Shown here: piece by piece, positions 1 to 64,000 of the stretch | Layout of the letters: each line of letters starts with the position of its first letter | Numbering within the stretch: the stretch's first letter is position 1 | Source: a virus | Reading direction: 5' to 3' (one strand) | Virus record (IMG/VR): IMGVR_UViG_3300046506_000327 | Coordinates: 1 to 64,000 of that record | DNA: 64,000 bases | Made by a program: the position numbers and the translations under genes | Notes under the pieces: model-generated | Database searches by the model: none | What the model saw: only the letters and a program-made list of their open reading frames with translations | Told to the model about the DNA's origin: nothing

Positions 1-264
1 CTTCAGGTCGGCCAGCAGCTGCTCGCGCTCCTTCATCTCCGCGTACTGCGCGGGCGTGACCAGGGTCCGCGCCCAGCCGATGTTCTGCTTGGCCGCGCCG
101 GTGACACGGTCGAACTTGGTGTCGTCCTCGTAGGCGGCGCCCTTCCTGGTGACGTACACGTACACGAGACCGATCCGGGAGACGACGACCTCCTCGGCAC
201 TCGCGTTGCGGTCCTCCGACACGAGGACGAGCGGCTCGCCCTTCTGCAGAGCAGGCAGAGCCAT
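1..264 (-). CDS. Hypothetical protein, 3' part outside window
   Basis: The frame is open from an ATG at 264 to the left edge, so only the first 88 codons are seen. The start follows a GGAGG ribosome site and lies 2 nt after the stop of the upstream gene. The visible part begins MALPALQKGEPLVLVSEDR and is rich in alternating Val, Tyr and Thr, suggesting beta structure, then becomes charged and helical. It is the last visible gene of the unit that starts at the promoter near 3300. No family recognised; a longer antisense frame over the same bases has poor codon use. Confidence 0.65.
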   Translation of the reverse strand, partial: MALPALQKGEPLVLVSEDRNASAEEVVVSRIGLVYVYVTRKGAAYEDDTKFDRVTGAAKQNIGWARTLVTPAQYAEMKEREQLLADLK

Positions 265-265
265 G

Positions 266-595
266 TCACACCTCCATGACGAGGATGCCGTCGCCGGTCT
301 CGCCGGACGGCCGGGTGCGGAACCCGGCCCGGTCCAGGGCAAAGACGGCGGTGGCGCGGAGCCCGGCGCGCTCGTACTGGCGGGCCGAGTCGGGGATGCC
401 GTCGCGGCCGACGATGGAGACGACTGCCAGACCGATGCGGTCGGGGCGCTCCTCGGGGTCGGCGGTCTCGGTGATGAGGTACCCGGGCGCCCGGACGTGG
501 GCAGGGCCGCCGGGCTCGTCCTCGTGGATGTCCACGGCGGGGACGTGGGCCTCGTCGAGGACGCGGGTGATGCGGTCACGAAGGTGCACGGCCAT
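266..595 (-). CDS. Hypothetical protein, 109 aa
   Basis: Start chosen at the ATG at 595 because AAGGAGGTCTGATC precedes it; the frame runs further upstream without coding character. Acidic N-terminal half (HEDEPGGPAH, ETADPEERPD) and a basic C-terminal half ending GDGILVMEV. Starts 2 nt after the stop of the membrane-protein gene above it and is probably co-translated with it. No domain recognised. Confidence 0.65.
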   Translation of the reverse strand: MAVHLRDRITRVLDEAHVPAVDIHEDEPGGPAHVRAPGYLITETADPEERPDRIGLAVVSIVGRDGIPDSARQYERAGLRATAVFALDRAGFRTRPSGETGDGILVMEV

Positions 596-597
596 GA

Positions 598-906
598 TCA
601 GACCTCCTTGGAAGACGGGCGGGCGGTGAAGCGCAGGACGAAGGCGATCGCGCCGACGGCGAAGAGGGAGGCACCGGTGTTCTTCTGGTTCTCGCCCTTC
701 TCCTTGAGGATCTTGGCGTCGTCGTAGTCCTTCTTCTCGGTGCTCTCGTAGTTGAGCACCTCGCCCCACACGGCGGAGGAGTGGATGTCCATCCGGTTGT
801 CGCCGGTGACGGAGTTCTCGTCGCCGACGAGCCAGAAGGTGCCGCCCGCGATGATGAGGGCGAGGCCGCCGAGCGTGAAGAAGAGTCTGCGCTGGCTGGT
901 GGGCAT
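598..906 (-). CDS. Small membrane protein, two predicted TM helices
   Basis: A 102-residue protein with hydrophobic segments at about residues 7-27 and 78-97, joined by a polar loop containing a Lys/Glu-rich stretch (residues 55-75). The N-terminus MPTSQRR is positively charged. It is part of the 3.2-0 kb minus-strand unit, next to two further membrane-anchored genes (986-1447 and 1486-2025). Function unknown. Confidence 0.65.
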   Translation of the reverse strand: MPTSQRRLFFTLGGLALIIAGGTFWLVGDENSVTGDNRMDIHSSAVWGEVLNYESTEKKDYDDAKILKEKGENQKNTGASLFAVGAIAFVLRFTARPSSKEV

Positions 907-985
907 GGTGGTGTTCTCCTAGGCGGGAAGGAACGGCCGCGCCCCATTGTGTCGGGCGCGGCCGTCGGGGCGGTGCGGGATCGGA

Positions 986-1447
986 CTACTCGCAGGCGAC
1001 GCCGTCGCCGTCGCGGTCGAGGTGGGAGTCGTAGCCGGGGTCACCGGAGTACAGCGGGGCGGCTCCGGCGGCGCGGGCCTCGGAGCAGTTGCTGTAGTAG
1101 GTGCTGTCGCCCCCGCTCGTGCCGCCGCTGCTGTCGTCGTAGCTGTAGCCGCTGTCGGCGGTCTCGGTCTCGGTGACGGTGACGGTCGGCGCGGGCTTCG
1201 GCTTGGCGGTCTTGGTGACCGTGACCTTCGGCGCCGGGGTCTCGGTGACGGTCGTGGTCACCGTGGCGGTCGCGGTGACGTGGACGGCGGGCTTGGCGGC
1301 CACCGGCTCCGTCTTGTCGCCGGAGCTGCCGATGGCCGAGCCGATGCCGAGGAGCAGGAAGGCTCCGGCCCACACGCGCTTGCGCTTGTACAGCGGGCGG
1401 GCGTCGGCGGGACGCGGGGCGGGCGGGGTGGTGTACGGGCTGGTCAT
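986..1447 (-). CDS. Membrane-anchored Excalibur-domain protein
   Basis: The ATG at 1447 follows a G-rich Shine-Dalgarno. Residues 1-25 are cytoplasmic (YKRKR), 26-45 form one TM helix (WAGAFLLLGIGSAIG), and then comes a long Val/Thr/Pro/Lys linker like a wall-spanning stalk. The C-terminus is an Excalibur domain: a Cys in SNCSEAR, then Asp/Gly-rich HLDRDGDGVACE with the DxDxDGxxC signature. Excalibur domains are extracellular Ca-binding modules found mostly in Gram-positive envelope proteins. The anchor resembles that of the next gene (1486-2025). Likely displayed outside the host membrane, perhaps for exclusion or wall binding. Confidence 0.8.
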   Translation of the reverse strand: MTSPYTTPPAPRPADARPLYKRKRVWAGAFLLLGIGSAIGSSGDKTEPVAAKPAVHVTATATVTTTVTETPAPKVTVTKTAKPKPAPTVTVTETETADSGYSYDDSSGGTSGGDSTYYSNCSEARAAGAAPLYSGDPGYDSHLDRDGDGVACE

Positions 1448-1485
1448 GATCCCCCCTGGGATGCGTTGTGGTGGTGGACGGTGGT

Positions 1486-2025
1486 TCAGCAGGACTCTTC
1501 GAGCTTCACCGAGTAGAGCGTGACGGTGATCTCCGTGGAGTGGCTGCCGGGGGCGGGCTCCTGCTTGCAGACCTTCCAGTTGCGGTCCCACAGCAGCATC
1601 CGCTCGGCGCCGGAGGCGTCCTTCTCGCGCAGGTTGAAGAACCCGGCGGCCTGGGCGGCGTCCTGGGCGGCCTGGTGGTTCATGCCGACCAGGTCCGGCA
1701 GGTCGCCGTTGTCGGCGGGCGGCGCAGCTGCCTCGGCCGACTTGGACGCCTTCTCGATGGCGTTCTTGAGGTCGTCCTGGCCCTTCTTGTTGTCCTTCTG
1801 CAGCTGCTTGAGGGCGTCGTCGGCCGACGTGGCCGACGGGGTCGCGGTGACCGTCTTCGTCGGCGCCGGAGCCGGAGCGCTGGCGGTGTCCTTGGCCTTG
1901 TCGTTGCCGCCCGCGATGGAGCCGATGACGAACAGGCCGACGAAGGCACCGGCCCAGGTGCGCTTCATCTTGTACCAGGGGCGCGAGGTCTTGGCGGGCT
2001 GCTGCGGAATGTTCGGGTCGTACAT
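1486..2025 (-). CDS. Membrane-anchored protein with C-terminal PASTA-like domain
   Basis: 179 residues. The N-terminus (WYKMKRTWAGAFVGLFVIGS) matches the anchor of the neighbouring Excalibur gene. It is followed by a Pro/Ala/Thr linker, a Lys/Asp/Glu coiled-coil stretch (about 65-100), and a C-terminal region (about 108-179) beginning LPDLVGMNHQAAQDAAQAAG and ending in a beta strand TEITVTLYS, the shape of a PASTA domain. PASTA domains bind muropeptides or beta-lactams and are found on serine/threonine kinases and penicillin-binding proteins. Starts directly after a G-rich RBS. With 986-1447 it forms a pair of surface proteins. Confidence 0.75.
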   Translation of the reverse strand: MYDPNIPQQPAKTSRPWYKMKRTWAGAFVGLFVIGSIAGGNDKAKDTASAPAPAPTKTVTATPSATSADDALKQLQKDNKKGQDDLKNAIEKASKSAEAAAPPADNGDLPDLVGMNHQAAQDAAQAAGFFNLREKDASGAERMLLWDRNWKVCKQEPAPGSHSTEITVTLYSVKLEESC

Positions 2026-2068
2026 GATCCCCCCTAGGGATACGTGAGTTGACAGTGTGGTGGGTGGT

Positions 2069-2335
2069 CTACGGGGCCAGCCACGAAGTGGCGGAACGGC
2101 TGGCGTTGTCCATCACCTTGTGCTGCACCCGGCGGGCGTCCTCGCGGGCCCGCTCCAGAGCGGCGGCCGTGTCGAGGCCGCTCGGGGAGCAGCTCGGGGT
2201 GGTGGTGATGGAGACGACATGAGGCTGCATCGGGACCGGCTGGGCGCCGGTGTCCTGGAACTCTGCCGCGCAGATGATCGTGCCGAACACGGCGACCAGG
2301 ACGGCGGCGTACTTGACGGTGTCACGGCGGCGCAT
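2069..2335 (-). CDS. Small membrane-anchored or secreted protein
   Basis: 88 residues: MRRRDTVK, then a hydrophobic segment (residues 9-24), then a polar domain with a Cys-containing Thr/Ser/Pro part and a helical AALERAREDARR segment. Could be a signal peptide or an anchor. It precedes the PASTA and Excalibur genes in the same unit, which suggests an envelope role. Family not recognised. Confidence 0.6.
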   Translation of the reverse strand: MRRRDTVKYAAVLVAVFGTIICAAEFQDTGAQPVPMQPHVVSITTTPSCSPSGLDTAAALERAREDARRVQHKVMDNASRSATSWLAP

Positions 2336-2345
2336 CAGGTCTCCC

Positions 2346-2663
2346 TCAGAACGGGGGCGGGCAGTGCTCGCGGACGGGCCTGTGGTCGACGTCGCACCAG
2401 GGCTCGTGACCGGCGCGGCCGGTCGGCATGACCTTCAACGGCTCCGGCTCGCTGACCGGCACGGGCAGGTCCTTGGTGAGACGGACGGTGGGCTCCTCCC
2501 ACCGCTCGTCCATGTAGGGGTCGTAGGCGTCGCTGCCCCAGTCCGGCTCGACCGGCCCCGCGTACAGCGGCAGCTGACCGGTGCGCTCCAGGAAGGCGAA
2601 CTCGCTGGAGAAGCACTCCGGCACGCCCAGCTCGACGGCCTCTTCGATGGTGATCGGCTGCAT
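2346..2663 (-). CDS. Hypothetical acidic protein, 105 aa
   Basis: Start at the ATG at 2663, which shares one base with the stop of the upstream gene (TGATG). Acidic N-terminus (MQPITIEEAVELGVPE), a central WGSDAYDPYMDERWEE, and a C-terminal Cys/His-rich tail (HEPWCDVDHRPVREHC) that could bind a metal. No family recognised. Confidence 0.65.
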   Translation of the reverse strand: MQPITIEEAVELGVPECFSSEFAFLERTGQLPLYAGPVEPDWGSDAYDPYMDERWEEPTVRLTKDLPVPVSEPEPLKVMPTGRAGHEPWCDVDHRPVREHCPPPF

Positions 2664-2998
2664 CACTGGGACTCCCTGGCGATCGTCAGGTGGAGGTGCT
2701 CGGCGAGGGCTCCGGCGGCGACGTGCGCGGTGCTCCAGGTGCGGCCGGTCCAGGCCCGCTCGCAGCTCTCGGCGTAGTCGGCCAGGGGCTGCAGGAGATC
2801 CACGGGCCAGGCGACGCGCACGCAGTTCCCGGCCGCCGGGCGGCACTCGGAGGCGACGCCGAGCCGGGCGTTCAGCTCCTCCGGCGCGTCGGGCTCGTCC
2901 GAGAGGGCACTGGCGTCCAGGAACGCGCGGGGGATGAGGAGTTCGGTGATGCAGGGCCGGTTGGCGGCGACCCATTCTCTGCGGCCGTCGTCGCTCAC
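2663..2998 (-). CDS. Hypothetical protein, 111 aa
   Basis: GTG start at 2998, overlapping the stop of the upstream gene as GTGA, so translation is probably coupled. Contains two Cys in the middle (ASECRPAAGNC) and a Trp-rich helical C-terminus (CERAWTGRTWSTAHVAAGAL). No family recognised. Confidence 0.6.
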   Translation of the reverse strand: MSDDGRREWVAANRPCITELLIPRAFLDASALSDEPDAPEELNARLGVASECRPAAGNCVRVAWPVDLLQPLADYAESCERAWTGRTWSTAHVAAGALAEHLHLTIARESQ

Positions 2999-3192
2999 CG
3001 CTCGGCCCTCGGGGTCACCCAGGCGCGGCCGACGATGGCGAGAACGGCGGCGGCGACCGCGTACAGGCCGGTGACGTTGGAGCACAGGGCCTGGCCCTGC
3101 GGGGTGGAGCCGTAGTGGTAGTGCAGCCACAGCCAGAGGGCGGGCGTGAGGGCGGACGGTGCTATCGGCGCGAACGCCAGGATGGGACGCAT
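2995..3192 (-). CDS. Small membrane protein, 65 aa
   Basis: First gene downstream of the promoter at 3284-3317, with a leader of about 90 nt. Hydrophobic almost throughout, with two likely TM helices at residues 2-22 and 41-57. Its stop overlaps the GTG of the next gene. Function unknown. Confidence 0.6.
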   Translation of the reverse strand: MRPILAFAPIAPSALTPALWLWLHYHYGSTPQGQALCSNVTGLYAVAAAVLAIVGRAWVTPRAER

Positions 3193-3283
3193 GGCGGGGT
3201 GTTCTCCTCGTGGCGGGTCGAGGGGGGTGGTGGTGGTTGGTTGCGGGTACCCAGCTGGCGGGCGAGAGCACCTGGCAACGGCT

Positions 3284-3317
3284 CCACTCTAATGCATCAA
3301 CAGTTGCGCGTCTACTG
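3284..3317 (-). promoter_or_regulatory. Promoter/operator P1 of the GCAAC-N4-GTTGC family
   Basis: Read on the minus strand: TAGACG, then the imperfect palindrome GCAACTGTTGATGC (+ coordinates 3294-3307), then TTAGAGT. The -35 includes the TAG stop codon of the upstream gene. Drives the 2995-3192 unit down to the window edge. Confidence 0.7.
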
Positions 3318-3779
3318 CTGCAGCTCCTTTTCCATGTACACGCCGAAGGCCTCGGTGGCGGCGGAGCGCGTCGGGTAGTCGTCGTAGGGAACGTAGCCGT
3401 TCGGCGCCGCGAACCGCCAGAGGTCCTCCCCGATCCGGAAGGTGACGCCCTCGCACGTGTAGCGGCCAGCCCAGCCGACCAGCTCGAAGTCGACGGCCTC
3501 GGGGAACGAGGCGAGGACCAGCTTCTGCAGGAGCTGTGGCGGGATCGGGTCGCCGTCGATGTGCTCACTGGCGGTGAGGATGACGTTCGTCCGGACGCGC
3601 GCCAGCGTCCTTACGTACACGGGCGCGGCGTTGCCGGAGGAGGTCACCAGCTTGGCGGCCAGGTACTCCGCGCGCGGGTGCCCGCTCTTGAGGAGGATCT
3701 CCATCAGATCCTCGGCCTCCGCATGGCTGAACGTCGGCTTGGTGCTCTTGATCGCGGCGATGATCTTCGGCTTGCTCAC
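3312..3779 (-). CDS. Hypothetical protein, paralogue of 4570-5001
   Basis: GTG start at 3779, after CAGGAGAC and overlapping the upstream stop. The N-terminal part is helical ([22 protein letters not shown]). The C-terminal ~65 residues align with the end of the protein from 4570-5001: P-x-P-I, L-Q-K-hydrophobic-V, G-V/I-T-F, F-A-A-P-N/D-G, and a final Tyr-rich helix. The shared module is likely a small alpha/beta domain. Last gene of the operon from P2; no known family. Confidence 0.65.
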
Positions 3780-4057
3780 GACGTCTCCTGGAGCAGCTGG
3801 GTGATGAGGTGGACGGTCCGCAGACGGCCGAAGGTGTACTGGCAGCGCCCGCACCCCTGCAGGTGCTCGGCCTCCCGCTGGCGCGCCCGGGTCAGGCAGG
3901 AGACCTCGCCGGGGCGCGGGCGGCAGACGAAGAACTGCACGCCCGGCCGGTACAGGCCCCGGGGGATCGGGTGCTTCATGTCCTCGGTGACCTCCTCCAG
4001 CGGCGCCTCGCAGCCGTCGCAGGTGACCACCTCACCGGACCGGGTGGTGACGGGCAT
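3776..4057 (-). CDS. Small zinc-ribbon-like protein, 93 aa
   Basis: ATG at 4057 after AGAGGACTG. Cys pairs CDGC (residues 14-17) and CGRC near the end, with two more Cys between, are enough for one or two zinc sites. The basic helix [11 protein letters not shown] could contact nucleic acid. Sits in a tight operon with 2-4 nt junctions. Confidence 0.6.
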
Positions 4058-4059
4058 GA

Positions 4060-4254
4060 TCAGTCCTCTCCGATACGGCCGAACATGCCGTTCATGGCGT
4101 CGGCCTGGCAGGTGTCGTAGCCGAAGCTGTACGCCTTCGTCAGGCAGGCGCGCACGTCGCTCTCGCGGTGCGGGTCCAGGCCCAGCTTCTCCAGGGTCAC
4201 GGCCACCAGTTTCTCGAAGTCCTTGGTGGCGTCCAGGGTCGGGTCCTGGCTCAT
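4060..4254 (-). CDS. Hypothetical protein, 64 aa
   Basis: Short helical protein ([37 protein letters not shown]). Starts 3 nt after the stop of 4258-4566 and ends 2 nt before the next gene, so it is embedded in the P2 operon. No family recognised. Confidence 0.55.
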
Positions 4255-4257
4255 GGG

Positions 4258-4566
4258 TCAGAACTCCTTGACGGTCAGGTCCAGGCGGTAGCGGTCGGCG
4301 AGCTGCAGCAGCTCGCCGTGGCCGGGGTGGACGAGGATGCGGGCCGGGCGCTCCTGCTGGGCCATGGTGGCGGCCTGGGCCGGGTTGGGGCGCTCGTCGA
4401 ACTCCCACACGGCGTAGAGGTTGCCCGGGTGCATGCCGCCGACGATGCGGTCGACCGCGTCCGTGATGCGGACGGAGATCTTGCCGTCGTCGGTGTGGGC
4501 GGTCAGCTCGCCGTCCTTGACGGTGACGGGGGCGACGAAGTGGAAGGCGGCGGGCGTGGTGGTCAT
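4258..4566 (-). CDS. Hypothetical protein, 102 aa
   Basis: Begins [19 protein letters not shown], with beta-strand-rich N-terminal half ([24 protein letters not shown]) and a helical end. Tight operon spacing on both sides. No family recognised. Confidence 0.6.
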
Positions 4567-4569
4567 GGG

Positions 4570-5001
4570 TCAGTTCTCCTTGATGTAGTGGTGGAGGGCG
4601 TCGGCGGCGTCCGCGCGGCGCATGTAGGGGCCGCCGACGTGGCCGTCCGGCGCGGCGAAGTACGAGCTGCGGCCGACGAGGAACGTGATGCCCTTCCCGG
4701 CGCCGTAGCCGAAGGCGTCCGCGCTGGGGTACGCCTTCATGACCATCTTCTGCAGGTCACCGATCGGGTGCGGGCCGCTCTCCATCGGCGACACCCAGTC
4801 CGGGAACTCCCGCTTCATCAGCTGCTGGCCGGTCTCCCAGCCCCACAGCTTGATGAACTGCGGGTACATGGGCTGGTCGAGGCGGAAGCCCTTTCCGGGG
4901 CACGGCACGCCGTTGCCGGAGTCGTGAGCGCGCAGGGCGCCGGTCTTCGTCACGGTGACGGGGTAGCTCCGGCAGCCGGGGCAGGTAACGGAGTTGGGCA
5001 T
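4570..5001 (-). CDS. Hypothetical protein with N-terminal zinc-knuckle, 143 aa
   Basis: ATG at 5001. N-terminal CPGC and a later CPGKGF could form a metal site (residues 7-34). The C-terminal half is the same module as in 3312-3779, here [19 protein letters not shown], ending in a Tyr-containing helix. The two genes flank three others in one operon, consistent with an old duplication. Confidence 0.65.
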
Positions 5002-5003
5002 GG

Positions 5004-5882
5004 TCAGTTCTCCTCGGCGGGCTCGGCCTTGGTGTCGCCCTCGGCGCAGGGGGCGTTGGTGGTGGCGACGTGCCACCAGAAGCCGCCGTCCTCGTCCTGG
5101 CGTGCCCGCAGGATGCGTCCGGAGCAGTGCGCGCAGTGCCGGACAGGCTGCGAGTCGATGTACGCGGCCACCCCGGCCTCCAGGATGGCGCGCAGGACGG
5201 CCACGTTCTCGTCGCCCCAGGTGTGGATGGCCACGTTCGTGTCGCGCTCCGCGATCGACAACTCTGGGTTGCGTCGGTCGGCGTCTTCGAGGTAGGCGTT
5301 GGTGCTCACGGCGGCGAAGCGGCCCTTGGGCTCGCGGATCTCCGTGCTGAGCAGGCGGAGCGTGCGCAGGGACCGCTGCAGGCCGGGGAACCGGAGGGTG
5401 ATCTCCTTGCGCTGGGCCTTCTTCTCGGCCTGGGCCGCCTCGCGGTCGGCGGTCTCCTTGGCCTTCTTCTCGTCGGAGAGCTGCTGGATGTACTCGCGGA
5501 TCTGCTCGGGGTCGGCCACGTACGTGGTGTTGCCGGGGCCGTAGGAGCTGGGGCGCGCCTTTTTGTCGTCGGTGGTGATCACGTGGCGGACGGAGTCGGC
5601 CATGTAGGGCCCGGTCCGCTCGGCAGCGATGAAGAACGGGCCGACCCCGGCGGTGTTCGCGCCGGGCAGCTCGATGACGAAATTCCGCGACCAGGGCTTG
5701 AATTCGAGGATGCCGCCCGCTTCGACGGCGGCGCGCAGCCGGTTGCGGGCGGTGCCGATGCTGACGTCGGCGGCCGAGGCGACCTTCTTGGAGGCCTCGG
5801 TCATGGTCAGCAGGCCGGGGGCGGCGTCGCGGATCGCCTCCAGGGCGATCGTGGTGGCCTCGTCGACCTTGGGGAGTCCCAT
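5004..5882 (-). CDS. Winged-helix-type protein with C-terminal Cys motif, 292 aa
   Basis: ATG at 5882, just downstream of P2. Residues 22-55 (LTMTEASKKVASAADVSIGT and following RNRLRAAVEAG) look like a DNA-binding HTH with wing. The middle (about 130-185) is a Lys/Glu/Ala-rich coiled coil, and the C-terminus holds HCAHCSGR and a Trp-rich strand. First gene of a six-gene operon, so it may be the regulator or replication-associated DNA binder of that set. Exact family unknown. Confidence 0.65.
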   Translation of the reverse strand: MGLPKVDEATTIALEAIRDAAPGLLTMTEASKKVASAADVSIGTARNRLRAAVEAGGILEFKPWSRNFVIELPGANTAGVGPFFIAAERTGPYMADSVRHVITTDDKKARPSSYGPGNTTYVADPEQIREYIQQLSDEKKAKETADREAAQAEKKAQRKEITLRFPGLQRSLRTLRLLSTEIREPKGRFAAVSTNAYLEDADRRNPELSIAERDTNVAIHTWGDENVAVLRAILEAGVAAYIDSQPVRHCAHCSGRILRARQDEDGGFWWHVATTNAPCAEGDTKAEPAEEN

Positions 5883-5960
5883 GGTGTCTGTTCTCCTGAC
5901 AGCGGGGGATGGTGGTGGGAGCGTAGGGGCCGGGTCTGACACCGGCCCCGCCCAACGGCC

Positions 5961-5991
5961 CCACTCTATCGAAACACTTGTTGCGTGTCTA
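5961..5991 (-). promoter_or_regulatory. Promoter/operator P2
   Basis: Minus strand: TAGACAC, palindrome GCAACAAGTGTTTC (5971-5984), then GATAGAGT. About 80 nt upstream of the 5004-5882 start. Confidence 0.75.
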
Positions 5992-5997
5992 GCTGGC

Positions 5998-6627
5998 TCA
6001 GTCACCGGTGTCGGTGTAGTGCTGCCAGCCGCAGTGCGGGCAGTTGGCGTTCCAGCCGCAGCCGGTGTCCTTGAAGGTGACGCCGGGGCGCAGGCACTCG
6101 GGGCAGGCGGTGCGGGCGGGCTTGGAGCTGGGGCCGAACGGGCCGTCGTGGTCAGGGCTGCCGTCGGCGTGGCGCAGCGACGGGAACCGGCCGTCGCCGG
6201 AGAACAGCTCGTTCTCGAACGGGTCCGGGTCCGGCGTGCGGTTGGTCCAGCGGAACGTGGCGCGGGCGAGCTGCTTGCTGCAGTCGGGGCAGTCGCCCAC
6301 GTCCGGCTGCAGCACCGAGACCTGCTCCTCACCGGCGCGCGTCCACAGGGCGGAGGGGGTGATGCGGACGGCGGCGCGCTCGGCGCGGGCCACAAGGACG
6401 GCGGCGGCGTGCTCGCGGGTGTAGCGGGGGCGCTCCGGCATCGCGCCGGTGGGATCGGCCCAGTAGAAGTACCGCAGCTGCCCGTGGGCGGGCACGGCGA
6501 ACGTCAGGCCGATGAACTTGCCCTCGTGCTCGTGGGTTTGGGTCTGGGTGGCCCTGGGGTGCTTCTCGGCGATGATGCGCCGCAGGTCGATGGCCTCGGT
6601 CTCGTGCGGGGTCTCGGTGTCGGGCAT
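5998..6627 (-). CDS. Zinc-finger protein, 209 aa
   Basis: ATG at 6627 chosen, after AGGCAGGA; an upstream ATG at 6663 would overlap the -10 of P3. Contains three Cys pairs: CPDC (about 124-127), CPEC, and CPHC near the C-terminus, with the final part (CGWNANCPHCGWQHY) resembling a zinc ribbon. A single-gene unit between P3 and P2. Could be a nucleic-acid-binding or host-takeover protein; family unknown. Confidence 0.65.
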   Translation of the reverse strand: MPDTETPHETEAIDLRRIIAEKHPRATQTQTHEHEGKFIGLTFAVPAHGQLRYFYWADPTGAMPERPRYTREHAAAVLVARAERAAVRITPSALWTRAGEEQVSVLQPDVGDCPDCSKQLARATFRWTNRTPDPDPFENELFSGDGRFPSLRHADGSPDHDGPFGPSSKPARTACPECLRPGVTFKDTGCGWNANCPHCGWQHYTDTGD

Positions 6628-6660
6628 GTGGCGGTCCTGCCTCTCGGATGACAACGACCC

Positions 6661-6692
6661 CACCCTAGGGCACCAGTTGATGCCATTGGGTG
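6661..6692 (-). promoter_or_regulatory. Promoter/operator P3, divergent member
   Basis: Core GCACCAGTTGATGC (6670-6683) with CTAGGGT as -10. There is no good TTGACA. Instead the site is flanked on both sides by CCCCACC / TGGGTGGGG, making the whole element close to symmetric. Confidence 0.55.
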
Positions 6693-6715
6693 GGGTCGAG
6701 AGAATTCGTCAGGGG

Positions 6716-7156
6716 TCAGTTCCCCTTGGGCTCGGTCAGGTCGGTGCGTACGCGGTCGATCTTGCGGATGGCGCGGCGGGCGTCCGAGCCGGGGTCGAGG
6801 ACCTCACGCATGCCGTGGGCGGCGGCCTCGGCGCCGGAGGCGAACAGCGGCACGGGCGAGACGTAGTCGAGGATCGCCTCGGCCGTCTCCGGCGTGATCT
6901 CCCCGGAGACGGCCGCGATGCGCAGCCCGAGGCTCTCACCCATGTCGTGGCATCCGGCCCAGCCCGCGCAGACCCGGGCGCGCTCGTCGTCGCGGTCGTG
7001 CTGGTGGCACAGGAACAGCGCGCCGGGCTGGGCGTAGGTCGGGCCGTCGAAGGCGGGGAGCTTGGCGTACTCCTTCTCGTCCCAGACGCCGGAGGGAACG
7101 TCCTCGCGGTACGGGCAGGAGGCGCAGGGGCGCGGCGCGGGCGGCTGGACGGTCAC
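6716..7156 (-). CDS. DUF6283 family protein
   Basis: GTG at 7156, overlapping the stop of the upstream gene. The N-terminus PRPCASCPYREDVPSGVWD, then EYAKLPAFD, FLCHQH and CAGWAGCHD reproduce the conserved Cys/His pattern of DUF6283, a small metal-binding family common in Streptomyces and its phages with no established role. Last gene of a long unit starting at P4. Confidence 0.8.
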   Translation of the reverse strand: MTVQPPAPRPCASCPYREDVPSGVWDEKEYAKLPAFDGPTYAQPGALFLCHQHDRDDERARVCAGWAGCHDMGESLGLRIAAVSGEITPETAEAILDYVSPVPLFASGAEAAAHGMREVLDPGSDARRAIRKIDRVRTDLTEPKGN

Positions 7157-7479
7157 GGCTGCTCCTGGGCGGGCTGGACGGCGAACGACTTGCACACGCA
7201 GCCGGGGACGGCGCAGATGCCGCCGGAGGCGTGCCAGTTGTAGGTGTGCCCGCACCGGGGGTCGTCGCAGGGGTCGGCGAGGTACGGGCGCGGGGGCATG
7301 GGCCAGCCCTCCTCCTCTTCGGCTTCGCTCAGGGCGTCGAGTTCGTCCTCAAGACACGCCGTGTGCCACGACGTTGACGGCCGCTCCACCTTCCCGGCGT
7401 CGTCCAGCTCGGCAGGGGAGGTCACACGGTCGTCCGGCGGGACACGCTTCCCGCATACGTCGCAGCACGGCTGGGGCAT
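7153..7479 (-). CDS. Cys-rich small protein, 108 aa
   Basis: ATG at 7479 after AAGGAGATC. N-terminal CCDVCGKRV (zinc-knuckle) and C-terminal CDDPRCGHTYNWHASGGICA with further Cys give two probable metal sites, linked by an acidic region. Overlaps the next gene by 4 nt. Function unknown. Confidence 0.65.
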   Translation of the reverse strand: MPQPCCDVCGKRVPPDDRVTSPAELDDAGKVERPSTSWHTACLEDELDALSEAEEEEGWPMPPRPYLADPCDDPRCGHTYNWHASGGICAVPGCVCKSFAVQPAQEQP

Positions 7480-7481
7480 CT

Positions 7482-7928
7482 CTAGATCTCCTTCGTTGCG
7501 TGGCGTGCCCGGTCGGCGGTCGGCCTGGGATCCCCGCACACGCCGCAGTGCGTCCACGTGTTCCCGTCGGCGTCGCGGGCGGGCTCGTCGCCCTCGTCCA
7601 GCGCGGTCACCCACACGTGCTCGTGGTCGGGGGTGAGCGGGAGGACGACGGTACGGACGGCGTCGATGGGCTTGGTGGAGAGGAGGGAGGGGGAGCGCAC
7701 TCCGATGCTGCGGCCGAGCCGGGCGACCGTCGCGGCGGCGTGCTCGGCGGCGTAGGCGCGGGCGGCCTCGGCGAGCGCGGTGACGTCCTCCAGGGGCACA
7801 CCGGCGGCCAGGAGGCGCGCGGCGGCGGTCTGGAGGGCCAGGGCGGCGCGCTCCAGGGCGGCGCGCTCCAGGGCGGCGCGCTCCTGGGCGTAGGGGCTGT
7901 GCTGCGGGCGGTCGGGCTTGGCGGGCAT
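7482..7928 (-). CDS. Hypothetical protein with ERAAL repeats, 148 aa
   Basis: ATG at 7928 after AAGGAGCACC. Residues 15-32 are three copies of a five-residue unit (ERAAL) forming an amphipathic helix, encoded by a 15-nt tandem repeat. The C-terminus has EHVWV and HCGVCGDPRP, a half zinc-ribbon. Upstream is the 8014-8382 gene. No family recognised. Confidence 0.6.
   Translation of the reverse strand: MPAKPDRPQHSPYAQERAALERAALERAALALQTAAARLLAAGVPLEDVTALAEAARAYAAEHAAATVARLGRSIGVRSPSLLSTKPIDAVRTVVLPLTPDHEHVWVTALDEGDEPARDADGNTWTHCGVCGDPRPTADRARHATKEI
7846..7890. repeat. 15-nt tandem repeat, three copies
   Basis: Three consecutive units of GCGCGCTCCAGGGCG (last one with a C-to-T change) inside the 7482-7928 gene. 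Being a multiple of three, copy-number change would lengthen the helix without breaking the frame. Confidence 0.8.
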
Positions 7929-8013
7929 GGTGCTCCTTGAGCTGTGGCGGGTCAGCGGGCGGGTGCCGCGCCGGGCGCTGGCGGGCGCTGGCGCAGCGGG
8001 ATGTGTGGGGCGC

Positions 8014-8382
8014 TCAGTCGACGTCGTCCCAGTCGGCCCAGCGGGGGCGGCTGAGTCGGATGCTGAACACATAGGCGGTGTCGTTGGCGCGCACCTGGCG
8101 GACGATCGGGGCGTGTTCGTGGGTGTGGAGGAACTCGCACACGGTGAGGCTGGCGTGGGTGCTGTCGTCGGCGGTGCGCTCCAGGGGGACGAGGTTCTCG
8201 CCGGGGTAGGGCGGCCACTGGTAGGCGCCGAGCACCTCGGCCTGCGTCCATGCCCAGTTGGTTGCGGCGGTGCGGGTGGCGGCGCGCACCCGGATCACGT
8301 CGGCGTCCTCGGGCACGAGGGCGCGGAGGGTGTCGACGGCGGCGGACGGGCGGGGCTGGGCGGGGCTGGCGTACGGGCCCAT
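8014..8382 (-). CDS. Hypothetical protein, 122 aa
   Basis: Residues 15-45 are helical (AVDTLRALVPEDADVIRVRA), followed by a Trp/Pro-rich region and a strand-rich C-terminus ending in the acidic WADWDDVD. Separated by 30-90 nt from its neighbours but without its own visible promoter. No family recognised. Confidence 0.6.
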   Translation of the reverse strand: MGPYASPAQPRPSAAVDTLRALVPEDADVIRVRAATRTAATNWAWTQAEVLGAYQWPPYPGENLVPLERTADDSTHASLTVCEFLHTHEHAPIVRQVRANDTAYVFSIRLSRPRWADWDDVD

Positions 8383-8418
8383 GGTCGGGTGCTCCTGGGG
8401 TCGGTGGCGGACGGTCGG

Positions 8419-8973
8419 TCAGTGGCGGCAGTCGCCACGGTGGTGGTTGCTGCGGCCACACTTGTCGCCGTTGCTGTCGTAGCTGGTGCACCAGGTGCCG
8501 GGGATGCCGTTGACGGCGCTGAGGTAGCCGAGGGTGGACAGCAGGCGCTCGCGGTGGTCGGGGTCGGCGTGGGCGGTGACGAGGGCGGCGAACGCCTTCG
8601 TCTCGTCGTAGGACAGGCGGGGCGTGCCGTCCTGGAATCGGTCGGTGAGGGCGGCGGCGTTGGCGTCGAGGGGGTTGGTGTCGGCGGCGGCCTGGGCGGC
8701 GGCGAGCAGCAGGGTGCGCGCGGTGGTGTCGTCGGCGGCCGTCCGGTCGAGAGTGCCGATCATGTCGAACCCGCTGTCGGGGCGCTGCCAGCGCGGGCCG
8801 TCGTTGACCAGGAGGGACGCGCGGGGCGCGGCGGGCCAGCTCACGCCGGTGCGGCCGTCGTAGTGGTCGCGGGTGCTGGGGAGGCGGCGAGAGGCGTGGC
8901 CGAGGTTGTTCGAGCAGAGGTGAACGGCGGTGGGGCTGACGAGGGTCTCGTCGCAGCGGGGGTCAGTGGCCAT
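8419..8973 (-). CDS. Hypothetical protein with Cys/His termini, 184 aa
   Basis: N-terminus has DPRCDETL and HLCSNNLGH, C-terminus WCTSYDSNGDKCGRSNHHRG. These could pair into a zinc site. The middle (85-145) is Ala-rich helical. Part of the P4 unit. No family recognised. Confidence 0.6.
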   Translation of the reverse strand: MATDPRCDETLVSPTAVHLCSNNLGHASRRLPSTRDHYDGRTGVSWPAAPRASLLVNDGPRWQRPDSGFDMIGTLDRTAADDTTARTLLLAAAQAAADTNPLDANAAALTDRFQDGTPRLSYDETKAFAALVTAHADPDHRERLLSTLGYLSAVNGIPGTWCTSYDSNGDKCGRSNHHRGDCRH

Positions 8974-9013
8974 GGCGGGGCGCTCCTGGGTGTGTGGCGG
9001 GCGGTGGCGAGGG

Positions 9014-9439
9014 TCATCGCTTGTAGTTGGCGCGGCTGCGGGTGGAGGCGTTGCCCTTGGACTCTTTGCCCCTGGGCGCGCTGACGCGGCGGTCGATGGG
9101 GGGCAGGGTGCGGTATTCGGGGGTGGGTTCGAGGACGGTGGTGCGGGAGGCTTTCCAGTCTTCGAACGTGAGCAGGGCGAGGGGGCCGTCGGCGGCGTCG
9201 GTCTGCTGGTCGATGTAGCGGTTGTATGCGGTGAGGAGGCGGGCGAGGGCGGGGCGCGTGCCGGGTGCGGTGCCGGTGGTGTAGGTGTCGGCGGCGTGCC
9301 GGGCGTCGTACCCGGCGAGGTACTCGTCCATCTCAGCGGCGCCGGTGAGCTGGAGGGCGTCGAGGTTCTCGGTGGTGGGCGAGAGCTGGTAAGCGGACTC
9401 GGCTGCGGTGCGGCGGGCGGTGGTGGTCGGCGTGGTCAT
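9014..9439 (-). CDS. Hypothetical protein, 141 aa
   Basis: Helical N-terminal two thirds (TENLDALQLTGAAEMDEYLA, LARLLTAYNRYIDQQ) and a basic tail (KESKGNASTRSRANYKR) suited to binding nucleic acid. P4 unit; no family recognised. Confidence 0.6.
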   Translation of the reverse strand: MTTPTTTARRTAAESAYQLSPTTENLDALQLTGAAEMDEYLAGYDARHAADTYTTGTAPGTRPALARLLTAYNRYIDQQTDAADGPLALLTFEDWKASRTTVLEPTPEYRTLPPIDRRVSAPRGKESKGNASTRSRANYKR

Positions 9440-9485
9440 GCGGGGCGCTCCTGGGGTCTGGGGGTGCTGGCGGGTGGTGGGTGGC

Positions 9486-9520
9486 GCTGCGCCCCCGTGG
9501 CGGTGCGATGGGGGCGCAGC
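9486..9520 (-). terminator. Intergenic hairpin
   Basis: GCTGCGCCCCC and its exact complement flank a 13-nt loop, immediately after the 9536-9850 stop. No T tract, so it may be a transcript-end or processing hairpin. Confidence 0.55.
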
Positions 9521-9535
9521 AGGCTTGTGGGTGGG

Positions 9536-9850
9536 TCAGGCGGGCAGTGCGCGGGTGGCCTGCTGGCGGGTGAGGAAGGCGGCGCGGGCGGCGAGGCGCA
9601 GCGCGGGGCGCTCCTCGGTGGGGCCGTGTATGGCGCGGTCGCCCCAGGTGCGGAACTGGGTGTCGGTGAGGGCGGCGAGGGCGGGCAGGTGCTCGGTGGG
9701 GATGTCGAGGGGGGCGTACTGGTTGCCGGGGCGGCCGGTGAGGGTGGCGCCGTCCAGGAGGGCGGCGAGGGGGGCGGGCACGTCGTGGGTGGGCTCGGCG
9801 CGGTGGCGGTCGAGGTAGGCGGCGGGGAGCTTGACGCGGGCGGTGTCCAT
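9536..9850 (-). CDS. Hypothetical protein, 104 aa
   Basis: Pro- and Ala-rich (PTHDVPAPLAALLDGATLTG) with a helical end (RPALRLAARAAFLTRQQATR). Preceded by GGAGCCCGCC. P4 unit, ended by a hairpin. No family recognised. Confidence 0.55.
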   Translation of the reverse strand: MDTARVKLPAAYLDRHRAEPTHDVPAPLAALLDGATLTGRPGNQYAPLDIPTEHLPALAALTDTQFRTWGDRAIHGPTEERPALRLAARAAFLTRQQATRALPA

Positions 9851-9940
9851 GGCGGGCTCCTGGGGGCTGTTGGCGGGCGTGTGGTGGGCTGGTTGGGAGC
9901 TGGGCGCCCCGGGGCGGTGCGGGGGGGGGCGCTCAGCGCC

Positions 9941-10291
9941 TCACAGCTTGGTCTCGTCGGTGATCTTGAGGGTGACGGGGCGGCCGGTGAAGCCGAGCCA
10001 GTCGGCGGCGGCGCGGGCGGCGTCGTCGGGGGTGAGGTGGCGGAACCCGTGCTGCTCGTCGGCGTAGTCGTTGAAGCCGTCGAGGGTGGCGCGGCGGGTG
10101 CCGCCGGTGATCTGCCACTGGTCGACCTTGCCGGTTGCGTTGATGGCGGCGTGGTCGGCGGGGGCGAGCGGGCCGAGGAACATGAGGCCGGTCAGCCGGG
10201 TGTCGTCGCGGTGCGTCCAGACGATCTCCACGGGGACGGGGCGCTGCTCCTTGGCGGGGGTGGGGGCGGGTGCTCCGAGGGTGACGGTCAC
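9941..10291 (-). CDS. Hypothetical protein, 116 aa
   Basis: Strand-rich N-terminus (VEIVWTHRDDTRLTGLMFLG), a central WQITGGTRRATLDGFNDYAD, and a helix DDAARAAADWLGF before a last strand. Looks like a compact alpha/beta domain. P4 unit; family unknown. Confidence 0.6.
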   Translation of the reverse strand: MTVTLGAPAPTPAKEQRPVPVEIVWTHRDDTRLTGLMFLGPLAPADHAAINATGKVDQWQITGGTRRATLDGFNDYADEQHGFRHLTPDDAARAAADWLGFTGRPVTLKITDETKL

Positions 10292-10338
10292 GGGGGCGCT
10301 CCTGGGGGTCTGTGGCGGTCTGGGAGGGGTCGGGGGTG

Positions 10339-10373
10339 GCTGCGCCCCGTCCGGGTCGTGGGCGGGGCGCAGC
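10339..10373 (-). terminator. Intergenic hairpin
   Basis: GCTGCGCCCC paired with GGGGCGCAGC across a 15-nt loop, just downstream of the 10379-10873 stop. Its stem is nearly the same as that at 9486-9520. Confidence 0.55.
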
Positions 10374-10378
10374 GGGCT

Positions 10379-10873
10379 TCAGGCGGTCGCGGGGGCGGGG
10401 GTGTAGGCGTCGCGGAGGGTGGCGGCGGCGGTGGCGGGGTCGCGGTGGTGGCGGCCGATGGCGAGCCAGGCGCGCAGGGTGAGGATGGAGCGGGCGCCGG
10501 GGTGGCCGGTGCCGGTGACCATGCCGCGCTCACGCAGGGCGATGGAGACGGCGTGCGACAGGGCGTGTCCGGCGTGCTCCAGGTGGGACACGTTGCGGCG
10601 GCTGCGCTCCCAGGTGATCGGCGTACCGGGGTCGGCGGCGAGGGCGAGCAGCGCGCGGCGCTGGGCGGGGGTGAGCGGGGCGAGGGGCTCGGTGGGGGCG
10701 AGGGTGACGGTCCGGCCGTTGCCGGTGAGGGTGAGGCTGGCGGTGGTGGGGTCGGCGGTGAGGGTGAAGCCCTCGGCGAGCGCGCGGGAGATCAGGGCTT
10801 CGGCGGTCGGTTCGGCGTAGGTGTGGGTGGTGGTGCCGTGGCCGTCGTCGGCGGTGATGGTGGCGGTGTACAT
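10379..10873 (-). CDS. Winged-helix-like protein, 164 aa
   Basis: ATG at 10873. Residues 60-115 (LTPAQRRALLALAADPGTPI ... SHLEHAGHALSHAVSIALRE) have the pattern of an HTH followed by GMVTGTG, as in MarR-like winged helices. The N-terminal 60 residues are beta-rich (YTATITADDGHG). One of several proteins in this arm with such a fold. Promoter: P4. Confidence 0.6.
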   Translation of the reverse strand: MYTATITADDGHGTTTHTYAEPTAEALISRALAEGFTLTADPTTASLTLTGNGRTVTLAPTEPLAPLTPAQRRALLALAADPGTPITWERSRRNVSHLEHAGHALSHAVSIALRERGMVTGTGHPGARSILTLRAWLAIGRHHRDPATAAATLRDAYTPAPATA

Positions 10874-10923
10874 GCGGGGCGCTCCGTGGCGTTGTGGCGG
10901 GCGATCGGGGGCCGGGCGGGGGT

Positions 10924-10952
10924 GGGGCGCTCCCGGGTGGTGGGAGCGCCCC
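10924..10952 (-). terminator. Intergenic hairpin
   Basis: GGGGCGCTCCC / GGGAGCGCCCC with a 7-nt loop directly after the 10963-12027 gene. Confidence 0.55.
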
Positions 10953-10962
10953 TGGGGGTGTG

Positions 10963-12027
10963 TCAGGCGGTGGGGGTGGTCTCGTGGGAGTCGGCCCAGA
11001 TGAAGCCGACGCGGCCGGGGATGCGGATGCCGACGCGGTGGGTGCGGATTCCCTGGCGGGCGTGGGCCGTGGTCGCGGCGCGGAGCTGTCCGGCGGTCTC
11101 CACGATGCCGGTGAATTCCTGGCCTCGCTGGGTGACGGTCACGGTGGTGCCGACGGGGACCACGATGTCGGCGGCGGGGGCGTCCTGGGGCCCCTGGGGG
11201 TCGTCGCCCTGGGCGATGTTGAGATCGGCGGACGGCTCGCGGTCGACGGTGGGGAGGGTGTCGGCCATGGCGATGAGGTCGCGCTCCCAGTCGGCGAGGA
11301 CGGGGCCCGTGGGGGCGTCCTCGGGCGCAGCGGGGGCGGTGGGGGCCTCCTGGGGGCCCTGCTGCGCCTGGGCGGCCTTGACGGTGCGGCGGGCGGCGGT
11401 GACGCGCTGGGCGACCGTGGTGGCGGCGGCGGACTCGGTGCGTGCGGCCTCCTCGCGGTCGTAGTCGTCGGCGTTGGCGTCGATGCAGTTGTCGGCGTAC
11501 TCGGCGAGGAGGCGCAGCACGGTGGGGGTGGCGGTCACGGTGGTGTGGGTGTCGTGGTGGGTGCCCGCGTCGTAGGCCTCGCGGGTTTCCTTGCACTCGG
11601 GGTCGGTGTCGTCGTGGCCGAGGGCGAGGCCGGTGCCGTCGAGCCAGTCACAGAAGGGGGTGGGGAGGTCGATGGTGGCGAGTCCGGCCTGTGCGCGGTA
11701 GTCGGCGGCGACCTGGCGGAGGCGGGCGGCGTCTGCGGTGCAGTGGTCGTACTCGGCCTGCCAGTCGGCGAGGCGGGCCTCGATGGCGGGGATGCGCTCC
11801 TCGGTGATCTTGCGCTCCTCCTCGCGGCCCTGGGCGTGGCGGTTGGGGCGGTCGAGGCGGGTTGCCTTGCGGTGGGCGCGCTTGAGGTCGGCGCGGGCGT
11901 AGGTGAGGGCGGAGCGCTCCCGCTCGATGGCGCGCAGCATGGCGGCGGCCTCGGTGTCCTGGGCGGCGGCGTTGGTCTCGGCCTCGGCGGCGTTGGTGAG
12001 GAGTTCGGCGGTGGTGATCATGATCAT
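10963..12027 (-). CDS. Coiled-coil protein, 354 aa
   Basis: ATG at 12027 after AAGGAGCAC. Residues 5-115 are a long charged Ala/Glu/Arg-rich coiled coil. In the middle an acidic segment contains Cys (DPECKETREAYD, ADNCIDANADDYD). The C-terminal 70 residues are strand-rich (VGTTVTVTQRGQEFTGIVET, THRVGIRIPGRVGFIWADS), like a small beta barrel. First gene after P4. Function unknown; possibly a scaffold or DNA-binding adaptor. Confidence 0.65.
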   Translation of the reverse strand: MIMITTAELLTNAAEAETNAAAQDTEAAAMLRAIERERSALTYARADLKRAHRKATRLDRPNRHAQGREEERKITEERIPAIEARLADWQAEYDHCTADAARLRQVAADYRAQAGLATIDLPTPFCDWLDGTGLALGHDDTDPECKETREAYDAGTHHDTHTTVTATPTVLRLLAEYADNCIDANADDYDREEAARTESAAATTVAQRVTAARRTVKAAQAQQGPQEAPTAPAAPEDAPTGPVLADWERDLIAMADTLPTVDREPSADLNIAQGDDPQGPQDAPAADIVVPVGTTVTVTQRGQEFTGIVETAGQLRAATTAHARQGIRTHRVGIRIPGRVGFIWADSHETTPTA

Positions 12028-12054
12028 GTGCTCCTTAGTCAATGGCGGGGTACC

Positions 12055-12086
12055 CACTCTAGGGCAACGGCCGTTGCCCGTGTCAA
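12055..12086 (-). promoter_or_regulatory. Promoter/operator P4
   Basis: Minus strand: TTGACAC, perfect palindrome GCAACGGCCGTTGC (12064-12077), TAGAGT. Drives the long unit from 12027 to 6716. Confidence 0.8.
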
Positions 12087-12107
12087 GCGGGTGGGGGAAA
12101 CTCCCCC

Positions 12108-12137
12108 GGGGGAGGACCGTGGCGGTGGTCCTCCCCC
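12108..12137 (-). terminator. Hairpin after 12153-13676
   Basis: GGGGGAGGACC and its exact complement with an 8-nt loop, 15 nt after the stop and just upstream of P4. Confidence 0.6.
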
Positions 12138-12152
12138 TGGCGCGCCCGGCGC

Positions 12153-13676
12153 CTACGCGCTGATCTTGGGCCGCTTCACCGTCGTCTCACGCGCCCCGGA
12201 GCGCTCCTGGTGCTTGGACACCGTCCCCGTCACCGTCACGCCCTCCTGACCCTTCTCCAGCTCCCACGCAGCGCCCGCGTTCGTGTACGTCTTGAGCGTG
12301 ATCCCCGCGTGCTCCCCCGTGCCCTCCAGGATGATCAGCCGCTGGGAGCGCCCGCCCCAGCCGTCCACGCTCATGACCACCCGCACCGTGCCAGTCACGC
12401 TCACCACGGCGTCCACCGGCCCCGCGTACCGGCTCGTGCTCTGCGCCTCCACAGCGCGCCGCATGACCGCAGTCAGGAACGCCGTGCCCTTGCCGTCCAG
12501 CGGCTCGAACCCACGGCGCACCTCACGGATGAGACCGGCCACCCGGTGCCCGTAGCTGTCGAAGTACTCGGCCGTCTCCCAGTAGCCCAGGCGCGCCCAC
12601 CAGCGGCCAGCCTCCGGCCCCCCGTCGCTCAGACGGCGGGGGGTGTCGATGATCTCCTCACCGGCGTAGCAGCGGGCGGCCTCCTCGCGGGTGTCCTCGA
12701 TGGCGCACCGGTCGTGCAGGATGCGTTCCGTGCTGTCCGGGGTGAGGGAGCGGCACCAGGCCACCAGGTCGGCGTGAGCGCCCTCCCAGCGCTCCCAGGC
12801 GGCCACGCGCTTGGCGTGAGCCCTGGCGGCGCGCTTCTCGTCGGCCACGCGCTCACGGTCCTTGCGCAGCGCCCAGGCGTACACGAACGCGTCACGCTCC
12901 TCACGGGTCCCGGAGAACACCTCCGGGCGCAGCCCCGTGCGGTTGCAGCCGAAGCACACACCCGCGTGCACCCACTTGAACGGCGTCACACCCTCGCCAC
13001 CGCAGCGCCCGCACACCTCCACCCACGCCCCCATGTCGGCGAACTCGTGGACGCTGCCGTACGCGACGACCACCAGGGACGGGCGCACCACGGCGTCCGC
13101 GCCCGTCCCCAGCGTCACCGTCCCCTCGGTGATCTTCGCCAGGTCGGCCAGCGCGGGCCCCTGGGGCGCTGCGGGGCGCTCCGGGGGCTCCTGCTGCTCC
13201 TCGGCCGCCACGGGGGCGCTCACGGGCTCCTGCCGCTTCCACGACTCCTCGATGACCACGCTGCGCCCGAACTTGCGGCGCAGCATGTCCCGCAGAGACG
13301 CCAGCCCCGTGCCGTACGTGATCGCGGGGGCGCCGTCCACGGCATAGGCGTAGCACCACTGCCACGCGGGGCCGGGCCGGGCAACCTCGGGGTAGAGCTG
13401 GGAGCGGGTGAGCACGACGCGGGTGGGCGCCTCCTCGGCCTGCTGCTGCGCCCTGTCCAGCTCGGCCAGGTAGGCGCGCCCACGGTCGTTGATGACCAGC
13501 CACGAATGGGTGGCGCCCGGCTCGGCCACGACCTCGGCCATGTCCCGGCGCAAGATGCCGTCCTGGGTGCGGTCGTTGTGGTCGGACAGCGTCATGATCC
13601 CCTTGGGGCTCGCCGCGCCCTTGCGCAGCAGCTCCAGCATGATCGCGGTCGGCTTGCGGGTGATCAGGTCGCCCAT
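12153..13676 (-). CDS. Multi-domain DNA-binding-like protein, 507 aa
   Basis: ATG at 13676 after GGAGCACACC. Residues 1-75 are a winged-helix-like domain (RKPTAIMLELLRKGAASPKG ... GRAYLAEL) also found at the start of 16933-18084. A linker leads to a zinc ribbon, CGRCGGEG ... GVCFGCNRTG (about 235-260), then a Lys/Arg-rich helical region. The C-terminal 100 residues are strand-rich with VSVTGTVRVVMSVDGWGG and VTVTGTVSKHQE, like an OB-fold. It has its own promoter (P5). Possibly acts on nucleic acid; no known family assigned. Confidence 0.65.
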   Translation of the reverse strand: MGDLITRKPTAIMLELLRKGAASPKGIMTLSDHNDRTQDGILRRDMAEVVAEPGATHSWLVINDRGRAYLAELDRAQQQAEEAPTRVVLTRSQLYPEVARPGPAWQWCYAYAVDGAPAITYGTGLASLRDMLRRKFGRSVVIEESWKRQEPVSAPVAAEEQQEPPERPAAPQGPALADLAKITEGTVTLGTGADAVVRPSLVVVAYGSVHEFADMGAWVEVCGRCGGEGVTPFKWVHAGVCFGCNRTGLRPEVFSGTREERDAFVYAWALRKDRERVADEKRAARAHAKRVAAWERWEGAHADLVAWCRSLTPDSTERILHDRCAIEDTREEAARCYAGEEIIDTPRRLSDGGPEAGRWWARLGYWETAEYFDSYGHRVAGLIREVRRGFEPLDGKGTAFLTAVMRRAVEAQSTSRYAGPVDAVVSVTGTVRVVMSVDGWGGRSQRLIILEGTGEHAGITLKTYTNAGAAWELEKGQEGVTVTGTVSKHQERSGARETTVKRPKISA

Positions 13677-13715
13677 GGTGTGCTCCTCGGGGTGTCTCAA
13701 CGTCTGGCGGGGTGC

Positions 13716-13747
13716 CCACTCTAGCGCAACGGTTGTCGCCCGTGTGC
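13716..13747 (-). promoter_or_regulatory. Promoter/operator P5
   Basis: Core GCGACAACCGTTGC on the minus strand (13726-13739), CTAGAGT as -10, and a weak -35. Upstream lie two 14-nt direct repeats at 13763 and 13828. Confidence 0.65.
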
Positions 13748-13762
13748 CGGGGAGCACCAAAA

Positions 13763-13841
13763 CAACGGAATCCGCAGCCACCGGGGGCCGCCGCAACGAA
13801 TTCTTACGGTCGGCCCACCGGCGAGAGCAACGGAATCCGCA
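13763..13841. repeat. Direct repeat upstream of P5
   Basis: CAACGGAATCCGCA occurs at 13763-13776 and 13828-13841, 65 nt apart (about six helical turns), with a partial third copy near 13791. It fills the whole gap between P5 and the next gene. Confidence 0.7.
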
Positions 13842-13842
13842 A

Positions 13843-15402
13843 CTACGCCACGCCCCGCACCGGCTCCAGCTCCAGCCGCGCCCCGTTCTCCCGCACCAGC
13901 ACCAGGCGCACCCCCATACCGGGCTTGGACACCTCCCCGCCGTCGGCCACCTCCTCCGCCAGGTACACCCGCGCCACCGCAGTCGGCATGGTGTCGCTCA
14001 TCCCCCGCGCGTCCGTGCCCTCGATGAGCACCGTCCGCCGGTACCGGCCCGCACCCCCGTCCATGAGCCCCCGCAGCACCTCCAGCGCCTCATCACGCCG
14101 CGCCACCCACACCGGATCCCCCTCGGTGCCCTCCACGCCCTCCACGGGGGCGCTCAGCGCCTCGTACGCGAACACGTAGCCCTCGGGGAAGATCTCCGCC
14201 GGGTGCGCCAGGTGCCCCGAGCAGTACACGCCCACGATGCCCCCCTCACCCGTCGCGGCCTTAGTGGCCCGCACCATGCCCACCGGCTGCGCCCCACACT
14301 CCGAGGGGTGCGTGCAGGGGCCCTCCTGGGCCGTCTCAGCGCCCTTAGCGGCCTCCTGGGTCTCCACGTCCGCCCCGGGGCGCTCCCCGTCCTCCTGGGG
14401 GCCCTGGGCGGCCTCCACGGGGCGCACCGGGGTGAGCAGCAGCCGCCCCCCGTCGGCGCGCACCAGGCGCACCGTGCCACGCCCGTCGTGGGAGATGAGC
14501 GCACCGTCCATGTCCGCGTACAGGGCCACCCGGTGCAACGCCTGGTACAGGGTGATCTCCCGGGCCTCCAGCGCGCTGCCGTCCTTGCGCACACCCTCCA
14601 GCCGGTAGCCGTGCGCGTCGCCGTCGAGGACAGCCGCAGCGATCTTGCGCGTCACGCTTTCCTCGCTCAGCGTCTCGCCGACCGCGTACAGGCGGAACCC
14701 CTCGGCGTCCGCCTCCTGGGCGTCCACGATGATCCCCGGGGCCGGACGCGGGTCGCGCTGGTCGGCGAGCGCCTGCGCCTGGGAGAACTCCGCCCGCACG
14801 TTGTGCTCACACTGGGCGCGCCACGACACCAGGTCCTCGGCGCTCATGGGCGGCACGTCGCACTCGAACCCCTCGTCGTCGGCGTTCGCGAACACCAGGC
14901 CCTTACGCCCCTCGACCTTGATCCCGTAGCGCTTGACCGGCTCGGCGTAGCGGGCAGCCCACTGGGAGTACTGCCGCTTCTCACCAATCCACGTGATCAC
15001 GCCCTCGAACGTCTCACCCTTCTCGACGGCGCGCGCCGTGTACCCCTTGCGCGGCGTCTCCCCGTAGGTGCGCTGCCAGTCGGCGAACCGCGCCTCGGTC
15101 ATCACGGCGACAGCCTTCTCGATCACCTCGTGCGACGCGTCGATGCTCGCCCCGTTGTGGTACGTCCACCCCCGGGTGGTCGCGTACTGGATCTTGCGCA
15201 CCGCCTGCTGCTCCTCGTCCCACACGATCGCGTAAAAGTCGGAGTCGTCGTAGCCGTTGTGCTCACCCAGGCGCAGCACCGCGCCGTCGTAGCTGTGCTC
15301 GTGGCACGCGGCGTTGTGGGCGGCGACGGCCGCCTCACTGTTGCTGCCGCTGTTGACGTCGTAGCCCTCGACGCGCTTGCCGTTGCAGATCGTGATGCCC
15401 AT
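13843..15402 (-). CDS. Large hypothetical protein, 519 aa
   Basis: ATG at 15402, own promoter P6. It seems to be built from repeated alpha/beta blocks. The N-terminal third starts GITICNGKRVEGYDVNSGSN. Central block YDGAVLRLGEHNGYDDSDFY. Later blocks RLEGVRKDGSALEAREITLY and VRLVLVRENGARLELEPV share an 'R-L-x-x-x-D/N-G' strand turn. A Cys/His part (CTHPSECGAQPVG ... VYCSGHLAH) may bind zinc. No known family. Confidence 0.6.
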   Translation of the reverse strand: MGITICNGKRVEGYDVNSGSNSEAAVAAHNAACHEHSYDGAVLRLGEHNGYDDSDFYAIVWDEEQQAVRKIQYATTRGWTYHNGASIDASHEVIEKAVAVMTEARFADWQRTYGETPRKGYTARAVEKGETFEGVITWIGEKRQYSQWAARYAEPVKRYGIKVEGRKGLVFANADDEGFECDVPPMSAEDLVSWRAQCEHNVRAEFSQAQALADQRDPRPAPGIIVDAQEADAEGFRLYAVGETLSEESVTRKIAAAVLDGDAHGYRLEGVRKDGSALEAREITLYQALHRVALYADMDGALISHDGRGTVRLVRADGGRLLLTPVRPVEAAQGPQEDGERPGADVETQEAAKGAETAQEGPCTHPSECGAQPVGMVRATKAATGEGGIVGVYCSGHLAHPAEIFPEGYVFAYEALSAPVEGVEGTEGDPVWVARRDEALEVLRGLMDGGAGRYRRTVLIEGTDARGMSDTMPTAVARVYLAEEVADGGEVSKPGMGVRLVLVRENGARLELEPVRGVA

Positions 15403-15437
15403 CGCGTGCTCCTCGGTGAGTCTGTCTGGCGGGGTGC

Positions 15438-15469
15438 CCACGCTATAGCAACAACCATCGCCCGTCTAC
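15438..15469 (-). promoter_or_regulatory. Promoter/operator P6
   Basis: Minus strand: TAGACGG, core GCGATGGTTGTTGC (15448-15461), TATAGCG. About 45 nt upstream of the 13843-15402 start. Confidence 0.7.
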
Positions 15470-15571
15470 TTGGTGCGCCCCACCAATTCCGGAGCGCTCT
15501 GGCCCGGCCCGGGTTCCGCCCCCTCCGAGGGGTGTCCGACTCACCCCATATGCGCACGCACCCACACAGAA

Positions 15572-15605
15572 CGGCAGGGGCGCGCACTATGGCCTGCCCC
15601 TGCCG
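15572..15605 (-). terminator. Hairpin between 15628-15942 and P6
   Basis: CGGCAGGGG pairs with CCCCTGCCG around a 16-nt loop, 22 nt after the stop of the upstream gene. It closes the P7 unit. Confidence 0.55.
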
Positions 15606-15627
15606 CTGGTGGTGTCTGCCCCTGGTG

Positions 15628-15942
15628 TTACTCGTCCTCGTACAGGTCGGCCCGTCCGTACAGGCGGGTGTACTCCATCCGCCCGTGGAGCGCCTGGCAC
15701 ACTCCCCGGTACTCACTGAGCGCCGTCACGGTGGGGTGCATGAACCCGTGCTCCCTGTACGCCCCCAGGTAATCCCGGTCGGTCTGGTCGGCCTCCAGCC
15801 ATGCCGCCCACTCCTCCAGGGGCGCACCCTCGGCCACGGGCGCCATGGGGTACACGGCAACCCCCCGCATGCTCTTGCGCTTCCAGGCCTGCTCCACGTT
15901 GTCCGGCGCGACGTAGGCCCGGTACTCCTCCAGCGCGTTCAC
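15628..15942 (-). CDS. Hypothetical protein, 104 aa
   Basis: GTG at 15942, overlapping the stop of the Arr-like gene as GTGA. Helical, Tyr/Trp-rich (LEEYRAYVAPDNVEQAWKR, EEWAAWLEADQTDRDYLGAY). Translational coupling to the Arr-like gene makes it a candidate partner or immunity protein, by inference only. Confidence 0.6.
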   Translation of the reverse strand: MNALEEYRAYVAPDNVEQAWKRKSMRGVAVYPMAPVAEGAPLEEWAAWLEADQTDRDYLGAYREHGFMHPTVTALSEYRGVCQALHGRMEYTRLYGRADLYEDE

Positions 15943-16295
15943 TGCCACTCTCCCCGGTCCAGTCGGCGCAGCACGTTCAGCGGCTGCATGCTCTTGTACT
16001 CCCCGCCGTTGTAGCCCTGGGCGAACTCTCCCGTGGGCTCCACCTCGTACACGTCGCCTCCGGTCTGCCTGGCGTACTCTGCGGCCGTGGCGAGGCTGGT
16101 GGTGAAGTGGATGTAGCGGCTCCTGGGCCCCTCGTCGCCCCATCCGTTCGTGCGGCGCCCTGCGGTGAGCTGTGCGCCCGCGCGGAGCCGCTTGCCGCCA
16201 CCGTGGTACAGCGGGCCCTCGACGGTGAACGACTTCTCGACGTAGCCCTCGGCCCCGTAGGTGAGTCCGGTCCATGTGTAGGTGCTCGGCGTCAT
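15939..16295 (-). CDS. Arr-like ADP-ribosyltransferase, 118 aa
   Basis: ATG at 16295. Residues 20-110 match the layout of rifampin NAD+ ADP-ribosyltransferase (Arr): LYHGG (NAD-binding His), RTNGWGD, IHFTTSLATAAEYA, VYEVEPTGEF and SMQPLNVL. Arr enzymes are about 140 residues, close to this length. They inactivate rifampicin, and related proteins modify other targets. On a mobile element it could give rifamycin resistance or modify a host or phage target. Coupled to 15628-15942. Confidence 0.7.
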   Translation of the reverse strand: MTPSTYTWTGLTYGAEGYVEKSFTVEGPLYHGGGKRLRAGAQLTAGRRTNGWGDEGPRSRYIHFTTSLATAAEYARQTGGDVYEVEPTGEFAQGYNGGEYKSMQPLNVLRRLDRGEWQ

Positions 16296-16341
16296 GGCGG
16301 TGTGCCCTCCCTGGGCGAGTCGGCGAGTCTGTTGCCAGGCG

Positions 16342-16368
16342 GGGCGCCCCGGTGTTGGCGGGGCGCCC
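16342..16368 (-). terminator. Intergenic hairpin
   Basis: GGGCGCCCC pairs with GGGGCGCCC across a 9-nt loop between 16381-16845 and the Arr-like gene. Confidence 0.5.
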
Positions 16369-16380
16369 GTGGTGGTGCTG

Positions 16381-16845
16381 TCAGTGCTGCGGCTCGCGGC
16401 GGTACTCACCCGTGAGCGCGCTACGGGCCTCCTCCACGCTCACGCCCTGGGCGAGCTGCGAGCCGTCGGCGCGGTAGGCGTCCCAGACTCGGTGCATGGT
16501 CCCGGGGCGCGCGTCCATGTACCCGCCCAGCACGGTCAGCCGGTCGTCGTGGTGCGCGTAGGTCTGCGACTCCGACCCCTCGGCGATCGGCGCCATGTCG
16601 ACGATGGCGATCGTGTCGTACGGGCCGTAGTGCACGGTCACGCGGTTCGGCGTACGCTCGGCGCCGCCCAGATACGTGAGGGTGATCCAGCCGTCGGCGT
16701 CCGACTTTGCCGTCTCCACGGTGAAGAACGAACCCAGGTAGCGGTGTGCGGCGTTGTCGTCGCCCCAGAAGCGGCGGACCACTCGCGCGCCGGTGACGAT
16801 CTTGTCACGCAGGTCGGTGACGGGGGCCTCGGTGATGTGCGGCAT
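16381..16845 (-). CDS. Hypothetical protein, 154 aa
   Basis: Starts MPHITEAPVTDLRDKIVTGA. Beta-rich middle (RYLGSFFTVETAKSDADGWI, RVTVHYGPYDTIAIVDMAP) and a C-terminal helix EEARSALTGEYRREPQ. Part of the P7 unit. No family recognised. Confidence 0.6.
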   Translation of the reverse strand: MPHITEAPVTDLRDKIVTGARVVRRFWGDDNAAHRYLGSFFTVETAKSDADGWITLTYLGGAERTPNRVTVHYGPYDTIAIVDMAPIAEGSESQTYAHHDDRLTVLGGYMDARPGTMHRVWDAYRADGSQLAQGVSVEEARSALTGEYRREPQH

Positions 16846-16932
16846 GGTGGTGTCTCCTCGTGGTCGTGCGGGCTTGTGGTGGTCCTGCGGGGCGCGCCCG
16901 GCCGGTGGGGTCGACCGGGCGCTGTGGGCCTG

Positions 16933-18084
16933 TCAGGCGCGGTGGTAGGCGCGCTGGGCGATGTACTCGCCCTCGAAGAACTCCCCGCCCCCGGCGGAGG
17001 CACCCAGGCGCAAGCCGTGGGCTCGGGCGTAGGCCACCGAGGCGCGGTCGATGCTGTCCACCTCGGCGGCGGGGCCCTTGACGTACACGGCGATGATGCC
17101 GTGACCCCGGTCCTCGGTGCGTACCAGGTACTTGCCGTGACGCTCGGCCCCCGCCCACTCGGAGGCCAGCAGGCGGCGGCGCAGCTCGGTGCGCTCCGCG
17201 TCCTCCTGGGCGCGCTGGACAGCCTCGGTGAGGCGCACCTGTTCGACAGCGGCGGTGGCCGCTTCCTGTCCCTCGTCCTCGCGGGTGAAGATGATCGCGG
17301 CCGTCACCACGTGGGCGGCCCGGTTGTACGCGGCCGTCTCCTCGGCGGTGCGCTCGCGCTTGTCGGCGCACCATGCGCGCTGCGCCTGGCGGAACGCGGC
17401 GGACAGGGTGACGATCGCGGGTTCCTGGGCGAAGGCCTCCCGGTATTCCTCCGGCTGTCCGGCGAGGAACGTGGCGACGTCGGCGGCGACGTCGGCGCGG
17501 GTGATCCCCTCGTACTCCTCGGTGCGGGGCGCGGCGGCGGGGGCGGTGGGCTCGGTCATGGTGTCCTCTTCCTGGGCGGCCTGGGCTGCGTCCTCCTGGT
17601 CGAACCTACGCGCCGCGATGAGCAGCGCGTGAGTGCGGTTGTACTGGTTCAGCGCGTTGTGCGCGGCCTCGGCGCCGTTGTTCTTCATGGCGCGGCGCAT
17701 CACGCGGCGCACCCGGTCGTACTCGCCCTTGAGCACCACGGAGGCGGGGGCCTGCTCGGCCTCCCGGCGGCGCTCGCCGAACCCCAGGTAGGCCAGCGCG
17801 AGCCGCTTGCCCTCGGCCACGTCGTCGCGGGTGATCTCCACCGCATCCAGCTTGGCGAGGTACTCGCGGCCCTGGCGGATGATCACGCAGTACGAGGCGA
17901 GGTCACCGCTACGGCCCAGCTTGTACCCGGGGATCCAGTCGGCCAGGCCACGGCCCACGAGCCCCTCATGGGTGCGCTGGTCGGCAGTGACGTCGATGAT
18001 GCCGTCCGTGTGGGCGGCACCGGTGCGCAGCGCGCGCACCTGGACGTCAGTGGGCTTGCGGGTGATCTCGATGATCGCTGCCAT
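16933..18084 (-). CDS. Winged-helix N-terminus plus coiled coil, 383 aa
   Basis: ATG at 18084 after AAGGAGCACC. Residues 1-80 (RKPTDVQVRALRTGAAHTDG ... GREYLAKL) repeat the N-terminal domain of 12153-13676. The middle is helical and charged with long Ala/Glu/Arg runs (residues 150-310), and the end has a compact domain (KYLVRTEDRGHGIIAVYVKG, VAYARAHGLRLG). First gene after P7. Function unknown. Confidence 0.65.
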   Translation of the reverse strand: MAAIIEITRKPTDVQVRALRTGAAHTDGIIDVTADQRTHEGLVGRGLADWIPGYKLGRSGDLASYCVIIRQGREYLAKLDAVEITRDDVAEGKRLALAYLGFGERRREAEQAPASVVLKGEYDRVRRVMRRAMKNNGAEAAHNALNQYNRTHALLIAARRFDQEDAAQAAQEEDTMTEPTAPAAAPRTEEYEGITRADVAADVATFLAGQPEEYREAFAQEPAIVTLSAAFRQAQRAWCADKRERTAEETAAYNRAAHVVTAAIIFTREDEGQEAATAAVEQVRLTEAVQRAQEDAERTELRRRLLASEWAGAERHGKYLVRTEDRGHGIIAVYVKGPAAEVDSIDRASVAYARAHGLRLGASAGGGEFFEGEYIAQRAYHRA

Positions 18085-18122
18085 GGGGTGCTCCTTCGGG
18101 GTGATGTCCGGCGGGACGTTGT

Positions 18123-18155
18123 CCACTCTACAGCAACAGTTGTCGCCAGTGTCAA
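18123..18155 (-). promoter_or_regulatory. Promoter/operator P7
   Basis: Minus strand: TTGACAC, core GCGACAACTGTTGC (18133-18146), TAGAGT. About 40 nt upstream of the 16933-18084 start. Confidence 0.8.
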
Positions 18156-18187
18156 GCCGGATGCGCCGACCACTCCCGGACACGCCA

Positions 18188-18219
18188 GCAGGGGCGCGGG
18201 ATGATCCCCACGCCCCTGC
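18188..18219 (-). terminator. Hairpin after 18232-19656
   Basis: GCAGGGGCG / CGCCCCTGC stem with a 14-nt loop, 13 nt after the stop and upstream of P7. Confidence 0.55.
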
Positions 18220-18231
18220 CGCCCGTGCTGG

Positions 18232-19656
18232 TCAGCCCTGGGCGCGCCCGTCGGCGTAGCCATCCCACGCGGCGGGGAGGCACTCGATACCCCCGGCGGT
18301 GAGGATCTCATCGAGGGCGCGCACCGCGCGGGCGAACGGGTCGTCAGTGGGCTTCACGGCGGCCTGCTCCCGGATCATGGCCAACAGCTCTTCCGTGCCC
18401 AGCTCCTCACCCACGGCCCACGCGTATGCGTCCTGCGTGGCCTCCTCGGCGTACGGCGCGATGGGCTCGCCGTCCTCGCCCTCCCACATCAGCGTGAGCG
18501 GGATGGACGGGTCACCCAGGGCGTTGCCCGGCGCCATGCGCACCGTGCCGTACTCCTCGGCCACCTCGTCGTGGTGGGGCAGGCACAGGGCGAGCCCCGA
18601 CGCCTTGCGCGCTCCGCAGTACTCCGACGACATGCGGCCGACGGTGATCTGATGCCCGCAGTGCTGGCCGCCGCGCCACGGCTCGCGGTCGAGGATGACG
18701 GCCTCCGCCTGGGTGTCGATCACGGCAGTGCTCGGGAGGCCGTACTCCCGGGCGCACGACAGGGCGCGGGCGCGGTGGGCGAACCGCATCCAGTCGCGGG
18801 TGTCCTTGCCGACGGGCACCACGTAGCGGGCGGGGGTCTCGTCGTCCTCCTCGACGGCCACGCGCTGCGGCACGAACCAGGAGTAGTACACGTGGATCAT
18901 GCCGTCCTCGGTGCGCACGGCGCGGTGACCCTGCTCGGCGTTGTTCTTGATCGCCTCGCGGACGTTCGCGGCCTTGTGGATGCCCATGTCCCCGGCATCC
19001 TCGAACAGCACGCCGACGAACATCCGGTAGTCGACCTCCTCGACGTCCTCGACCGTGACGGGAGTGGGCTCCTCGACGGTGGTCTCCTCGGCAGGCCCCC
19101 AGTGGGTGAGGATGAACTCATACTCCCGGGGGAAGCCGTCGCCGGTGTGGGCGATGAGGCGCGCGGGGGGCTCATCGCCCTGCGGGCCGGTGCCGTACTC
19201 CTCGATGCGCTGCCCCTTGGTCAGGAGCAGGGAGAGCATGACGATGGCCTGTTCGGCGGTCATGTCCTCGGTGGTGGGGGCGCTGCCCAGGGTCCGCGTG
19301 ATGACCCGGGCCCCGGCGATGTTGCCAAGGATGAGCGCGGCAGCGGCTCGGGAGATCCCTGCGTTGGAGCGGATGGCGGCGCGGTGCCATTCGGTGGCCT
19401 TGCTGCCGGGGGTGCCCATCATGATCACAAAGCCGTTGCGCAGGGTCGTGAGGCTCTTCGGGGTGAGGTAGAAGTGCCCCACGGGGCGCCCGCTGCCGTC
19501 GCGGGTCTCCTCCATCTCGACCATGCCGCGAGCGGTCAGCGCGGTCCGGGTGCTGCCCCGGGTGAGGGACTGGTAACGGCCGTCGCTGCCCTGGTAGGCG
19601 AGCGCGGCCAGCATGGCGCGAATCATGGGGTCGCTCAGGCGGGTGGAGGTGGCCAT
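18232..19656 (-). CDS. Winged-helix-type protein, 474 aa
   Basis: ATG at 19656, own promoter P8. Residues 5-80 (LSDPMIRAMLAALAYQGSDG ... GHFYLTPKSLTTLRNGF) look like a winged helix. A long middle part includes SRAAAALILGNIAG and acidic patches. Near residue 310 a Cys/His run (GGQHCGHQITVGRMSSEYCG ... LPHHDE) may be a zinc site. The C-terminus is helical (ELGTEELLAMIREQAAVKP). Unknown family; belongs to the group of large left-arm proteins each with its own promoter. Confidence 0.6.
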   Translation of the reverse strand: MATSTRLSDPMIRAMLAALAYQGSDGRYQSLTRGSTRTALTARGMVEMEETRDGSGRPVGHFYLTPKSLTTLRNGFVIMMGTPGSKATEWHRAAIRSNAGISRAAAALILGNIAGARVITRTLGSAPTTEDMTAEQAIVMLSLLLTKGQRIEEYGTGPQGDEPPARLIAHTGDGFPREYEFILTHWGPAEETTVEEPTPVTVEDVEEVDYRMFVGVLFEDAGDMGIHKAANVREAIKNNAEQGHRAVRTEDGMIHVYYSWFVPQRVAVEEDDETPARYVVPVGKDTRDWMRFAHRARALSCAREYGLPSTAVIDTQAEAVILDREPWRGGQHCGHQITVGRMSSEYCGARKASGLALCLPHHDEVAEEYGTVRMAPGNALGDPSIPLTLMWEGEDGEPIAPYAEEATQDAYAWAVGEELGTEELLAMIREQAAVKPTDDPFARAVRALDEILTAGGIECLPAAWDGYADGRAQG

Positions 19657-19696
19657 GGGTGGGGCTCCTTCGTGGTGGTGTCCGGCGGGACGTCGC

Positions 19697-19729
19697 CCAC
19701 TCTACAGCAACAGTTGTTGCCCGTGTCAA
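19697..19729 (-). promoter_or_regulatory. Promoter/operator P8
   Basis: Minus strand: TTGACAC, core GCAACAACTGTTGC (19707-19720), TAGAGT. Confidence 0.8.
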
Positions 19730-19740
19730 CCCTGAAATGC

Positions 19741-19783
19741 CAGCAGGCAGGAACCGGGCGCACTGCCCTGGTCCTGCCTGCTG
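19741..19783 (-). terminator. Hairpin upstream of P8
   Basis: CAGCAGGCAGGA pairs exactly with TCCTGCCTGCTG around a 19-nt loop. Follows the 14-codon ORF by about 60 nt and closes the P9 unit. Confidence 0.65.
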
Positions 19784-19841
19784 AACTCCCGCCGTCGGCA
19801 ACCGTCTAGGCGGCCCCTCTCCTGCTCGCGGTGGTCGGCCC

Positions 19842-19886
19842 CTACCTGGGGCGCTTCGGCCTCTTCGGTCGGCGCGGGTGGCTCAT
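19842..19886 (-). CDS. Possible 14-aa basic mini-protein
   Basis: ATG at 19886 overlaps the stop of 19883-20161 as ATGA and is preceded by CAGGAGGTGACC, a near-ideal ribosome site. It would encode MSHPRRPKRPKRPR, 8 of 14 residues being Arg or Lys. The start context is better than for many neighbours, but 14 codons is too short to judge by composition. May be a real peptide, a leader, or chance. Confidence 0.35.
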   Translation of the reverse strand: MSHPRRPKRPKRPR

Positions 19887-20161
19887 CCGGTCACCTCCTG
19901 GATGATCTCTCGGGTGAAGCGCCAGCCGTGGCGGCTGTCGCGGCCGTTGAACAGGCACGGGCGCACGGTGATCTCATCGGCGCTGCCGCGCACGGTGATC
20001 TCGTGGTGCGCGCTGCGCCACGCCCTGATGTGGGCTGTCACAGACTCGCCGTCGATGAGGCTGCCTCCCATGAGCGCCCACAACGCGCCGCCGTCCTCCG
20101 TGCGCTCACCCTTGTACAGGTCGGCGGATGGAACAGCGCTCTCATCGAAGAGCTGCGTCAC
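19883..20161 (-). CDS. Hypothetical protein, 92 aa
   Basis: Overlaps the upstream gene by 4 nt. N-terminus acidic (MTQLFDESAVPSADLYKGER), C-terminal half strand-rich with alternating charges (AHHEITVRGSADEITVRP). No family recognised. Confidence 0.6.
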   Translation of the reverse strand: MTQLFDESAVPSADLYKGERTEDGGALWALMGGSLIDGESVTAHIRAWRSAHHEITVRGSADEITVRPCLFNGRDSRHGWRFTREIIQEVTG

Positions 20162-20790
20162 TGCTCCCCGCCCTCGGCTTCACGGAGGGTGGCGCATACC
20201 TGCGACCAGCGCGCGCACTCCACGGGCGCGCCGTCGCGGGTGACGGTCCACGACATGTCACCGTCGGCCCAGTCGACGCCGTCGGCGTGGTGGTCGAGGG
20301 CGAGCACGGCGTGAACCTGGACGGCTCCCCGGCGGGCGATGAGGTGGTGGCCGTCGGTGTCGGGGTAGGCGTCCTCAGGACGCACGCGCGCACCGCTCCT
20401 GAGCAGGCTCGTCATTGCGGTCCTGAGCGGTTCGGGCATCGGGTTGGTTCGCACGGTGTAACGGCCCGCCGTCGCCTCCTCCTCGTCGCGCTCGACGGTG
20501 GCGACGTACGCGCTGGAGGTGTCGCGCCACTGGCCCGCGACGCGCCACCCAGCCGCGCGCATGAGCGCCTCGGCCTCGTTGATGCCGTCCTGGGCGTCAC
20601 CGTCCTTGGCGTTCACGGTGGTGACGGCATAGAACGGCTGCGGCTTGCTGGTGTCATCCGACCAGTGGGTTTCGTTGTCCGGATCCGCTCCCAACAACTC
20701 GTCTTCAATGATCGTGACGTCCATGTTCGGCTGGTCCAGCACGCTACTGCCGGTGGCCATCCAGGCCGTGAAGTGGCGGCGGGTCGTCAT
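20158..20790 (-). CDS. Hypothetical protein with an 'AAGW' module, 210 aa
   Basis: Residues 55-105 (QPFYAVTTVNAKDGDAQDGI ... ALMRAAGWRVAGQW ... SAYVATVERDEE) form a small strand-helix-strand unit with the motif L-x-x-A-A-G-W, which recurs in 22658-24931 and 25055-26149. The rest includes HHLIARRGAVQVHAVLALDH and a Trp/Ser C-terminal part. A tRNA-like structure lies just upstream. Unknown family. Confidence 0.6.
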   Translation of the reverse strand: MTTRRHFTAWMATGSSVLDQPNMDVTIIEDELLGADPDNETHWSDDTSKPQPFYAVTTVNAKDGDAQDGINEAEALMRAAGWRVAGQWRDTSSAYVATVERDEEEATAGRYTVRTNPMPEPLRTAMTSLLRSGARVRPEDAYPDTDGHHLIARRGAVQVHAVLALDHHADGVDWADGDMSWTVTRDGAPVECARWSQVCATLREAEGGEQ

Positions 20791-20825
20791 GCGTCCCCCT
20801 CGGGGTGTCTGGCGGGTGGTGGAGT

Positions 20826-20893
20826 GCCCCGGACAGGCATCGAACCTGACTCGGACCGTGCCCCGCCCGATCGGCGGCGGGCGGGGCCAGGGC
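20826..20893 (-). other. tRNA-like structure TLS-1
   Basis: Minus-strand RNA of 68 nt. GCCCTGG at the 5' end pairs with CCGGGGC at the 3' end (7 bp, one G-U). Inside are a GC hairpin (CCCCGCCCG stem, 9 bp) and a T-arm with CAGG/CCTG and the 7-nt loop TTCGATG. There is no D-arm or anticodon arm and no CCA. Lies between the stop of 20902-21159 and the start of 20158-20790. Confidence 0.6.
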
Positions 20894-20901
20894 TGCCGTG
20901 C

Positions 20902-21159
20902 TCAGTGCTGGCAGCCGCCGCGCCAGTCGGACAGGGCGCCGCTGATCACGTCGCCGACGGTGTTCTCGCCCTCCTCGTTGAACTCACCCCAGTTCTGGTG
21001 CAGCCACTCGGAGAAGGGGCGGGCGGAGTAGGCGGGCAACTCGTTCTCCGCGAGGACGTACTCAAAGATCATTTGCGCGTCGACCTCCTGCACCCCCTCC
21101 CGCTCGTCCTGCTCGACGTCGCCGGACTGCGCGAGCGCCTTCGGGTTGATCTTGTCCAT
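20902..21159 (-). CDS. Acidic hypothetical protein, 85 aa
   Basis: Glu/Asp-rich (QDEREGVQEVDAQMIFEYVL, NWGEFNEEGENTVGDVISGA), helical. Flanked by tRNA-like structures on both sides. No family recognised; small and acidic, as many phage inhibitors are, but this is only a resemblance. Confidence 0.6.
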   Translation of the reverse strand: MDKINPKALAQSGDVEQDEREGVQEVDAQMIFEYVLAENELPAYSARPFSEWLHQNWGEFNEEGENTVGDVISGALSDWRGGCQH

Positions 21160-21194
21160 GCTCTGTCCCTCGTGGTGGTGGGATGGTGCGGAGC

Positions 21195-21256
21195 GCCCCG
21201 GACCGGAGTCGAACCGGACCGAGCCGCCACGCCCCCTCGCGGGGGCGGGCCGGGGC
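21195..21256 (-). other. tRNA-like structure TLS-2
   Basis: 62 nt. GCCCCGG pairs with CCGGGGC (7 bp, perfect). Inner hairpin GCCCCC-GCGA-GGGGGC. T-arm CCGG/CCGG with the canonical loop TTCGACT. Lies between 21265-21708 and 20902-21159. Confidence 0.6.
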
Positions 21257-21264
21257 TGGTGGTG

Positions 21265-21708
21265 CTACTTGTCCGCCTGGTAGCGGTTGTGGGCGCGGAA
21301 GGCCGCGCGGCGCTCCTCGATCGGAAGCGTCTCGTCCTTGATCTTGGCCTTGTTGGCCTCGATGTCCTCTCGCGGGGACTCGGCGGTGATGATCGGCCGC
21401 TCGACGCACAGCAGCTCTCCACGCCTGATCAGGTCGGTAGAGCCGTCGGCGTAGAACACCTCGGCCGTGCCGGGGTCGGCGTCCTCGGCCCGCTCAACCC
21501 GCGCGATCTCCTTGAACTTGTCCAGGTGGCCATGGGCGGCCCACGGCTGCTCGGGCTTGCGGTGGTTACCGGCCGCCGTCCGGGTGGTGTAGTGGGGGAT
21601 ACGGTCGGCCGCCAGACCCTTCAGGCCGATGATCCGCTTGTACTCCGGGGCGTCGTCACGGGCGGCGACCACTGCTTCGCCGGGCGTCAGGTTGTCGAAG
21701 GTGCTCAT
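21265..21708 (-). CDS. Hypothetical protein, 147 aa
   Basis: First gene after P9. N-terminus FDNLTPGEAVVAARDDAPEY, basic middle (HYTTRTAAGNHRKPEQPWAA), strand-rich part AEVFYADGSTDLIRRGELLC, and an acidic/basic helical tail. No family recognised. Confidence 0.6.
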   Translation of the reverse strand: MSTFDNLTPGEAVVAARDDAPEYKRIIGLKGLAADRIPHYTTRTAAGNHRKPEQPWAAHGHLDKFKEIARVERAEDADPGTAEVFYADGSTDLIRRGELLCVERPIITAESPREDIEANKAKIKDETLPIEERRAAFRAHNRYQADK

Positions 21709-21759
21709 GCGGGTCTCATCTCTGGTGGCGGGAAGTGCCGGGTTCCCCCGGCTGTGATT

Positions 21760-21790
21760 CCACTCTATAGCAACAGGCGTTGCGTGTCTA
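21760..21790 (-). promoter_or_regulatory. Promoter/operator P9
   Basis: Minus strand: TAGACAC, core GCAACGCCTGTTGC (21770-21783), TATAGAGT. The tRNA-like element TLS-3 ends 6 nt from its -35. Confidence 0.75.
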
Positions 21791-21796
21791 CTGTGC

Positions 21797-21860
21797 GCCC
21801 CGGGCAGGCATTGAACCTGCCTCGGTCCGGCGCCCCGCCCTGGGTGGGCGGGGCCGGGGC
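21797..21860 (-). other. tRNA-like structure TLS-3
   Basis: 64 nt, the most tRNA-like of the three. 7-bp perfect acceptor-type stem GCCCCGG/CCGGGGC. Hairpin CCCCGCCC-ACCCA-GGGCGGGG. A 5-bp T-stem GCAGG/CCTGC with loop TTCAATG sits directly against the 3' acceptor strand, as in real tRNAs. Lies between the stop of 21868-22533 and P9. Confidence 0.65.
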
Positions 21861-21867
21861 GGTGGTG

Positions 21868-22533
21868 CTAGAGCGCGCTAGCGAAGTCGTCGTAGGCGTC
21901 GCCCAGGAAGGTGCGCAGCTCCGCGTGCAGGGCCGCGAAGGCGTTGTACCGGGCCTGGATCTCCTTGGGCTCGCCGCTGACGCTCATGTCAGCCGCCCAC
22001 TCCTGGGCGTTATCCCAGGCATCGGCGTTGGCGGCGTCGGAGAGCAGGGCTTCCAGTACCTCGGCGGCCTCCGGCGCGACCAGGCAACCGCCGTTCTGCG
22101 GGAGGCTGTTGGCGTAGCTCTGGCCGTACCCACGGAACAGCATGGTGCGCCGCTGGGGGTTCTCGTCGCCGCCGTACATGTTCATGTCGGTCACGATGGT
22201 CAGCACCACGTCGTACACGTCGTAGTCGTGCTCGCGGGTCGGGGAGCCGTTGAAGCTGTTGACGTAGATCGGGATGATCTTGATGCCGTGCTCCGCGATC
22301 AGGTCGTCGAGGGACTTGTCGCCGTCCTCGTCCTCGGCCGGGGTGACCAGTTCACGGGGGATCGCGGGGACCTGGTGGGGGTACTTGTAGTAATCCCCGT
22401 CGATGGCCACGTGGACGACCTCGCCGCCGTGGTCGCGGTCGACCGTGCCGGTCGCGGCCGGGAACAGGTGGCCGTCGCGCTCGGTCTCGGCGATCTCGAC
22501 GCGGTCACCGGCGGCGAACTGGATGTAGGCCAT
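21868..22533 (-). CDS. Hypothetical protein, 221 aa
   Basis: ATG at 22533 after AAGGAGTACCCC. Residues 1-50 are an SH3/KOW-like strand set (GDRVEIAETERDG ... GEVVHVAIDGDYYKYP), the middle contains DVYDVVLTIVTDMNMYGGDE, and the end is Ala-rich helical (ALHAELRTFLGDAYDDFASA). Single-gene unit from P10. No family recognised. Confidence 0.6.
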   Translation of the reverse strand: MAYIQFAAGDRVEIAETERDGHLFPAATGTVDRDHGGEVVHVAIDGDYYKYPHQVPAIPRELVTPAEDEDGDKSLDDLIAEHGIKIIPIYVNSFNGSPTREHDYDVYDVVLTIVTDMNMYGGDENPQRRTMLFRGYGQSYANSLPQNGGCLVAPEAAEVLEALLSDAANADAWDNAQEWAADMSVSGEPKEIQARYNAFAALHAELRTFLGDAYDDFASAL

Positions 22534-22593
22534 GGGGTACTCCTTGGAAGTTGTGGCGGGGCTTTCCTCCGGGCTTCCCCGGCGGGCATGGCC

Positions 22594-22626
22594 CCACTCT
22601 ATCGCAACACGTGTTGCCTGTGTCAA
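22594..22626 (-). promoter_or_regulatory. Promoter/operator P10
   Basis: Minus strand: TTGACAC, perfect palindrome GCAACACGTGTTGC (22604-22617), GATAGAGT. Confidence 0.85.
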
Positions 22627-22657
22627 GTCGAGTGGGGCCACTTCATGTCAGTGCAGG

Positions 22658-24931
22658 TCAGGCGATGCGCGCGGGCTCCTGGAGCACCATGCCGCCGTCG
22701 GCGGTGGTCACCTTGTAGACCCACCCGGCGGCCTCCAGGACCCCCCTGTACGTCTCCATGTGCTCCTCCCACCGGGCAGAGTCCTGCGGCACCGGCGAGC
22801 CGCACACCACCCAGTGCACGACCACCTGTTCGGGGAAGTTCGGCACCGGCCGCACCCACGGCCCGAACGCCTCGGTGCTCAGGTTCTCCGCAGGCAGCAG
22901 CCAGCCCCCGCCCGTGCCCCTCATGAGCGCCTGCCCGGCCTCGGCGGTCACCTGGGGCACCACCATCACGCGCACGTTGCCACGGAAGTCCCGGTTCCCG
23001 CTCTCGCGGTAGGCGTGCACGGTGAGCAGCCACCGCGCGCCGGAGTGTTCCAGGGTGACGCGCGGGGTGTTGCGGCTGTGGAGCTTCTCCGGCCCCACCT
23101 GTTCGCGGTAGGACTGGAGGCGGGCGCGGGCCTGGCGCCCGGTCATCGTCTCGACGTCACCGGCCGACGTGGACACCTGGTAAACGGTGGCGTCGTCCAG
23201 GGCCAGGAGCGCGGCCGTCTCCTTCATGGCGTTGTTGTGCACCCGGGCCATTTCCCGGGCGTACATGGGCACGACGTTGCTGTCGGGCTCGTGCCCGGTC
23301 CAGTCCTCGAAGACGGGGGCGGCCTGGATGCCGTCGTACATGCGGACCACGGTCCGCATGCGCTCCCGGAAGACCTCGAAGCGGCAGCCCTCGGGCGGCT
23401 CGGGCATCGCCTGCAACGGCTCCTGCGGGCGCTGGATCCGACCGTACGCGTCCAGCTCCAGCGCGCCGGTGTTCAGCCCCCCGGCCTGCTCCTCGCAACG
23501 CTCCTGACTGCCCGTGGCGGCCCACAGCTCCGTGTCGACGTCGCGCACGCCCCACAGGTGATCACTGATCTTCTGCACCTCGAAGCGCGGCGGCGCGACC
23601 TTCCGCACCCGGTCGCTGTTCCACTCGCCCGGCTCGGTCATCGGGTTGTCCGGGCCGATCTTCCGGGAGATGTCCCGGCCCTTGATCACCTTGTACTCGA
23701 ACGAGCCGTCGGCGTGGGTCTGGCCGACGCCGACCACCACGGCGGTGCCCTTGGGTGCCTGCACGCTGGTGGCCCACGCCTGGACGGCGTGCCGCACGCG
23801 GGTGCCGACGGGCAGCGGGGCATGCCGGGCGGCCTCCTGGCGGGCGCGCTCGTCGAACTCGGCGCGGTGCTCGGCGCGGGCGCGGTCGCCGCTCTCCCGC
23901 AGCTGTGCGCGGGTCTCGTCGCTCAGGCCGAACCGGACCTTCACCGGGCCCTCGGGCAGCTCCTGGGGCGCCTCACCCCGGGTCTGTGCGGCGGTGACGC
24001 CCTCGGGCAGCGGGGAGGTGCGCCAGGCGTGCAGGCGCTTGCCGATGACGCGGCCGTCGGTCTCCCATCCGGCGGCGCGGAGGGTGTCGCGGTAGGTGCG
24101 CAGGATCTTGCGGCGCTCGGCGTCGGGGAGGCTGTTCCACATGTCGACGCCGTCGACCAGGTGGCCGACCAGGACGGCGCTCTCGCGGGCGTAGATCACG
24201 AAGCCGGTGCCGAACGCGGTGTCATCCACCCCGTCATCACTCCGGTTCGACAGCTCAGCCGGGATGTGCCCGGCGGCCACGAGGGCGCCGTACGCGTCGC
24301 GGACATTGGCGTTGTCGGCGTACTCGGCCGGGATGCCGAGGGTGTGACCGGCGGGGATCACCACGCCCTCAACGGCCGGGCGGGCGGGGGCCGCTTCCGT
24401 CGGCTCCTCGGCGACCATGCACGGCCACTCCACCCCCGGGCGCTGGGGGGTGAGCACGTGGGTACGCGGCCCGCTGTTCGTGCTGAGTCCGTGAACGGTG
24501 ATGACGCCGCTCGCGTCGTCGCGGGTGGTACCCGTACGGGTCTCGTGCGCGGCGAGGCGCTCGGCCTCCTGGCGGTCCACGTCCTTGTGCGCGTAGACCG
24601 TGCCGTCGGCGTCGATGATGTCCAGGTGGTACGTGTCCGCGTCCGTCCACCCGCTGGGGGCGGCGGCCTGCTCGGGGGTCTTCTCCTGGGGGATGCGGGC
24701 GATGATCGCGGTCTTCTTCCAGCGGCGCGGGGGCCGCTCCTCGTCGGTCTCGGTCGACTTCAGGTGCACGAGCAGGAAGCAGCGGGACGCCTCCTCGATC
24801 TTCGTCACCGTGGAGGTGATGCCGCCGTTCCACATGACGCGGTCGCCGACCTCCAGGTTCTGGGCCTCGTCGGCGGGCACCCAGCCCATGCCCTGGATGC
24901 GGGTCTTCTTCGCGTTCTCGGGGGTGGCCAT
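22658..24931 (-). CDS. Largest left-arm protein, modular, 757 aa
   Basis: ATG at 24931 after AGGAGGGCCC; single gene from P11. N-terminal domain of KOW/SH3 type (LEVGDRVMWNGGITSTVTKI), later two 'AAGW' modules (YRDTLRAAGWETDG and YRGVLEAAGWVYKV), a segment with GTRVRHAVQAWA and TAVVVGVG that again looks like a beta barrel, and a helical stretch rich in Arg/Glu/Ala (residues 340-375). It looks like a string of small domains shared with other proteins of this arm. No enzyme motif seen; function unknown. Confidence 0.65.
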   Translation of the reverse strand: MATPENAKKTRIQGMGWVPADEAQNLEVGDRVMWNGGITSTVTKIEEASRCFLLVHLKSTETDEERPPRRWKKTAIIARIPQEKTPEQAAAPSGWTDADTYHLDIIDADGTVYAHKDVDRQEAERLAAHETRTGTTRDDASGVITVHGLSTNSGPRTHVLTPQRPGVEWPCMVAEEPTEAAPARPAVEGVVIPAGHTLGIPAEYADNANVRDAYGALVAAGHIPAELSNRSDDGVDDTAFGTGFVIYARESAVLVGHLVDGVDMWNSLPDAERRKILRTYRDTLRAAGWETDGRVIGKRLHAWRTSPLPEGVTAAQTRGEAPQELPEGPVKVRFGLSDETRAQLRESGDRARAEHRAEFDERARQEAARHAPLPVGTRVRHAVQAWATSVQAPKGTAVVVGVGQTHADGSFEYKVIKGRDISRKIGPDNPMTEPGEWNSDRVRKVAPPRFEVQKISDHLWGVRDVDTELWAATGSQERCEEQAGGLNTGALELDAYGRIQRPQEPLQAMPEPPEGCRFEVFRERMRTVVRMYDGIQAAPVFEDWTGHEPDSNVVPMYAREMARVHNNAMKETAALLALDDATVYQVSTSAGDVETMTGRQARARLQSYREQVGPEKLHSRNTPRVTLEHSGARWLLTVHAYRESGNRDFRGNVRVMVVPQVTAEAGQALMRGTGGGWLLPAENLSTEAFGPWVRPVPNFPEQVVVHWVVCGSPVPQDSARWEEHMETYRGVLEAAGWVYKVTTADGGMVLQEPARIA

Positions 24932-24970
24932 TGCGGGCCCTCCTTGTGTTCCTTGGCGGGTTGACATGCC

Positions 24971-25001
24971 CCACACTATAGCAACATCTGTTGCGTGTCT
25001 A
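24971..25001 (-). promoter_or_regulatory. Promoter/operator P11
   Basis: Minus strand: TAGACAC, core GCAACAGATGTTGC (24981-24994), TATAGTG. Confidence 0.75.
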
Positions 25002-25017
25002 CTGGGTCCGGGAAGAC

Positions 25018-25048
25018 GACGGCCCGCCCCGGTGTGGGGCGGGCCGTC
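25018..25048 (-). terminator. Hairpin upstream of P11
   Basis: GACGGCCCGCCCC pairs exactly with GGGGCGGGCCGTC, 5-nt loop, after the 25055-26149 stop. Confidence 0.65.
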
Positions 25049-25054
25049 CGCAGG

Positions 25055-26149
25055 TCAGAGGGGCTTATTCAGCTTGGTCAGGGGGCGCGTCCACTCCTCC
25101 GCCGGGTCCAACGAGCGGGGCTTGCCGGGCAGGTTGGGGTCTCCCTTGTACAGACGGCGGGAGGCGGGGGCGCCCCGGCGGGTGTCCGCCAGAATGGTTG
25201 CGGTCTTCTCCCCGCCCTCCTCGCCGAAACCGACGATCTCACCTGCGTACAGGAACCCATCGACGGTCTTGAACTCGGCTCGCTGCCCCTGCCGCCAACG
25301 GCGCCCCTTGCTGTCGTAGGCGTACGGCACCGGAGCGGCCTGCGGCTTCTCCTCGGCCTCCTCCGGGGCGCTGGCGGCCTCCTGTGGGGCTTCCTCGATC
25401 TCATCCTCATCGTGGATGCCGAGGGGGTTGTCGTCGGCGTCGTACTGCTCGGCCTCCGCCTTCGCGGCGCGTTCGGCGCGCAGCTTGCGCAGACGGGCGG
25501 GACGATCCGGCGCCGACCCGGTGATGTGAAACAGGTGGTGCTCGATGGCTGGGGCGGGCTCCTCGAAGGTCCACCCGTTGGCGGTCAGCGCCTCCCGTAC
25601 GGGGGTGATGCCCTCCTCATCGTCGAGGGCGATCCGGATGTGGTCGATCTGGTCGACGACGTCCACCCCCCACGGCCCAGGCGCGCCCTCCCGCAAGGCG
25701 CGGGCGACGCTGGCGGCCCCGGGCAGGCCCTTGGGGCGGGCGGGCAGCTCCTCGCGCCGGGTGACGTACAGAGAAGTGCTCACCCAGCCGCCGACGGTCC
25801 GGTACTGCGAGACCTCGACGGCGTAACGGGGGGCGAGTGCGGCAGCGTAGTCACGAATGCGCTGTTCTTCCTCGGGGTGTGGGGGCAGTTTGCCGAAGTC
25901 GTCGGCGCTGAGCCCGAGCCGCGAAAGGCGCCGATCCACACTGTCCCAGTCTTCACGCCAGCTCACGGAGATGGCGTTGCGGATGCCCGCCTTGCTGACC
26001 TTGGCTCCGGCACCGCTGCCCCCCATACGACCGGTGTAGCGGGCGAGCTTGAACCCGGCGCGGTTGAGGTGCGCGGCGACGTGCACGACGGTGGGGTTGC
26101 CCCCGGGCTTGCCCTTGGCCGCCGGGGCGGTGTCGTCGGTGGTGGCCAT
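25055..26149 (-). CDS. Hypothetical protein, 364 aa
   Basis: N-terminal part has AAHLNRAGFKLARYTGRMGG. Residues 170-215 hold an 'A-N-G-W' version of the repeated module (VREALTANGWTFEE), then an acidic Glu/Pro/Ala linker. The C-terminal ~70 residues (GQRAEFKTVDGFLYAGEIVG) are a KOW/SH3-like strand set. Second gene of the P12 unit. No known family. Confidence 0.6.
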   Translation of the reverse strand: MATTDDTAPAAKGKPGGNPTVVHVAAHLNRAGFKLARYTGRMGGSGAGAKVSKAGIRNAISVSWREDWDSVDRRLSRLGLSADDFGKLPPHPEEEQRIRDYAAALAPRYAVEVSQYRTVGGWVSTSLYVTRREELPARPKGLPGAASVARALREGAPGPWGVDVVDQIDHIRIALDDEEGITPVREALTANGWTFEEPAPAIEHHLFHITGSAPDRPARLRKLRAERAAKAEAEQYDADDNPLGIHDEDEIEEAPQEAASAPEEAEEKPQAAPVPYAYDSKGRRWRQGQRAEFKTVDGFLYAGEIVGFGEEGGEKTATILADTRRGAPASRRLYKGDPNLPGKPRSLDPAEEWTRPLTKLNKPL

Positions 26150-26171
26150 GGCTGGCCCTCCTGGTACTAGG

Positions 26172-26196
26172 GGCCCCGCCCTGGGCGGGCGGGGCC
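26172..26196 (-). terminator. Intergenic hairpin
   Basis: GGCCCCGCCC / GGGCGGGGCC stem with a 5-nt loop between 26207-27334 and 25055-26149. Nearly the same stem as in the tRNA-like elements, but with no T-arm. Confidence 0.6.
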
Positions 26197-26206
26197 GGAC
26201 GGGGGT

Positions 26207-27334
26207 CTAGAACTTCGGCCAGCGCAGCGACAGGGCCTCGAAGGGCTTGCGCTCCTCGGCCTTGCACTTGGCCGTGTAGGCGTCGAACTCCTCCGTCTGG
26301 AACGAGGCGGAGTAGCGGAAGCGCGGCGCCCAGTCCTTGCCGCCGAGGTCGCGCTTAGCCTTGGCGAGCGCCTTCGGCTCCAGCTCGGCCAGCACCTCTT
26401 CGGTGTCCTTGCCGCGCTTGTGCGCGATGGCCTCGATCAGCCGCAGGGCATAGGCGCGGTCCCGAGCCTCATTGGCGGTGCGCTTGTCGCGGTCGAAGAA
26501 GAACGGCGTCATGGCGGGGTCGGCCGTCAGGATCTGCTCGATCCGCAGGTTCTTGTACCGCTCGGACAGGCCGTCGGTGGCCTCGATGACGGCCGTGCGC
26601 TCGGTCTCGATCCGACTGCCGTGCCGGTCGCGGAGGGGGCCGCCGTCAAGGGCGGTGATGCCCTTGGCGGTCTTGTCGGCCGCGCGCTGCGCCTGCACCT
26701 GCTCGCGCTCCTCGCGGGCCTTGGCCGCCTCCTCCTCGTCCGGCGTGAACATCTTGGTGGGGAGGGTCTTCTCATCGCCGACCGGCGCCGAGGGGTAGCA
26801 GGTGGTACAGGCGCGCCATCCGGCGGCGGCAACGATCTCGGCCTCGGTCTTGCCGGAGTACCGGACCAGCCACGCGAACTGAGTGCGCTCCTCGCCCTTG
26901 TGGCACTGGGTGCACTCGGTGCCGTTGTGGGCGTGGCCGTCGTAGCTCTGGGCCAGGAAGACCCTGTTCCAGCCGCCCCGGCGCCGGTACTCGTCGGTGT
27001 ACGGCTTGATCTCGGCCGCCAGGTCTTCCAGCTTCCGGGACGCCATGGCCCAGTTGGTCAGCAGGCGGTCGACCTCGCGGGCGGTGTAGCTCTCGGCCTC
27101 GGTGTAGGGGGCGCGAGCCTTGATGATGGCCAGCTCCCAGACGCGCTCAGGGGAGAGCTTGAAGATCGGGCCCCGCGCGCCACGCACCCGGCGGGGCTCG
27201 TCGCCGACCGCCTTGTGCAGGCTGACCACCAGGGCGAGACGGCTGGACTCGGCCTGCGCCTCCTTGTCCCAGAGCTTCGACAGCTCGGTGTCGATCTCGA
27301 CCGGGGTCATCTCGGTCAGGGGCTTATCGGTCAT
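26207..27334 (-). CDS. Conserved actinophage-type protein, 375 aa
   Basis: First gene after P12. A central zinc-binding module (ECTQCHKGEERTQFAWLVRY ... RACTTCYPS, about residues 136-182) carries two Cys pairs. The N-terminus is helical (DTELSKLWDKEAQAESSRLA), and the C-terminal 100 residues are charged and end RRWPKF-like. I recall proteins with this arrangement in several Streptomyces phages and plasmids, annotated as hypothetical. Role unknown. Confidence 0.65.
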   Translation of the reverse strand: MTDKPLTEMTPVEIDTELSKLWDKEAQAESSRLALVVSLHKAVGDEPRRVRGARGPIFKLSPERVWELAIIKARAPYTEAESYTAREVDRLLTNWAMASRKLEDLAAEIKPYTDEYRRRGGWNRVFLAQSYDGHAHNGTECTQCHKGEERTQFAWLVRYSGKTEAEIVAAAGWRACTTCYPSAPVGDEKTLPTKMFTPDEEEAAKAREEREQVQAQRAADKTAKGITALDGGPLRDRHGSRIETERTAVIEATDGLSERYKNLRIEQILTADPAMTPFFFDRDKRTANEARDRAYALRLIEAIAHKRGKDTEEVLAELEPKALAKAKRDLGGKDWAPRFRYSASFQTEEFDAYTAKCKAEERKPFEALSLRWPKF

Positions 27335-27364
27335 CGTGTGTGCTCCTCTTGGCGGGAAGGTGGC

Positions 27365-27396
27365 TCCACTCTAAGGCATCAATCGTTGCCTGTCTA
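27365..27396 (-). promoter_or_regulatory. Promoter/operator P12
   Basis: Minus strand: TAGACAG, core GCAACGATTGATGC (27376-27389), TTAGAGT. Confidence 0.7.
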
Positions 27397-27414
27397 CTCG
27401 GGCAGGGAAACGCT

Positions 27415-27445
27415 GGTGGCGCCGGGCTTCACGCCCGGCGCCACC
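27415..27445 (-). terminator. Strong hairpin after DUF262-like gene
   Basis: 13-bp perfect stem GGTGGCGCCGGGC with a 5-nt loop, 29 nt after the 27474-28031 stop. Confidence 0.7.
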
Positions 27446-27473
27446 GTAGGGGAGACCACTGACACGGCCCCGC

Positions 27474-28031
27474 TTACCTGTCGTCGTCCTCCTCGCCCTG
27501 GGGCAGGCCACCCGTGTTGAGCAGGCGGAACACCTCCCTCTCGGCCTCGATCGTCGGCACCGTCACCTCGTCGAAGGGGATCGAGCGCGCGGCGAACCGG
27601 TTCTGTCCGCGCTTCGAGAGCATCGAGAAGCGCACGTAGGGGCCGTCCTCGTTCTCCTCGTAGACGGCACTCAGGCTCTCCTCCGGCCACCACGTGCGTG
27701 GCGCGGGGAACTCGTCGCGCAGGAACATCACGACCGTCTCCCAGCGCTGCTTGCCGTCGATGACGGCGTACATGGGATTCCCGGGCGCGTAGGGCTCGTA
27801 GCCGGGCTCCTTGAACTGAGTGCCGCGCTTGTTGACCGTGATCGACCCGACCGACAGACCACGCAGGAGCGACATGACCAGCCGCTGACGGCGACGCACC
27901 CCCCATACGGCCTGGCGCTGGTACGGCGGGGCGAGGTCGACGCTGCCCAGCATGTTCTCCAGGGAGTGCAGGCTGAGGTTCTTCAGATCGCGGTGCAGCT
28001 CGGCCAGCGGGGCCCACGTCTGGAGGCTCAC
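27474..28031 (-). CDS. DUF262-like protein, 185 aa
   Basis: GTG at 28031, overlapping the upstream stop. Matches the N-terminal DUF262 domain of GmrS/D-type proteins: APPYQRQAVWGVRRRQRLVM, LLRGLSVGSITVNK, YAVIDGKQRWETVVMFL with the DGxQR motif, and FRLLNTGG. DUF262 is ParB/sulfiredoxin-like and often fused to an HNH DUF1524 nuclease in type IV restriction; here the nuclease half is absent. Last gene of the P13 unit. Confidence 0.75.
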   Translation of the reverse strand: MSLQTWAPLAELHRDLKNLSLHSLENMLGSVDLAPPYQRQAVWGVRRRQRLVMSLLRGLSVGSITVNKRGTQFKEPGYEPYAPGNPMYAVIDGKQRWETVVMFLRDEFPAPRTWWPEESLSAVYEENEDGPYVRFSMLSKRGQNRFAARSIPFDEVTVPTIEAEREVFRLLNTGGLPQGEEDDDR

Positions 28032-28516
28032 TGTCCCGCTCCCTCGGCGACGGCCGCGCCGTTCTCCTCGCGGTAGGCGTGGACGAGGGAGGCGAACTCT
28101 TCCGGGTACTGCTCGGCCAGTACGCGCCGGGCGTGCTCCTCGGCCTCCTCCTGGAGTGCCTTGGCGCGCCCCTGGTCGGCCGCCTCCTGCCAGGCTCGGG
28201 CCTGGGACGGCAGCACGTAGTAGTGACCGTTCGGGCGGCCCAGCCACCCCGGCGCGCCGTGCTCCTCCCAGCCCTCGCCCGTGCGCTTGACCAGCGAACC
28301 GTCGGCAACCATGCCTGCCAGCAGGCGCTTCAAGTTGGCCTGATGGACGTGCCACATGGCGGTCTGGCCGTCGTAGACGTGCTCGATGTTGTAGACGCGG
28401 GTGACGACCAAGCGGGCGACGTCGGCGACGGTTCGCAGGGTGTCGGGGTACTTCTCCAGAGCGTTCAGGACGTCGTCGCGGGTGACGTCGATCCTCTCGT
28501 CGGGCTTAGCCGTCAT
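28028..28516 (-). CDS. Winged-helix-like protein, 162 aa
   Basis: ATG at 28516 after GGAAGGACC. Residues 12-75 (TRDDVLNALEKYPDTLRTVA ... NLKRLLAGMVADGSLVKRTG) have the shape of a winged-helix domain, followed by a Tyr-containing wing (NGHYYVLP) and a Glu/Ala-rich helical tail. Overlaps both neighbours. Could regulate or assist the DUF262-like product. Confidence 0.6.
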   Translation of the reverse strand: MTAKPDERIDVTRDDVLNALEKYPDTLRTVADVARLVVTRVYNIEHVYDGQTAMWHVHQANLKRLLAGMVADGSLVKRTGEGWEEHGAPGWLGRPNGHYYVLPSQARAWQEAADQGRAKALQEEAEEHARRVLAEQYPEEFASLVHAYREENGAAVAEGAGQ

Positions 28517-28766
28517 GGTGGTCCTTCCAGGTGGCGATGGCCTCGCTGGCGGGGCCTGTGTGGTGGTGTCGGGTGGTGCGGGCGGCGATGGCGGCGAGGG
28601 CGCCCCGGCCGCTGCCCTGAACGGCCGGGACCGGGTCGGCGGGCCAGACGGTGCGGGTGTGGCGCTCAGAGTGGAAACCCTGGTTCTGGTGCGGCTCTCG
28701 GGTGCACAGCGTGCCGGGCTGCTCGGGATGCTCGGCACCGCAGGTCTCGGCGGCCGGGCCGCTCAC
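28506..28766 (-). CDS. Small zinc-finger-like protein, 86 aa
   Basis: N-terminal CGAEHPEQPGTLCTREPHQN plus GFHSERH carries Cys/Cys/His/His spacing like a treble-clef finger, a layout common in Streptomyces phage proteins. Overlaps the next gene by 11 nt. Role unknown. Confidence 0.6.
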   Translation of the reverse strand: MSGPAAETCGAEHPEQPGTLCTREPHQNQGFHSERHTRTVWPADPVPAVQGSGRGALAAIAARTTRHHHTGPASEAIATWKDHHDG

Positions 28767-29593
28767 TTGCCCGACTCCTTAGCGGCGGCGATGATCACGT
28801 CGAGGTGGCGGAGTGCCTCGACCTGCTGCTCGTCGGTGATGCGGCCGACGGCGTTGAGGCCGCAGATGTACACCTGCGTCCGCAGGAAGCCGTTCGCGTG
28901 CAGCCAGCGGGTCACCCCGATGACGGAGTTGCTGTAAGTCAGCTCGACCAGAGGCTCGCCCGCGATCTTGTTGAGTCCGGCGACAGCCTCCTTGACCGGG
29001 ACCAGGCGGGCGGCCTCGGACTCTCGTTCAGCCTTGCTGGCGGCGTCGCGGGCCTCCTGCTCGGCGACGGCGGCGGTGTAGGCGGCCTGCCACTCGCCGA
29101 ACTGGGGGTGAGCGGCCAGCTTCTGGCGCAGCTCCTCGACGGTGCCGAGGCGGCCGACCTCCCGGGAGGCAGAGTTGAGCATGAGGCGCTGCGGCTCGTG
29201 GAGCTGGTACGGAGTGCCGAACTCGGCCAGGTTGGCATGCCAGTTGCCCCGGGGCAGGTCGACCCACTTCACGACGATGGACCTGGCGCTCTTGGAGAGC
29301 ACCCGCACGAGGTGGGTGCGCGGATGGCGCATGAGGATGTCGCGGGCGGTGTGGGTGCGCAGGGCGTTGCCGTACGCGTCGTCCTCGACGACGACGAGGA
29401 TGTCGTCGACCTCGACGTCGGCGGCGGCCTCGACGGGCGGGATGAGCAGCTCGGCGGCCAGGTTGCCGCGCCGGGCACCGTGGCGCTTCTCGTTGTTCTC
29501 CGGGTCGTGCGGGAAGAGCGAGGAGAAGATCGTGCGGCTGAGGTGCTCGGCGATGCGGTAGGGCTCGACGGCCTCGGTGGTCTCGGTGCTCAT
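28763..29593 (-). CDS. Hypothetical protein, 276 aa
   Basis: First gene after P13. Beta-rich N-terminal half (VDDILVVVEDDAYGNALRTH, THLVRVLSKSARSIVVKWVD), coiled-coil middle (residues 165-205, Ala/Glu/Arg), and C-terminal VIGVTRWLHANGFLRTQVYI. No family recognised. Confidence 0.6.
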   Translation of the reverse strand: MSTETTEAVEPYRIAEHLSRTIFSSLFPHDPENNEKRHGARRGNLAAELLIPPVEAAADVEVDDILVVVEDDAYGNALRTHTARDILMRHPRTHLVRVLSKSARSIVVKWVDLPRGNWHANLAEFGTPYQLHEPQRLMLNSASREVGRLGTVEELRQKLAAHPQFGEWQAAYTAAVAEQEARDAASKAERESEAARLVPVKEAVAGLNKIAGEPLVELTYSNSVIGVTRWLHANGFLRTQVYICGLNAVGRITDEQQVEALRHLDVIIAAAKESGK

Positions 29594-29639
29594 GGTGTTC
29601 TCCAGGCGGCGGGATGGCGGGGCGTTGCTTCAACGAGGC

Positions 29640-29672
29640 CCACTCTAGCGCAACAGCTGTTGCCCATGTCAA
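29640..29672 (-). promoter_or_regulatory. Promoter/operator P13
   Basis: Minus strand: TTGACAT, perfect palindrome GCAACAGCTGTTGC (29650-29663), CTAGAGT. Confidence 0.85.
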
Positions 29673-29704
29673 GCAGTTCCATCAACACCCGCTAAACGAG
29701 CAGG

Positions 29705-30241
29705 TCAGACGGCCTTCGCGGGCTCGTACACGTACCAGCCGTACTCGATGGGCGTGTCCGTGAGCCGGACGAAGTCGCGCATGGCAGGACTGGAGTACCG
29801 CCCGACCCGGGGATAGCCGTCCTCGTCGGCGGCGACCGAGCACCAGTGCTCGGAGTCCCACTCGTAGACCTCGGGGGCGCTCCCGTTGCGCCAGTGCATC
29901 ACGACACGGTCGCCGACGGCGGGTTCGTCAGGGATGACGCAGGGCGGGACGTCGGGCACCTCGTCGATCATCGACTGTGGCAGGCGGGTGCGGAAGACGC
30001 GCACCGTGGTGTCGCCGCCCGGGAAGTAGGGGCGCACGGTGTGGCCGCCGTGAACATGGCGGAGGGTGAGGGCGTGTGTCGTCGTGACGTCGTTCAGCCG
30101 TTCCGGCAATTCGACGACGACGTGATTCTTGAACGTCGGGCTGGCGATTACACAGCCGGGGGTGAGTTCCTCGACGCGGATCTTTTCCAGGTCGCTGGAT
30201 TCAAGATCGGAAATGCACTTGCTGAGGGAAATGGTGTCCAT
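29705..30241 (-). CDS. Hypothetical protein, 178 aa
   Basis: N-terminus SLSKCISDLESSDLEKIRVE; two KOW/SH3-like beta regions (GCVIASPTFKNHVVVELPER and GDRVVMHWRNGSAPEVYEWD). Single gene from P14, with an unusually long leader of about 125 nt. Function unknown; first gene of the left arm next to the central regulators. Confidence 0.6.
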   Translation of the reverse strand: MDTISLSKCISDLESSDLEKIRVEELTPGCVIASPTFKNHVVVELPERLNDVTTTHALTLRHVHGGHTVRPYFPGGDTTVRVFRTRLPQSMIDEVPDVPPCVIPDEPAVGDRVVMHWRNGSAPEVYEWDSEHWCSVAADEDGYPRVGRYSSPAMRDFVRLTDTPIEYGWYVYEPAKAV

Positions 30242-30366
30242 GGCGGGGACTCCTGACGGTGAAGGACTGGCGGGTGCCCTTTACTCGGTCGCCGGAATGT
30301 TCACGCTATGCGCTGGACCATGGCGGCGGTCAGCGCGAAGTGTTTACAACTCCGACGACAACGCCC

Positions 30367-30399
30367 CCACTCTAGCGCACCAATTGTTGCGCGTGTCAA
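30367..30399 (-). promoter_or_regulatory. Promoter/operator P14
   Basis: Minus strand: TTGACAC, core GCAACAATTGGTGC (30377-30390), CTAGAGT. The right-most member of the left-arm series. Confidence 0.8.
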
Positions 30400-30427
30400 G
30401 AGCGGAGGCGGTCCACCGGGGGAGGGG

Positions 30428-30967
30428 TCAGCGGGCGCCCGCTGCCCACGCCGCGCGCGGGTCGACGACGGGCCTCTTTGGCGTGGGGAGGTACCAACGG
30501 CACCACATGCGCTTGCCGTTGAGGCCGGGCCCGTGGTCGACGCCGATGCCGTCGGAGCGCATGGCGATGAGCAGCAGGCCGCGCCCGTTCTCGGCGTCCT
30601 CGTCCATGTCGAGGAGCTGGTCGGCGGCCGTGGCCGGGTCCGGCAGGACGGGGATGTGGACGCCGTCTATGTCGTGTACGCCGAGTTCCACGTACCGGCG
30701 GCGCATGCCGAGGACGTTGCACTCGACGTGGAACCAGCGACGCAGGCGGGGGTCCTTGGCGTGTCGGATGGCGTTACCGGCCAGCTCGGATAAACACAGC
30801 TCGGCGGCCTCGGCGATGTCGCCGTCGAGCTGGCTGCGGTAGACCACAGAGCGGAACTCCTCGCGGGCGTGGCGGACGCTCGCTTGGTCAAGGGGGTAGA
30901 AGCTGCGGTATCTCAGGTGCCTGAGAGGACCCAGAGGTGGCGGCCCCGGGCTGAGCGGGGAGTGCAT
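30428..30967 (-). CDS. HATPase (anti-sigma RsbW-like) protein, 179 aa
   Basis: ATG at 30967 after GGGAGTTACAC. GHKL-ATPase motifs: N box ELAGNAIRHA (residues 60-69), G1-like HDIDGVH, and G2-like NGRGLLLI. It belongs to the small ATP-binding proteins found beside WhiJ-like regulators in Streptomyces. Those may act as anti-sigma-like or adaptor kinases. Divergent from the XRE gene, with operators in between. Function here inferred from the context. Confidence 0.8.
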   Translation of the reverse strand: MHSPLSPGPPPLGPLRHLRYRSFYPLDQASVRHAREEFRSVVYRSQLDGDIAEAAELCLSELAGNAIRHAKDPRLRRWFHVECNVLGMRRRYVELGVHDIDGVHIPVLPDPATAADQLLDMDEDAENGRGLLLIAMRSDGIGVDHGPGLNGKRMWCRWYLPTPKRPVVDPRAAWAAGAR

Positions 30968-31054
30968 GTGTAACTCCCGTTGCAAGATGGGCAGGTGAGA
31001 CCTACTCACACCGATGCGGTACCTGGCGCAAGCGGGTTGTTACCCACCGTCGCG

Positions 31055-31094
31055 GAGAATTCTCTCGTACGCAAGCCCTGAGCGGAGAATTCTC
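31055..31094. promoter_or_regulatory. Two GAGAATTCTC operators upstream of XRE gene
   Basis: Perfect palindromes GAGAATTCTC at 31055-31064 and 31085-31094, each preceded by GCG, 30 nt apart centre to centre, i.e. on the same DNA face. Placed between the divergent HATPase and XRE genes; very likely the autoregulatory sites of the XRE protein. A third copy lies at 37646-37655. Confidence 0.65.
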
Positions 31095-31166
31095 TCTACC
31101 GTGTGTTGGTCCAGGAGGGCTGCGAGGGTGCACACTGTGGGCCAGCACGCCAACTGGGGAGGACAC

Positions 31167-32051
31167 GTGCCGTACAAGGCCCGCCGGGCGATCAGGAGGA
31201 CGGTCCTCGGCAACATGCTCAACCGCGCCCGCGTAGCCGCCGACGTGGACGTTGAAGAGGTAGTCAAGGCCCTGGGTATCTCTCGGCCGGTCGTATACCG
31301 TCAAGAGGACGGCATCGCGCCCGTCACCGTGGAGAAGATTCCGCAGCTGGCCGAGCTGTACGGCGTCACCGATCCGGAGACGATCGCCAAGTGGACGAAG
31401 TGGGCCGAGATTTCGGCGACCAAGGGTCCCTGGGGTCCGTACGGCAACAGCCTCGGCCCCTCGTACGAGGACTACGCCGACGTGGAATCCCTCGCCAGGG
31501 AGATCCGGGCGTTCGAGCCGGTCGTGATACACGGCCTCCTGCAGACGAAGGCGTACTCCGAGGAGGCCATCCGCGCCAGCGACACGGCGCTCACCGGCCC
31601 CGCCGTCGAGGGATGTGTCGAGAGGGACCGCATGAAGCTGCGCGAGGCCCGCAAGGCGATCCTCGAACGCGTGGAACCGGCTCCGCCCCGGCTCTGGGTC
31701 GTCCTCGGCGAGGCGGCTGTTCTGACGCCGCCGAGCGTCACGAACAAGGCGGCCCACCCCGACCAGGTCCGGCGTCTGCTCGATCTGGGCGAGATGGCGG
31801 CGACCATCCAGGTCCTGCCGATGGAGACCGGCCTGCACACTGGACTGGCTGGCTCATTCAGCCTCCTGACACTCGATGACAACATCGACATAATTTTCCG
31901 TGAGGGTTACCACGGCGACGGCTCTTTCAGTGACGACCCTGACCGAGTGCGCTCATATCGAGCCAGATATGAGCAGCTCATCAGTCAGGCGTTGTCTCCG
32001 GCAGAAACTCGCCGATACTTGCACGGACTCCTCAAGAACCTGGGGAGTTAA
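31167..32051 (+). CDS. XRE-DUF5753 transcription regulator (WhiJ-like), 294 aa
   Basis: GTG at 31167 after GGGGAGGACAC; the upstream ATG at 31014 would run through the operators. N-terminal HTH (residues 10-65, LNRARVAADVDVEEVVKALG ... RPVVYRQEDG), then DUF5753 (FEPVVIHGLLQTKAYSEEAI, RQ-like RDRMKLREARKAIL, FREGYHGDGSFSDDPDRVRS). Such proteins work with small DUF397 partners, as WhiJ does in Streptomyces coelicolor. Likely regulates itself and genes with GAGAATTCTC. Confidence 0.9.
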   Translation: MPYKARRAIRRTVLGNMLNRARVAADVDVEEVVKALGISRPVVYRQEDGIAPVTVEKIPQLAELYGVTDPETIAKWTKWAEISATKGPWGPYGNSLGPSYEDYADVESLAREIRAFEPVVIHGLLQTKAYSEEAIRASDTALTGPAVEGCVERDRMKLREARKAILERVEPAPPRLWVVLGEAAVLTPPSVTNKAAHPDQVRRLLDLGEMAATIQVLPMETGLHTGLAGSFSLLTLDDNIDIIFREGYHGDGSFSDDPDRVRSYRARYEQLISQALSPAETRRYLHGLLKNLGS

Positions 32052-32077
32052 CGAAAGAGATGGAAGGAAAGGCACAG

Positions 32078-32281
32078 ATGGCTGAGAAGCAGCACACCCC
32101 GTGGAGGAAGTCCTCCTACAGCGCAGGCAGCGGTGAAGCCTGCGTCGAGACCCGCAAGGGCCAGGTCGGCACTGACGTCATGGACATCGACGTCGCCGAC
32201 AGCAAGGACCCGGCCCGCAGCACCGTCATCACGGTGAGCCCGGCCGCCTGGTCGTCGTTCGTCACCAGCGTCAAGGGCTGA
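32078..32281 (+). CDS. DUF397 protein, 67 aa
   Basis: ATG at 32078 after GGAAAGGC, 26 nt from the XRE stop. Classic DUF397: WRKSSYSAGSGEACVET near the N-terminus, VADSKDP, and WSSFVTSVK at the end. DUF397 proteins (BldB relatives) bind or modulate their paired XRE-DUF5753 regulator. Completes a HATPase/XRE/DUF397 trio. Confidence 0.9.
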   Translation: MAEKQHTPWRKSSYSAGSGEACVETRKGQVGTDVMDIDVADSKDPARSTVITVSPAAWSSFVTSVKG

Positions 32282-32305
32282 TGTAGCGGCCCCCTGGCAC
32301 ACGGA

Positions 32306-32338
32306 GACGCCCCCGGCAGATGAGTTGCCGGGGGCGTC
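32306..32338 (+). terminator. Terminator after DUF397 gene
   Basis: GACGCCCCCGGCA pairs exactly with TGCCGGGGGCGTC, 7-nt loop, 24 nt after the stop; weak T content follows. Confidence 0.75.
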
Positions 32339-32383
32339 GTCGTTCCCAGAATCGGCCACGAGAAGCCGTCGCTCAAGACTGCC

Positions 32384-32857
32384 TCATCTGGGGGCCCCGG
32401 GGCCAGTGGCACGGTGCCAGGTGGCGCATTCGTTCGTGTCGAAGAACTCCCCTGCGCGCAGCTGGACATAGGCGTCGCCGGTCGCGGTGTCGGAGGCGAT
32501 GACCGAGCGCCGCTCGAAGGTCGCGTCCTTGGAGGTGCGCCAGCTGCAGTGCTGGTTGCCCTGCGCGTGGTACAGGCCCGGCTGCACGTCGGCCGTCTCG
32601 GTGGTGCCGACGATGTAGACGCCGTCGCCGGGGATGGTCCAGGGGGTAGGGCCCACCAGCGTGCGCGGCGATGCAATGGCCGACGGTGACGGCGCCGGGG
32701 GAATTGACTGGGAGGCAATGGAGAACCCGGCGAAGAGGCAGGCGACTCCGGTTGCCACTGCCATTAGGTACGCGCGCTTTGGCATTCTGCGGTGTTCAAG
32801 CCGAAAGGACTCGGGGCGGGATTCCGGGTCATTTTCGGCAGTGGACTCCACACTCAT
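32384..32857 (-). CDS. Membrane-anchored exported protein, 157 aa
   Basis: N-terminal 25 polar residues, then KRAYLMAVATGVACLFAGFS as a signal anchor (about 26-48), a Pro/Ser/Ala linker, and an extracellular part with PWTIPGDGVYIVG, CSWRTSKDA, and DTNECATWHR carrying a Cys pair that may form a disulfide. Similar layouts occur in Streptomyces secreted proteins. RBS AAGGCAAGGAC. Divergent from the integrase operon. Confidence 0.7.
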   Translation of the reverse strand: MSVESTAENDPESRPESFRLEHRRMPKRAYLMAVATGVACLFAGFSIASQSIPPAPSPSAIASPRTLVGPTPWTIPGDGVYIVGTTETADVQPGLYHAQGNQHCSWRTSKDATFERRSVIASDTATGDAYVQLRAGEFFDTNECATWHRATGPGAPR

Positions 32858-33285
32858 GTCCTTGCCTTTTCTCTATCGATACGTGCGCATTTATCGCCCT
32901 CATTACTCGATGCGTTCGCCCGGATGGCGGGTGGCCGGGCGGACCCAGAATGCGTCGAGACAGATAGTTGAAAGTCGCGGCATTCGGAACCTACCCCATC
33001 AAGGGGGTGGGTGCAACGTTCGTGCAGGCCACACGCAGTGAAGAGAGATGAACTTTGTTCAGTTCTATCGTCAACTTCTTGATGTGGACACACTTTTGTG
33101 AGAGCGATCCTGTGCTTGGACGGCTCCGTACCTCCCCTCGGTTCCGGCTCCCACGCTATCGAACCAGCGTTCGAATGTGTGGGGCGACACATTACTGACG
33201 AGTCAACAAAGCATGATCGAACATGGTTACGGCGGCTGCTGTGGAGAACCTGTGTGAGCTGCGTGCGGACGGGTAGGCGTGCGAC
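32858..33285. other. AT-richer intergenic region
   Basis: 428 bases without a convincing gene and clearly less GC-rich than the flanks. It holds a short hairpin CCCCATCAAGGGGGTGGGTG near 32995, a 5-bp inverted repeat CGAACCAGCGTTCG near 33158, and runs such as TTGTTCAGTTC. Must contain the promoter of the plus-strand integrase operon and of 32384-32857. No tRNA recognised. Confidence 0.5.
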
Positions 33286-33585
33286 ATGGGTATCGGCATG
33301 TCATGGGGTTCGGTCTATGGGCAGGCCTGGGGCGAGTTCCCGACCGTGGACGCCTGCGCGGCAGCGCTGTGCCGGTCTGTCCGACGGGTCTATGCCCGCG
33401 TCGGCCCGTCCTTCCGGGGTGCGCTCCTGAGGCAGTCTGCAGGCAGGCTGCGCTGCGAGATGTGCACGGACGGCCTGCACCGCGTGGTGCGCTGCCAGGA
33501 GTGGCACGGCGAGCACGGCGGCGTGTGGGTGTCGCTGTACCCGCGCTGCGACGAGAGACGTGCGGGGCCGCGACACCTCCGGTAA
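33286..33585 (+). CDS. Small Cys/His-rich protein, 99 aa
   Basis: First gene of the plus-strand operon. N-terminal part MGIGMSWGSVYGQAWGEFPT. The C-terminal half (CEMCTDGLHRVVRCQEWHGE ... YPRCDERR) is a zinc-finger-like cluster. RBS weak (GGTAGGCGTGC). Function unknown; overlaps a palindromic element at its end. Confidence 0.55.
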   Translation: MGIGMSWGSVYGQAWGEFPTVDACAAALCRSVRRVYARVGPSFRGALLRQSAGRLRCEMCTDGLHRVVRCQEWHGEHGGVWVSLYPRCDERRAGPRHLR

Positions 33586-33596
33586 CCTGAGTTACC
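33581..33596. promoter_or_regulatory. Palindrome GGTAAC-N4-GTTACC
   Basis: Perfect inverted repeat GGTAACCTGAGTTACC spanning the end of the upstream gene and 30 nt before the GTG of the next. Probable operator or promoter element for the integrase operon. A half site GGTAACC recurs at 36151. Confidence 0.55.
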
Positions 33597-33625
33597 GTGA
33601 CATTCAAAAATCTGAGGGGGACTTG

Positions 33626-33895
33626 GTGACCGCCAGCACCAGCAAGACCCGACTGCGCAAGATCGACACGGTCGACGATGACAACGCCGTGGCGACGTAC
33701 GAGGCCACCCGCGACGGCAGGGTCCTCGGCACCATCACGAAGTACGACGAGCCCGCCTACAAGATGACCAAGAGGGGGCCGCGCGACTACCGGCTCATCT
33801 CCTGGCGGCACAGCCTCGACGTGCCGTACAGCGCCCAGAACACGCGAGCCGCGTGCATCATCGACCTGGAGCGCACGGCGGGGGTGACCTCGTGA
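33626..33895 (+). CDS. Hypothetical protein, 89 aa
   Basis: GTG at 33626, after GAGGGGGACTT. Charged and strand-rich: LRKIDTVDDDNAVATYEATR, GTITKYDEPAYKMTK, YRLISWRHSLDVPY. Small regulatory-size protein of the integrase operon; could be a directionality factor by position only. Confidence 0.6.
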   Translation: MTASTSKTRLRKIDTVDDDNAVATYEATRDGRVLGTITKYDEPAYKMTKRGPRDYRLISWRHSLDVPYSAQNTRAACIIDLERTAGVTS

Positions 33896-33930
33896 CCACC
33901 GTCGACGACGACGAGGAGGAGGCGTCGTGA
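33892..33930 (+). CDS. Possible 12-codon coupling ORF
   Basis: GTG at 33892 overlaps the upstream stop, and its own stop overlaps the GTG of 33927-34319. It would encode VTTVDDDEEEAS. Its GAGGAGGAG codons double as the ribosome site of the next gene. May only serve to keep ribosomes moving across the junction. Confidence 0.3.
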   Translation: MTTVDDDEEEAS

Positions 33931-34319
33931 CCTTCGAGGTGAAGCGCTGGCAGACGTACGTACCGTGCCGACCGCCGAGTTATGCATATCCCGGCAAGCC
34001 GTTCGTCATCGAGTGCGTGGTCGGCGACAAGGCCGAAGTATGGGATCCGACCGGCGGCCAGCGCATGGGCGGGCACCGGTGGGTGGCGTTGCGCAACCTG
34101 CACGCGACCAACAAGACGAAGACGGGCAAGGAGCGTCTGACCGGCTGGTACCTGCACTGCGAGCCCCCCACCGACCCTGTCAAGCAGGAGCTGTGCGGCT
34201 CGTGCTTCCTCTGGTTGGATCGCGATCAGTTCGGCGTGCTGGCCTGGGGGTTCGGGCACAGCACGTGCAAGCCCTGCAAGGCCGAGATCGAGGAGAGGTA
34301 CGGCAAGATCACCTCATGA
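33927..34319 (+). CDS. Zinc-ribbon protein, 130 aa
   Basis: GTG start, GAGGAGGAGGC upstream. N-terminal part strand-rich (PFVIECVVGDKAEVWDPTGG). The C-terminal half has CGSCFLW and, 30 residues on, CKPCKAEIEER, a typical zinc ribbon. Overlaps the next ATG as ATGA. Unknown function in the integrase operon. Confidence 0.65.
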   Translation: MTFEVKRWQTYVPCRPPSYAYPGKPFVIECVVGDKAEVWDPTGGQRMGGHRWVALRNLHATNKTKTGKERLTGWYLHCEPPTDPVKQELCGSCFLWLDRDQFGVLAWGFGHSTCKPCKAEIEERYGKITS

Positions 34320-34630
34320 CGGAGAAGCGCAGGCTGCAGGTGAACCCCGATCCGCTCAAGATCGTCGAGGCCCGCCCCGGAGATGCTCCTGCCTCGGCGA
34401 CCATGATGCTGGCCATCAAGCGTGGCGAGGCTTACCGCAACAGCACCCTCATGCGTCGAGTCAGCGTCCACCGCGAGGGCTGCCCGCGCATCCCTGCCCG
34501 CGAGTTCACCGGCTGGAGCGTCACACCTGCCTCCCGAGAGATCATTCAGAGAGTCCTCAACGAAGCCGACCGATGCGGCGTGCCCACCGCCGTCTCCTGC
34601 CGCACTTGCGGCGGCTGGAGCGTGCTGTGA
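34316..34630 (+). CDS. Hypothetical protein, 104 aa
   Basis: ATGA overlap with the upstream gene. N-terminal basic (MTEKRRLQVNPDPLKIVEAR), HREGCPRIPAREFTGWSV in the middle, and C-terminal VSCRTCGGWSVL with a Cys pair. Its stop overlaps the integrase GTG, so the two are translated together. Confidence 0.6.
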   Translation: MTEKRRLQVNPDPLKIVEARPGDAPASATMMLAIKRGEAYRNSTLMRRVSVHREGCPRIPAREFTGWSVTPASREIIQRVLNEADRCGVPTAVSCRTCGGWSVL

Positions 34631-35631
34631 CGCTGCAGCCCATCGACGGCTCCACCCCTGCCGTCCGGCCGCGCCGAGCCCGGCTCTCGGAGTCGGCCCG
34701 GCGGCGCCTGCAAGGCTCGGTGCCCGATGAGACGCTGCGCGCGTACGCCCGGGAGTGGCCTAGGTTCGTCGCCTGGTGCGCGGCCGAGGGCGAGCCGTCA
34801 CAGCCGTGCTCCACGGACGCCCTGACGAACTGGGTGGCCGACCGGGCCGACCTCGGCCACTCGGTGTCGGCGATCAAGCAGGGCATCGCCGCCGTGGTGT
34901 TCTTCCACGACCAGGCCAACGTGGACGAGAAGCTGATGCCGGACACTGGCGACGCCTGGCGCATCGTGAGCCAGTACAAGAAGGAGCGGGCCGACGCCGG
35001 GTTCCGGCCGATGCAGGCCGCGATCGTCAACCCCGACGAGCTGCGGCGGATGGTGGCCACCCTGCCGCCCGGCCGCGTCGCCACGCTGCGGGACCGCGCC
35101 ATCCTGACCGTCGGCATGTCCTCCTTCGCCCGGCGCTCGAACCTGGTCCGCTTCGACCGGCAAGACCTGGTCTTCCTCGACAACGGCGACGCCGACATGC
35201 TCAAGACCTACTCCAAGACCGACCAGGCGGCCGACGGCCACAAGGTCACCCTGCCCCCGGGCAGCCACGAGCTGTCCGACCCCGTCGGCGCGCTGCGAGC
35301 CTGGGTCGACGAGCTGGAGGCCCAGGGCATCACGGACGGCCCGCTGTTCCGACGCGTCTCCCGGTCCGACAACATCCTCCCGTACCGCCTGGACGCGTCG
35401 TGGGTGAACACGCTGGTGAAAAAGACAGCGAAGGCGGCCGGGCTCAAGCCACCGAAGAACACCCGGCACTCAGCACACACCCTGCGAGGCTCGGGCGCCT
35501 CGGCCGCATCCCAAACCGGAGCGTCGACCAGCGCCATCTGCGACCAGGGCGACTGGTCGAAGGAAGGCACGCAGGTACACATCTACGTCCGGCCGAAGGC
35601 GAAGGACAACGCCATGCGAGGAGTCCTGTGA
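34627..35631 (+). CDS. Tyrosine integrase, 334 aa
   Basis: GTG at 34627 overlapping the upstream stop. Core-binding domain residues 28-115 (PDETLRAYAREWPRFVAWCA). Catalytic domain from about 135 with Arg170 (FARRSNLVRFDRQDL), Lys near 197 (SKTD), His284-x-x-Arg287 (HTLRGSG), Trp310 and Tyr320 (HIYVRP), i.e. the full R-K-HxxR-H/W-Y set. Would integrate the element by site-specific recombination. attP not identified. Followed by endonuclease VII. Confidence 0.9.
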   Translation: MTLQPIDGSTPAVRPRRARLSESARRRLQGSVPDETLRAYAREWPRFVAWCAAEGEPSQPCSTDALTNWVADRADLGHSVSAIKQGIAAVVFFHDQANVDEKLMPDTGDAWRIVSQYKKERADAGFRPMQAAIVNPDELRRMVATLPPGRVATLRDRAILTVGMSSFARRSNLVRFDRQDLVFLDNGDADMLKTYSKTDQAADGHKVTLPPGSHELSDPVGALRAWVDELEAQGITDGPLFRRVSRSDNILPYRLDASWVNTLVKKTAKAAGLKPPKNTRHSAHTLRGSGASAASQTGASTSAICDQGDWSKEGTQVHIYVRPKAKDNAMRGVL

Positions 35632-36074
35632 CTACACCCCTGATCGTTCCGCGTCCTCCTCGGACGGAGCCCGCCTGCTGGGAATGGGGTGTCACCGACT
35701 CTCTGCGATCCGCTGCTGGACGTCTCGGCATCCGCGACTTCAGGGGTTGCCTGGACCTGCTCGACCGTTGGCAGGATGAGCGGTGTGCCGTCTGCGGCCG
35801 AAGTACCGTACGGCGCGGTGAGGTTGTTGACCATGACCACGTAACGGCGCTTGTGCGCGGACTGCTGTGCCGCTCCTGCAACGGCCGCGAGGGGCACTCC
35901 GGCGATGCCCTGTTCGAGCAGTACCGCGAGCGCCCGCCTGCCGCCATCCTCGGCTTCAACGTGACGTACAACAGCCCGATCCACGGATGGGCCAAGCCAG
36001 AGCCCGAGGAGGAGGACGACCTCGACGCCTCACCGGTGTACGACCTGGCGAAGTTCCTTGCAAAGGGCGCATGA
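35628..36074 (+). CDS. Recombination endonuclease VII (HNH), 148 aa
   Basis: GTG overlaps the integrase stop. Zinc and catalytic motif of T4 endonuclease VII: CAVCGRSTVRRGEVVDHDHV ... GLLCRSCNGREG (two CxxC and DHDH, about residues 45-85). These enzymes cut Holliday junctions and branched DNA before packaging or in debranching. C-terminal acidic tail EPEEEDDLDASP. Confidence 0.9.
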   Translation: MTTPLIVPRPPRTEPACWEWGVTDSLRSAAGRLGIRDFRGCLDLLDRWQDERCAVCGRSTVRRGEVVDHDHVTALVRGLLCRSCNGREGHSGDALFEQYRERPPAAILGFNVTYNSPIHGWAKPEPEEEDDLDASPVYDLAKFLAKGA

Positions 36075-36082
36075 CACCGGAA

Positions 36083-36109
36083 AACGGAAATCCGTTGAAC
36101 CGTTGAACC
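36083..36109. repeat. Short inverted and direct repeats downstream of endonuclease VII
   Basis: AACGG-AAAT-CCGTT inverted repeat (36083-36096), then GTTGAACC twice in tandem (36094-36101, 36102-36109), followed by TACACT. Lower GC than the flanks. May be the promoter/operator of 36150-36629, or part of an attachment site near the integrase. Confidence 0.45.
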
Positions 36110-36149
36110 GGGATACACTGGTCGTCCACCACGATCGAGAGGGCGACCA

Positions 36150-36629
36150 GTGGTAACCAGCAGGTCCCGCAAGAGGCGCTACCAGCAGGAGCTGCAGCCC
36201 GCCGTACCGGCGCCGGAGCCCCAGCCGGAACCCGCGCCGGAGCCGCCCCCGGCCGACGAGGCAGGGCTGCAGCTGGACATGGACCTGGACTTCCTCATGC
36301 CGCCGATGGAGCTGCTCTTCGCTGAGGGCGCGGTCCAGTCCTCCCCGCCGAAGACGATCACGCTCGGTCCTCCGCTGGAGGCCCACTGGAAAAAGTTCGC
36401 CATGGCCAACCCCGACATGAAGGTGTTCGCCAAGTTCGTCCGGGCGGCCGTGCGCGTCGCCGTCCGGGAGTGGGAGGCGTCGGCGGAGGTGGCACGCGAG
36501 GAGATGCGCCGCGTCGGCGTTCCCGTGCAGCCGGAGACGGGCCCGCTGGTCCAGGCCCTCCGTGAGGAATACCGGATGGTCGCTGCCGAGATGGAAGAGG
36601 ATCGCAGGGCCGCCCGCGAGATGGGCTGA
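36150..36629 (+). CDS. Pro-rich helical protein, 159 aa
   Basis: GTG at 36150. Basic start (TSRSRKRRYQQELQ), a Pro/Glu/Ala linker (residues 17-38), an acidic segment LQLDMDLDFLMPP, and then a long charged helical domain (KKFAMANPDMKVFAKFVRAA ... EYRMVAAEMEEDRRAAREMG). Could bind DNA or be a structural accessory protein. Family unknown. Confidence 0.6.
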   Translation: MVTSRSRKRRYQQELQPAVPAPEPQPEPAPEPPPADEAGLQLDMDLDFLMPPMELLFAEGAVQSSPPKTITLGPPLEAHWKKFAMANPDMKVFAKFVRAAVRVAVREWEASAEVAREEMRRVGVPVQPETGPLVQALREEYRMVAAEMEEDRRAAREMG

Positions 36630-36660
36630 CCGCGTTTTCATCGTTCTCTTACCTGTGCTG

Positions 36661-36727
36661 CCTCCTGCAGAGGCCCCCAGGGGATGAAGGGCCTGCTCCC
36701 AGGGCCCTGTTCCCTCTCTGCAGGAGG
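36661..36727 (+). promoter_or_regulatory. Stem that buries the ribosome site of 36734
   Basis: CCTCCTGCAGAG (36661-36672) pairs perfectly with CTCTGCAGGAGG (36716-36727), 12 bp, whose last six bases are the Shine-Dalgarno of the 36734 gene. A smaller GC hairpin (GGGCC-rich) fits in the loop. May act as an attenuator or as a translation switch. Confidence 0.6.
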
Positions 36728-36733
36728 CTTCTC

Positions 36734-37444
36734 GTGTTCGTGGTCGTCCAGAACCACTCCACCCGCGTGACCGACGCCGACGCCGCCCTGATGGTGCGCG
36801 CAGTGGCCCATCAGGTCCGCTACGACGTTGCCCCGGCGTGGGGCTCCAAGACGGCCAGCGTCGTGTTCCTGCCCAAGGGGGCGGCCGTCCCGGCCGGGTC
36901 GTACGCGATCGGCCTCTACGACACCGCCGACCAGGCCGACGCGCTCGGCTACCACTCCGAGGAGGCCGACGGCACGGTCTACGGCAAGGTGTTCGCCTCG
37001 CCGGTCCTCGACAACGGCGGCACGGTCCTGGAGGGCGAGCTGTCCGTGGCGGCCGTCCTGAGCCACGAGGTCCTGGAGACGTTCGTCGACCCTCACGTCC
37101 AGCTGTGGGCCTCCGACGGCGGCGACGGCTTGTACGCCTACGAGGCGTGCGACGCGGTCGAGGACGGCGCGTATATGGTGCACGTCGGCGGCAAGCAGGT
37201 CTCGGTCTCCAACTTCGTGTTGCCCGCGTACTTCGACGCCCAGGCCCCGGCCGGTACCCGGGTCGACTACCTGGCCCAGCTGAAGCGGCCGTTCGAGATC
37301 AGCAAGGGCGGCTACGCGGTGAAGATCACCCTGGGCCGCGACACCAAGGTCGACCAGGTCTTCGGCGAGCGCTTCCCCGAGTGGAAGAAGGCCTCGAAGC
37401 AGCACCCGCTGGCGCGGCTGGCGCGCCGGGCGCACAGCTCCTGA
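36734..37444 (+). CDS. Metallopeptidase-like phage protein, 236 aa
   Basis: GTG at 36734 after GCAGGAGGC. Central motif LSHEVLETFVDP (His-Glu-x-x-Glu, about residues 109-120), then YEACDAVEDGAYMV and FVLPAYF. This layout recurs in a family of phage and Streptomyces proteins that resemble zinc peptidases but lack HExxH. N-terminal half is alpha/beta (FVVVQNHSTRVTDADAALMV). Basic C-terminal tail. Active peptidase or structural role unknown. Confidence 0.65.
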   Translation: MFVVVQNHSTRVTDADAALMVRAVAHQVRYDVAPAWGSKTASVVFLPKGAAVPAGSYAIGLYDTADQADALGYHSEEADGTVYGKVFASPVLDNGGTVLEGELSVAAVLSHEVLETFVDPHVQLWASDGGDGLYAYEACDAVEDGAYMVHVGGKQVSVSNFVLPAYFDAQAPAGTRVDYLAQLKRPFEISKGGYAVKITLGRDTKVDQVFGERFPEWKKASKQHPLARLARRAHSS

Positions 37445-37455
37445 CGGCAGGCAGC

Positions 37456-37497
37456 AAGCAGGGCCCCTCTCCCGGATGGTGGCGAGGGGCCCTGCTT
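37456..37497 (+). terminator. Strong rho-independent terminator
   Basis: AAGCAGGGCCCCTC / GAGGGGCCCTGCTT, 14 bp, then GTTTC. Ends the 36734 transcript. Confidence 0.85.
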
Positions 37498-37640
37498 GTT
37501 TCATGAGCGACGACAGCCACTACAGCGGACATGGCGGCGGAGTCCGCAGGCACCGCATCTGCTGTTCGGGGGCGTGGCTCTCCGGCCGTGAGGCCGAAGT
37601 GGGATCAGTATGCACCCGGTCGGGTGACATTTTCTCAGCT

Positions 37641-37673
37641 CTCGCGAGAATTCTCCGAGTTGGCATATGCCAA
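37641..37673. promoter_or_regulatory. Palindrome cluster: CTCGCGAGAATTCTC and TTGGCATATGCCAA
   Basis: Contains CTCGCGAG, GAGAATTCTC (37646-37655, same box as upstream of the XRE gene), and TTGGCATATGCCAA (37660-37673). Lies at the 3' end of a small minus-strand operon. Confidence 0.6.
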
Positions 37674-37676
37674 CTC

Positions 37677-37874
37677 TTAGCGCTCCGGCGGGAGTTGCTC
37701 CAGCAGCCGTATGGCCACGTCGACCGCGTCGCCGCCGTCGGCGGCCACCAGGGCCTTGGGCCGGTTCACCGCGAGGTAGTTGTGCAGGCGCTGCAGGGCC
37801 GCCACGGCGCCGTCGTGGAGGGCGGTGGCGGGATCGGCCGCCGGGGGCGGCGGGAAGGCCCCAGAGCCGCTCAC
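37677..37874 (-). CDS. Hypothetical protein, 65 aa
   Basis: GTG at 37874, overlapping the upstream stop as GTGA. Pro-rich start (SGSGAFPPPPAADPATALHD), helical rest (AALQRLHNYLAVNRPKALVA, DVAIRLLEQLP). Coupled to 37871-38119. No family recognised. Confidence 0.6.
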   Translation of the reverse strand: MSGSGAFPPPPAADPATALHDGAVAALQRLHNYLAVNRPKALVAADGGDAVDVAIRLLEQLPPER

Positions 37875-38119
37875 GGCACCCTCGCGAACGGGTCGGCCGC
37901 GTCGGTCGGCTCCAGCTTGTCGAGGTTCCTGTTCTCCCATGCCAGCCGCAGCTCGATCGACTTCGCCACAGACTGCGAGGCGTGCGGGCCCAGGTGGCCC
38001 TCGACAACCTCGCAGGAGTGGATCGCGAACTCTCCGGCGACCGGCTCACGGCAGGTCCGCTCGGGAAAAACGGGGAGACGTACCTCGGTACGGACGGGCT
38101 GCTTCTTACGGGGCGGCAT
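37871..38119 (-). CDS. Hypothetical protein, 82 aa
   Basis: Starts MPPRKKQPVRTEVRLPVFPE, with two Cys and two His (RTCREPVAG, HSCEVVEGHLGPH), and a helical acidic end. First gene of a two-gene operon bracketed by shared palindromes. The basic N-terminus suggests nucleic-acid binding. Confidence 0.6.
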   Translation of the reverse strand: MPPRKKQPVRTEVRLPVFPERTCREPVAGEFAIHSCEVVEGHLGPHASQSVAKSIELRLAWENRNLDKLEPTDAADPFARVP

Positions 38120-38183
38120 GGTGGGCTCCTCTCTCCACCCCCTGGAGCCCCGGCAGCCCCTGCAGACAGCGAGTCGTCAACCG

Positions 38184-38224
38184 GGCATATGCCGGATCGG
38201 AAGAGAGACTTCTCTCTCGCGAGA
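38184..38224. promoter_or_regulatory. Second palindrome cluster: GGCATATGCC and CTCGCGAGAAT
   Basis: GGCATATGCC (38184-38193), then AGAGAGACTTCTCTCT, then CTCGCGAGAATATG. The same two boxes as at 37641-37673 in mirror order. Sits between the minus operon and the DUF397-like gene, so could control both. Confidence 0.6.
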
Positions 38225-38342
38225 ATATGTCATAGCTTCCTTCTTGTCGGCACGCTCCGTGATCAACCGGCTACGCATGATCACGCTGCGTTGCCCTGCT
38301 CCGGCCCGTCCGGACCGGAGACCTTCGCACAGGAGGACAGCA

Positions 38343-38609
38343 ATGGACGCATCCGGTAAGGCCACCACCGACCTCTACGACCGCAAGATCGAGGGCCCCT
38401 TCTCGGCCCTCTGCGGCGGCGGCCAGGACAACGACGGCAACATGGAGGACTGCATCGAGATCGCCCCCCTCGTCGGCGGCGGCTACGCCGTCGGTGACAC
38501 CAAGCTCCAGGGCGACTCGCCGCAGCTGCGCTTCTCCGAGGCCGAGCTGACCAAGTTCGCCCGTGGCTGGCTCGCCAAGAACGACGACGCCCCGAACGCC
38601 ACCGCCTGA
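38343..38609 (+). CDS. DUF397-like small protein, 88 aa
   Basis: ATG at 38343 after CAGGAGGACAGCA. Residues 20-80 resemble a DUF397 domain: ALCGGGQDNDG, EDCIEIAPLVGGGYAVGDTK, QLRFSEAELTKFARGWL. The N-terminal MDASGKATTDLYDRKIEG and the tail NDDAPNATA are extra. Followed by a 15-bp hairpin and a JmjC/cupin gene. May be a partner of a regulator or a substrate of the oxygenase. Preceded by boxes shared with the XRE regulator's operators. Confidence 0.7.
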   Translation: MDASGKATTDLYDRKIEGPFSALCGGGQDNDGNMEDCIEIAPLVGGGYAVGDTKLQGDSPQLRFSEAELTKFARGWLAKNDDAPNATA

Positions 38610-38627
38610 CGCTCCACCCGGCATGAC

Positions 38628-38663
38628 GGGGCACCCGCGCCCGACGGCGGGCGCGGGTGCCCC
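38628..38663 (+). terminator. 15-bp hairpin between DUF397-like and JmjC genes
   Basis: GGGGCACCCGCGCCC / GGGCGCGGGTGCCCC with a 6-nt loop, no T tract. Could cause partial termination or protect the 3' end, giving more of the small upstream protein. Confidence 0.65.
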
Positions 38664-38704
38664 TCCCGCACCTCTACCGCAGCCACTCCGACAGGAGACG
38701 CCCA

Positions 38705-39601
38705 ATGCCTCTCTCCGACCTGGTGGAAGATGTACCCGACCTCCTGGCCGCCTGGCCCGCCAAGCCTCGCGTCCACCACCACGACCCCAGCGCCTTCCGC
38801 GACCTGCTCACCCTCAACGAGGCCAACGACCTGATCGACAGCGAGTGCATCCCCGCGCACAACGTCGTCCTCGTCGCGCCCGACGGCACCCTCGTCGACC
38901 GCCGCTCCTTCGTCGCGGGCGACATGCCCCACCCCGGCACCCTGCGAGCCCACCTCGACAACGGCGGCACCGTCTCCCTGCGCAAGCTGGAGAACATGCG
39001 CCCGCCCCTGTCCCGCCTGCGGGCCGACATCCAGGCCGAAACGGGCTGCCGCACCCACATCAACGCCTACATGACCCCACCCGGCTGCCAGGGCTTCCGC
39101 TACCACTACGACCCCTACGTCACCCTCATCGTCCAGCTTGCCGGACGCAAGACATGGCCGGTACACGAGCCGTTCGTCGAGAACCCCGTACGCGAATGGG
39201 GCAACTTCATCACCCGAGGCTTCACCAACGAAGAGCACCACTTCCTCGCCAACACGCCTCCGGCCGCCAGCTATACCCTCGCCCCCGGCGACGTGCTCTG
39301 GCTGCCTCGGGCCTACGTGCACTCCCCCTACACCGAGGGCGACGAGACGTCCCTGCACCTGACCTTCGCCCTGGCCGCGCGCACCTTCCACTGGCTGGCG
39401 CAGCAGATGGTCGACGAGGCTCTCGCCCACGCCCTGGCGGACCCTGCCCTGCGCGAGGAAATCACCCCCTCCAGCCTGCTGGCCGACCCGGCCCCGGCGA
39501 TGGACCGCATGCGCGAGTACCTCGTCGGCGCGCTGCATCTGGTGACGACGGACGACGAAATGTTGCCCATTGTCCGCAACGCAGTCCTGGCGACGGACTA
39601 G
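38705..39601 (+). CDS. JmjC/cupin Fe(II)-2-oxoglutarate oxygenase-like protein, 298 aa
   Basis: ATG at 38705 after CAGGAGACGCCC. Cupin/JmjC iron site: His134-x-Asp136 (RYHYDPY) and His206 (RAYVHSPY). A Lys at 149 (GRKTW) could bind 2-oxoglutarate. Relatives (YcfD/RoxA, cupin_4) hydroxylate protein side chains, often in ribosomal proteins; others modify peptides. C-terminal helical domain (FHWLAQQMVDEALAHALADP) is typical for dimerisation. Substrate unknown, the upstream DUF397-like protein being the obvious candidate. Confidence 0.8.
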   Translation: MPLSDLVEDVPDLLAAWPAKPRVHHHDPSAFRDLLTLNEANDLIDSECIPAHNVVLVAPDGTLVDRRSFVAGDMPHPGTLRAHLDNGGTVSLRKLENMRPPLSRLRADIQAETGCRTHINAYMTPPGCQGFRYHYDPYVTLIVQLAGRKTWPVHEPFVENPVREWGNFITRGFTNEEHHFLANTPPAASYTLAPGDVLWLPRAYVHSPYTEGDETSLHLTFALAARTFHWLAQQMVDEALAHALADPALREEITPSSLLADPAPAMDRMREYLVGALHLVTTDDEMLPIVRNAVLATD

Positions 39602-39610
39602 CCTGCTGCC

Positions 39611-40006
39611 GTGAAGCACTGGCATGCCTACTCGTACACCGGCCGTACCTACACGGACGCGATGATCCGGCAGAAGAAGGTCCCAGACAGCTACCCGCCG
39701 ATCGAGATCAAGCACTGGCTGTCGAAACCTCGCAAGCACGTGGTGGAGACCTTCACCGAGATCGCTCCGATGCTCGCGTGGCTGGAGAGCGAGATGACCC
39801 CGATGCCGCCCCGGGACGAAGAGTTCTTCCCTCTGAAGGAGCGTCTGGAGTACTCGCGCCAGTGGCTGTCGCTGGGGGATGACGTGGTGTACGGCTACTA
39901 CTCGGTGGGGGCGGGGCCGTGGGTGTCCCGTGCGCTGATCTTCTGCCCCCGGCGCAAGATGACTCCCCATGAGGAGCCGCCTCCCCCCTGTCCCCTGGGC
40001 ACGTAG
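39611..40006 (+). CDS. Hypothetical protein, 131 aa
   Basis: GTG at 39611, 9 nt after the JmjC stop, so it is co-transcribed. Aromatic-rich: KHWHAYSYTGRTYTDAMIRQ, EIKHWLSKPRKHVVETFTEI, VVYGYYSVGAGPW. Ends in a Pro-rich tail. Third gene of the DUF397-like/JmjC set. No family recognised. Confidence 0.6.
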   Translation: MKHWHAYSYTGRTYTDAMIRQKKVPDSYPPIEIKHWLSKPRKHVVETFTEIAPMLAWLESEMTPMPPRDEEFFPLKERLEYSRQWLSLGDDVVYGYYSVGAGPWVSRALIFCPRRKMTPHEEPPPPCPLGT

Positions 40007-40017
40007 CCCCCTCAGGC

Positions 40018-40061
40018 GACCCCGCCCGTGCGTCTCATCCCCGTGGCGCATGGGCGGGGTC
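40018..40061 (+). terminator. Terminator after 39611-40006
   Basis: GACCCCGCCC paired with GGGCGGGGTC, with CTTTCG following. Closes the DUF397-like/JmjC operon. Confidence 0.8.
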
Positions 40062-40156
40062 TTTCGTGTGTGCATAGAGAGGCGGGACCCGGGTACGCGC
40101 TCCCCAGGTCCCGCCGACTTCTCCCCTCCCCCCCCCGGAGTTGCCCGGCGGGACCG

Positions 40157-40585
40157 TCAAGCCTGTCCCGGCGGCTCGGGCATCGTGAAGGCGCCCATGC
40201 CCTTGATGGCGTCCTCGTGCCAGGTCCGGCGCTGGGGGCCGTTGGCCTGGATGAGCGCGACGACCTCGGCGAACCACTGAGCCGGGGTGAGGATGGCCTT
40301 GCCTTCGCCGCACAGCCAGCAGACGGGTGTGCCGGGGGCGCCCATGTGGCGGGCGATGCTGCCCCACCAGCCGAGGGCGACGGCGCGGGCGCACTCGCTG
40401 CAGGCGACCAGCTCTTGGCCGTCAGGGGGGTCTGTGACGAGGGCGCCGTCCTTGGCCACGAGGGCGCCGGTGCCGAGGTCGATCACGGGGCCGTCGCCGC
40501 GCGCGCTCATCCGGCGCAGGGCGTCCTGCAGCTCGGGCGGGAGGTCGTCGAGGTCGAGGGGCTCGTCTGGCTCGGTGCTTCGCAT
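40157..40585 (-). CDS. Zinc-ribbon protein, 142 aa
   Basis: ATG at 40585. Acidic start (MRSTEPDEPLDLDDLPPELQ), middle GDGPVIDLGTGALVAKDGAL, then Cys pairs CSEC (about 79-82) and CWLCGEG (about 107-112) as a zinc ribbon, and a helical end. Single gene facing the JmjC operon. Function unknown. Confidence 0.6.
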   Translation of the reverse strand: MRSTEPDEPLDLDDLPPELQDALRRMSARGDGPVIDLGTGALVAKDGALVTDPPDGQELVACSECARAVALGWWGSIARHMGAPGTPVCWLCGEGKAILTPAQWFAEVVALIQANGPQRRTWHEDAIKGMGAFTMPEPPGQA

Positions 40586-40890
40586 GTGGGGGAGCGTAGC
40601 GAAACGGGGCGCGGCGCTGCTGGCCTTCGCTGTGGCGGCCGTGGCAGGATCGGGGTATCCGCCAGCGGCCCGCCAGCCGCCGAACCCTCCTGCAGCACCC
40701 CAGGCCATCCGGCGTTCCCACCCTCTTGAGCAACCTTACAAAACCTCGCGCAGGCCCACCCACCGGCCGGTGGCTGAGGTAGAAACGCGAAGTGCGGGAC
40801 GGCGCCGCGCGCGCTTTCCCCTAGTGGGTGGTGGCCTTGCGAGGTTTTGTAAGGTTGACCTCTCGGGCAGGGACGGCAGGATGAGGAGGT
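40586..40890. other. Intergenic region with 19-bp perfect inverted repeat
   Basis: 305 bases without a gene. CAACCTTACAAAACCTCGC at 40731-40749 and its exact inverse at 40839-40857, with 89 nt between them. An inner imperfect pair GGCCCACCCAC / GTGGGTGGTGGCC extends the symmetry. Could form a long hairpin, or be a recombination or replication site. It lies immediately upstream of a tyrosine-recombinase-like gene. Confidence 0.8.
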
Positions 40891-41754
40891 GTGGATCCCT
40901 TGACGCTGCTCGACGACTGGCTGGCCAACGCGCCCCTGCGCCCCTCGACACAGATCGAGTACCGGCGCGAGGTCAAGCGCTGGCTCACGTGGTGCGCCTC
41001 CCGGCGCCCGCAGGCCGTCGACCCCTACCACGTCGGCCCCGAGCACGTCGCCCGCTGGGCCTACGAGGACCACCTGCGGTACTACTTCGGCGACGTCCCC
41101 TTCACCGGCCCCGAAGCCCTCGACGTCCTCGTCGCCGAATACCCCGAGGTCGCCAAAAGCCACGACCGGCGCATCACCGCCCTCGTCCAGTACTACGAAG
41201 CAGCCCAGGACCGGGGCCTGGTCCTCACTCCCCCGCACCTGTACGACCTGCGCTCCGGCATCGACCGCGACACCGGCACACCCCAACGCCTCGACGCCCG
41301 CGAACGCGCCGCCTTCCTCAAGGCCGTCGGCGCCTGGGGCCCCCACCGCAGCCAGCACCACCAGCGCGACCAGCTCCTCGCCTACCTCCTGCTCGCCGGG
41401 CTCCGCCCCGCACAGGCCGTACGCCTCGACATGCGCCTCATGAACGAACAGCCCGACGGCAGCTGGCACTGCCGCGTCCCCGACGACCACGACGGCCCCG
41501 GCCGCCCGATGGACCTCGACCCCCTCGTCGGCGACGCCATCCGCGACTACCTCCCCCACCGACCCACCCCCAAGCCCGGCGAATGGGCCCTGCTCCTCTC
41601 CCGCACCGGCCGCCCCCTCTACAGCCGCTTCCCCAACGAACTCGTCCGCGCCATCGCCGACACCAACTCACGCCTCGCCCAACGCCCCCGCCCCGTCACC
41701 GCCGACGCCGTCGCCCACACCGGCCTGTTCGACGAACCCCAGGAGAACCCGTGA
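40891..41754 (+). CDS. Truncated tyrosine-recombinase-like protein, 287 aa
   Basis: GTG at 40891 after ATGAGGAGGT. N-terminal core-binding domain (LRPSTQIEYRREVKRWLTWC, residues 16-95) and the start of a catalytic domain, with an Arg in LLLAGLRPAQAVRLDM (about 170). The C-terminal His-x-x-Arg, His/Trp and Tyr cannot be found; the protein ends VAHTGLFDEPQENP. It may bind DNA without cutting it, or be a decayed integrase. Coupled to the next gene. Confidence 0.7.
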   Translation: MDPLTLLDDWLANAPLRPSTQIEYRREVKRWLTWCASRRPQAVDPYHVGPEHVARWAYEDHLRYYFGDVPFTGPEALDVLVAEYPEVAKSHDRRITALVQYYEAAQDRGLVLTPPHLYDLRSGIDRDTGTPQRLDARERAAFLKAVGAWGPHRSQHHQRDQLLAYLLLAGLRPAQAVRLDMRLMNEQPDGSWHCRVPDDHDGPGRPMDLDPLVGDAIRDYLPHRPTPKPGEWALLLSRTGRPLYSRFPNELVRAIADTNSRLAQRPRPVTADAVAHTGLFDEPQENP

Positions 41755-42080
41755 CCACCACGCCCGAAGACCTCGCCGCAGAGAACGCCCGCCTGCGCAG
41801 CGAGCTGGAGGCCGCCCAGGCCCTCGCCGCCGACGCCACCGAGTACCGCGTCCCCGTCCCCGAGAACGGCGGTGAGGAGCTGCTCGTGCGGCGCCAGGCG
41901 CTCGTGCACGGCCCCGGCTGGGCCGTGAGCACCATGGCCCGGGGCGGCGGCCGGGCCTGGACCACCGAAGGCTGGCAGGAAGGCATCAGCGCCCTGTCCG
42001 TCGACCGGCTGTTCTGCTGGCCCGATCCCGCCACCGCCATCAGCGAAGCACGCCGCGCGCTGGCCGAGGTGCTTCAATAG
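41751..42080 (+). CDS. Hypothetical protein, 109 aa
   Basis: GTG overlaps the upstream stop. N-terminal short coiled coil (LAAENARLRSELEAAQALAA), then a strand-rich part (EYRVPVPENGGEELLVRRQA, GPGWAVSTMARGGG) and a helical end. Partner of the recombinase-like protein by coupling. No family. Confidence 0.6.
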   Translation: MTTTPEDLAAENARLRSELEAAQALAADATEYRVPVPENGGEELLVRRQALVHGPGWAVSTMARGGGRAWTTEGWQEGISALSVDRLFCWPDPATAISEARRALAEVLQ

Positions 42081-42128
42081 CCTCCACACCGGGCCGGGGA
42101 GGTCCCGGGCAGGAGGGGTGGGGAACTC

Positions 42129-42485
42129 ATGCGCAGAGTGGGCCTGTTGCTGGCGGCCGTCGCCACGGTGTGCGCCGCCACGGCGTGCAGCAGCGGTTCG
42201 GGTGACGGCAGCAGCAAGGACGCGTCGGTCTCGTACGGGGCGCAGTCCTGCTCGGACTGGACGGGACGCCTGGGGGACAGTGAGCGCTGGGATGCGGCCG
42301 AGGAGCTGCTGACCAGTGCCAAGGGGACCGACGGCACCGAGGGTGACCGGGCTCCGGCGACGAGCAGTATCGAGGCGTTCGAGAAGGGGCTGACCGACTC
42401 GTGCGACCGGGGCTCCAGTGATGACCTGCTCGCCACGGTGGCCGACGACCTGTACTCCTCGGACCGGGCGTTCTACAGCTACTGA
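42129..42485 (+). CDS. Lipoprotein, 118 aa
   Basis: Signal peptide MRRVGLLLAAVATVCAATAC with lipobox-like A-T-A-C at residue 20. Mature part Ser/Asp-rich with two Cys (QSCSDW, TDSCDRG). Would sit on the outer face of the membrane. Phage lipoproteins of this size often block superinfection, which is only an analogy here. Confidence 0.75.
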   Translation: MRRVGLLLAAVATVCAATACSSGSGDGSSKDASVSYGAQSCSDWTGRLGDSERWDAAEELLTSAKGTDGTEGDRAPATSSIEAFEKGLTDSCDRGSSDDLLATVADDLYSSDRAFYSY

Positions 42486-42491
42486 GACGTG

Positions 42492-42533
42492 AGCAGGGCC
42501 CGGGTGAGCCGTCACGCTCATCCGGGCCCTGCT
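42492..42533 (+). terminator. Terminator after lipoprotein gene
   Basis: AGCAGGGCCCGGGTGAGC pairs with GCTCATCCGGGCCCTGCT (one wobble), 6-nt loop, then GGTTTC. Confidence 0.85.
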
Positions 42534-42575
42534 GGTTTCACTCTATCGGCCTAGCTCAGAAAATGTCTGGGGTGG

Positions 42576-43613
42576 TCAGGGGGTGGTCGTCTTGGCGGCC
42601 TTGCGCAGGCGGGAGGCGTAGGTCTCATCGACGTTGAGGAGTTCGCCGAGGAGCTTGTTGGTGATCTTGATGTCGTACGGGCTGGAGAGGGTCTCGACGT
42701 CGGCGACGTACTGGGCGGCCACGTCGAAGGGGCGGCCGTCGGCCGGGGCGGTGGGCAGGAGGCGCAGGAAGGCGTTCAGCTCGTCGTCCGGGACGATCTC
42801 GCGGCGGGAGTCCCGGTAGACGGTGGTGGTGATCTTCGGGAGGGGCTTGGCGGCGGGCAGGAGGCTGTCGGTGGTGAAGAGGGCGGTCGCGCCGCAGATC
42901 TCGTGCCGCTTGTGCGCCGGGGTGGGTGCGGCCGGGGCGTCGGTGGTGAGGTAGCCCTCCCAGGCGCGCGGGACGTTCCGGCCCTTGTCCTTGCGGCGGT
43001 TGGCCTCGGTGCGGATGACGTAGTCCTGGGGCTTCTCCCAGAGCTTCACCAGGCGCCAGACGGTGAAGGTGCTGAAGGGGGCCAGCAGCCACCAGGCCAG
43101 GCGGATGACCGGGAGCGGGGCGGGGCGCAGTCCGGCGGCGATCTGAGCGGCGCGGCGGGCGGCCTTGGCGTCGCGCAGGCGGCCTCGCAGCATCATCTCG
43201 TGGCCGAGGATCCAGACGGCCGGTGCCATGCCGTGGAAGCCGACGGCGGTGGGGTGGGGCCAGGCGGCGCGCAGCTGCAGGCCGAAGGTGGCCATGGAGA
43301 AGGCGGCGACGATGAGGCGGATGCCCCAGGCGGAGCGGCCTGCCTTGATCTCGGCGACGGCCTTGCGGGAGTAGGCGAGGATCGCGACGTCGGCGAGGGC
43401 GGCGGCGACGGCGGCCTGGTGGTTGGTGTAGCCGACGGCGACGGCGAGGTCGTAGAGGGTCTGGTAGCCGAGGTAGAAGCCGCCGAGGGCCAGGAGGTAG
43501 ATGAGGCCGTCAGTGGTGAGCTTGTCCCAGTCGGCCTGGGCGGCGCGGGTTCTCCAGGTGGTCCCGCTGCGGGACATCGCGGCTTTGGTCACGGTAGGCT
43601 GGGTGGCAGACAT
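42576..43613 (-). CDS. DUF2637-like membrane protein, 345 aa
   Basis: Four predicted TM helices between residues 37 and 140 (LIYLLALGGFYLGYQTLYDL, AAVAAALADVAILAYSRKAV, LIVAAFSMATFGLQLRAAWP, APAVWILGHEMMLRGRLRD). A fifth hydrophobic stretch lies near 170-188. A cytoplasmic tail of about 150 residues ends in an HTH-like segment (NKLLGELLNVDETYASRLRK). The TM block resembles DUF2637 (SpdD-like) proteins of Streptomyces plasmids and phages. Last gene before the central region. Confidence 0.65.
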   Translation of the reverse strand: MSATQPTVTKAAMSRSGTTWRTRAAQADWDKLTTDGLIYLLALGGFYLGYQTLYDLAVAVGYTNHQAAVAAALADVAILAYSRKAVAEIKAGRSAWGIRLIVAAFSMATFGLQLRAAWPHPTAVGFHGMAPAVWILGHEMMLRGRLRDAKAARRAAQIAAGLRPAPLPVIRLAWWLLAPFSTFTVWRLVKLWEKPQDYVIRTEANRRKDKGRNVPRAWEGYLTTDAPAAPTPAHKRHEICGATALFTTDSLLPAAKPLPKITTTVYRDSRREIVPDDELNAFLRLLPTAPADGRPFDVAAQYVADVETLSSPYDIKITNKLLGELLNVDETYASRLRKAAKTTTP

Positions 43614-43727
43614 GTTCCCTCGTGCTCCTGTGTTCCTTTAGGCGGGAAATCCGGGGCGATGGCCGTGTCGCTTGCAGCGCCTCCGATGGGGTCCGTAACG
43701 GGGACTTTGTCGGGGGCGCTGTTTCGT

Positions 43728-44252
43728 TCAGCTGGCCTTGGCCTGGATGGTGTGGCCTTCGATGGCGGGCTTGGTGCGCTTGTGGATGGCCTGGTACAGC
43801 TCCTCGCGCTGTTCGGCGGGGGCCTGGATCATCGCGTAGAGCGGCTCGACGAGGTCACGCATGCCCTGCAGGACTTCCGGGCTCATGTACGCGGGGACGT
43901 CTTCGGGTTCCAGGTCCCTGGTGCGGGAGCGCCAGTTCAGCTTGGCGAGGTCGATGTCGCGCCTGCTCTTGAGGATGCGGTTGAACTGGGCGCGCCACTT
44001 GTCGAATCCCCGGCCCTGGGCGCGCATGGTGTGGGTGGCGGTCTGGCCCTCGGCGAGGGTGAGTTCCGATCCGTCGAGGACAAGGTCTTCCAGGAAGCGG
44101 TCGACCTGCAGGAGCCGGGCGCGGAGCTTGCCCACCTCGTGGAGGGCGATCATGGCCGGAGTCATGGGGACCTCGGTCATGTCGACGTTGAACGGGTCCG
44201 GGTCGCTCGTCCTGCGCCCGCCCTGCGGGGGCGTCTTGCTGGCGGCGGACAT
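43728..44252 (-). CDS. Hypothetical protein, 174 aa
   Basis: ATG at 44252 after AGAGGAGGC. Helical: MTPAMIALHEVGKLRARLLQ, GFDKWRAQFNRILKSRRDID, ending in a short basic tail. First gene after P15, the only right-arm gene under that promoter family. No family recognised. Confidence 0.6.
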   Translation of the reverse strand: MSAASKTPPQGGRRTSDPDPFNVDMTEVPMTPAMIALHEVGKLRARLLQVDRFLEDLVLDGSELTLAEGQTATHTMRAQGRGFDKWRAQFNRILKSRRDIDLAKLNWRSRTRDLEPEDVPAYMSPEVLQGMRDLVEPLYAMIQAPAEQREELYQAIHKRTKPAIEGHTIQAKAS

Positions 44253-44291
44253 GGCGCCTCCTCTGTTTGTGGCGGTCAAACGGAACACCCC

Positions 44292-44325
44292 CACTCTATA
44301 GCAACTATTGGCGCGCTGCAAGAGT
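44292..44325 (-). promoter_or_regulatory. Promoter/operator P15
   Basis: Minus strand: TTGCAG, core GCGCCAATAGTTGC (44301-44314), TATAGAGT. The only copy found outside the left arm. Confidence 0.7.
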
Positions 44326-44350
44326 GGGGGTGTTCGGCCCAGGTCAGAGG

Positions 44351-45169
44351 CTACTTCTGCTTGGTCTCCTCGACGAGGTTGAGGATGCTGGCCACGACCT
44401 GGACCGGGGCCTTGTTGCCGTCGTGGACCAGCTCGTCGACCTGGTTACGGAAGTCGCGCAGCGTCGTAACATCCTTCTCCAGGTCGGCCGCGTCACCGCT
44501 CGTGGCCTTGAAGGCGTTGAGCAGCTCGCTCAGCGGCGCGGCCACCGAGACGGGCAGGCCGGAGAGGTCGACCAGCGGCTCCTGCTTCTTCACCGGCTCG
44601 GCCGCGCGGGGGGCGGGCACCGGGGCGGTGTCGGCAGCGGCCTTCTTCGCCGGGGCCGGGGTGGTCTTCTTCGCCGGGGCCTTCTTGGCGGCCTTCTTCG
44701 CGGCCGTCGCCGTCCGCTTGCGGATGGCCTCGGGGCTGGTGCCCGCGATGCCGTGCTTCCTGCTGCGGTGGACGGCCAGCGCCGGGGGGTGCGTGGTGTT
44801 GAAGGGGTCCTTGACGTCCGGGTCCGCCTCGCACTCCGGGCAGACGCGCACCGGCTTGCCGTCCTGCTGGGCGGGAGCCTGCTTCTCCGGCTCCGGCTTC
44901 GGATCCGCCTTGCCCTGTGCGCGCTCGTGCGCGGCCAGCGCCGAGAGGAAGCCCCTGTCGGAGAGCACCTTCTGCAGCTGCGGCGGCGCCCAGCGGTTGG
45001 TCAGGGGCAGGACGATCTGCTGGCCCTTCTTCACGTTCGCGCCGGGCGGCGTCAGCTTGACGCTGGTGTCGCTGCAGACCACGTCCCAGCCCATGTCGTC
45101 GGCGTCATCCATGACGCTCTGGTAGTGGCTGGGCAGAGCCTTGGTGGCGGTGGTGGTGGCGGTGCTCAT
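44351..45169 (-). CDS. Lys/Ala-rich protein with C2H2-like finger, 272 aa
   Basis: N-terminal domain (residues 15-85, MDDADDMGWDVVCSDTSVKL, NRWAPPQLQKVLSDRGFL). C2H2-type motif CPECEADPDVKD ... HRSRKHG (about 110-138). Lys/Ala/Pro linker like H1 or HupS tails (KKAAKKAPAKKTTPAP). C-terminal helix (LEKDVTTLRDFRNQVDELVH). Likely DNA-binding, by composition. Confidence 0.65.
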   Translation of the reverse strand: MSTATTTATKALPSHYQSVMDDADDMGWDVVCSDTSVKLTPPGANVKKGQQIVLPLTNRWAPPQLQKVLSDRGFLSALAAHERAQGKADPKPEPEKQAPAQQDGKPVRVCPECEADPDVKDPFNTTHPPALAVHRSRKHGIAGTSPEAIRKRTATAAKKAAKKAPAKKTTPAPAKKAAADTAPVPAPRAAEPVKKQEPLVDLSGLPVSVAAPLSELLNAFKATSGDAADLEKDVTTLRDFRNQVDELVHDGNKAPVQVVASILNLVEETKQK

Positions 45170-45207
45170 TCGAGCTGTTCTCCTGACTGCTCCGGTCTGG
45201 CGGGACT

Positions 45208-47112
45208 CTAGAGCGTGGTGGGTGTGCTGGGGCGGAGGCCGAGGCGAGCGGCGTGGCGGGCCGTCCCGACAAAGGTGACCACCTCGGTCGCTTCCCAGCC
45301 GACTGCGGGCAGTTGCGGCATGAACCGCTTGTGCCGGTCGACGTATTGCAGCGTCATATGGGCCGTCCAGCCGTGCTCACTGGGAAGGCGGTACCCGTAT
45401 CGCTCCAGGTAGTCGGCCAGACTGACGTGCATCTGTACCCCGCCAGGTATATCGGGGTGAGCCCACAGGACGTGCTGGTCTTTGTAGGCGTTGTTGAACG
45501 TGCCAACGCCTCCGATGTGGATCGTAACTGCCTTTTGCCGCATTGCCCAGGCCGAAACCAGTTGGGGCAGCAATGCCAGCTGCTCCTTGGTGTAGTCGGC
45601 CGCATTGCCCAGGTACGCCAGAGTGATATGCAGGTCATCGACCAATTGCCCGCCGTGCAGGGCGAGTTGCTCGGCCACCTCGGGCGGTGGAACGAACGCA
45701 ACCATCACGCCATCGCCGTTCGCAACGGCAGCCGCCTGCCGCTGCAGCAGGCGCTCCTCGGCCTCGGTCAGTTGCAGGGAGGCGGTGTGATGCGTCGGCT
45801 CGGTCCACTCCTCGTCGGGACCGTGGACGGCAGGATGCTCGATATGAGGGCCGTTGTAGCCCCACTCGTTGATGTCGTTGCCGTCGGTGTGGACGTGCTT
45901 GGCCGGGACGGTGGCCTTGAGGACCGGCCAGTCTTTCGAGGGGTCGTCTGGATGCATGCCGTGCTCGCGGGCGTACTGGGAAGACGTGCTGACCCAGTCT
46001 CCGGTGCGGATGTGGCTGACACCGTGTGGGACTGAGCGGTAGATGGTCACTGGGGTGTCCGGCTTCCCCTTGGTCCGGTGGACGGCCGCCAGGGATTCCT
46101 CGTGGGGCTCCCCAATGCTGCCCCAGTCGGGGTTGTCGAGGTCCTCCTGATTGAAGGCGCCCCCCTCCCCGCTGGGGTGGGTCGGATCGTGTAGCGGAGC
46201 ATTGTGAGGGCCTGGAGCCCGGTGCATCATCTTGCCGTCGTCGTCCACGGAAGCAGTCTGCTGCAGGTTTGCCGTCCGGAAGAAGTCCGTCAGGCCGGAC
46301 AGGCGCTTCTGGGCGGCCTCGTAGTTGTGGGGGCCGATGTGGCCGATGAACAGCCGGTGCGCGCTCTCGGGCGAGGTGGGGTTGCCGTCGGCGTCCTCGA
46401 AGCGGTGGGTGACGCGGTGCAGGAAGTCGGCGCGGGACGAGCGCCAGCCGCCGTTCTCCCACTGCCCTCCGTTGAGGGCGTGGTCGTACTTGTGCTGCTC
46501 GCCGCGTGCGAGGCGGTCGATGGTGTTGAGGGTCTTCTCCTGGACCTCGGGGTGGAGGCCGTCGAAGTCCTTCTCTGCGCCCTTGTGGAACTCCACCGGC
46601 AGGGAGCCGCCCTCGTGGCTGGCGCCCAGGCGCTGCTCGGCGTCGGCGACGTTGTGTCCGGCGTAGCCGACGTGGAGGGTCTTAGTGTCGGGGTCGGTGC
46701 GGTGGACGACCTGGTGGCCGCCGGAGGTGATGGCGGCGTGCCAGCCCTCCAGCGGGTGGGAGAGCGGGTAGCTGGTCACGCCGGAGCGGCCGTGCTGCAG
46801 GGCGGTGATGGTGTCCTGCACGTGGCGGGCGCCGCCTCCGAGGCGGTCGAGGTCGCCCTGCAGCTCCGGGTGGCGCTCTACTTCTGCTGCTGCGCGGACA
46901 CGGCGGCCCGGTGCCGCAGCTCGTTCAGGCTGACCGGGCTGCGGTCGCTGGCCGTCTCGTGCCGGTGCAGCAGCTCGGCCTCGATATCCGGCGCGATCAG
47001 CTCCGGGGTGGTCGGCAGCTCGTCCTGCGGCAGGGTCGTTTCGTGCATGGTCCCCTCCATGGGAGGCATCGTACGCGCCACGGAAGTGGGCGACGGCGTT
47101 GAACTCGGTCAT
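45208..47112 (-). CDS. Polyvalent protein: YoeB-like + ADP-ribosyltransferase + 2H phosphoesterase, 634 aa
   Basis: Residues 172-265 resemble a YoeB/RelE-type toxin (VEFHKGAEKDFDGL ... GGWRSSRADFLHRVTHRFED ... IGHIGPHNY). Residues 350-420 have the R-S-E ADP-ribosyltransferase pattern (TIYRS, STSS, NDINEWGY). Residues 468-600 are a 2H phosphoesterase/RNA ligase with two H-x-T motifs (LHITLAY, AHMTLQY). The N-terminal MTEFNAVAHFRGAY resembles that of the next protein. Residues 24-80 look out of frame and overlap a separate ORF; a GTG at 46821 is an alternative start (537 aa). Placed after the terminase. Confidence 0.7.
   Translation of the reverse strand: MTEFNAVAHFRGAYDASHGGDHARNDPAAGRAADHPGADRAGYRGRAAAPARDGQRPQPGQPERAAAPGRRVRAAAEVERHPELQGDLDRLGGGARHVQDTITALQHGRSGVTSYPLSHPLEGWHAAITSGGHQVVHRTDPDTKTLHVGYAGHNVADAEQRLGASHEGGSLPVEFHKGAEKDFDGLHPEVQEKTLNTIDRLARGEQHKYDHALNGGQWENGGWRSSRADFLHRVTHRFEDADGNPTSPESAHRLFIGHIGPHNYEAAQKRLSGLTDFFRTANLQQTASVDDDGKMMHRAPGPHNAPLHDPTHPSGEGGAFNQEDLDNPDWGSIGEPHEESLAAVHRTKGKPDTPVTIYRSVPHGVSHIRTGDWVSTSSQYAREHGMHPDDPSKDWPVLKATVPAKHVHTDGNDINEWGYNGPHIEHPAVHGPDEEWTEPTHHTASLQLTEAEERLLQRQAAAVANGDGVMVAFVPPPEVAEQLALHGGQLVDDLHITLAYLGNAADYTKEQLALLPQLVSAWAMRQKAVTIHIGGVGTFNNAYKDQHVLWAHPDIPGGVQMHVSLADYLERYGYRLPSEHGWTAHMTLQYVDRHKRFMPQLPAVGWEATEVVTFVGTARHAARLGLRPSTPTTL
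46878..47048 (-). CDS. Nested 56-aa ORF, possible gene or frameshift remnant
   Basis: ATG at 47048 after GGAGGGGACC. Encodes a helical acidic protein starting MHETTLPQDELPTTPELIAP and ending in AQQQK. Its third-position GC is high, unlike the overlapping frame of 45208-47112 here. Joining the frames would give a continuous protein (AQQQ then VERHPELQ), so either it is an independent gene or the region carries two compensating frameshifts. Confidence 0.5.
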   Translation of the reverse strand: MHETTLPQDELPTTPELIAPDIEAELLHRHETASDRSPVSLNELRHRAAVSAQQQK

Positions 47113-50100
47113 GCTGCGGTCTCCAGGTCCGTGGCGGCGGTCCCGTCGTGGGCGTGTTTCCAGTCGATGAGCTGCTGCAGCGGCTTGCCCGGGGCCTTGT
47201 CGAGGGCCTTCCAGGTCGCGTTCGCAGGATCGTAGAGGCCCGACCCCTCGGGGCCGAAAGCGCTGTGGCGGTCAGCGTGGAGGTAATCGTACAGCGCGGC
47301 GCCCTCGCGCTCGCGGACTTCGTCGGGCAGCTCGGCGATGGCCTTGATGAGCTTCTGCAGGGCGTCGAAGACGTCCCAGGTGGACTCGGGCAGCTTCTCG
47401 GGGCCGAAGTCGTCGGGGACCTCGACCGGCTCGACGGCCCACTCGTCGCGGGTGATGTCGTAGGCGGCATAGGGCTTGAGTGCCTTGATGTCGTACGAGC
47501 CCGGGTTGACGTACCAGGTGGATTCCCAGGGACCGGTCTCTTTGCCGTCCGGGCCGGGGAGCATGCGGGCGTCGTCGTTCAGGCCCTCGCGCAGCTCGTC
47601 GGTGAGCTTGGCGTCGACTGCATCATCGGGCTCGCCGGTGAAGTGGTCGACGTGGTAGTTGAGGGCCTCGTGGTCGACGCCGATGAGGATGTCGAGGTCG
47701 TTGTTGCCATACCAGTGGGAGGCCTCGGAGCCGGTGAGGTAGACGCGGGCCCAGGACTGCCAGGAGTCGCCGTACTTCGGTGTCCAGAAGCTGTTGAGCA
47801 GGCTCAGGAGGTGCTGGCGGACGATGGGGTGCATGCGGCGCTGCTCGTCGAACAGGCGCGGGTCCAGGCCCTTCTCCCCCGGCGCGAAGAAGTGGTCGCG
47901 GGGCAGCCATTCGTGGTGGTGCTTGTAGGGCTGGGTGTTGTCGGGGACCGGGGTAGCGCCGTGGCCGCCGTCGGTCAGTCGGCCATCGCAGGCGGCATCA
48001 TCCGGGCTGTTGGCGGGGACGGTGCGGCCACCGTCGCAGTGGTAGCACTCGAAGCCGGTGTCGTGCTCGCCGGTGCCGCCGCAGCAGGGGCACGGCTTGG
48101 TCGCGGCGGCCTGGCGGCGGATGGGCTCGCCGTGGACCTCGACGGCGTCGCCGGTGCCGGTGCGCCACTCGTGCTTGTCGCCGCCGGGGAAGCCCTGGGC
48201 GCCGGGCCGGGGGCGGAGGTGCAGGACAGCGAAGTTGGAGGGGTCCTTCTTGGCGAACGCCTCGCGATCGTTGGAGGTGAACAGGACCGACGGCTTGCCA
48301 TTGCCGGACCACTCGCGGGCTCGGGAGAACGCGCCGTACTCGTCGTGGCGTTCCTCGACGTTGGGGTCTCGTTCCCAGCCGGTGCCGACCTCTCGGCCGT
48401 CCTTGGTGACGCCGAAGTTCTTGTGGATGGTCGGGTGGGGGGTCCAGCCCTTTTCCTTGGCCTCGGTGTAGGTGGCGAAGCCGGGCTCCAGGCGCTTGCC
48501 GCGCCTCATGGAGTCCTGCGCGTATTCGTTGTGGCCGCCGGATACGCCGTGTTCGAACGCGTCGTGGAAGGGCTTCTCGGCGCCCTCGGCGTTCTGGGCT
48601 GCGCGGTGCAGGTCGGCGAAGGTGGTCTTGCCGTTGAGGTGGTCGTGGTATTCGTGCAGGGCGTCGAGCATGCTGTGGGCGTTGTCTTCGCGGTGGGTCA
48701 TGGACAGCCACTCAGGGGTGCCGCCCAGGCCGTGGCCGCGCCTCTGACCGAGTTCGTCGCCGCTCCTGAGGCCGTGGGCGGCGACCCCAGCGGCGTCGGT
48801 GGTGGTGTGGTACAGCTTCTGCGGCAGCGGCTGCCAGCCCTTGCCCTCCGAGTGCTGGCCAGTCCAGTCGTCCCGGGTGTCCTCGCGGGCGTCGCCGGTG
48901 TAGCCATGCTCGCGGGCCTGCATGTAGTCGAGGTGCCCGAGGGACAGGCCGCGCCGGACGCGGCTCTGGTGATCGGACCAGTCCTCGCCCTCCCCTCGCG
49001 CGAAGGACTCCGCCCCAGCGACCGTGGTGAGGGTAGCCATAGTCCGACCGCGCTGGACTCGCTTGCCGTCGGCGTAGCTCTTCCACCAGGCCTTGCCGTC
49101 GGGCGTGCGGTCGCCGTGATCTATAGGCGTGCCCGGGTGGCGGCGCTGCATTTCGTCCATGAGGGCGGAGCCGACGCCCTTGCGCTGGTGGTCCTCGTGA
49201 GTCTTCAGCTCATGGACAGTGATCTTGTTGTTTTTGCGGCGGGGCACCTGGTAGTCGAGGAAGCCCATTTCTTCGCCGGTCTCGGGGTGCAGGGCTTTGA
49301 GCTTGATCCTTGTCGGCCAGATCGAGCTGCCGGTGTCGGTCTCCTCGTGCTCAAAGTCGGGTGTGAGGGCGGCCTGCCGGGAGATGCTGTGGCGCTGCTC
49401 GATGCCTGCGCGGTCGGGGTGCCAGCGCAGCCAGTTCGTGGCGTCCTCGTGGCTCAGCTCGTGGGGCTTGACCCAACCGTCGCGCACAACGCCGTCGGTC
49501 ATGATGGCGTTGCTGTGGGCGTCGCTGTGCTCCTCGGGGGCGTCCCAGTCGACGTCGTCGAGGTCGTGGCCGGGGTAGTTGCTGTAGTGGTTGCCCGTTG
49601 CATGCTCGTGGGCGGCGACCGCGTGGGGGTCGGCGCCGTGCCACGGGGGCGGCATCTTGGCGTCACTGGCCGGGGCGTCGTGGTGGCCGTAGTCGATGTG
49701 GCCGTTGTTCTGGACCTCGGCGTGCTGGCCGACGGGGTGCCACTTCCAGTCGGGGTGGGTGCGCTCGGGGTGCATCGGGATGGGGTGCCCGTGGGGTTCG
49801 TCCTGGCCGTGCCAGACGTAGGCGCCGTCGATGTGGACGTGGCTGCCGGGCTTGAGGCGGACTTCGGCCTCGTGGTCCATGGAGCGCGTGCGTCCGTCCC
49901 AGGACGGGTGGGAGCGGGGGATGGTCTGTGCGGCCGGGTCATCGACGCGGCCCTGCCAGAACATGCGGCGCTGGCCCTGGCCCGGGGGCGGGGTGAAGGC
50001 GGAGTCGGGGTTGACGCTCCAGTGCAGGCCGACGCCGGAGTGCTGCAGGGCGTCGTGGGGTGCGCCCTCGCGGGCCTCTCCGCGCCAGATGGTGGTACCC

Positions 50101-50255
50101 GGGACGGGGTTCTTGGCCAGCTGCAGGGCGCGGTGTCGGTGCTCAATGAAGTCCGGGTGGCCGAGGGCGTCCTCCTGCTCTGGCGGGAGCTGGGGGCGCG
50201 GCGAAATCTCGCCTGCAGCCCGCTGGAAGAAGCCGATCGCGCTGATGTCCGTCAT
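47109..50255 (-). CDS. Polyvalent protein: ART-like + GNAT + ART-like + zinc + nucleotidyltransferase, 1048 aa
   Basis: Residues 50-140: ADP-ribosyltransferase-like (TTIWRGE, GLHWSVNP, DHEAEVRL). Residues 312-395: GNAT acetyltransferase (HELKTHEDHQRKGVGSALMD). Residues 478-710: second ART-like domain (KLYHTTTDAAGVAAHGLRSG, EWLSMTHRED). Residues 722-743: DnaJ-like zinc module (CPCCGGTG, CYHCDGG). Residues 805-960: polymerase-beta-type nucleotidyltransferase (TGSEASHWYGNNDLDILIGV, Gly-Ser plus Asp-x-Asp). Phages pack or inject such 'polyvalent' proteins to disarm the host (Iyer, Aravind). Downstream of the terminase after a hairpin. Confidence 0.75.
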   Translation of the reverse strand: MTDISAIGFFQRAAGEISPRPQLPPEQEDALGHPDFIEHRHRALQLAKNPVPGTTIWRGEAREGAPHDALQHSGVGLHWSVNPDSAFTPPPGQGQRRMFWQGRVDDPAAQTIPRSHPSWDGRTRSMDHEAEVRLKPGSHVHIDGAYVWHGQDEPHGHPIPMHPERTHPDWKWHPVGQHAEVQNNGHIDYGHHDAPASDAKMPPPWHGADPHAVAAHEHATGNHYSNYPGHDLDDVDWDAPEEHSDAHSNAIMTDGVVRDGWVKPHELSHEDATNWLRWHPDRAGIEQRHSISRQAALTPDFEHEETDTGSSIWPTRIKLKALHPETGEEMGFLDYQVPRRKNNKITVHELKTHEDHQRKGVGSALMDEMQRRHPGTPIDHGDRTPDGKAWWKSYADGKRVQRGRTMATLTTVAGAESFARGEGEDWSDHQSRVRRGLSLGHLDYMQAREHGYTGDAREDTRDDWTGQHSEGKGWQPLPQKLYHTTTDAAGVAAHGLRSGDELGQRRGHGLGGTPEWLSMTHREDNAHSMLDALHEYHDHLNGKTTFADLHRAAQNAEGAEKPFHDAFEHGVSGGHNEYAQDSMRRGKRLEPGFATYTEAKEKGWTPHPTIHKNFGVTKDGREVGTGWERDPNVEERHDEYGAFSRAREWSGNGKPSVLFTSNDREAFAKKDPSNFAVLHLRPRPGAQGFPGGDKHEWRTGTGDAVEVHGEPIRRQAAATKPCPCCGGTGEHDTGFECYHCDGGRTVPANSPDDAACDGRLTDGGHGATPVPDNTQPYKHHHEWLPRDHFFAPGEKGLDPRLFDEQRRMHPIVRQHLLSLLNSFWTPKYGDSWQSWARVYLTGSEASHWYGNNDLDILIGVDHEALNYHVDHFTGEPDDAVDAKLTDELREGLNDDARMLPGPDGKETGPWESTWYVNPGSYDIKALKPYAAYDITRDEWAVEPVEVPDDFGPEKLPESTWDVFDALQKLIKAIAELPDEVREREGAALYDYLHADRHSAFGPEGSGLYDPANATWKALDKAPGKPLQQLIDWKHAHDGTAATDLETAA

Positions 50256-50311
50256 CCCTGCACCTCCAGCCCTTCACGTCGGTGAAGAGCTGGTGGACAT
50301 GGGAATGGGAG

Positions 50312-50341
50312 AGCCCCCCGGCGGTACCTGTCCGGGGGGCT
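50312..50341. terminator. Hairpin between terminase and polyvalent gene
   Basis: AGCCCCCCGG / CCGGGGGGCT with a 10-nt loop. T-rich only on the plus-strand side. In the 295-base gap 50256-50550 nothing else stands out. Confidence 0.6.
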
Positions 50342-50550
50342 TCTCGTGTCTCGTGAGACGTTTTAAGTAGTGGTCAGTCCCGCCAGACTCCACCACACCC
50401 CGGCGCCATCCAGCCGACCTGATCGGTCAGTCACCGGGTGGCACGTTGAGGCACGCCTGCCAGCTGCAGTGCTTACGCCGCAGCCCTTATTCACGAGACG
50501 ACGCCATCGTGCCACGGAGTTTTCCTCTCGGGCAAGGCAGCCATTCCTGC

Positions 50551-52752
50551 TCAGCGGCGATATCCGGACCTTGTGCGACCGAGACCTTGATCCCAGCCCT
50601 GGCGTCCGGTACGGGTGCGCGTGAAGGATCGCAGAGCGTCCAGGCGGCCCTGCATGTCCTGGTCAGGCATGGCCAGGTCAGGGGTGCGGGCGCTGGATCC
50701 GTGCAGGCCGCCCATCATGGCGCCAGTGGGCATGGCGCCGTTGAGCATCTCCTTGTAGCCCTCGATCCAGTCGCCGATGAGGGCGAAGGTTGTGATCATG
50801 ATCGCATCGGCGATGTCCTTGGTCTGGACGGGGCCGATGGTGGGGTGATCGACGCGGTTAATGCCGGGCTTCTTCTGGAGGAACTTCAGCTCCAGCATGC
50901 CCTCTTCGTGCTCGGGCGCGTGGACGAGGCCCATGTTGATCGCGGCCTTGAAGGTCTCGGCGTAGCGCCAGTTGAGCTGGTTGGTGGCTGTGCGCTCCCA
51001 GATGTTGACCTTCTTGGGCAGGCGCGTTCTGGCGGTCCGCTTGACGAGTGACTGGATGGATCCGACCGACTGGTACTGGTCGAAGGTGAAGTCCTCGGGG
51101 GCGAAGGGGACGATCATGTCGTCCCAGATCCAGTCCTCGACCTCCTCGTAGTCGATGGTGTGGCCAGGAAAGTCGGCCGGATCGAAGTAGTGGATCTTGT
51201 CGAAGACGACGTGGGGGCGCCCCTCGGCGTCGATCTCTGTATGGGCGAGGGCGACGCCGAAGCGGCAGTTGACGGAGCTGGGGTCGGCGTGGCCCTTGTA
51301 CGTGTAGGCAAGGATGCCCTGGGTGGTGGGCAGGATGAGCGGGCTACCGTAATCGGCGGGGCGCTCGTGCCACGGACCGAAGACGGATTCGACCTTGTCC
51401 GGATTGAGGTAGGCGTCCAGGACGGTGGCCCACTGGGCTCGGCGCTCGACGGCGAAAGTGTCGGGGTCGGCCTTCTCCAGTTTGCGCATCTCTTCGTCGA
51501 AGTTCTGGATGGCGCCCTTGAGGGGCTTGAAGCCGGGCGGGTCGCAGTCGACGTACTCGCCGTTGTCGCCGGTGAATCCCTCGGGGAAGAGGGGCAGCTC
51601 GTGGGCGATCTGCCAGTCGAGGTAGACGTCCCAGCTGGGGAGCTGGATCATCATGACGTTCGCGTAGGTGGGGGTGCCGTCGTCCTCGTAGCTGGTGGCG
51701 CGCAGCCAGTTGTCGTAGAACTTGCCGCTCATCTCCCATGGCGAGCTGGGCTCGACGATGAAGCCGTCCTTGCCGAACTGGTCGAGGGAGGGGGTGGAGG
51801 CGTCGTAGACCTCTCCGGCGGAGCGGTTGGCGCCTGAGTTGACGACGTGGGCCATCTCGTCGAAGCCGAGGATCATGGAGGCGGGGCCACGGCCTGCCAT
51901 GACGGTGGATTCCTTGGGCAGGATGTGGAAGGTGGCCATGTCCATGGCGGTCTTGATGCCGCGCTTGCGCATGTCTTCCATGCGGATGAAGTCGTTCGGC
52001 GCGTAGACGGAGAGCTTCTCGCCGAGGCTGTCGGCGATGTACGGGGCGAAGCACGGGCCGCCGGTAACGACGTTGACGAGGTCGCGCCACAGGTTCTGCT
52101 TGGCCTGGTCGCGCTTACCGGCGAAGATCAGCACGGCGAGCTTCTTGTCGCGGTCGACGCCGTAGAACTCCTGGGGGTCGCCCTTGGCCATGTAGCACCA
52201 CAGGACGTAGGCCATGGCCAGGGCGCTGATGTGGCCCTTGCCTGCGCGGCGGCCCATGACCAGGAGGATCTCTTTGAACCAGCTGTAGCCGAGGGCCTTG
52301 CAGGCGCGCATGCGGCCCAGGAGGTCCGGGGAGCCGGACAGGGGCATCTTGGGGGCGTCCTCGTTGCCTTCCAGCAGGGCCTGGGCGGCGATGGCGTCGA
52401 GGGCCTCGGTCATGATGCCGTCGACCTCGGCTGCGAGGGCGTCTTCGGGGCTGGTCTCGGCGAGTTCGGCGGCGCGGGCGGCGCGCTGTTCGTTGGAGGA
52501 CTTGGCGGTGCGGTAGGACTCGTCCCACTCGGCGACGACCCGGTAGTCGTAGTCCGTGAAGAGGTCTTCACGCAGGAAGAAGACCTTCAGGAGAGTGGCC
52601 TGCCTCGGGTAGAGGTTCGGCCGGTTCAGGTACCTCTGCGAGACCACGAACGTAATCGGGTCGGGGACCTCCAGGCCCAGGAACAGCTGGTGGATCTCCG
52701 TCGGATCGAAGTTCGCCAGGGGCGAGTTGTCCTCGTTGTTCTTGCTGGTCAT
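50551..52752 (-). CDS. Terminase large subunit, 733 aa
   Basis: Walker A GRRAGKGH (residues 167-174), Walker B ILGFDEMAH (294-302) with the catalytic Glu, and a C-terminal nuclease part (GVALAHTEIDAEGRPHVVFD, EDWIWDDMIVPFAPEDFTFD ... KDIADAIMITTFALIG) with the Asp residues of an RNase-H-like fold. Cuts and packages phage DNA into the capsid. Preceded by tandem ACCGTTA repeats and a divergent promoter region. Longer than usual (about 550), mostly at the N-terminus. Confidence 0.9.
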   Translation of the reverse strand: MTSKNNEDNSPLANFDPTEIHQLFLGLEVPDPITFVVSQRYLNRPNLYPRQATLLKVFFLREDLFTDYDYRVVAEWDESYRTAKSSNEQRAARAAELAETSPEDALAAEVDGIMTEALDAIAAQALLEGNEDAPKMPLSGSPDLLGRMRACKALGYSWFKEILLVMGRRAGKGHISALAMAYVLWCYMAKGDPQEFYGVDRDKKLAVLIFAGKRDQAKQNLWRDLVNVVTGGPCFAPYIADSLGEKLSVYAPNDFIRMEDMRKRGIKTAMDMATFHILPKESTVMAGRGPASMILGFDEMAHVVNSGANRSAGEVYDASTPSLDQFGKDGFIVEPSSPWEMSGKFYDNWLRATSYEDDGTPTYANVMMIQLPSWDVYLDWQIAHELPLFPEGFTGDNGEYVDCDPPGFKPLKGAIQNFDEEMRKLEKADPDTFAVERRAQWATVLDAYLNPDKVESVFGPWHERPADYGSPLILPTTQGILAYTYKGHADPSSVNCRFGVALAHTEIDAEGRPHVVFDKIHYFDPADFPGHTIDYEEVEDWIWDDMIVPFAPEDFTFDQYQSVGSIQSLVKRTARTRLPKKVNIWERTATNQLNWRYAETFKAAINMGLVHAPEHEEGMLELKFLQKKPGINRVDHPTIGPVQTKDIADAIMITTFALIGDWIEGYKEMLNGAMPTGAMMGGLHGSSARTPDLAMPDQDMQGRLDALRSFTRTRTGRQGWDQGLGRTRSGYRR

Positions 52753-52809
52753 GGCGGCGGCCCTCCTCGCCCATTGGGGCGCCGGAGCGGCCTCTCACAG
52801 CAGCCAGCA

Positions 52810-52827
52810 ACCGTTATCCGACCGTTA
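52810..52827. promoter_or_regulatory. Tandem ACCGTTA repeats upstream of terminase
   Basis: ACCGTTA at 52810-52816 and 52821-52827, 11 nt apart, i.e. one helical turn. Placed 60-75 nt upstream of the terminase start; suits an activator or an alternative sigma site for late genes. No -35/-10 pair is obvious on the minus strand. Confidence 0.5.
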
Positions 52828-52983
52828 CAAATGAGGTGCGGGCAGCGCTCCCGGCCGAAAACGGGCTCTTCCGGAGCCCCGTTCGTTCCCCGGCGCACCC
52901 CCGTCGCCGCTCCGGCCGCGCTCCGGCCGCCGAATCGCCGAAACAGGCTTCCTCAGCCCTCCCCCGGCCGCCGGGCAGGGGCT

Positions 52984-53034
52984 TTGACCTGGGGCTTCGC
53001 TCCCCTACTGTGGTCTCACCGGGTTGGCCAACCC
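52984..53034 (+). promoter_or_regulatory. Promoter with palindromic operator for 53067
   Basis: TTGACC (52984-52989), 16-nt spacer, TACTGT (53006-53011), followed by the 14-nt perfect palindrome GGGTTGGCCAACCC (53021-53034) at about the transcription start. Repressible plus-strand promoter. Confidence 0.65.
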
Positions 53035-53066
53035 TCCTTGTAGACACACGAGTTGAGGAGCCCGAG

Positions 53067-53273
53067 ATGGCGAAGAAGAAGCTCACCGGCACGCTGACGG
53101 TCACCTTCAAGGTGAAGCAGACCGACGGCTCCGTCCCCGAGACGCTGGACGCCCTGGAGGAGTGGGTCGAGAGCGAGTGGGGCGGCCTGGAGGTCTACGT
53201 CGCCGACCCCGGCGAGGAGGACGAGACCGTGGTGGAGCTGGAGATCGAGAAGATCACGGTCACCACGAACTGA
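53067..53273 (+). CDS. Small protein, 68 aa
   Basis: ATG at 53067 after GAGGAGCCCG. Strand-helix-strand pattern: KKKLTGTLTVTFKVKQTDGS, ETLDALEEWVESEWGGLEVY, then acidic TVVELEIEKITVTTN. The only plus-strand gene in the right arm, with its own operator and terminator. Could be a regulator of late genes or an anti-defence protein; not recognised. Confidence 0.65.
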   Translation: MAKKKLTGTLTVTFKVKQTDGSVPETLDALEEWVESEWGGLEVYVADPGEEDETVVELEIEKITVTTN

Positions 53274-53285
53274 CCCGGGCGCAGC

Positions 53286-53321
53286 GAGGCCCCTCCCCGG
53301 TGCTCGTCGGGGAGGGGCCTC
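53286..53321. terminator. Convergent terminator hairpin
   Basis: GAGGCCCCTCCCCG / CGGGGAGGGGCCTC, 14 bp, between the ends of 53067-53273 and 53333-53812; may serve both strands. Confidence 0.8.
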
Positions 53322-53332
53322 GGGCTCTTGGG

Positions 53333-53812
53333 CTACTTCGCCGGGCTGGTCACCGACGGCTGGCCCTGGACGCCGGAGACCAGCGGCACGCCGTTGGCGC
53401 CGGAGGGGATGTAGACCACCGAGGAGTTCTTGCCGCTCTTGGCGATCTCCTTGAGGGCCTCGGTCATCTCGAACTGCACGTACAGCGGGGTCAGGGTCTT
53501 GGCGATCTCGTCCTGGGACTCGCGGATGCCCTTGGCGTTCTCGAACCGGATCTGGGCCTGCTGCTGGGCGACCTTGACCCGCTGCTGCTGGTTCTTGATC
53601 TGGATCGCGGTGACGGTGACGTCGTTGCTGGCCTTGATCCGGGCGACCGTGGCGGCGTTCTTGGCGTCGGTGACCGACTGGTAGCGGCCGAACGCCTTGA
53701 AGCCCGCGACGGCGCCCATGATGATGCCTATGAGCACCAGGAGGCTGACCAGGGCGTAGACGCCGATGCGGACCGGGCTGATGCCGTCGTTCTCGCGGCG
53801 CGTGTCGTACAT
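53333..53812 (-). CDS. SPFH/prohibitin-like membrane protein, 159 aa
   Basis: ATG at 53812. One TM helix (about 17-40, IGVYALVSLLVLIGIIMGAV), then a long coiled coil (KNAATVARIKASNDVTVTAI ... RVKVAQQQAQIRFENAKGIR), and a C-terminal EALKEIAKSGKNSSVVYIPS, as at the C-terminal end of SPFH proteins. The N-terminal SPFH core is short or missing. Could organise the host membrane during infection. I recall similar ORFs in actinophages. Confidence 0.6.
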   Translation of the reverse strand: MYDTRRENDGISPVRIGVYALVSLLVLIGIIMGAVAGFKAFGRYQSVTDAKNAATVARIKASNDVTVTAIQIKNQQQRVKVAQQQAQIRFENAKGIRESQDEIAKTLTPLYVQFEMTEALKEIAKSGKNSSVVYIPSGANGVPLVSGVQGQPSVTSPAK

Positions 53813-53851
53813 GGGGTTCCCCTTTTTCAACGGTTCGACGGAAAAATGGAT

Positions 53852-54121
53852 TTACGGTTTCCGGTGGTGGTTCGGGCAGACCTTGAGGTGGTCCAGGAGC
53901 CGGGCCAGGTACTCGGCCGGGTAGGCGGAGTTGCGCTTGCCGCCGCAGCAGGGCGTCTCGGCAACGGTGTGGATGCCGACGAAGCCGGTGCCGCTGGAGG
54001 TGAGGATCTCCAGGAACATGCGAACGCGGTCGACCTGCTCGCCGCAGTTCCCGCAGCCCTGAGGGATGATCGCGACGGTGACGCTGTCGTCGTCCCAGTC
54101 GCGCAGGCGGCTGTCCTTCAT
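53852..54121 (-). CDS. Zinc-ribbon protein, 89 aa
   Basis: ATG at 54121, overlapping the upstream stop as ATGA. CGNC (about 23-26), CCGG and a final CPNHH give Cys/His pairs for zinc. Contains a strand-rich middle (FLEILTSSGTGFVGIHTVAE). Function unknown. Confidence 0.65.
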   Translation of the reverse strand: MKDSRLRDWDDDSVTVAIIPQGCGNCGEQVDRVRMFLEILTSSGTGFVGIHTVAETPCCGGKRNSAYPAEYLARLLDHLKVCPNHHRKP

Positions 54122-54255
54122 CGGCGGCCCCCGCGCGACAGCTCGTACCAGCGCCAAAGCTGCGCGGTGCTGTACTTCACGTGCCAGTCCGGCATGTCGT
54201 CGTGGAGGTAGGGCAATCTGAGCCGCCTGACCAGGAATGCGCGCAGGTAGCTCAT
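54118..54255 (-). CDS. Small basic protein, 45 aa
   Basis: Short gene overlapping both neighbours by 1-4 nt (TGATG at its start, ATGA at its end). Encodes a basic, aromatic protein starting MSYLRAFLVRRLRLPYLHDD and ending LSRGGRR. High third-position GC. Role unknown. Confidence 0.6.
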   Translation of the reverse strand: MSYLRAFLVRRLRLPYLHDDMPDWHVKYSTAQLWRWYELSRGGRR

Positions 54256-54728
54256 CAGTGGGGGTGGTCTCCGCGCGCGGGCTCCTCGGAGGCGATGACG
54301 CCCTGGGTGCCGAGTTCGAGGATGTCGCGGGTGACCTCGTGGACCTTCTGGTCGTGGTCGAAGGCCTTCTTCGCGACGCGCCCGGCGATCTGGATGTCGG
54401 GGATCTGGCGGCCGGTGAGGCCGCGCGCGAACCGGTCGTACTCGGCCTTCCAGCTGATGGTGATGGCGAACCCGAGCTGGTGGACTCGTTCCTTGGCCTC
54501 GCGCTCGAACTCCTCCTTGTCGAAGGCCTTGGCGGAGTAGCGGGTCAGCATGCTCTCGAAGAGGGCTTCCAGCTGGAGGATCTCGCTGTCGAGGATGTCG
54601 CCCTGGGCGGTCTCGCTGCGCTGGTGGACGCCGCCGTACTCGCGGTCGAGGAAGTCCGGGCCGGGGGCGGCAGCCGGGCTCTGGACGCCGGGCGGGAGGA
54701 TGAGGCCGGACTGGTGGGGCGTGCTCAC
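54255..54728 (-). CDS. Hypothetical helical protein, 157 aa
   Basis: Pro-rich N-terminus, then charged helices (DSEILQLEALFESMLTRYSA, KAFDKEEFEREAKERVHQLG, VAKKAFDHDQKVHEVTRDIL) and an acidic/His tail. Overlaps the upstream gene by 4 nt. No family recognised. Confidence 0.6.
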   Translation of the reverse strand: MSTPHQSGLILPPGVQSPAAAPGPDFLDREYGGVHQRSETAQGDILDSEILQLEALFESMLTRYSAKAFDKEEFEREAKERVHQLGFAITISWKAEYDRFARGLTGRQIPDIQIAGRVAKKAFDHDQKVHEVTRDILELGTQGVIASEEPARGDHPH

Positions 54729-55381
54729 GAGGACTCCTTGGTTCCGTGGGAGGGGTGGTTGTCGAAGCCGAACGGCCGCAGGCGCACGACTCCCGGCGGG
54801 ATGGACTCGTCGCAGACCACGGGGAACCCGAACAGATCGCCGGGGATCATCGGGCCGCCCAGGCGCCGCTCGGCCTCCCGGATGCGGAACCGGGACTTGA
54901 AGTCGTCCAGCGAGTCGGGGTGGACGGCGACCTCCTCGACAGGCTCCGTCTTCTTGACCGTCAGCTCTCCCCGGAGTCCGGGCTGGCCGGTGAGGGCGCA
55001 GCGGGTCTCACACGGGGAGACGACCTTGCAGGAGATGCACAGCCCGTTGTCTGCAGACGCAGCGTGCAGGTGCAGGGCGGCGCTGATGCGGGCCTGGGTG
55101 GCGGCGGCCTCCATGCGGATCTGCATGGCGTAGGTGGCGCCGTCCAGGAGTTCGTCGAGCAGGTCCTGGTGGGGGTCGCGGCCGTTGAAGGTCTGCAGGG
55201 GGCGGCCGTACCTCTGGATGCCCAGTGCCCGGCGCTCCATGATCTTGGCGGCCAGATTGTTGGCTCCGGCGCCAAGACGCGGGCTGGCCAGGATGTGTGC
55301 GATGAGAGCGTCCTGGACGTTCTCATCGCCCTCGGTGGGCAGGGGCTGGTCGCCGTCTCGCTGGCGGAGGTTCTCAGTCAT
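54725..55381 (-). CDS. MazG-like protein with Cys motif, 218 aa
   Basis: Residues 45-90 (RALGIQRYGRPLQTFNGRDP, QDLLDELLDGATYAMQIRME) carry the E/D-rich helix pair of MazG-like NTP pyrophosphohydrolases or their inactive phage relatives (D-L-L-D-E-L). A Cys cluster follows (CISCKVVSPCETRC), which is not typical for MazG and may bind zinc or an Fe-S cluster. Possible role in nucleotide pools or alarmone control during infection. Confidence 0.6.
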   Translation of the reverse strand: MTENLRQRDGDQPLPTEGDENVQDALIAHILASPRLGAGANNLAAKIMERRALGIQRYGRPLQTFNGRDPHQDLLDELLDGATYAMQIRMEAAATQARISAALHLHAASADNGLCISCKVVSPCETRCALTGQPGLRGELTVKKTEPVEEVAVHPDSLDDFKSRFRIREAERRLGGPMIPGDLFGFPVVCDESIPPGVVRLRPFGFDNHPSHGTKESS

Positions 55382-55464
55382 CAGTGGTTGTCCAGCCAGA
55401 AGAGGAAGGCGCAGAAGCCAAGCCAGGCGATCGTGCAGATCGTGCGGCGGGCGTTGTCGGACAC
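55381..55464 (-). CDS. Single-TM mini-protein, 27 aa
   Basis: GTG at 55464 after AGGAGAACCC; the stop overlaps the next ATG (TGATG). Encodes SDNARR followed by the hydrophobic TICTIAWLGFCAFLFWLDNH, one TM helix. Typical size for phage membrane micro-proteins. Unknown function. Confidence 0.6.
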   Translation of the reverse strand: MSDNARRTICTIAWLGFCAFLFWLDNH

Positions 55465-55481
55465 GGGTTCTCCTGTGGTGG

Positions 55482-56474
55482 TCAGGCGGCGGCGACGAGG
55501 GCGTGGCAGGAGTTGCAGCGTTCGGCTTCGTCGACCACGACGGCTCCGGCGATGTGCTGGAGGGTGGCGCGCAGCTTCCGCTTGTCGGGGTCCTGCAGGA
55601 TCTTGGGGGCGTTGGCGGTGTTGGCGATGGCCAGCGTCATGTCGAGCAGGGTGGGTTCGTTGTTGCGGGAGAGCGCGACGGTGATGTCGGCGAGCGGCCT
55701 GACGGGCATCTTGTGCTCGGCGGCGACGCGGTGCAGGCGGATGATGCGGTCGCCTGCGACGGAGGTGTTGGCCAGGCGCAGCAGGTGCTGGGCGTCGTTG
55801 TGCAGGCGGGCGTCGGCGCGCAGGGCCTCGGCGGCGAGGCGTTCGCCGACCTTGTCGACGGAGACTCCCCGTGAGTCGATCTTGAGGGAGGGGTCGGGGA
55901 TCTCGATCACCGTGGTGGTGTCCTCGTGGAAGAGGATCGGCGCGACGATGGGGGCGAGGTTCTGCCTGCGGTTCTGGCGGAAACGCAGGCCGCCCTGGAT
56001 GCCGTCCTCGACGTGGTGGGCGAGGACGTCCAGGTGCAGTTCGTCGGGGGTGATCCAGGCGTCCAGCACGGTGGAGGAGGCCGGGTAGAGCCGGTGGGCG
56101 ATGCGGACGAACTCCTCGGCCTCCAAGCGGGGCTTGGTCGGCTTGCGGACGTCGGTGATGCCCCGGTCGTTGTAGGTGATCGTCACCTCGCCCTCCGCGT
56201 GGGTCATCCGCATGTTCATCACGAAGTGCCGTTCCTCGGCGGTGATGCGGCGGAAGTACGCGGTGGGGATTTGGTAGAAGGCGCAGAGCAGCTCGATGGC
56301 CTGTTCGTCCAGGGTGATCTCGTGGTCGCCGAGGAGGATGGAGGGCTCGTGCTTGGCCTCTCGGGGGAAGTCGACCGAGGGGACGCAGGCGTCGGAGGTC
56401 CACTCGCGGTCGCGGTTCTTCCAGGCGAGATCGAGGTCGGCGAGGGTGGTGGTGGATGGCTCGCGGAGGTGCAT
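55482..56474 (-). CDS. DUF932-like phage protein, 330 aa
   Basis: N-terminal part has HEITLDEQAIELLCAFYQIP and TAYFRRI, as in DUF932-type proteins near phage replication genes. Beta-rich middle (EVTITYNDRGITDV, LDVLAHHVEDGIQGG, TTTVIEIPDPSLKIDSRG), helical C-terminus, and a final CNSCH motif. DUF932 members sometimes accompany recombination genes; role unclear. Confidence 0.6.
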   Translation of the reverse strand: MHLREPSTTTLADLDLAWKNRDREWTSDACVPSVDFPREAKHEPSILLGDHEITLDEQAIELLCAFYQIPTAYFRRITAEERHFVMNMRMTHAEGEVTITYNDRGITDVRKPTKPRLEAEEFVRIAHRLYPASSTVLDAWITPDELHLDVLAHHVEDGIQGGLRFRQNRRQNLAPIVAPILFHEDTTTVIEIPDPSLKIDSRGVSVDKVGERLAAEALRADARLHNDAQHLLRLANTSVAGDRIIRLHRVAAEHKMPVRPLADITVALSRNNEPTLLDMTLAIANTANAPKILQDPDKRKLRATLQHIAGAVVVDEAERCNSCHALVAAA

Positions 56475-56537
56475 GACGGGCTGTTCTCCTCTGGCGGAAG
56501 GAGTGGTGGTGGTTTCCGGCTGGCGGACCAGAGTTTT

Positions 56538-57185
56538 TTACATTTGTTGCTGGTTGCTTTGTGCCATGGCGAGCAGCACGGGATTTCTGCTGAGCGCCTG
56601 GGCGAAAGCCTGCCGGTTCTCTGGCGGGATGAACTCGACAGCGGTCTTCATGTACTCCATGAGGATTGCGCGCCACTTCTTGTCGTCCAGCCCGCCCTCG
56701 ACAGAAGCGTCGATCTTCTGCTTGAGGTCGATGGCCTTCATCAGGTCGGTGGCGCCGAGTTTGATTTCTCCTCGTTGAAGGGCGTCGAAGCCCTTCAGGA
56801 CGACCATATCCAGGGCGGAGAGGTGGTCTGCGACACGGCCGCCAAATTTTTCTATCTCGTCGCCGAGTGCCTCGGTGCGGCGTTCGAGGATGGCGGCCTC
56901 GGCGCGAGCACCCAAGGGGAGGTGGCGGTCGGTGTGGCTGCGCAGGGCCTTCTCGGTGGGGTGGCCGAGGGGGCCTTCCTCCATGTCCTTGAGCCAGGCG
57001 AGGATGGTGGGCCGGGTGTAGCCCTCCAGGATCCATGCCTCGATCTGGGCGCGGTGGGGGGACTGGCAGACGCGGCAGCGGAGGCCGGTCTTGGCGGGCA
57101 CGGTGCGGTTGCCGACGCGCACCATGACCATGCTGACCGGGCCGGAGGTGTCGGGGTCGAGGACCTCGGGCAGGTTGTCGCTCAC
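56538..57185 (-). CDS. Zinc-HTH protein, possible terminase small subunit, 215 aa
   Basis: Residues 36-90 (CRVCQSPHRAQIEAWILEGY, TRPTILAWL, EKALRSHTDRHLPLG) combine a Cys pair with an HTH-type fold, as in small terminases or DNA-binding adaptors of actinophages. The C-terminal two thirds are helical with oligomerisation character (EALGDEIEKFGGRVADHLSA). Separated from the large terminase by 4 kb, so the assignment is tentative. Confidence 0.5.
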   Translation of the reverse strand: MSDNLPEVLDPDTSGPVSMVMVRVGNRTVPAKTGLRCRVCQSPHRAQIEAWILEGYTRPTILAWLKDMEEGPLGHPTEKALRSHTDRHLPLGARAEAAILERRTEALGDEIEKFGGRVADHLSALDMVVLKGFDALQRGEIKLGATDLMKAIDLKQKIDASVEGGLDDKKWRAILMEYMKTAVEFIPPENRQAFAQALSRNPVLLAMAQSNQQQM

Positions 57186-57475
57186 TCTTCGGCCTTCAGC
57201 GGGACTCTGTGCTGCGGCCGGGCGACGCCTTCGGCGGCGTTGAGGTGCGGGTGCTGGCGGTTGATGGCCCGGTGGAAGGAGCCCTTGCGGACGGCTCCGT
57301 CGGGGGTGCCGCCGGGCACGAAGACCTCGCGCTTGAGGCGGTTCTGCAGCATGTACTCGGTGAGGATCAGCGCCTTGGCCTCGGGGTCTGGGTTGTCCAG
57401 GAAGGACTGGCGCAGGATCGCGTTGGCCTGGGCTTCGAGGTCGGCATCGACGCCGTTACGGATGCGGTCGCTCAT
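57182..57475 (-). CDS. Hypothetical protein, 97 aa
   Basis: Helical N-terminus (ADLEAQANAILRQSFLDNPD, EAKALILTEYMLQNRLKREV), Gly/Thr-rich middle, basic tail. Overlaps the upstream gene by 4 nt (ATGA). No family. Confidence 0.6.
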   Translation of the reverse strand: MSDRIRNGVDADLEAQANAILRQSFLDNPDPEAKALILTEYMLQNRLKREVFVPGGTPDGAVRKGSFHRAINRQHPHLNAAEGVARPQHRVPLKAEE

Positions 57476-57864
57476 GCTGCCACGACCTCCAGCCCCTCGT
57501 CGGCGCTGCCGTTGCCGGGGATGACGCCTGCCTTGATCAGCTCGTTGAGGCGGACGAGTCCCTGGGTGGCGTAGGAGGCGACGGGGTTGTCCTCGGAGAC
57601 GCCCATGAGGCGGGCGACTTCCCGCTCGGGCCGGTTCTCAATGAGAAACAGCTGAATTGCCTCGCGCTGGCGAGGAGAAAGCAGGTGCTTTCCGTTTTCG
57701 CCGCGCCTTTCGACGGCGTTCTTGTAGAGGTGGACGATGTCGTGGATGCAGTACTCGGTACCGTCCGGGCCAGTTATCGTGTCCATACCCTCCGTTTCAT
57801 AGAGGGTGTTCCACGCCTGGAGATGCCGGAACAGTTCCCGGAGCACGCGCACGTCAATGGTCAT
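57472..57864 (-). CDS. Sigma-70-region-4-like HTH protein, 130 aa
   Basis: ATG at 57864 (no strong RBS). Residues 66-115 (LLSPRQREAIQLFLIENRPE, REVARLMGVSE ... LVRLNELIKAG) are like the region-4/LuxR HTH. The N-terminal 60 residues are helical. As a phage-coded sigma-like or anti-sigma protein it could direct RNA polymerase to late genes, for example at the ACCGTTA repeats. Coupled to 57182-57475. Confidence 0.65.
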   Translation of the reverse strand: MTIDVRVLRELFRHLQAWNTLYETEGMDTITGPDGTEYCIHDIVHLYKNAVERRGENGKHLLSPRQREAIQLFLIENRPEREVARLMGVSEDNPVASYATQGLVRLNELIKAGVIPGNGSADEGLEVVAA

Positions 57865-57973
57865 GCAGGCGGGTTCCTTTACTGACGCGTGGCGGTCGCG
57901 CCTTCCCGGATGTGCATGTGGCGGCAGCACATCTGGAATTCTGTGTCAGCATAAGCAGGCCCCCGCCCGCAAC

Positions 57974-58000
57974 TCCAACTTTTCGTCGATCGAAGTTGGA
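57974..58000 (-). terminator. Hairpin upstream of the sigma-like gene
   Basis: TCCAACTT / AAGTTGGA, 8 bp with an 11-nt loop, and A/T-richer than the other hairpins, after the 58014-58742 stop. Confidence 0.55.
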
Positions 58001-58013
58001 CCACAGACAGGAC

Positions 58014-58742
58014 TCAGGCCGTCAGGGAGTCCTTCAACCTCTGGCCGAGCAGCTCCATGCCGTCGACCAGGTGCTCGGCGGCACGGGAAAGCTCGGCCTG
58101 GAAGATGCCGAAGTAGCGGTGGTCGGCGGAATGCAGGCGGCCTCGCTGGGTGCGCTCCTCGACGGTGACGCGGCCGGTCGGCGCGACGAACCCTTCGGCC
58201 ATGGCCTCCTCCCAGCGGGCGCGGGCGAGCATGGCGGGCATGCGCTTCCAGTTGTCGACCTTCAGGCGCCATTCCAGCAGGCCCATGGTGATGGAGAGCA
58301 TGAAGCCCTCCTTCTCCCTGTCGGTGAGCTTGGAGTAGTCCTCGATGTAGGCGCCGGACGGGAGTCGCTTCCACACTGGCCAGCCGAAGATGTCGGTCTC
58401 GATCTCCCCGGTGCTCTCGTTCACGACCGGCTCGCGGGCGATGCCCCAGATGTCGTTGAGGATCAGGAAGATGCCGGGGAACTCACGGTGGATGATGCCG
58501 TCGGCCAGCTCGGCCAGGCCACGGACGGAGGCGCCGTCCTCTTCGAGCCAGTCGTGGCGCATCCGTGCGGTGCGGGAGTAGTTCGGCCGGGTGAAGTCCC
58601 GGGCGCGGTCGGGGTCGATGTCCGGGGTGAGCGGCTCGTCGGCCTCGTGGGCGAGTCCGTTGATGACACGGTTGGCCTGCTTGACGGCCTGCGTGTCGCT
58701 GAGGAACTGGGCGAACTCGGCGACGTCCTCAGCGCTGTTCAC
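58014..58742 (-). CDS. Hypothetical helical protein, 242 aa
   Basis: Starts NSAEDVAEFAQFLSDTQAVK. Contains GIIHREFPGIFLILNDIWGI, a basic part (RMRHDWLEEDGASVRGLAEL) and a Trp-rich helix (LLEWRLKVDNWKRMPAMLAR). Overlaps the RuvC-like gene by 4 nt, so it belongs to the DNA-processing operon. Family unknown. Confidence 0.6.
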   Translation of the reverse strand: MNSAEDVAEFAQFLSDTQAVKQANRVINGLAHEADEPLTPDIDPDRARDFTRPNYSRTARMRHDWLEEDGASVRGLAELADGIIHREFPGIFLILNDIWGIAREPVVNESTGEIETDIFGWPVWKRLPSGAYIEDYSKLTDREKEGFMLSITMGLLEWRLKVDNWKRMPAMLARARWEEAMAEGFVAPTGRVTVEERTQRGRLHSADHRYFGIFQAELSRAAEHLVDGMELLGQRLKDSLTA

Positions 58743-59383
58743 GCGGCGGCCTCCAGCTCTACGGCGGCCTCCTGGGCCTGGCGGTGCTTCTCGTCGAGGA
58801 GCCAGGCCAGGGCGAGCATGCAGGCGTCGCGGACGTGCTCGTTCCAGGGCATGAGCTTGCCGCTGGCCTCGGGCGGGGTGATGTACGCCTCGACGGCTTC
58901 CTTGACGTGGGCCTTGGTGACGGGGTTCTGGCTGCTCCCGGCCCGGCCGACGATGAGCTTCTTGGCGTGGCGGTTGTCGACCATGACGGCCTTGCCGTCG
59001 GTGGCGCGGTGCACCTCGCGTCCGGCCAGGATGATGGACTCGGTGCGCTTGCCGTGGACCGGGGGCCGCTCGTAGATGATGTTGTCGACCATGGAGGCGT
59101 AGCCCTTGCGGTGGTAGGCGATGCCCGCGTGGATGTCCTCGGCGCGGGCGTAGTTGCCTTCCCAGCTCTGCTGGTCGGTGGCCGAGGTGGAGGGGCGGAT
59201 CATGCCGGTGGCCAGCAGGGTGATGCCTTCGCCCCAGGAGCGGAGCAGGACCATACCGGTGTTGTTCAGGGACTGGTCGAAGGCCTGCACCGTGGCGACG
59301 GCGAAGTCGCTGAAGACGGGCGGGCGGAAGGCGTTGCGGCGGGCGAGGCGCTCGACGGCGGGTATGGCGAGCTGGTTCTTCAC
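58739..59383 (-). CDS. RuvC-like Holliday junction resolvase, 214 aa
   Basis: RNase-H-fold resolvase motifs: Asp36 in AFDQSLNNTGMVLL, Glu105 in NIIYERPPV, and the C-terminal His183/Asp186 in NEHVRDACMLALAW; a basic stretch RRNAFRP at the start. Cleaves four-way junctions made during replication or recombination, before packaging. Works with the Cas4-like nuclease, Hjc-like nuclease and RecA encoded nearby. Confidence 0.8.
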   Translation of the reverse strand: MKNQLAIPAVERLARRNAFRPPVFSDFAVATVQAFDQSLNNTGMVLLRSWGEGITLLATGMIRPSTSATDQQSWEGNYARAEDIHAGIAYHRKGYASMVDNIIYERPPVHGKRTESIILAGREVHRATDGKAVMVDNRHAKKLIVGRAGSSQNPVTKAHVKEAVEAYITPPEASGKLMPWNEHVRDACMLALAWLLDEKHRQAQEAAVELEAAA

Positions 59384-59418
59384 AGGGGTCTCCGATGGCG
59401 GTCAGAGGAGGCGGAGGC

Positions 59419-60258
59419 TCAGGCGGCGAGCCCGGTCTTGACGGTGCAGCGGGTGGCGGGGCACTTGCGGGCCTTGGCGCCGCCGGGGCAGCAGGCGACG
59501 GGCGGCGGGGTCCCGGCGTCTACGTGGGCGAGGACGGTGCGGTACTTCGCCTCCAGGCGGGCGATGTACAGGTCGTCGCGGGGGATGGTGAACTCGCGCA
59601 TCACCCAGCCCTCGCTCATGGCGAGGAAGAGGATGAGCGCCTTCTGCTTGCCGGTGCAGGCCATGTACTCCTGGGCTTGGCCGTAGTACTTCGGCCACTT
59701 GATCTTGAAGGCGTCGAGGTCGTTGTTGTCGATGTGCCTGATCACCGGCGGGGCGCAGGTCTTGAGGTCGAAGATGCCGTCGCCGGGCTCGCACCAGCCA
59801 GGGATGTCGAGCAGGCCGTCCATGTGGCCGCGTCGGCGGAGGCGGTCGTCGCGGACGCCCCACTCGTCGCACTTGCCGTTGCCCTTGCCGTGGGGCTTGC
59901 CGCAGCACACGCAGGTGCCCTTCGGGGGGACGAGCAGGCCGAGCTTGATCATGACGGTCTGGACGACCTCGTGCATGACGGTGCCCATGAGGACGCTCAT
60001 CCGGGGCCCGTAGTCGAACTCCGGCTCGTCCCACTTGTCCGGCTGGGCGAGGTAGTAGTACAGCTGGCGCTCGTCCATGGTCGGGTGGGTCGAGGGGTGG
60101 AACCAGCCGTCCGGCTCGCGCTTGGCGGCGTACGAGCGCAGGCGCACGACGAAGTTGGTGGGGAAGGCGCACTGCTGGATGGCGTTCTCGATGAGCGGGA
60201 TGAGCACCAGGTCGCTGCCGATGGAGCCGACCCGGCGGAAGGAGGGGGTGAACGTCAC
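59419..60258 (-). CDS. Cas4/RecB-like PD-(D/E)XK nuclease, 279 aa
   Basis: His96 (GTVMHEVVQ), Asp147 (RRGHMDGLLD), Asp164-x-Lys166 (GIFDLKTC) and Gln194/Tyr198 (GQAQEYM) are the RecB-family motifs. Two Cys clusters (CVCCG with a later C around 116-130, and a C-terminal CCPGGAKARKCPATRC) could hold an Fe-S or zinc site, as in Cas4. Phage nucleases of this kind process DNA ends for recombination. Confidence 0.8.
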   Translation of the reverse strand: MTFTPSFRRVGSIGSDLVLIPLIENAIQQCAFPTNFVVRLRSYAAKREPDGWFHPSTHPTMDERQLYYYLAQPDKWDEPEFDYGPRMSVLMGTVMHEVVQTVMIKLGLLVPPKGTCVCCGKPHGKGNGKCDEWGVRDDRLRRRGHMDGLLDIPGWCEPGDGIFDLKTCAPPVIRHIDNNDLDAFKIKWPKYYGQAQEYMACTGKQKALILFLAMSEGWVMREFTIPRDDLYIARLEAKYRTVLAHVDAGTPPPVACCPGGAKARKCPATRCTVKTGLAA

Positions 60259-60665
60259 GTGGTCGGCCCTGTCTTCGTCTTCTCCGGGTACAGCTCGACT
60301 ACCTTGAGGGCTTTCGTCAGCATGGAGGCGGCTTGCAGCACCGTGAGTTCGTCAGTGCCCTTCGGCAGTCGCTCTCGGGCCAGTTCCAGGGCCAGCTCCT
60401 CGCGTGTCTTGGGCTTGGTCTCGGCCTTGTCGCTGCGGATCCAGGAGATCCAGTTCCAGGTGTAGACGCCGAACTTGACGGCGGCGACGGCGAGGAAGCC
60501 CCACTGGAGGGTGGCGAGCGAGTACGCGATCCAGACGGCCTGGGTGAACATCGCCCACAGCCAGCCCTTGGCGTTCTTCTTGCCGACGGCGCGCAGGGCG
60601 ACCAGGCCGACCACGTCGAGGCTGGCGAGGATGTAGTTCCAGTCGTCTGCCATGTCAAGGTGCAT
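60255..60665 (-). CDS. Membrane protein, PnuC-like, 136 aa
   Basis: Three hydrophobic helices in residues 11-75 (ILASLDVVGLVALRAVG, AMFTQAVWIAYSLATLQ, FLAVAAVKFGVYTWNWISW). The last (YTWNWISW) resembles PnuC nicotinamide riboside transporters, but the protein is about half as long. The C-terminal tail is charged. May dimerise into a transporter or be an unrelated small membrane protein. Confidence 0.6.
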   Translation of the reverse strand: MHLDMADDWNYILASLDVVGLVALRAVGKKNAKGWLWAMFTQAVWIAYSLATLQWGFLAVAAVKFGVYTWNWISWIRSDKAETKPKTREELALELARERLPKGTDELTVLQAASMLTKALKVVELYPEKTKTGPTT

Positions 60666-60679
60666 GATGAGGTCTCACT

Positions 60680-61135
60680 TCACTGATCAGCGTTGATGAG
60701 GTTGCGCGCGAGTTCTACGAGGACCGGGATGCAGCGCGGGCCCTGTTCGATGAGCGCCTGCAGGATGGGCTTGGCCTTGTGCCAGTTCTCGGCGGCGTCG
60801 CGCATCTCAGCGAAGTCCAGGAGGTCACAGACGGCCAGGTCGGCGTGGACTTCCAGGGAGGCGTTGTTGTAGAAGCGGAGTGCGAGCATGGGCAGTTCGC
60901 CGCTGGCTTGCTCTCCGGCCTTCTCCCACATGGCGCGGGTGATGCTGATGGACTTGGCCAGGGTGGACTTGCCGTCGACCGCGAAGGCGAAGGTGCACGT
61001 CGTCCGGTCATGCTTGGCGTCCATCTGGTCGCGCCACTGGTTGCCGCTCCCCCGGGTCTGGCGCATGCCCAGCACCTCGGCCAGCCGTTCCTCGTGCGCG
61101 TCGCCCATGCGCTTGTTGAGGCCCTTGTCGGTCAC
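60680..61135 (-). CDS. Hjc-like nuclease candidate, 151 aa
   Basis: GTG at 61135, overlapping the upstream stop. N-terminal HEERLAEVLGMRQTRGSGNQ ... RDQMDAKHD matches the Glu, RxSGxx, Asp layout of Hjc-type and other PD-(D/E)XK resolvases. Helical C-terminus (RDAAENWHKAKPILQALIEQ). Lies between RecA and the Cas4-like gene. No biochemical assignment is possible from the sequence. Confidence 0.55.
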   Translation of the reverse strand: MTDKGLNKRMGDAHEERLAEVLGMRQTRGSGNQWRDQMDAKHDRTTCTFAFAVDGKSTLAKSISITRAMWEKAGEQASGELPMLALRFYNNASLEVHADLAVCDLLDFAEMRDAAENWHKAKPILQALIEQGPRCIPVLVELARNLINADQ

Positions 61136-61317
61136 GGCTTGACCCCCGCGAACCGACGGCGCAGGCGCCAGGCCGAGAAGCCGTTGACCGGCTTCCAGCG
61201 GTATCCGTCGGCGGTGCGGTAGACGCGCCTCCAGAAGGCTCCGCATCCGGCGCAGCGGGTGATGAGGGTTGCGCAGGGCTCCGGCGGGGGGAGGTGGTCG
61301 CAGGAGTGCCAGGTCAT
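61132..61317 (-). CDS. Small zinc-finger protein, 61 aa
   Basis: ATG at 61317. HSCDHLPPPEPC and CAGCGAFWRR give Cys pairs; the basic C-terminus (SAWRLRRRFAGVKP) would suit nucleic-acid binding. Overlaps both neighbours by 4 nt. Confidence 0.6.
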   Translation of the reverse strand: MTWHSCDHLPPPEPCATLITRCAGCGAFWRRVYRTADGYRWKPVNGFSAWRLRRRFAGVKP

Positions 61318-61727
61318 TCGGCGTGGCCCTTCCGGACGCAGACGAGCTTGGCGGGCTGGGGCCAGTGCCAGACCACGGTCATGTCCGGGATCGGCTGGTT
61401 GTGGCAGGCGCAGCGGATCGGCTCGTCGCTCTCGATGTAGATCATCTTCTCCGGCGGGTTGTCCGGGTCGACGGGCAGCGCTTTGGCCGGGCCGTACCGG
61501 CGGACGAGGTGGCTGGCGGTGATGCCCATGAAGGCGCCCAGGACGATGGCGGTCAGGGCGGCCATGATGCCGAGCTTGTAGTGGATGTCCTGGGAGATCT
61601 GGTTGAGGTCGACCTGCTGGCCGACCACGTACCAGGCGTAGGCGATGACGAGGGCGCACAGGCTCATGACGGCGTAGAAGAACCAGGGCTCTCCAGCGAT
61701 GGCCCATGCGCGCTTGAGGCGGTTCAT
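61314..61727 (-). CDS. Membrane protein, 137 aa
   Basis: Two TM helices (about 16-37, FFYAVMSLCALVIAYAWYVV, and 51-72, KLGIMAALTAIVLGAFMGIT), then a soluble tail with Cys/His (RCACHNQPIP) that may bind metal. Overlaps RecA by 4 nt. Function unknown. Confidence 0.6.
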   Translation of the reverse strand: MNRLKRAWAIAGEPWFFYAVMSLCALVIAYAWYVVGQQVDLNQISQDIHYKLGIMAALTAIVLGAFMGITASHLVRRYGPAKALPVDPDNPPEKMIYIESDEPIRCACHNQPIPDMTVVWHWPQPAKLVCVRKGHAE

Positions 61728-62851
61728 GCGGCTTCCTCCAGGATCTCGCCGGTGCTGGGGTCGACTCCGTCGGGGACGTCGTCGTAGGAGACGGTGTGGT
61801 CGGCCTTGACGTCACCGGAGATGGAGACGAGGGCCTTCTCCCGGATCACCTCGACCAGTTCGGGGCGCTCAGCGATGGCGGCCTCGACGCCGGGGCGTCC
61901 GCCCTTGACGGTGCTGCCGTCGGGGAACTCGTACGAGACGGTGGACAGGCGCTTGATGGCGCCGGTGGCGATGCCGAGGGTGATGGCTTCGTCGGCGCGG
62001 TCGATGCCGACGGGGCCGTACTTGTCGGTGGCGACGTTGCGGAACCAGAAGTCGGCCACGCGGCCCTGCGGGGCGAGCTTGTTGCGTTCGACCCGGGCGC
62101 GGATCTGGCGGGCGACTTCCAGCTCGGCTGGGGCCTTGGAGACGGCGTCGGTGATGGACACCTTCTTCGTCGGTTCGCCGGTCCGGCTCATCTTGATCTT
62201 CGTGGTGGTGTTGTACTTCAGGGCGCTCGGTCCGGCGGACTTCTGGCCGCCGCGCGGGTTGCCGATGTCGGCCCGGTACTGGTTCACGAAGATCACGGCT
62301 GCGTTGTTCGCCCGGCACAGGCCCGCGACGCGCTTGACCATGCGGGAGATGACCTGGGAGTTCTTTCCCATGGCGGAGTCCTCTGCGCGCTTTTCGAAGG
62401 CGGCCTTGGACTCCATGCCGCCGACGGAGTCGACGGCGACGAGGGAGATTTCTCCATCTCGGAGGAACATGCTGATCTGGTCGGAGACGTCCTCGGAGTG
62501 GTCCGGGTAGATGTGGACGAACCGGTCTTCGTCGAGGTCCAGGCCGAGCTTCTCGGCCCACTCGAAGTCGAAGGACTGCTCCATGTCGATGACCGCGACG
62601 CCCCGGTCGGGGAACATCCGCTGGGCGTCGACCATGGCGAGGATGCACTGGGTCGTCTTGCCCATGCCCTCGGGTCCGACGATCTCGTGAGTGCGCTTCA
62701 GGGCGAACCCGCCGCCGAGGGCGTAGTCGAGGGTGAGGCTGCCGCTGGATATGAAGGTGGGGCGGACCATCGCGTCGCGCCGGGTGACGCGGTCGCCGTA
62801 GACCTTGGTCAGGTCCGCGCGCAGCTTGGCGAGACGGCTCTTGGGAGGCAT
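61724..62851 (-). CDS. RecA-family recombinase, 375 aa
   Basis: ATG at 62851 after AAGGAGACCCC. Walker A GPEGMGKTT (59-67), Walker B LVAVDS (about 137-142), Glu in AVIDMEQSFD, and a loop with VNQYRADIGNPRGGQKSAGP. Longer than the RecA core with an extra C-terminal domain (FPDGSTVKGGRPGVEAAIAE). Promotes homologous pairing in phage DNA repair or replication. Heads the recombination operon. Confidence 0.9.
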   Translation of the reverse strand: MPPKSRLAKLRADLTKVYGDRVTRRDAMVRPTFISSGSLTLDYALGGGFALKRTHEIVGPEGMGKTTQCILAMVDAQRMFPDRGVAVIDMEQSFDFEWAEKLGLDLDEDRFVHIYPDHSEDVSDQISMFLRDGEISLVAVDSVGGMESKAAFEKRAEDSAMGKNSQVISRMVKRVAGLCRANNAAVIFVNQYRADIGNPRGGQKSAGPSALKYNTTTKIKMSRTGEPTKKVSITDAVSKAPAELEVARQIRARVERNKLAPQGRVADFWFRNVATDKYGPVGIDRADEAITLGIATGAIKRLSTVSYEFPDGSTVKGGRPGVEAAIAERPELVEVIREKALVSISGDVKADHTVSYDDVPDGVDPSTGEILEEAA

Positions 62852-62926
62852 GGTGCGGGGTCTCCTTGCGGGGAGTAGCTGATGGCGGTCAGCTGTGGCC
62901 AATGGCGGTTGGCTCGATTTCGCAGC

Positions 62927-63565
62927 TTACGCTGCAGGACTGACAGTGGCCTGGTTCTGGCCTTCCAGGATTTGCGCGGCCTGGCCCATCTCCCACTCAA
63001 GGGCCATCTCCAGCAGCGCCAGGCGCCTCAGGACGTACCTCTCGGACTGGTAGTCGCCAGGAGGGGCGGTGCGCGGGTCGCCGTACACGCGGCCCTCTTC
63101 GATGCGCAGGATGCTCTTGCTGGTGGACTGGATGCCGTAGCCCAGGGCTCCCCGGCTCATGCCGAAGGACATGCGGGATGCCTGGATGGCCTTGCCGAGA
63201 CGGCGCCAGGCGGCCTGCGGGTAGGTGGAGCGGTCGAGGTTGGTGAGCGTCTCGTCCCGGAAGTGGGGGACGGAGGGGGGCGCGGTCGGGAACATGGCGG
63301 CCGTCAGAGCCTTGTCGACGTGGGCGCGGGCGGTGCCCTCCTCCCAGCCGAGGGCCTCATCGAGGCGAGAGAGGCTGAGTCGGCCGAGGCCCTCGGCGAC
63401 GTCCGGCGGGATGAAGCCGCTCTCCAGGGCTGCGTACTGACGGACGGTGAGGCCGGTGTGCTGAGCGACGGAGGCCTGGGAGATCTGCAGGCCGTTGCGG
63501 GTCGCCTTGGCTGCGACACCGAGGGGGGACCAGTACGGGTGGCTGATGGAGGAGATGATCGACAT
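62927..63565 (-). CDS. XRE-type regulator, 212 aa
   Basis: ATG at 63565. First HTH residues 22-52 (GLQISQASVAQHTGLTVRQY), second similar segment around 125-155 (RMSFGMSRGALGYGIQ ... ILRIEEGRVYGDP). A Leu-rich helix (LRRLALLEMALEWEMGQAAQ) may form a dimer interface. Two HTH repeats suggest a phage switch protein. It could be the repressor of the left-arm operators, but this is not shown by the sequence. Confidence 0.65.
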   Translation of the reverse strand: MSIISSISHPYWSPLGVAAKATRNGLQISQASVAQHTGLTVRQYAALESGFIPPDVAEGLGRLSLSRLDEALGWEEGTARAHVDKALTAAMFPTAPPSVPHFRDETLTNLDRSTYPQAAWRRLGKAIQASRMSFGMSRGALGYGIQSTSKSILRIEEGRVYGDPRTAPPGDYQSERYVLRRLALLEMALEWEMGQAAQILEGQNQATVSPAA

Positions 63566-63576
63566 GGCGGTGCCTC

Positions 63577-64000
63577 TCACAGGGGCTGGTAGGTGACGAG
63601 GGACAGGCCCCGGTCGTTCTTGCGGAGTTCGGCCAGGCAGAGGGCGCCCTTGGTGAAGCGACGCTGCTCGACGGCCCAGGCGTCGCGGAACACGGCGACG
63701 CGGAGGGTGGACAGTTCGGTCTCCAGGGTCAAAAAGCCCATGTCGCCCGTCCTGTGCGGGCGGGCCCCGGCGACGATCGCGGCGACGTAGTAGGTGCCGT
63801 TGGGTCCTGCGGCCAGCTGCTCGGCCTGGGCACGGCAGACCGCGCGGTCGTTGGGGTCCAGGTCGTCGAACGGCGTACTGGAGAGGTAGGTGCCGAGCAT
63901 CTCGTGCTCGATAGTCCGGATGTCCACGGGGCTGTAGGGCTCGACCGCCTCGATCTGCAGCGGCGGCGGCGCGGTGTACTGGCGGCACGCCTTGGTGCAG
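63577..64000 (-). CDS. Hypothetical protein, 5' part outside window
   Basis: Open frame with strong third-position GC to the right edge, so the start lies outside. An internal GTG at 63927 is possible but the upstream part (CTKACRQY ... QIEAVEPYSP) looks coding. A strand-rich domain (TYYVAAIVAG, GFLTLETELSTLRVAVFRDA) is seen. Upstream of the XRE-type gene. Family unknown. Confidence 0.6.
   Translation of the reverse strand, partial: CTKACRQYTAPPPLQIEAVEPYSPVDIRTIEHEMLGTYLSSTPFDDLDPNDRAVCRAQAEQLAAGPNGTYYVAAIVAGARPHRTGDMGFLTLETELSTLRVAVFRDAWAVEQRRFTKGALCLAELRKNDRGLSLVTYQPL

Follow-up and report, generated by a model that had tools for sequence, protein, structure and literature searches.

Candidate tRNA-like processing signals without a decoding half at the gene junctions of phage operons

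In animal mitochondria, tRNAs located between genes mark the points at which polycistronic transcripts are cut, and in tmRNA a tRNA-like domain is built of an acceptor stem and a T-arm with a stemless D-loop. Non-decoding tRNA-like elements are also known, as t-elements; they occur in plant mitochondria (cox1, ccmC and other genes) and in Haloferax volcanii (upstream of 5S rRNA), where, like the elements described here, they are tRNA-like and lie at gene ends (PMC11658184; PMC4326828). Both RNase P and RNase Z cut them, in plant mitochondria (PMC11658184) as well as in Haloferax (PMC4326828). The model hairpins of Altman and McClain (the AT model) consist of the acceptor stem, T-stem and T-loop alone, and E. 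coli RNase P (RNA) cuts them efficiently and in the right place (PMC11143913).

The window analyzed here, 64,000 nt in length, comprises positions 1–64,000 of a 79.7-kb viral contig of a Streptomyces phage. Three consecutive gene junctions of its minus strand contain one tRNA-like structure (TLS) apiece, built of an acceptor stem and a T-arm and lacking an anticodon arm (Table 1). As with t-elements, each is a tRNA-like structure at a gene end. An earlier note on this DNA had reported the three elements, and their positions and strand were all confirmed from the sequence. The 7-nt acceptor strand is GCCCCGG in TLS-2 and TLS-3 and GCCCTGG in TLS-1, with CCGGGGC as the partner in all three, and the 7-nt T-loops (TTCGATG, TTCGACT and TTCAATG) are of the type TTCRANN. 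The T-arm is contiguous with the 7-bp acceptor, a trait of tRNA (RF00005), and a GC hairpin with a linker takes the place of the D and anticodon arms. The T-stem pair 49–65 is an open U-U in TLS-1 and TLS-2 and is closed only in TLS-3. The fifth acceptor pair is indeed U-G in TLS-1 and C-G in the other two, which had been taken as a sign of kept pairing; the change is real, but its evidential weight is very weak, as the window-type acceptor hardly varies.

Table 1. Coordinates of the TLS, their neighboring genes and other features of the window
Feature	Positions	Strand	Description
TLS-1	20826–20893	minus	68 nt; acceptor 20887–20893 with 20826–20832; GC hairpin and CGGTCCGAG linker 20850–20886; T-arm 20833–20849, loop 20838–20844
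TLS-2	21195–21256	minus	62 nt; acceptor 21250–21256 with 21195–21201; hairpin and linker 21219–21249; T-arm 21202–21218, loop 21207–21213
TLS-3	21797–21860	minus	64 nt; acceptor 21854–21860 with 21797–21803; hairpin and CGGACCGAG linker 21821–21853; T-arm 21804–21820, loop 21809–21815
Gene upstream of TLS-3	21868–22533	minus	No assigned function; no Pfam match; start is the ATG picked after SD AAGGAG (mechanical ORF extends to 22641)
Gene between TLS-3 and TLS-2	21265–21708	minus	147 aa; no assigned function; conserved in relatives
Gene between TLS-2 and TLS-1	20902–21159	minus	85 aa; no assigned function
Gene downstream of TLS-1	20158–20790	minus	210 aa; no assigned function
Promoter-like repeat between TLS-3 and the next gene	21756–21787	minus	Family D1: TAGACA, GCAAC/GTTGC palindrome, TATAGAGT
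Some other D1 copies	3280–3311, 12050–12081, 19693–19724, 22590–22621, 24967–24998, 30363–30394	minus	15 copies in the window, including 21756–21787
634-aa protein	45208–47112	minus	ParB-C-terminal-like domain and LigT/2H phosphoesterase (2'-5' RNA ligase) domain
Terminase large subunit	50551–52752		

Each TLS lies between two genes of the same strand and starts 8 nt (TLS-1, gene 20902), 8 nt (TLS-2, gene 21265) or 7 nt (TLS-3, gene 21868) after a stop codon. The next ATG follows TLS-1 and TLS-2 after a 35-nt leader, and lies 88 nt downstream of TLS-3, beyond a promoter-like repeat. A Pfam search of the four flanking genes returned no family, and inspection of the sequence revealed no U run of an intrinsic terminator after any of the three TLS. 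The promoter-like repeat belongs to a family (D1: TTGACA, GCAAC..GTTGC palindrome, TAGAGT) whose copies on the minus strand lie upstream of genes; with its position between the -35 and -10 boxes, the palindrome looks like a shared operator for a repressor or an activator.

In agreement with the earlier note, these elements cannot be normal tRNAs, having neither an encoded CCA nor an anticodon arm and receiving no call from ARAGORN. The missing CCA is a true observation but uninformative alone, because CCA is encoded by no more than 37% of the tRNAs that ARAGORN called in the fetched loci. A cloverleaf tRNA (RF00005) was rejected (no anticodon arm, no ARAGORN tRNA, no Rfam match). A tmRNA was rejected as well: there is no mRNA-like domain with a tag, ARAGORN found no tmRNA in the window, and the next genes begin 35–88 nt downstream. 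Rfam holds no match for these TLS; for those of the window none reached the gathering level, and only chance matches appeared up to E 10.

A descriptor comprising the T-arm and a contiguous 6-bp acceptor matched exactly the three TLS in the 64-kb window and gave one match in the reversed window. Over all loci (2.7 Mb) it gave 779 matches, tRNAs included, against 13 in the reversed sequence. Folding alone recovered the acceptor and the T-arm in all three window TLS, with z-scores of -3.7 (TLS-3), -1.4 (TLS-2) and -2.2 (TLS-1).

Relatives were reached through the 147-aa gene that follows TLS-3, and more of them through pattern scans. Five related Streptomyces elements, mostly 150-kb phage-plasmids, carry two or three TLS each in the same gene neighborhood: the circular pRLB1-9.1 (154 kb) of Streptomyces sp. 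RLB1-9, a 157-kb contig of Streptomyces sp. MH60, a contig of Streptomyces sp. A0642 and two viral contigs. A plasmid of Streptomyces NBC_00015 has one further window-type TLS; in the plasmid pLB1 of Micromonospora, three places were examined and are not TLS. The TLS-3 ortholog precedes the same orthologous gene (start MSTFD or similar) in pRLB1-9.1, L003, L187 and L186, with T-stems that vary (GCAGG/CCTGC, CCGGG/CCCGA, CTGGG/CCCGG and ACCGG/CCGGC). The homologues keep the 7-bp stem and the T-loop, features whose loss in related phages would, according to the earlier note, have spoken against its proposal. Since the window-type acceptor is nearly invariant, covariation within this group is modest and comes from the T-stem and the hairpin. 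No named phage was matched when the TLS region was searched with BLASTN, since its relatives are phage-plasmids; matches did appear with short TLS queries once the E-value was relaxed.

From loci sharing only the T-arm and one acceptor strand, a smaller form of about 43 nt was obtained (mini-TLS), which consists of the acceptor stem, a GG-containing linker such as TGGTCGCAGG and the T-arm. It is present in Gordonia, Mycobacterium and Streptomyces phages and in many viral contigs. BLAST of this form against annotated phages matched VanLee, MakoManhole, Morgana, Cafasso, Aleemily and ObLaDi (Gordonia), Sheen, SWU2, Phlei, MyraDee and Journey13 (Mycobacterium) and Dagobah (Streptomyces), mostly at places with no annotated feature. 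Linker lengths are bimodal, 10–14 nt in the mini forms and 25–39 nt in the window type, and reach at least 40 nt in tRNAs. A covariance model built from distant mini-TLS alone, with no window sequence (R1), finds TLS-2 of the window (E 0.0075) and a relative in G005 (E 1.6e-5), which links the mini form to the window type. Judged from their sequences, elements of the same kind appear to mark gene boundaries in many unrelated phages, probably for host tRNA-cutting enzymes to cut long mRNA. Two sets of matches were set aside: those in Vulcanisaeta and Geothermarchaeota look like archaeal tRNAs picked by the pattern, and the GCATGTA...TACATGC matches resemble ordinary tRNAs that ARAGORN failed to call.

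The use of the mini form is most complete in the early operon of Gordonia phage VanLee, where TLS were found in 16 of the 16 gapped junctions (every gap of at least 70 nt was read), 15 of them by the descriptor and the sixteenth by model R1. At the junctions without TLS, the genes overlap or nearly touch. The VanLee acceptors include GCCCTG/CAGGGC, GCCTGG/CCAGGC, GCTCCG/CGGAGC and GTCCCG/CGGGAC, and a tiny D-arm-like hairpin (CTC-TGGT-GAG) is kept in some of these TLS. Downstream of most VanLee TLS (L205), the leader begins with ACG, a hairpin and GGCACGGCACCCAAC, followed by the SD; the complement GGTTTGGGTGCC is also present at junction 6188–6361. Bacterial Ro proteins bind tRNA-like Y RNAs, and a gene for a Ro-like RNA-binding protein adjoins the single tRNA-Arg of VanLee (record 65751–67367).

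Other contigs broaden the range of forms. A 43,758-bp contig (L219) has three near-identical TLS within 270 nt (4718–4991). Low-GC contigs (L234, L253, L268 and L227) have TLS whose acceptors are of the AACTG/CAGTT type, and the start that follows is not preceded by an SD; in L234, starts without SD are accompanied by A-rich leaders. By their sequences these contigs probably belong to phages of another phylum, and those such as L234 look like phages of Bacteroidota. Seven loci (L015, L043, L049, L051, L085, L034 and L064) contain tRNA-like genes with an intact acceptor, D-arm and T-arm and a shrunken or odd anticodon arm, which may be transitional forms between tRNAs and TLS.

It is the mini form, not the window type, that supplies the decisive covariation. 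For an unbiased test of the acceptor, viral contigs were scanned with a pattern in which only the linker and the T-loop side were prescribed, leaving acceptor pairing free. Among the 82 distinct non-tRNA matches, 45 had all six acceptor pairs, against 4.8% with permuted 3' strands, and these 45 represent 28 different stem sequences. In a gap-free alignment of 35 mini-TLS, 99.8% of the cells are paired and the covariation is 0.853, against 0.176 ± 0.020 in shuffles and at most 0.124 with slid partners; this alignment was selected partly by acceptor pairing, so the 82-match test is the fair one. Pairs were counted on a single-register subset, MAFFT having misregistered two columns in an alignment of all TLS with 10-nt linkers.

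This evidence bears on the suggestion, also made in the earlier note, that TLS are degraded tRNA genes left at junctions. Six of the seven loci listed above (all except L051) make descent from tRNAs plausible. However, the strong compensatory change, the serial use at every gapped junction and the conservation across genomes show selection on the present form, and we consider decay, already largely refuted, highly improbable.

Placement was examined in a set of 178 TLS. It was gathered with patterns favoring certain linkers and T-loops, so the frequencies of GG and of the T-loop are partly selected; acceptor pairing (in the 82-match test), stop-codon placement and the effect at position -2 described below were not selected by the search patterns. 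A start 6–12 nt after the stop codon of an open frame was found for 98 of the 178 TLS (55%), against 46 of 890 random positions (5%) and 48 of 520 tRNAs (9%). A stop at most 20 nt upstream combined with an SD start at most 120 nt downstream characterizes 75 of the 178 (42%), against 4–6% at shifted positions. In cellular genomes TLS are nearly absent: mini-TLS occur in 2 of 150 Actinomycetota genomes and window-type TLS in 1 of 101 Streptomyces genomes, namely that of the phage-plasmid host itself. TLS are thus phage-specific.

A role as decoys or regulators, by which transcripts would sequester tRNA-acting enzymes or defense nucleases, fits the tRNA mimicry and the several copies per phage. 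Such a role would not need the strict intercistronic placement after stop codons and does not explain it, and without an anticodon arm there is no target for anticodon nucleases; we regard it as very unlikely. The constant spacing between the stop, the TLS and the next SD or start could instead point to junction signals of translation or transcription (for example reinitiation elements, or antiterminators like put of HK022) that merely resemble the top half of tRNA. Against this, acceptor sequences differ freely provided that pairing is preserved (28 stems), in contrast to the tRNA-specific T-loop, C74 and GG, which are retained; neither put elements nor reinitiation signals are known to need a tRNA-type T-loop, C74 or GG. 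Signals of this type are an unlikely explanation.

The flanks of TLS resemble those of pre-tRNAs in several respects. C74 is present in 89% of TLS, against 92% of tRNAs, R73-C74 is kept in most copies, and 102 of 103 short TLS have GG at a constant position, a figure partly selected by the search pattern. Of the minimal substrate of RNase P, TLS have the acceptor/T-stem stack and the T-loop and lack the 3' RCCA; CCA helps bacterial RNase P, and only 6% of TLS encode it. Pairing of N-2 with N74 is avoided (13 observed, 49 ± 5.6 expected). Since N-2/C74 pairing is reported to influence the rates of RNase P cleavage (PMC12710915), its avoidance is expected of an RNase P substrate. Overall, the features kept in TLS are those read by enzymes acting on tRNA ends, and the features lost are those read by translation. 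Several observations count against processing: U at -1 is rare (8% in TLS, in which A reaches 52%, against 60% in the tRNAs here, in which it is the commonest base), N-1:N73 pairing is not avoided (44 observed, 48.7 expected), CCA is not encoded, pair 49–65 is open in TLS-1 and TLS-2, and the window-type acceptor is nearly invariant. Given the rarity of U(-1), cleavage could be less efficient or shifted to a different position.

The very stable folds immediately after stop codons could also act as caps that stabilize mRNA 3' ends by blocking 3'-5' exonucleases, possibly with CCA addition; this would need no cut on the 5' side and would be compatible with cleavage by RNase Z alone. Nevertheless, any GC hairpin would stabilize an end, whereas the exact T-loop, the contiguous stack of T-arm and acceptor, the GG and C74 point to recognition by tRNA enzymes, and it is to the 5' side that the avoided pairing of N-2 with C74 relates. 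We consider stabilization alone unlikely.

Taken together, the kept features of tRNA ends, the effect at position -2 and the precedents of model hairpins and t-elements favor the cutting of polycistronic mRNA at gene junctions. We propose, with a probability of roughly 0.6, that TLS serve as "punctuation" of polycistronic phage mRNA, being minimal processing signals that resemble tRNA. Among the three readings of the earlier note, namely RNase P/Z processing marks, decoys and degraded tRNAs, the first is best supported, by the kept stem and T-loop and the repeated placement after stops. The broader proposition has about an even chance of being correct: that phages of Actinomycetota, and probably those of other phyla too, have a widespread, undescribed class of RNA elements, the smallest of about 43 nt, which divides polycistronic mRNA at junctions by presenting mimics of the tRNA top half to host RNase P and RNase Z.

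Each TLS folds as the coaxial acceptor stem and T-arm of tRNA. According to the processing model, the GG of the linker could replace G18G19 of the D-loop in docking on the T-loop, and the tRNA elbow may thus persist without the decoding half. The operon would be transcribed through, and the ribosome ending the upstream gene would halt 6–12 nt before the acceptor stem and then leave. This spacing suggests that the terminating ribosome would occlude the acceptor strand and so postpone folding. Once the TLS has folded, host RNase P would cut its 5' side, leaving an upstream mRNA with a very short 3' UTR, and host RNase Z would cut 3' of the discriminator base, so that the downstream mRNA would begin, with a new 5' end, about 35–50 nt before its start codon. 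The outcome would be separate mRNAs whose ends and lifetimes could differ. If this is true, phages shape their operon mRNA with borrowed tRNA-processing enzymes and not with nucleases or terminators of their own, TLS are natural minimal substrates of RNase P and RNase Z, the hundred-base gaps of phage operons that are now annotated as empty are explained, and a compact part for cutting polycistronic RNA becomes available.

We found no description of TLS in the open-access literature, an absence that is no proof of novelty. The announcement of Gordonia phage CaiB (cluster DR) reported repeated gene-junction regions in Gordonia rubripertincta phages; its motif (GAGAGGAC, ACCCGCTC, GCGGGA and TGTTGT) is the region upstream of starts, and the tRNA-likeness was not noticed there (PMC9302106). 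The punctuation marks of animal mitochondria are working tRNAs, whereas phage TLS are unable to decode. In contrast to tmRNA, TLS have no mRNA-like domain or tag, occur in many copies and are intercistronic. The t-elements are described as homologs of tRNA genes with a typical tRNA-like secondary structure, few per genome, and as RNase P/RNase Z cutting signals, a role that is predicted for phage TLS (PMC11658184; PMC4326828). TLS share the layout of T-arm and acceptor with tRNA genes, and intermediate forms with a D-arm exist; however, they comprise only the acceptor, the T-arm and a GG linker or one hairpin, and they are used serially in operons. The Altman/McClain substrates, made up of acceptor stem, T-stem and T-loop only, have almost the architecture of the 43-nt mini-TLS (PMC11143913), but they are synthetic, whereas TLS are natural, do without an encoded CCA and possess a linker with a conserved GG.

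Follow-up and report, generated by a model that had tools for sequence, protein, structure and literature searches.

The window analysed here, a 64,000-nucleotide stretch within a 79.7-kb virus record (IMG/VR IMGVR_UViG_3300046506_000327), carries at 45208-47112 on the minus strand a single open frame of 634 codons, uninterrupted by stops, the product of which comprises an N-terminal tag, an overprinted linker, two tandem RelE/YoeB-like domains (RelE#1 and RelE#2), an ADP-ribosyltransferase (ART)-like domain and a C-terminal 2H phosphoesterase. The gene encodes a multi-domain protein of a Streptomyces phage that carries RelE/YoeB-like toxin modules. Its start is overlapped by ATGA with the adjacent gene (47109-50255, minus strand), which encodes a second polyvalent protein of 1048 residues with the same N-terminal motif. 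The gene for the terminase large subunit (50551-52752, minus strand; PHROG 2, E = 3.2e-12) is close by, which places the polyvalent genes in the head/packaging region of the phage. Elsewhere in the window, the plus strand encodes at 38343-39601 a protein of the DUF397 family (Pfam E = 4e-6) and, after it, one resembling JmjC_2 oxygenases (Pfam E = 1.3e-19).

Relatives of the big protein were found in IMG/VR at loci L002-L011, L031 and L037, with L002 and L003 being identical to the window over its length. Locus L008 corresponds to a finished plasmid, pRLB1-9.1 (NZ_CP041653.1, 154,158 bp), from Streptomyces sp. RLB1-9; because it encodes an HK97 major capsid protein together with baseplate and ParA genes, it is a phage-plasmid. 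The proteins combine at least two enzymatic domains of the conflict repertoire, shuffled among L004-L011, L031 and L037, as is characteristic of polyvalent proteins. The same phage-plasmid encodes, upstream of its major capsid gene (L048, 19588-23064), a 1158-residue protein in which a head maturation protease is joined to a PHROG 3842 domain and to a segment resembling ParB, i.e. a third fusion of the polyvalent type. Downstream of its polyvalent genes, near an integrase, there is a pair annotated as an ATP-grasp-modified RiPP precursor, tgmA, and an MvdC/MvdD-family ATP-grasp gene (L040, 19660-20830; NZ_CP041653.1, 69862-71032).

The original prediction that the N terminus of the big protein resembles that of its neighbor holds across the relatives, in which both adjacent proteins open with one short motif (MTDISATSFFRQA in the neighbor, MTEFNAVAHFRQA in the big protein; in the window, MTEFNAVAHFRGAY at 47071-47112, minus strand), and it extends to the domain junctions, where FFRQA-type variants (TATAFFRQA, TDFFRTA) recur in both polyvalent proteins of the window, L004-L011, L031 and L037. 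Among the approximately 95 annotated proteins of pRLB1-9.1 covered by the scan, the motif is N-terminal in only the two polyvalent proteins. The pRLB1-9.1 genome also encodes a head maturation protease. Possible roles of the motif are as a packaging tag, as a protease site or as a recombination-friendly linker for domain shuffling.

The two RelE/YoeB-like domains span residues 78-165 (46618-46881, minus strand) and 172-274 (46291-46599, minus strand). Their top profile matches, although each weak singly, are all of one kind, i.e. RelK/YoeB in the PDB, ParE_toxin in Pfam, CARF_RelE in PADLOC, and YafQ; comparison with free actinobacterial RelE toxins gave an hhalign value of 93.9% (E = 1.5e-7). 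The assignment of both tandem domains to the RelE/YoeB (BECR) sequence type is supported by these profiles, consistent with the YoeB/RelE-like segment of the original prediction, which, however, had overlooked the second copy. One RelE copy is present in L007, L009 and L011, and two in tandem in proteins of the window type. RelE#1 shares 42% identity with the L007 RelE, and judged by profile RelE#2 is the ortholog of the single RelE of L007, L009 and L011 (hhalign 99.6%, E = 3.5e-24).

With respect to the active site, we take the catalytic residues of Escherichia coli YoeB to be R65, H83 and Y84. RelE#2 keeps H211, R233, H262 and Y264, of which R233, H262 and Y264 were mapped by eye onto E. 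coli YoeB, whereas in RelE#1, by the same by-eye mapping, every aligned row shows Gln in place of the Arg, and the Tyr position is taken by Val/Ile. RelE#2 is therefore predicted to be the likelier active copy. Neither the overlap nor the first 40 codons of RelE in L008 and L011 contain an ATG, GTG or TTG in frame 0, implying that their RelE would be translated only within the big protein. Production of a free toxin by reinitiation at the stop codon of the nested frame described below was considered and rejected, as there is no conserved start codon. No stand-alone relative of the RelE domain was found in the phages collection, a search of plasmids yielded only pRLB1-9.1 itself, and viral scans with RelE and antitoxin queries returned no loci outside this phage group.

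The ART-like domain (residues 281-425; 45838-46272, minus strand) matches PHROG 2579 (E = 6.5e-35) and has an R-S-E pattern, R359, S377 and E416, that is invariant in 14 relatives. PHROG 2579 bears the name 'ParB C-terminal domain', as do phage annotations; despite this name, no ParB match was found for the window protein, the matched part of which has the invariant R-S-E pattern. The proposal of an R-S-E ADP-ribosyltransferase in the original prediction is borne out as to these residues, but not by Pfam, where the domain has no match, nor by a PDB profile search, which gave chance hits only. The conserved residues are consistent with an ART assignment. A scan of genome contigs returned ART-like relatives only, mostly in Bacteroidales and Fibrobacteria.

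For the C-terminal domain (residues 461-634; 45211-45732, minus strand), the predicted 2H phosphoesterase with both H-x-T motifs is confirmed by a match above cut-off to Pfam 2_5_RNA_ligase2 (E = 5.6e-11) and by the motifs H495-I-T497 and H585-M-T587, which are invariant in nine relatives. The match to TIGR02258 (E = 2.8e-10) is below the NCBIfam cut-off, and that to PDB 1vdx has an E value of 2.5e-7. The closest solved relatives are RNA 2',3'-cyclic phosphodiesterases; no anti-CBASS or anti-Thoeris enzyme is among the Pfam, NCBIfam and PDB profile matches, so that the role against these defences raised in the original prediction gains no support from them and is not contradicted either. The domain resembles ThpR/LigT RNA 2',3'-cyclic phosphodiesterases in its 2H family membership by Pfam and PDB profiles and in having both HxT motifs, but differs in falling below the NCBIfam equivalog cut-off and in being fused into a polyvalent protein as its last domain. 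Iyer et al. (PMC5512222) suggest that 2H domains of polyvalent proteins act as RNases or degrade nucleotide signals.

The main feature of the big gene is that residues ~22-77 are overprinted by a conserved nested ORF of 56 codons in the +1 frame (MHETTLPQDELPTTPELIAPDIEAELLHRHETASDRSPVSLNELRHRAAVSAQQQK; 46878-47048, minus strand), which starts at an ATG (47048), is preceded by the Shine-Dalgarno (SD) sequence GGAGGGG (47052-47058, minus strand) and ends with a TAG (46878) exactly at the first RelE domain. At this junction (46878-46881, minus strand) the sequence is GTAG, so that the nested stop overlaps the frame-0 codon GTA (Val) with which RelE#1 begins. The original prediction had treated the toxin as a lone effector and had not recognized the antitoxin-like gene that precedes it in another frame. 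The third-position GC (GC3) coding signal lies in frame 0 over most of the big gene and in the +1 frame over residues ~16-86; in its own frame, the nested ORF of the window has GC contents of 0.75/0.43/0.96 by codon position. The flip of frame over the nested ORF is present in all nine distinct sequences, i.e. the window, L004, L005 (= L010), L006, L008, L037, L007, L009 and L011, with a nested-frame GC3 of 0.88-0.98 and log-likelihood ratios (LLR) of 40-58. It is the sole strong internal flip within the polyvalent genes scanned by GC content at each codon position, there being no flip above an LLR of 11 in the adjacent polyvalent genes, including that at 47109-50255. A frameshift or assembly error as its source was rejected, since nine distinct sequences share the arrangement and one of them is a finished plasmid (NZ_CP041653.1).

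In this GC-rich DNA, 62% of the 50-codon windows taken from ordinary phage genes are open in the corresponding frame, so that the openness of frame 0 is weak evidence by itself; three further lines of evidence are translation signals, protein-level conservation and co-occurrence with RelE. The nested ORF is kept with its SD, ATG and TAG in the nine distinct sequences, with lengths of 41-56 residues; the peptide of pRLB1-9.1 begins MDPNEQDETMDPEVEAEILQ, and L007, L009 and L011 have the same nested arrangement, their peptides having diverged further. An SD match of 4-7 nucleotides precedes the nested ATG in 9/9 sequences, and in seven of these it is at least 6 nucleotides long; among 28 control out-of-frame internal ATGs, matches of at least 5 nucleotides occur in two and of at least 6 in none. 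Substitutions in the overlap, when counted by nested-frame codon position (44/43/45), show no third-position bias, and because such counts are uninformative we used a permutation test on 3'-anchored, ungapped comparisons. In this test, the protein similarity in the nested frame has a z value of 3.7, with none of 1000 permutations reaching the observed value, compared with -1.6 for the frame of the big gene, 0.6 for the third frame and 3.6 for the RelE#1 coding frame, which served as a positive control. Pairwise tests based on alignments agree (p ≤0.05 for most of 36 pairs), with these alignments being optimized in the nested frame.

The presence of the nested ORF follows that of the toxin, in that it lies directly upstream of the complete RelE domains in 9/9 sequences and is absent from L031, in which RelE is cut to a C-terminal remnant. 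The RefSeq annotation of pRLB1-9.1 has a single CDS here and no nested gene. The SD, the conservation in the nested frame and the co-occurrence with RelE lead us to predict that the nested ORF is a gene.

As to what this gene encodes, the nested peptide of L011, when compared with plasmid sequences, matched the C terminus of a Phd/YefM antitoxin on an Arthrobacter plasmid with an E value of 4, which is at chance level alone and convincing only by its context, i.e. an antitoxin beside relE, the gene following the matched antitoxin encoding a RelE/ParE toxin (a Phd-RelE operon). In the alignment of the L011 nested tail with the free antitoxin, NSGETPIPWEKVQQDLGL is opposite DTGEGPVPWEEVKAELGL. 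The nested peptides of L007, L009 and L011 scored z values of 5.4-10.6 over shuffles against the three closest free antitoxins, and a profile comparison of nested and free antitoxins aligned exactly the tail (E = 1.6e-4). The match is limited to this tail; an N-terminal DNA-binding/dimerization domain was not found in the nested ORFs. The nested peptide of the window itself had no significant match to free antitoxins in most comparisons; nested peptides of the window type resemble those of L007 and L009 (z = 2.3-5.7), and it is by this similarity, along with its position, that the window peptide is assigned as a candidate antitoxin.

The geometry of the junction points the same way. In five of five free-standing operons examined, the overlap of antitoxin stop and toxin start reads GTGA; at the corresponding four positions, nine of nine nested sequences have GTAG, with the relative frames being as in the free operons. 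The change from GTGA to GTAG implies that the frames of an ordinary operon have been retained, with the start codon of the toxin now being an internal GTA (Val) codon. Overall, the nested ORF looks like a candidate antitoxin matching the RelE toxin. The gene might instead be real but encode something else, e.g. a packaging chaperone or a regulator, a reading with which the lack of a credible match in Pfam, NCBIfam or PADLOC and the weak resemblance of the window peptide to free antitoxins would agree. We consider this unlikely, given the antitoxin-like tail in L007, L009 and L011, the tie between its presence or absence and that of the toxin, and the classical overlap geometry.

The loss of the N-terminal DNA-binding part of the antitoxin, and the tolerance of the overlap by the frame of the big gene, in which it reads as an open, Arg/Ala/Gly/Pro-rich linker in all nine distinct sequences, would also be compatible with an evolutionary scar, i.e. 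a decaying remnant of an absorbed antitoxin gene that is now useful as linker DNA only. Such decay is improbable, given that the nested ORF retains its SD, its ATG, its stop and its conservation at the protein level among relatives differing at ~10-50% of the overlap nucleotides, and that it is missing where RelE is broken (L031). Programmed frameshifting, by which ribosomes would enter the +1 frame and return, the big protein thereby including the nested stretch with no separate peptide being made, could account for a nested stop lying exactly at the switch to the RelE frame in 9/9 sequences, but is very improbable, as two shifts would be required, neither end has a conserved slippery heptamer, the nested ORF comes with an SD and ATG of its own, and frame 0 is open throughout.

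The results computed here, i.e. the nested ORF, its conservation and selection, its link to RelE, the overlap geometry and the similarity of the tail in three relatives, lead us to regard it as probable that a phage polyvalent gene has taken up a type II RelE/YoeB toxin-antitoxin module, with the antitoxin still being made off-frame and the toxin within a polyprotein. On the basis of these sequence comparisons, a polyvalent gene would have captured a Phd-RelE module, the fusion placing the toxin in the big frame. With its own start codon lost, the toxin, present in the window as two tandem copies, the second with its presumed active site intact, would be made solely as part of the large protein. 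The antitoxin, reduced to a toxin-binding tail minus its DNA-binding half, would be translated from its own site in the +1 frame, and the overlap region would be a mere linker in the big protein. In a phage-producing cell both would be expressed, and binding of the antitoxin would silence the toxin there, although its binding target in the window protein is not obvious because the adjoining RelE#1 has lost the presumed catalytic residues.

From the class of the protein, the position of its gene and the shared N-terminal motif, we infer that the large protein may then be packaged into the virion and injected. Arriving without fresh antitoxin, it would be toxic through cleavage of host mRNA at the ribosome, and the ART-like and 2H domains may have further targets in the host or modify RNA ends. 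RelE-type cleavage would leave 2',3'-cyclic phosphate ends, on which the C-terminal 2H enzyme could act. This wider proposal, in which a virion-delivered toxin and its immunity peptide occupy two frames of one gene, so that the off-frame antitoxin protects the producer while the packaged polyprotein necessarily departs without antitoxin and acts in the next host, we hold tentatively, judging its chances to be slightly short of even.

As in Phd/YefM-RelE/ParE (YoeB) type II operons, the antitoxin is directly upstream of a RelE-fold toxin in the same relative frames with a 4-nucleotide overlap, and three relatives have the tail (V/I)PWExVKxELGL. Unlike in those operons, the toxin, its start codon lost, forms an inner domain of a large protein rather than a protein of its own, and the candidate antitoxin lacks the DNA-binding half and lies inside the reading frame of another gene. 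The big protein is similar to the polyvalent proteins described by Iyer et al. (2017, PMC5512222), in the sections of that paper drawn on here, in being a large multi-domain phage protein encoded beside the terminase and in the shuffling of BECR-fold RNase, ART, 2H, GNAT, ParB, metallopeptidase and nucleotidyltransferase domains, several of which were recognized by eye in the present proteins. The polyvalent PBECR RNase families in those sections are distinct from the RelE/YoeB-like type present here, and the sections report no antitoxin gene nested in a polyvalent gene. Likewise, RelE/ParE multidomain toxins are described without a nested antitoxin in the portion of PMC11980606 consulted.

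A further parallel is with the Rpn genes, in which the antitoxin RpnS is the in-frame C terminus of its toxin (Zhong et al. 2023, PMC10327210) and which their authors call the first intragenic antitoxin known to them (PMC10327210). In both cases the antitoxin is, or in the present case would be, translated from a start inside the gene of the toxin; unlike RpnS, the candidate antitoxin is out of frame (+1), lies ahead of the toxin domain and is similar to a classical antitoxin. No case of an out-of-frame or nested antitoxin was found in the literature searched.

An open question for polyvalent proteins is how the phage can produce and package a toxic protein while the cell that serves as its factory stays alive. 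If the proposal is correct, an antitoxin overprinted on a linker would be a simple answer, since it would always be made together with the toxin, could not be lost without loss of the linker, and would be left behind at packaging. It would also represent an out-of-frame intragenic antitoxin, compared with the in-frame Rpn case characterized so far. Given that the RefSeq annotation of pRLB1-9.1 misses this one, further nested antitoxins may be hidden in similar genes.
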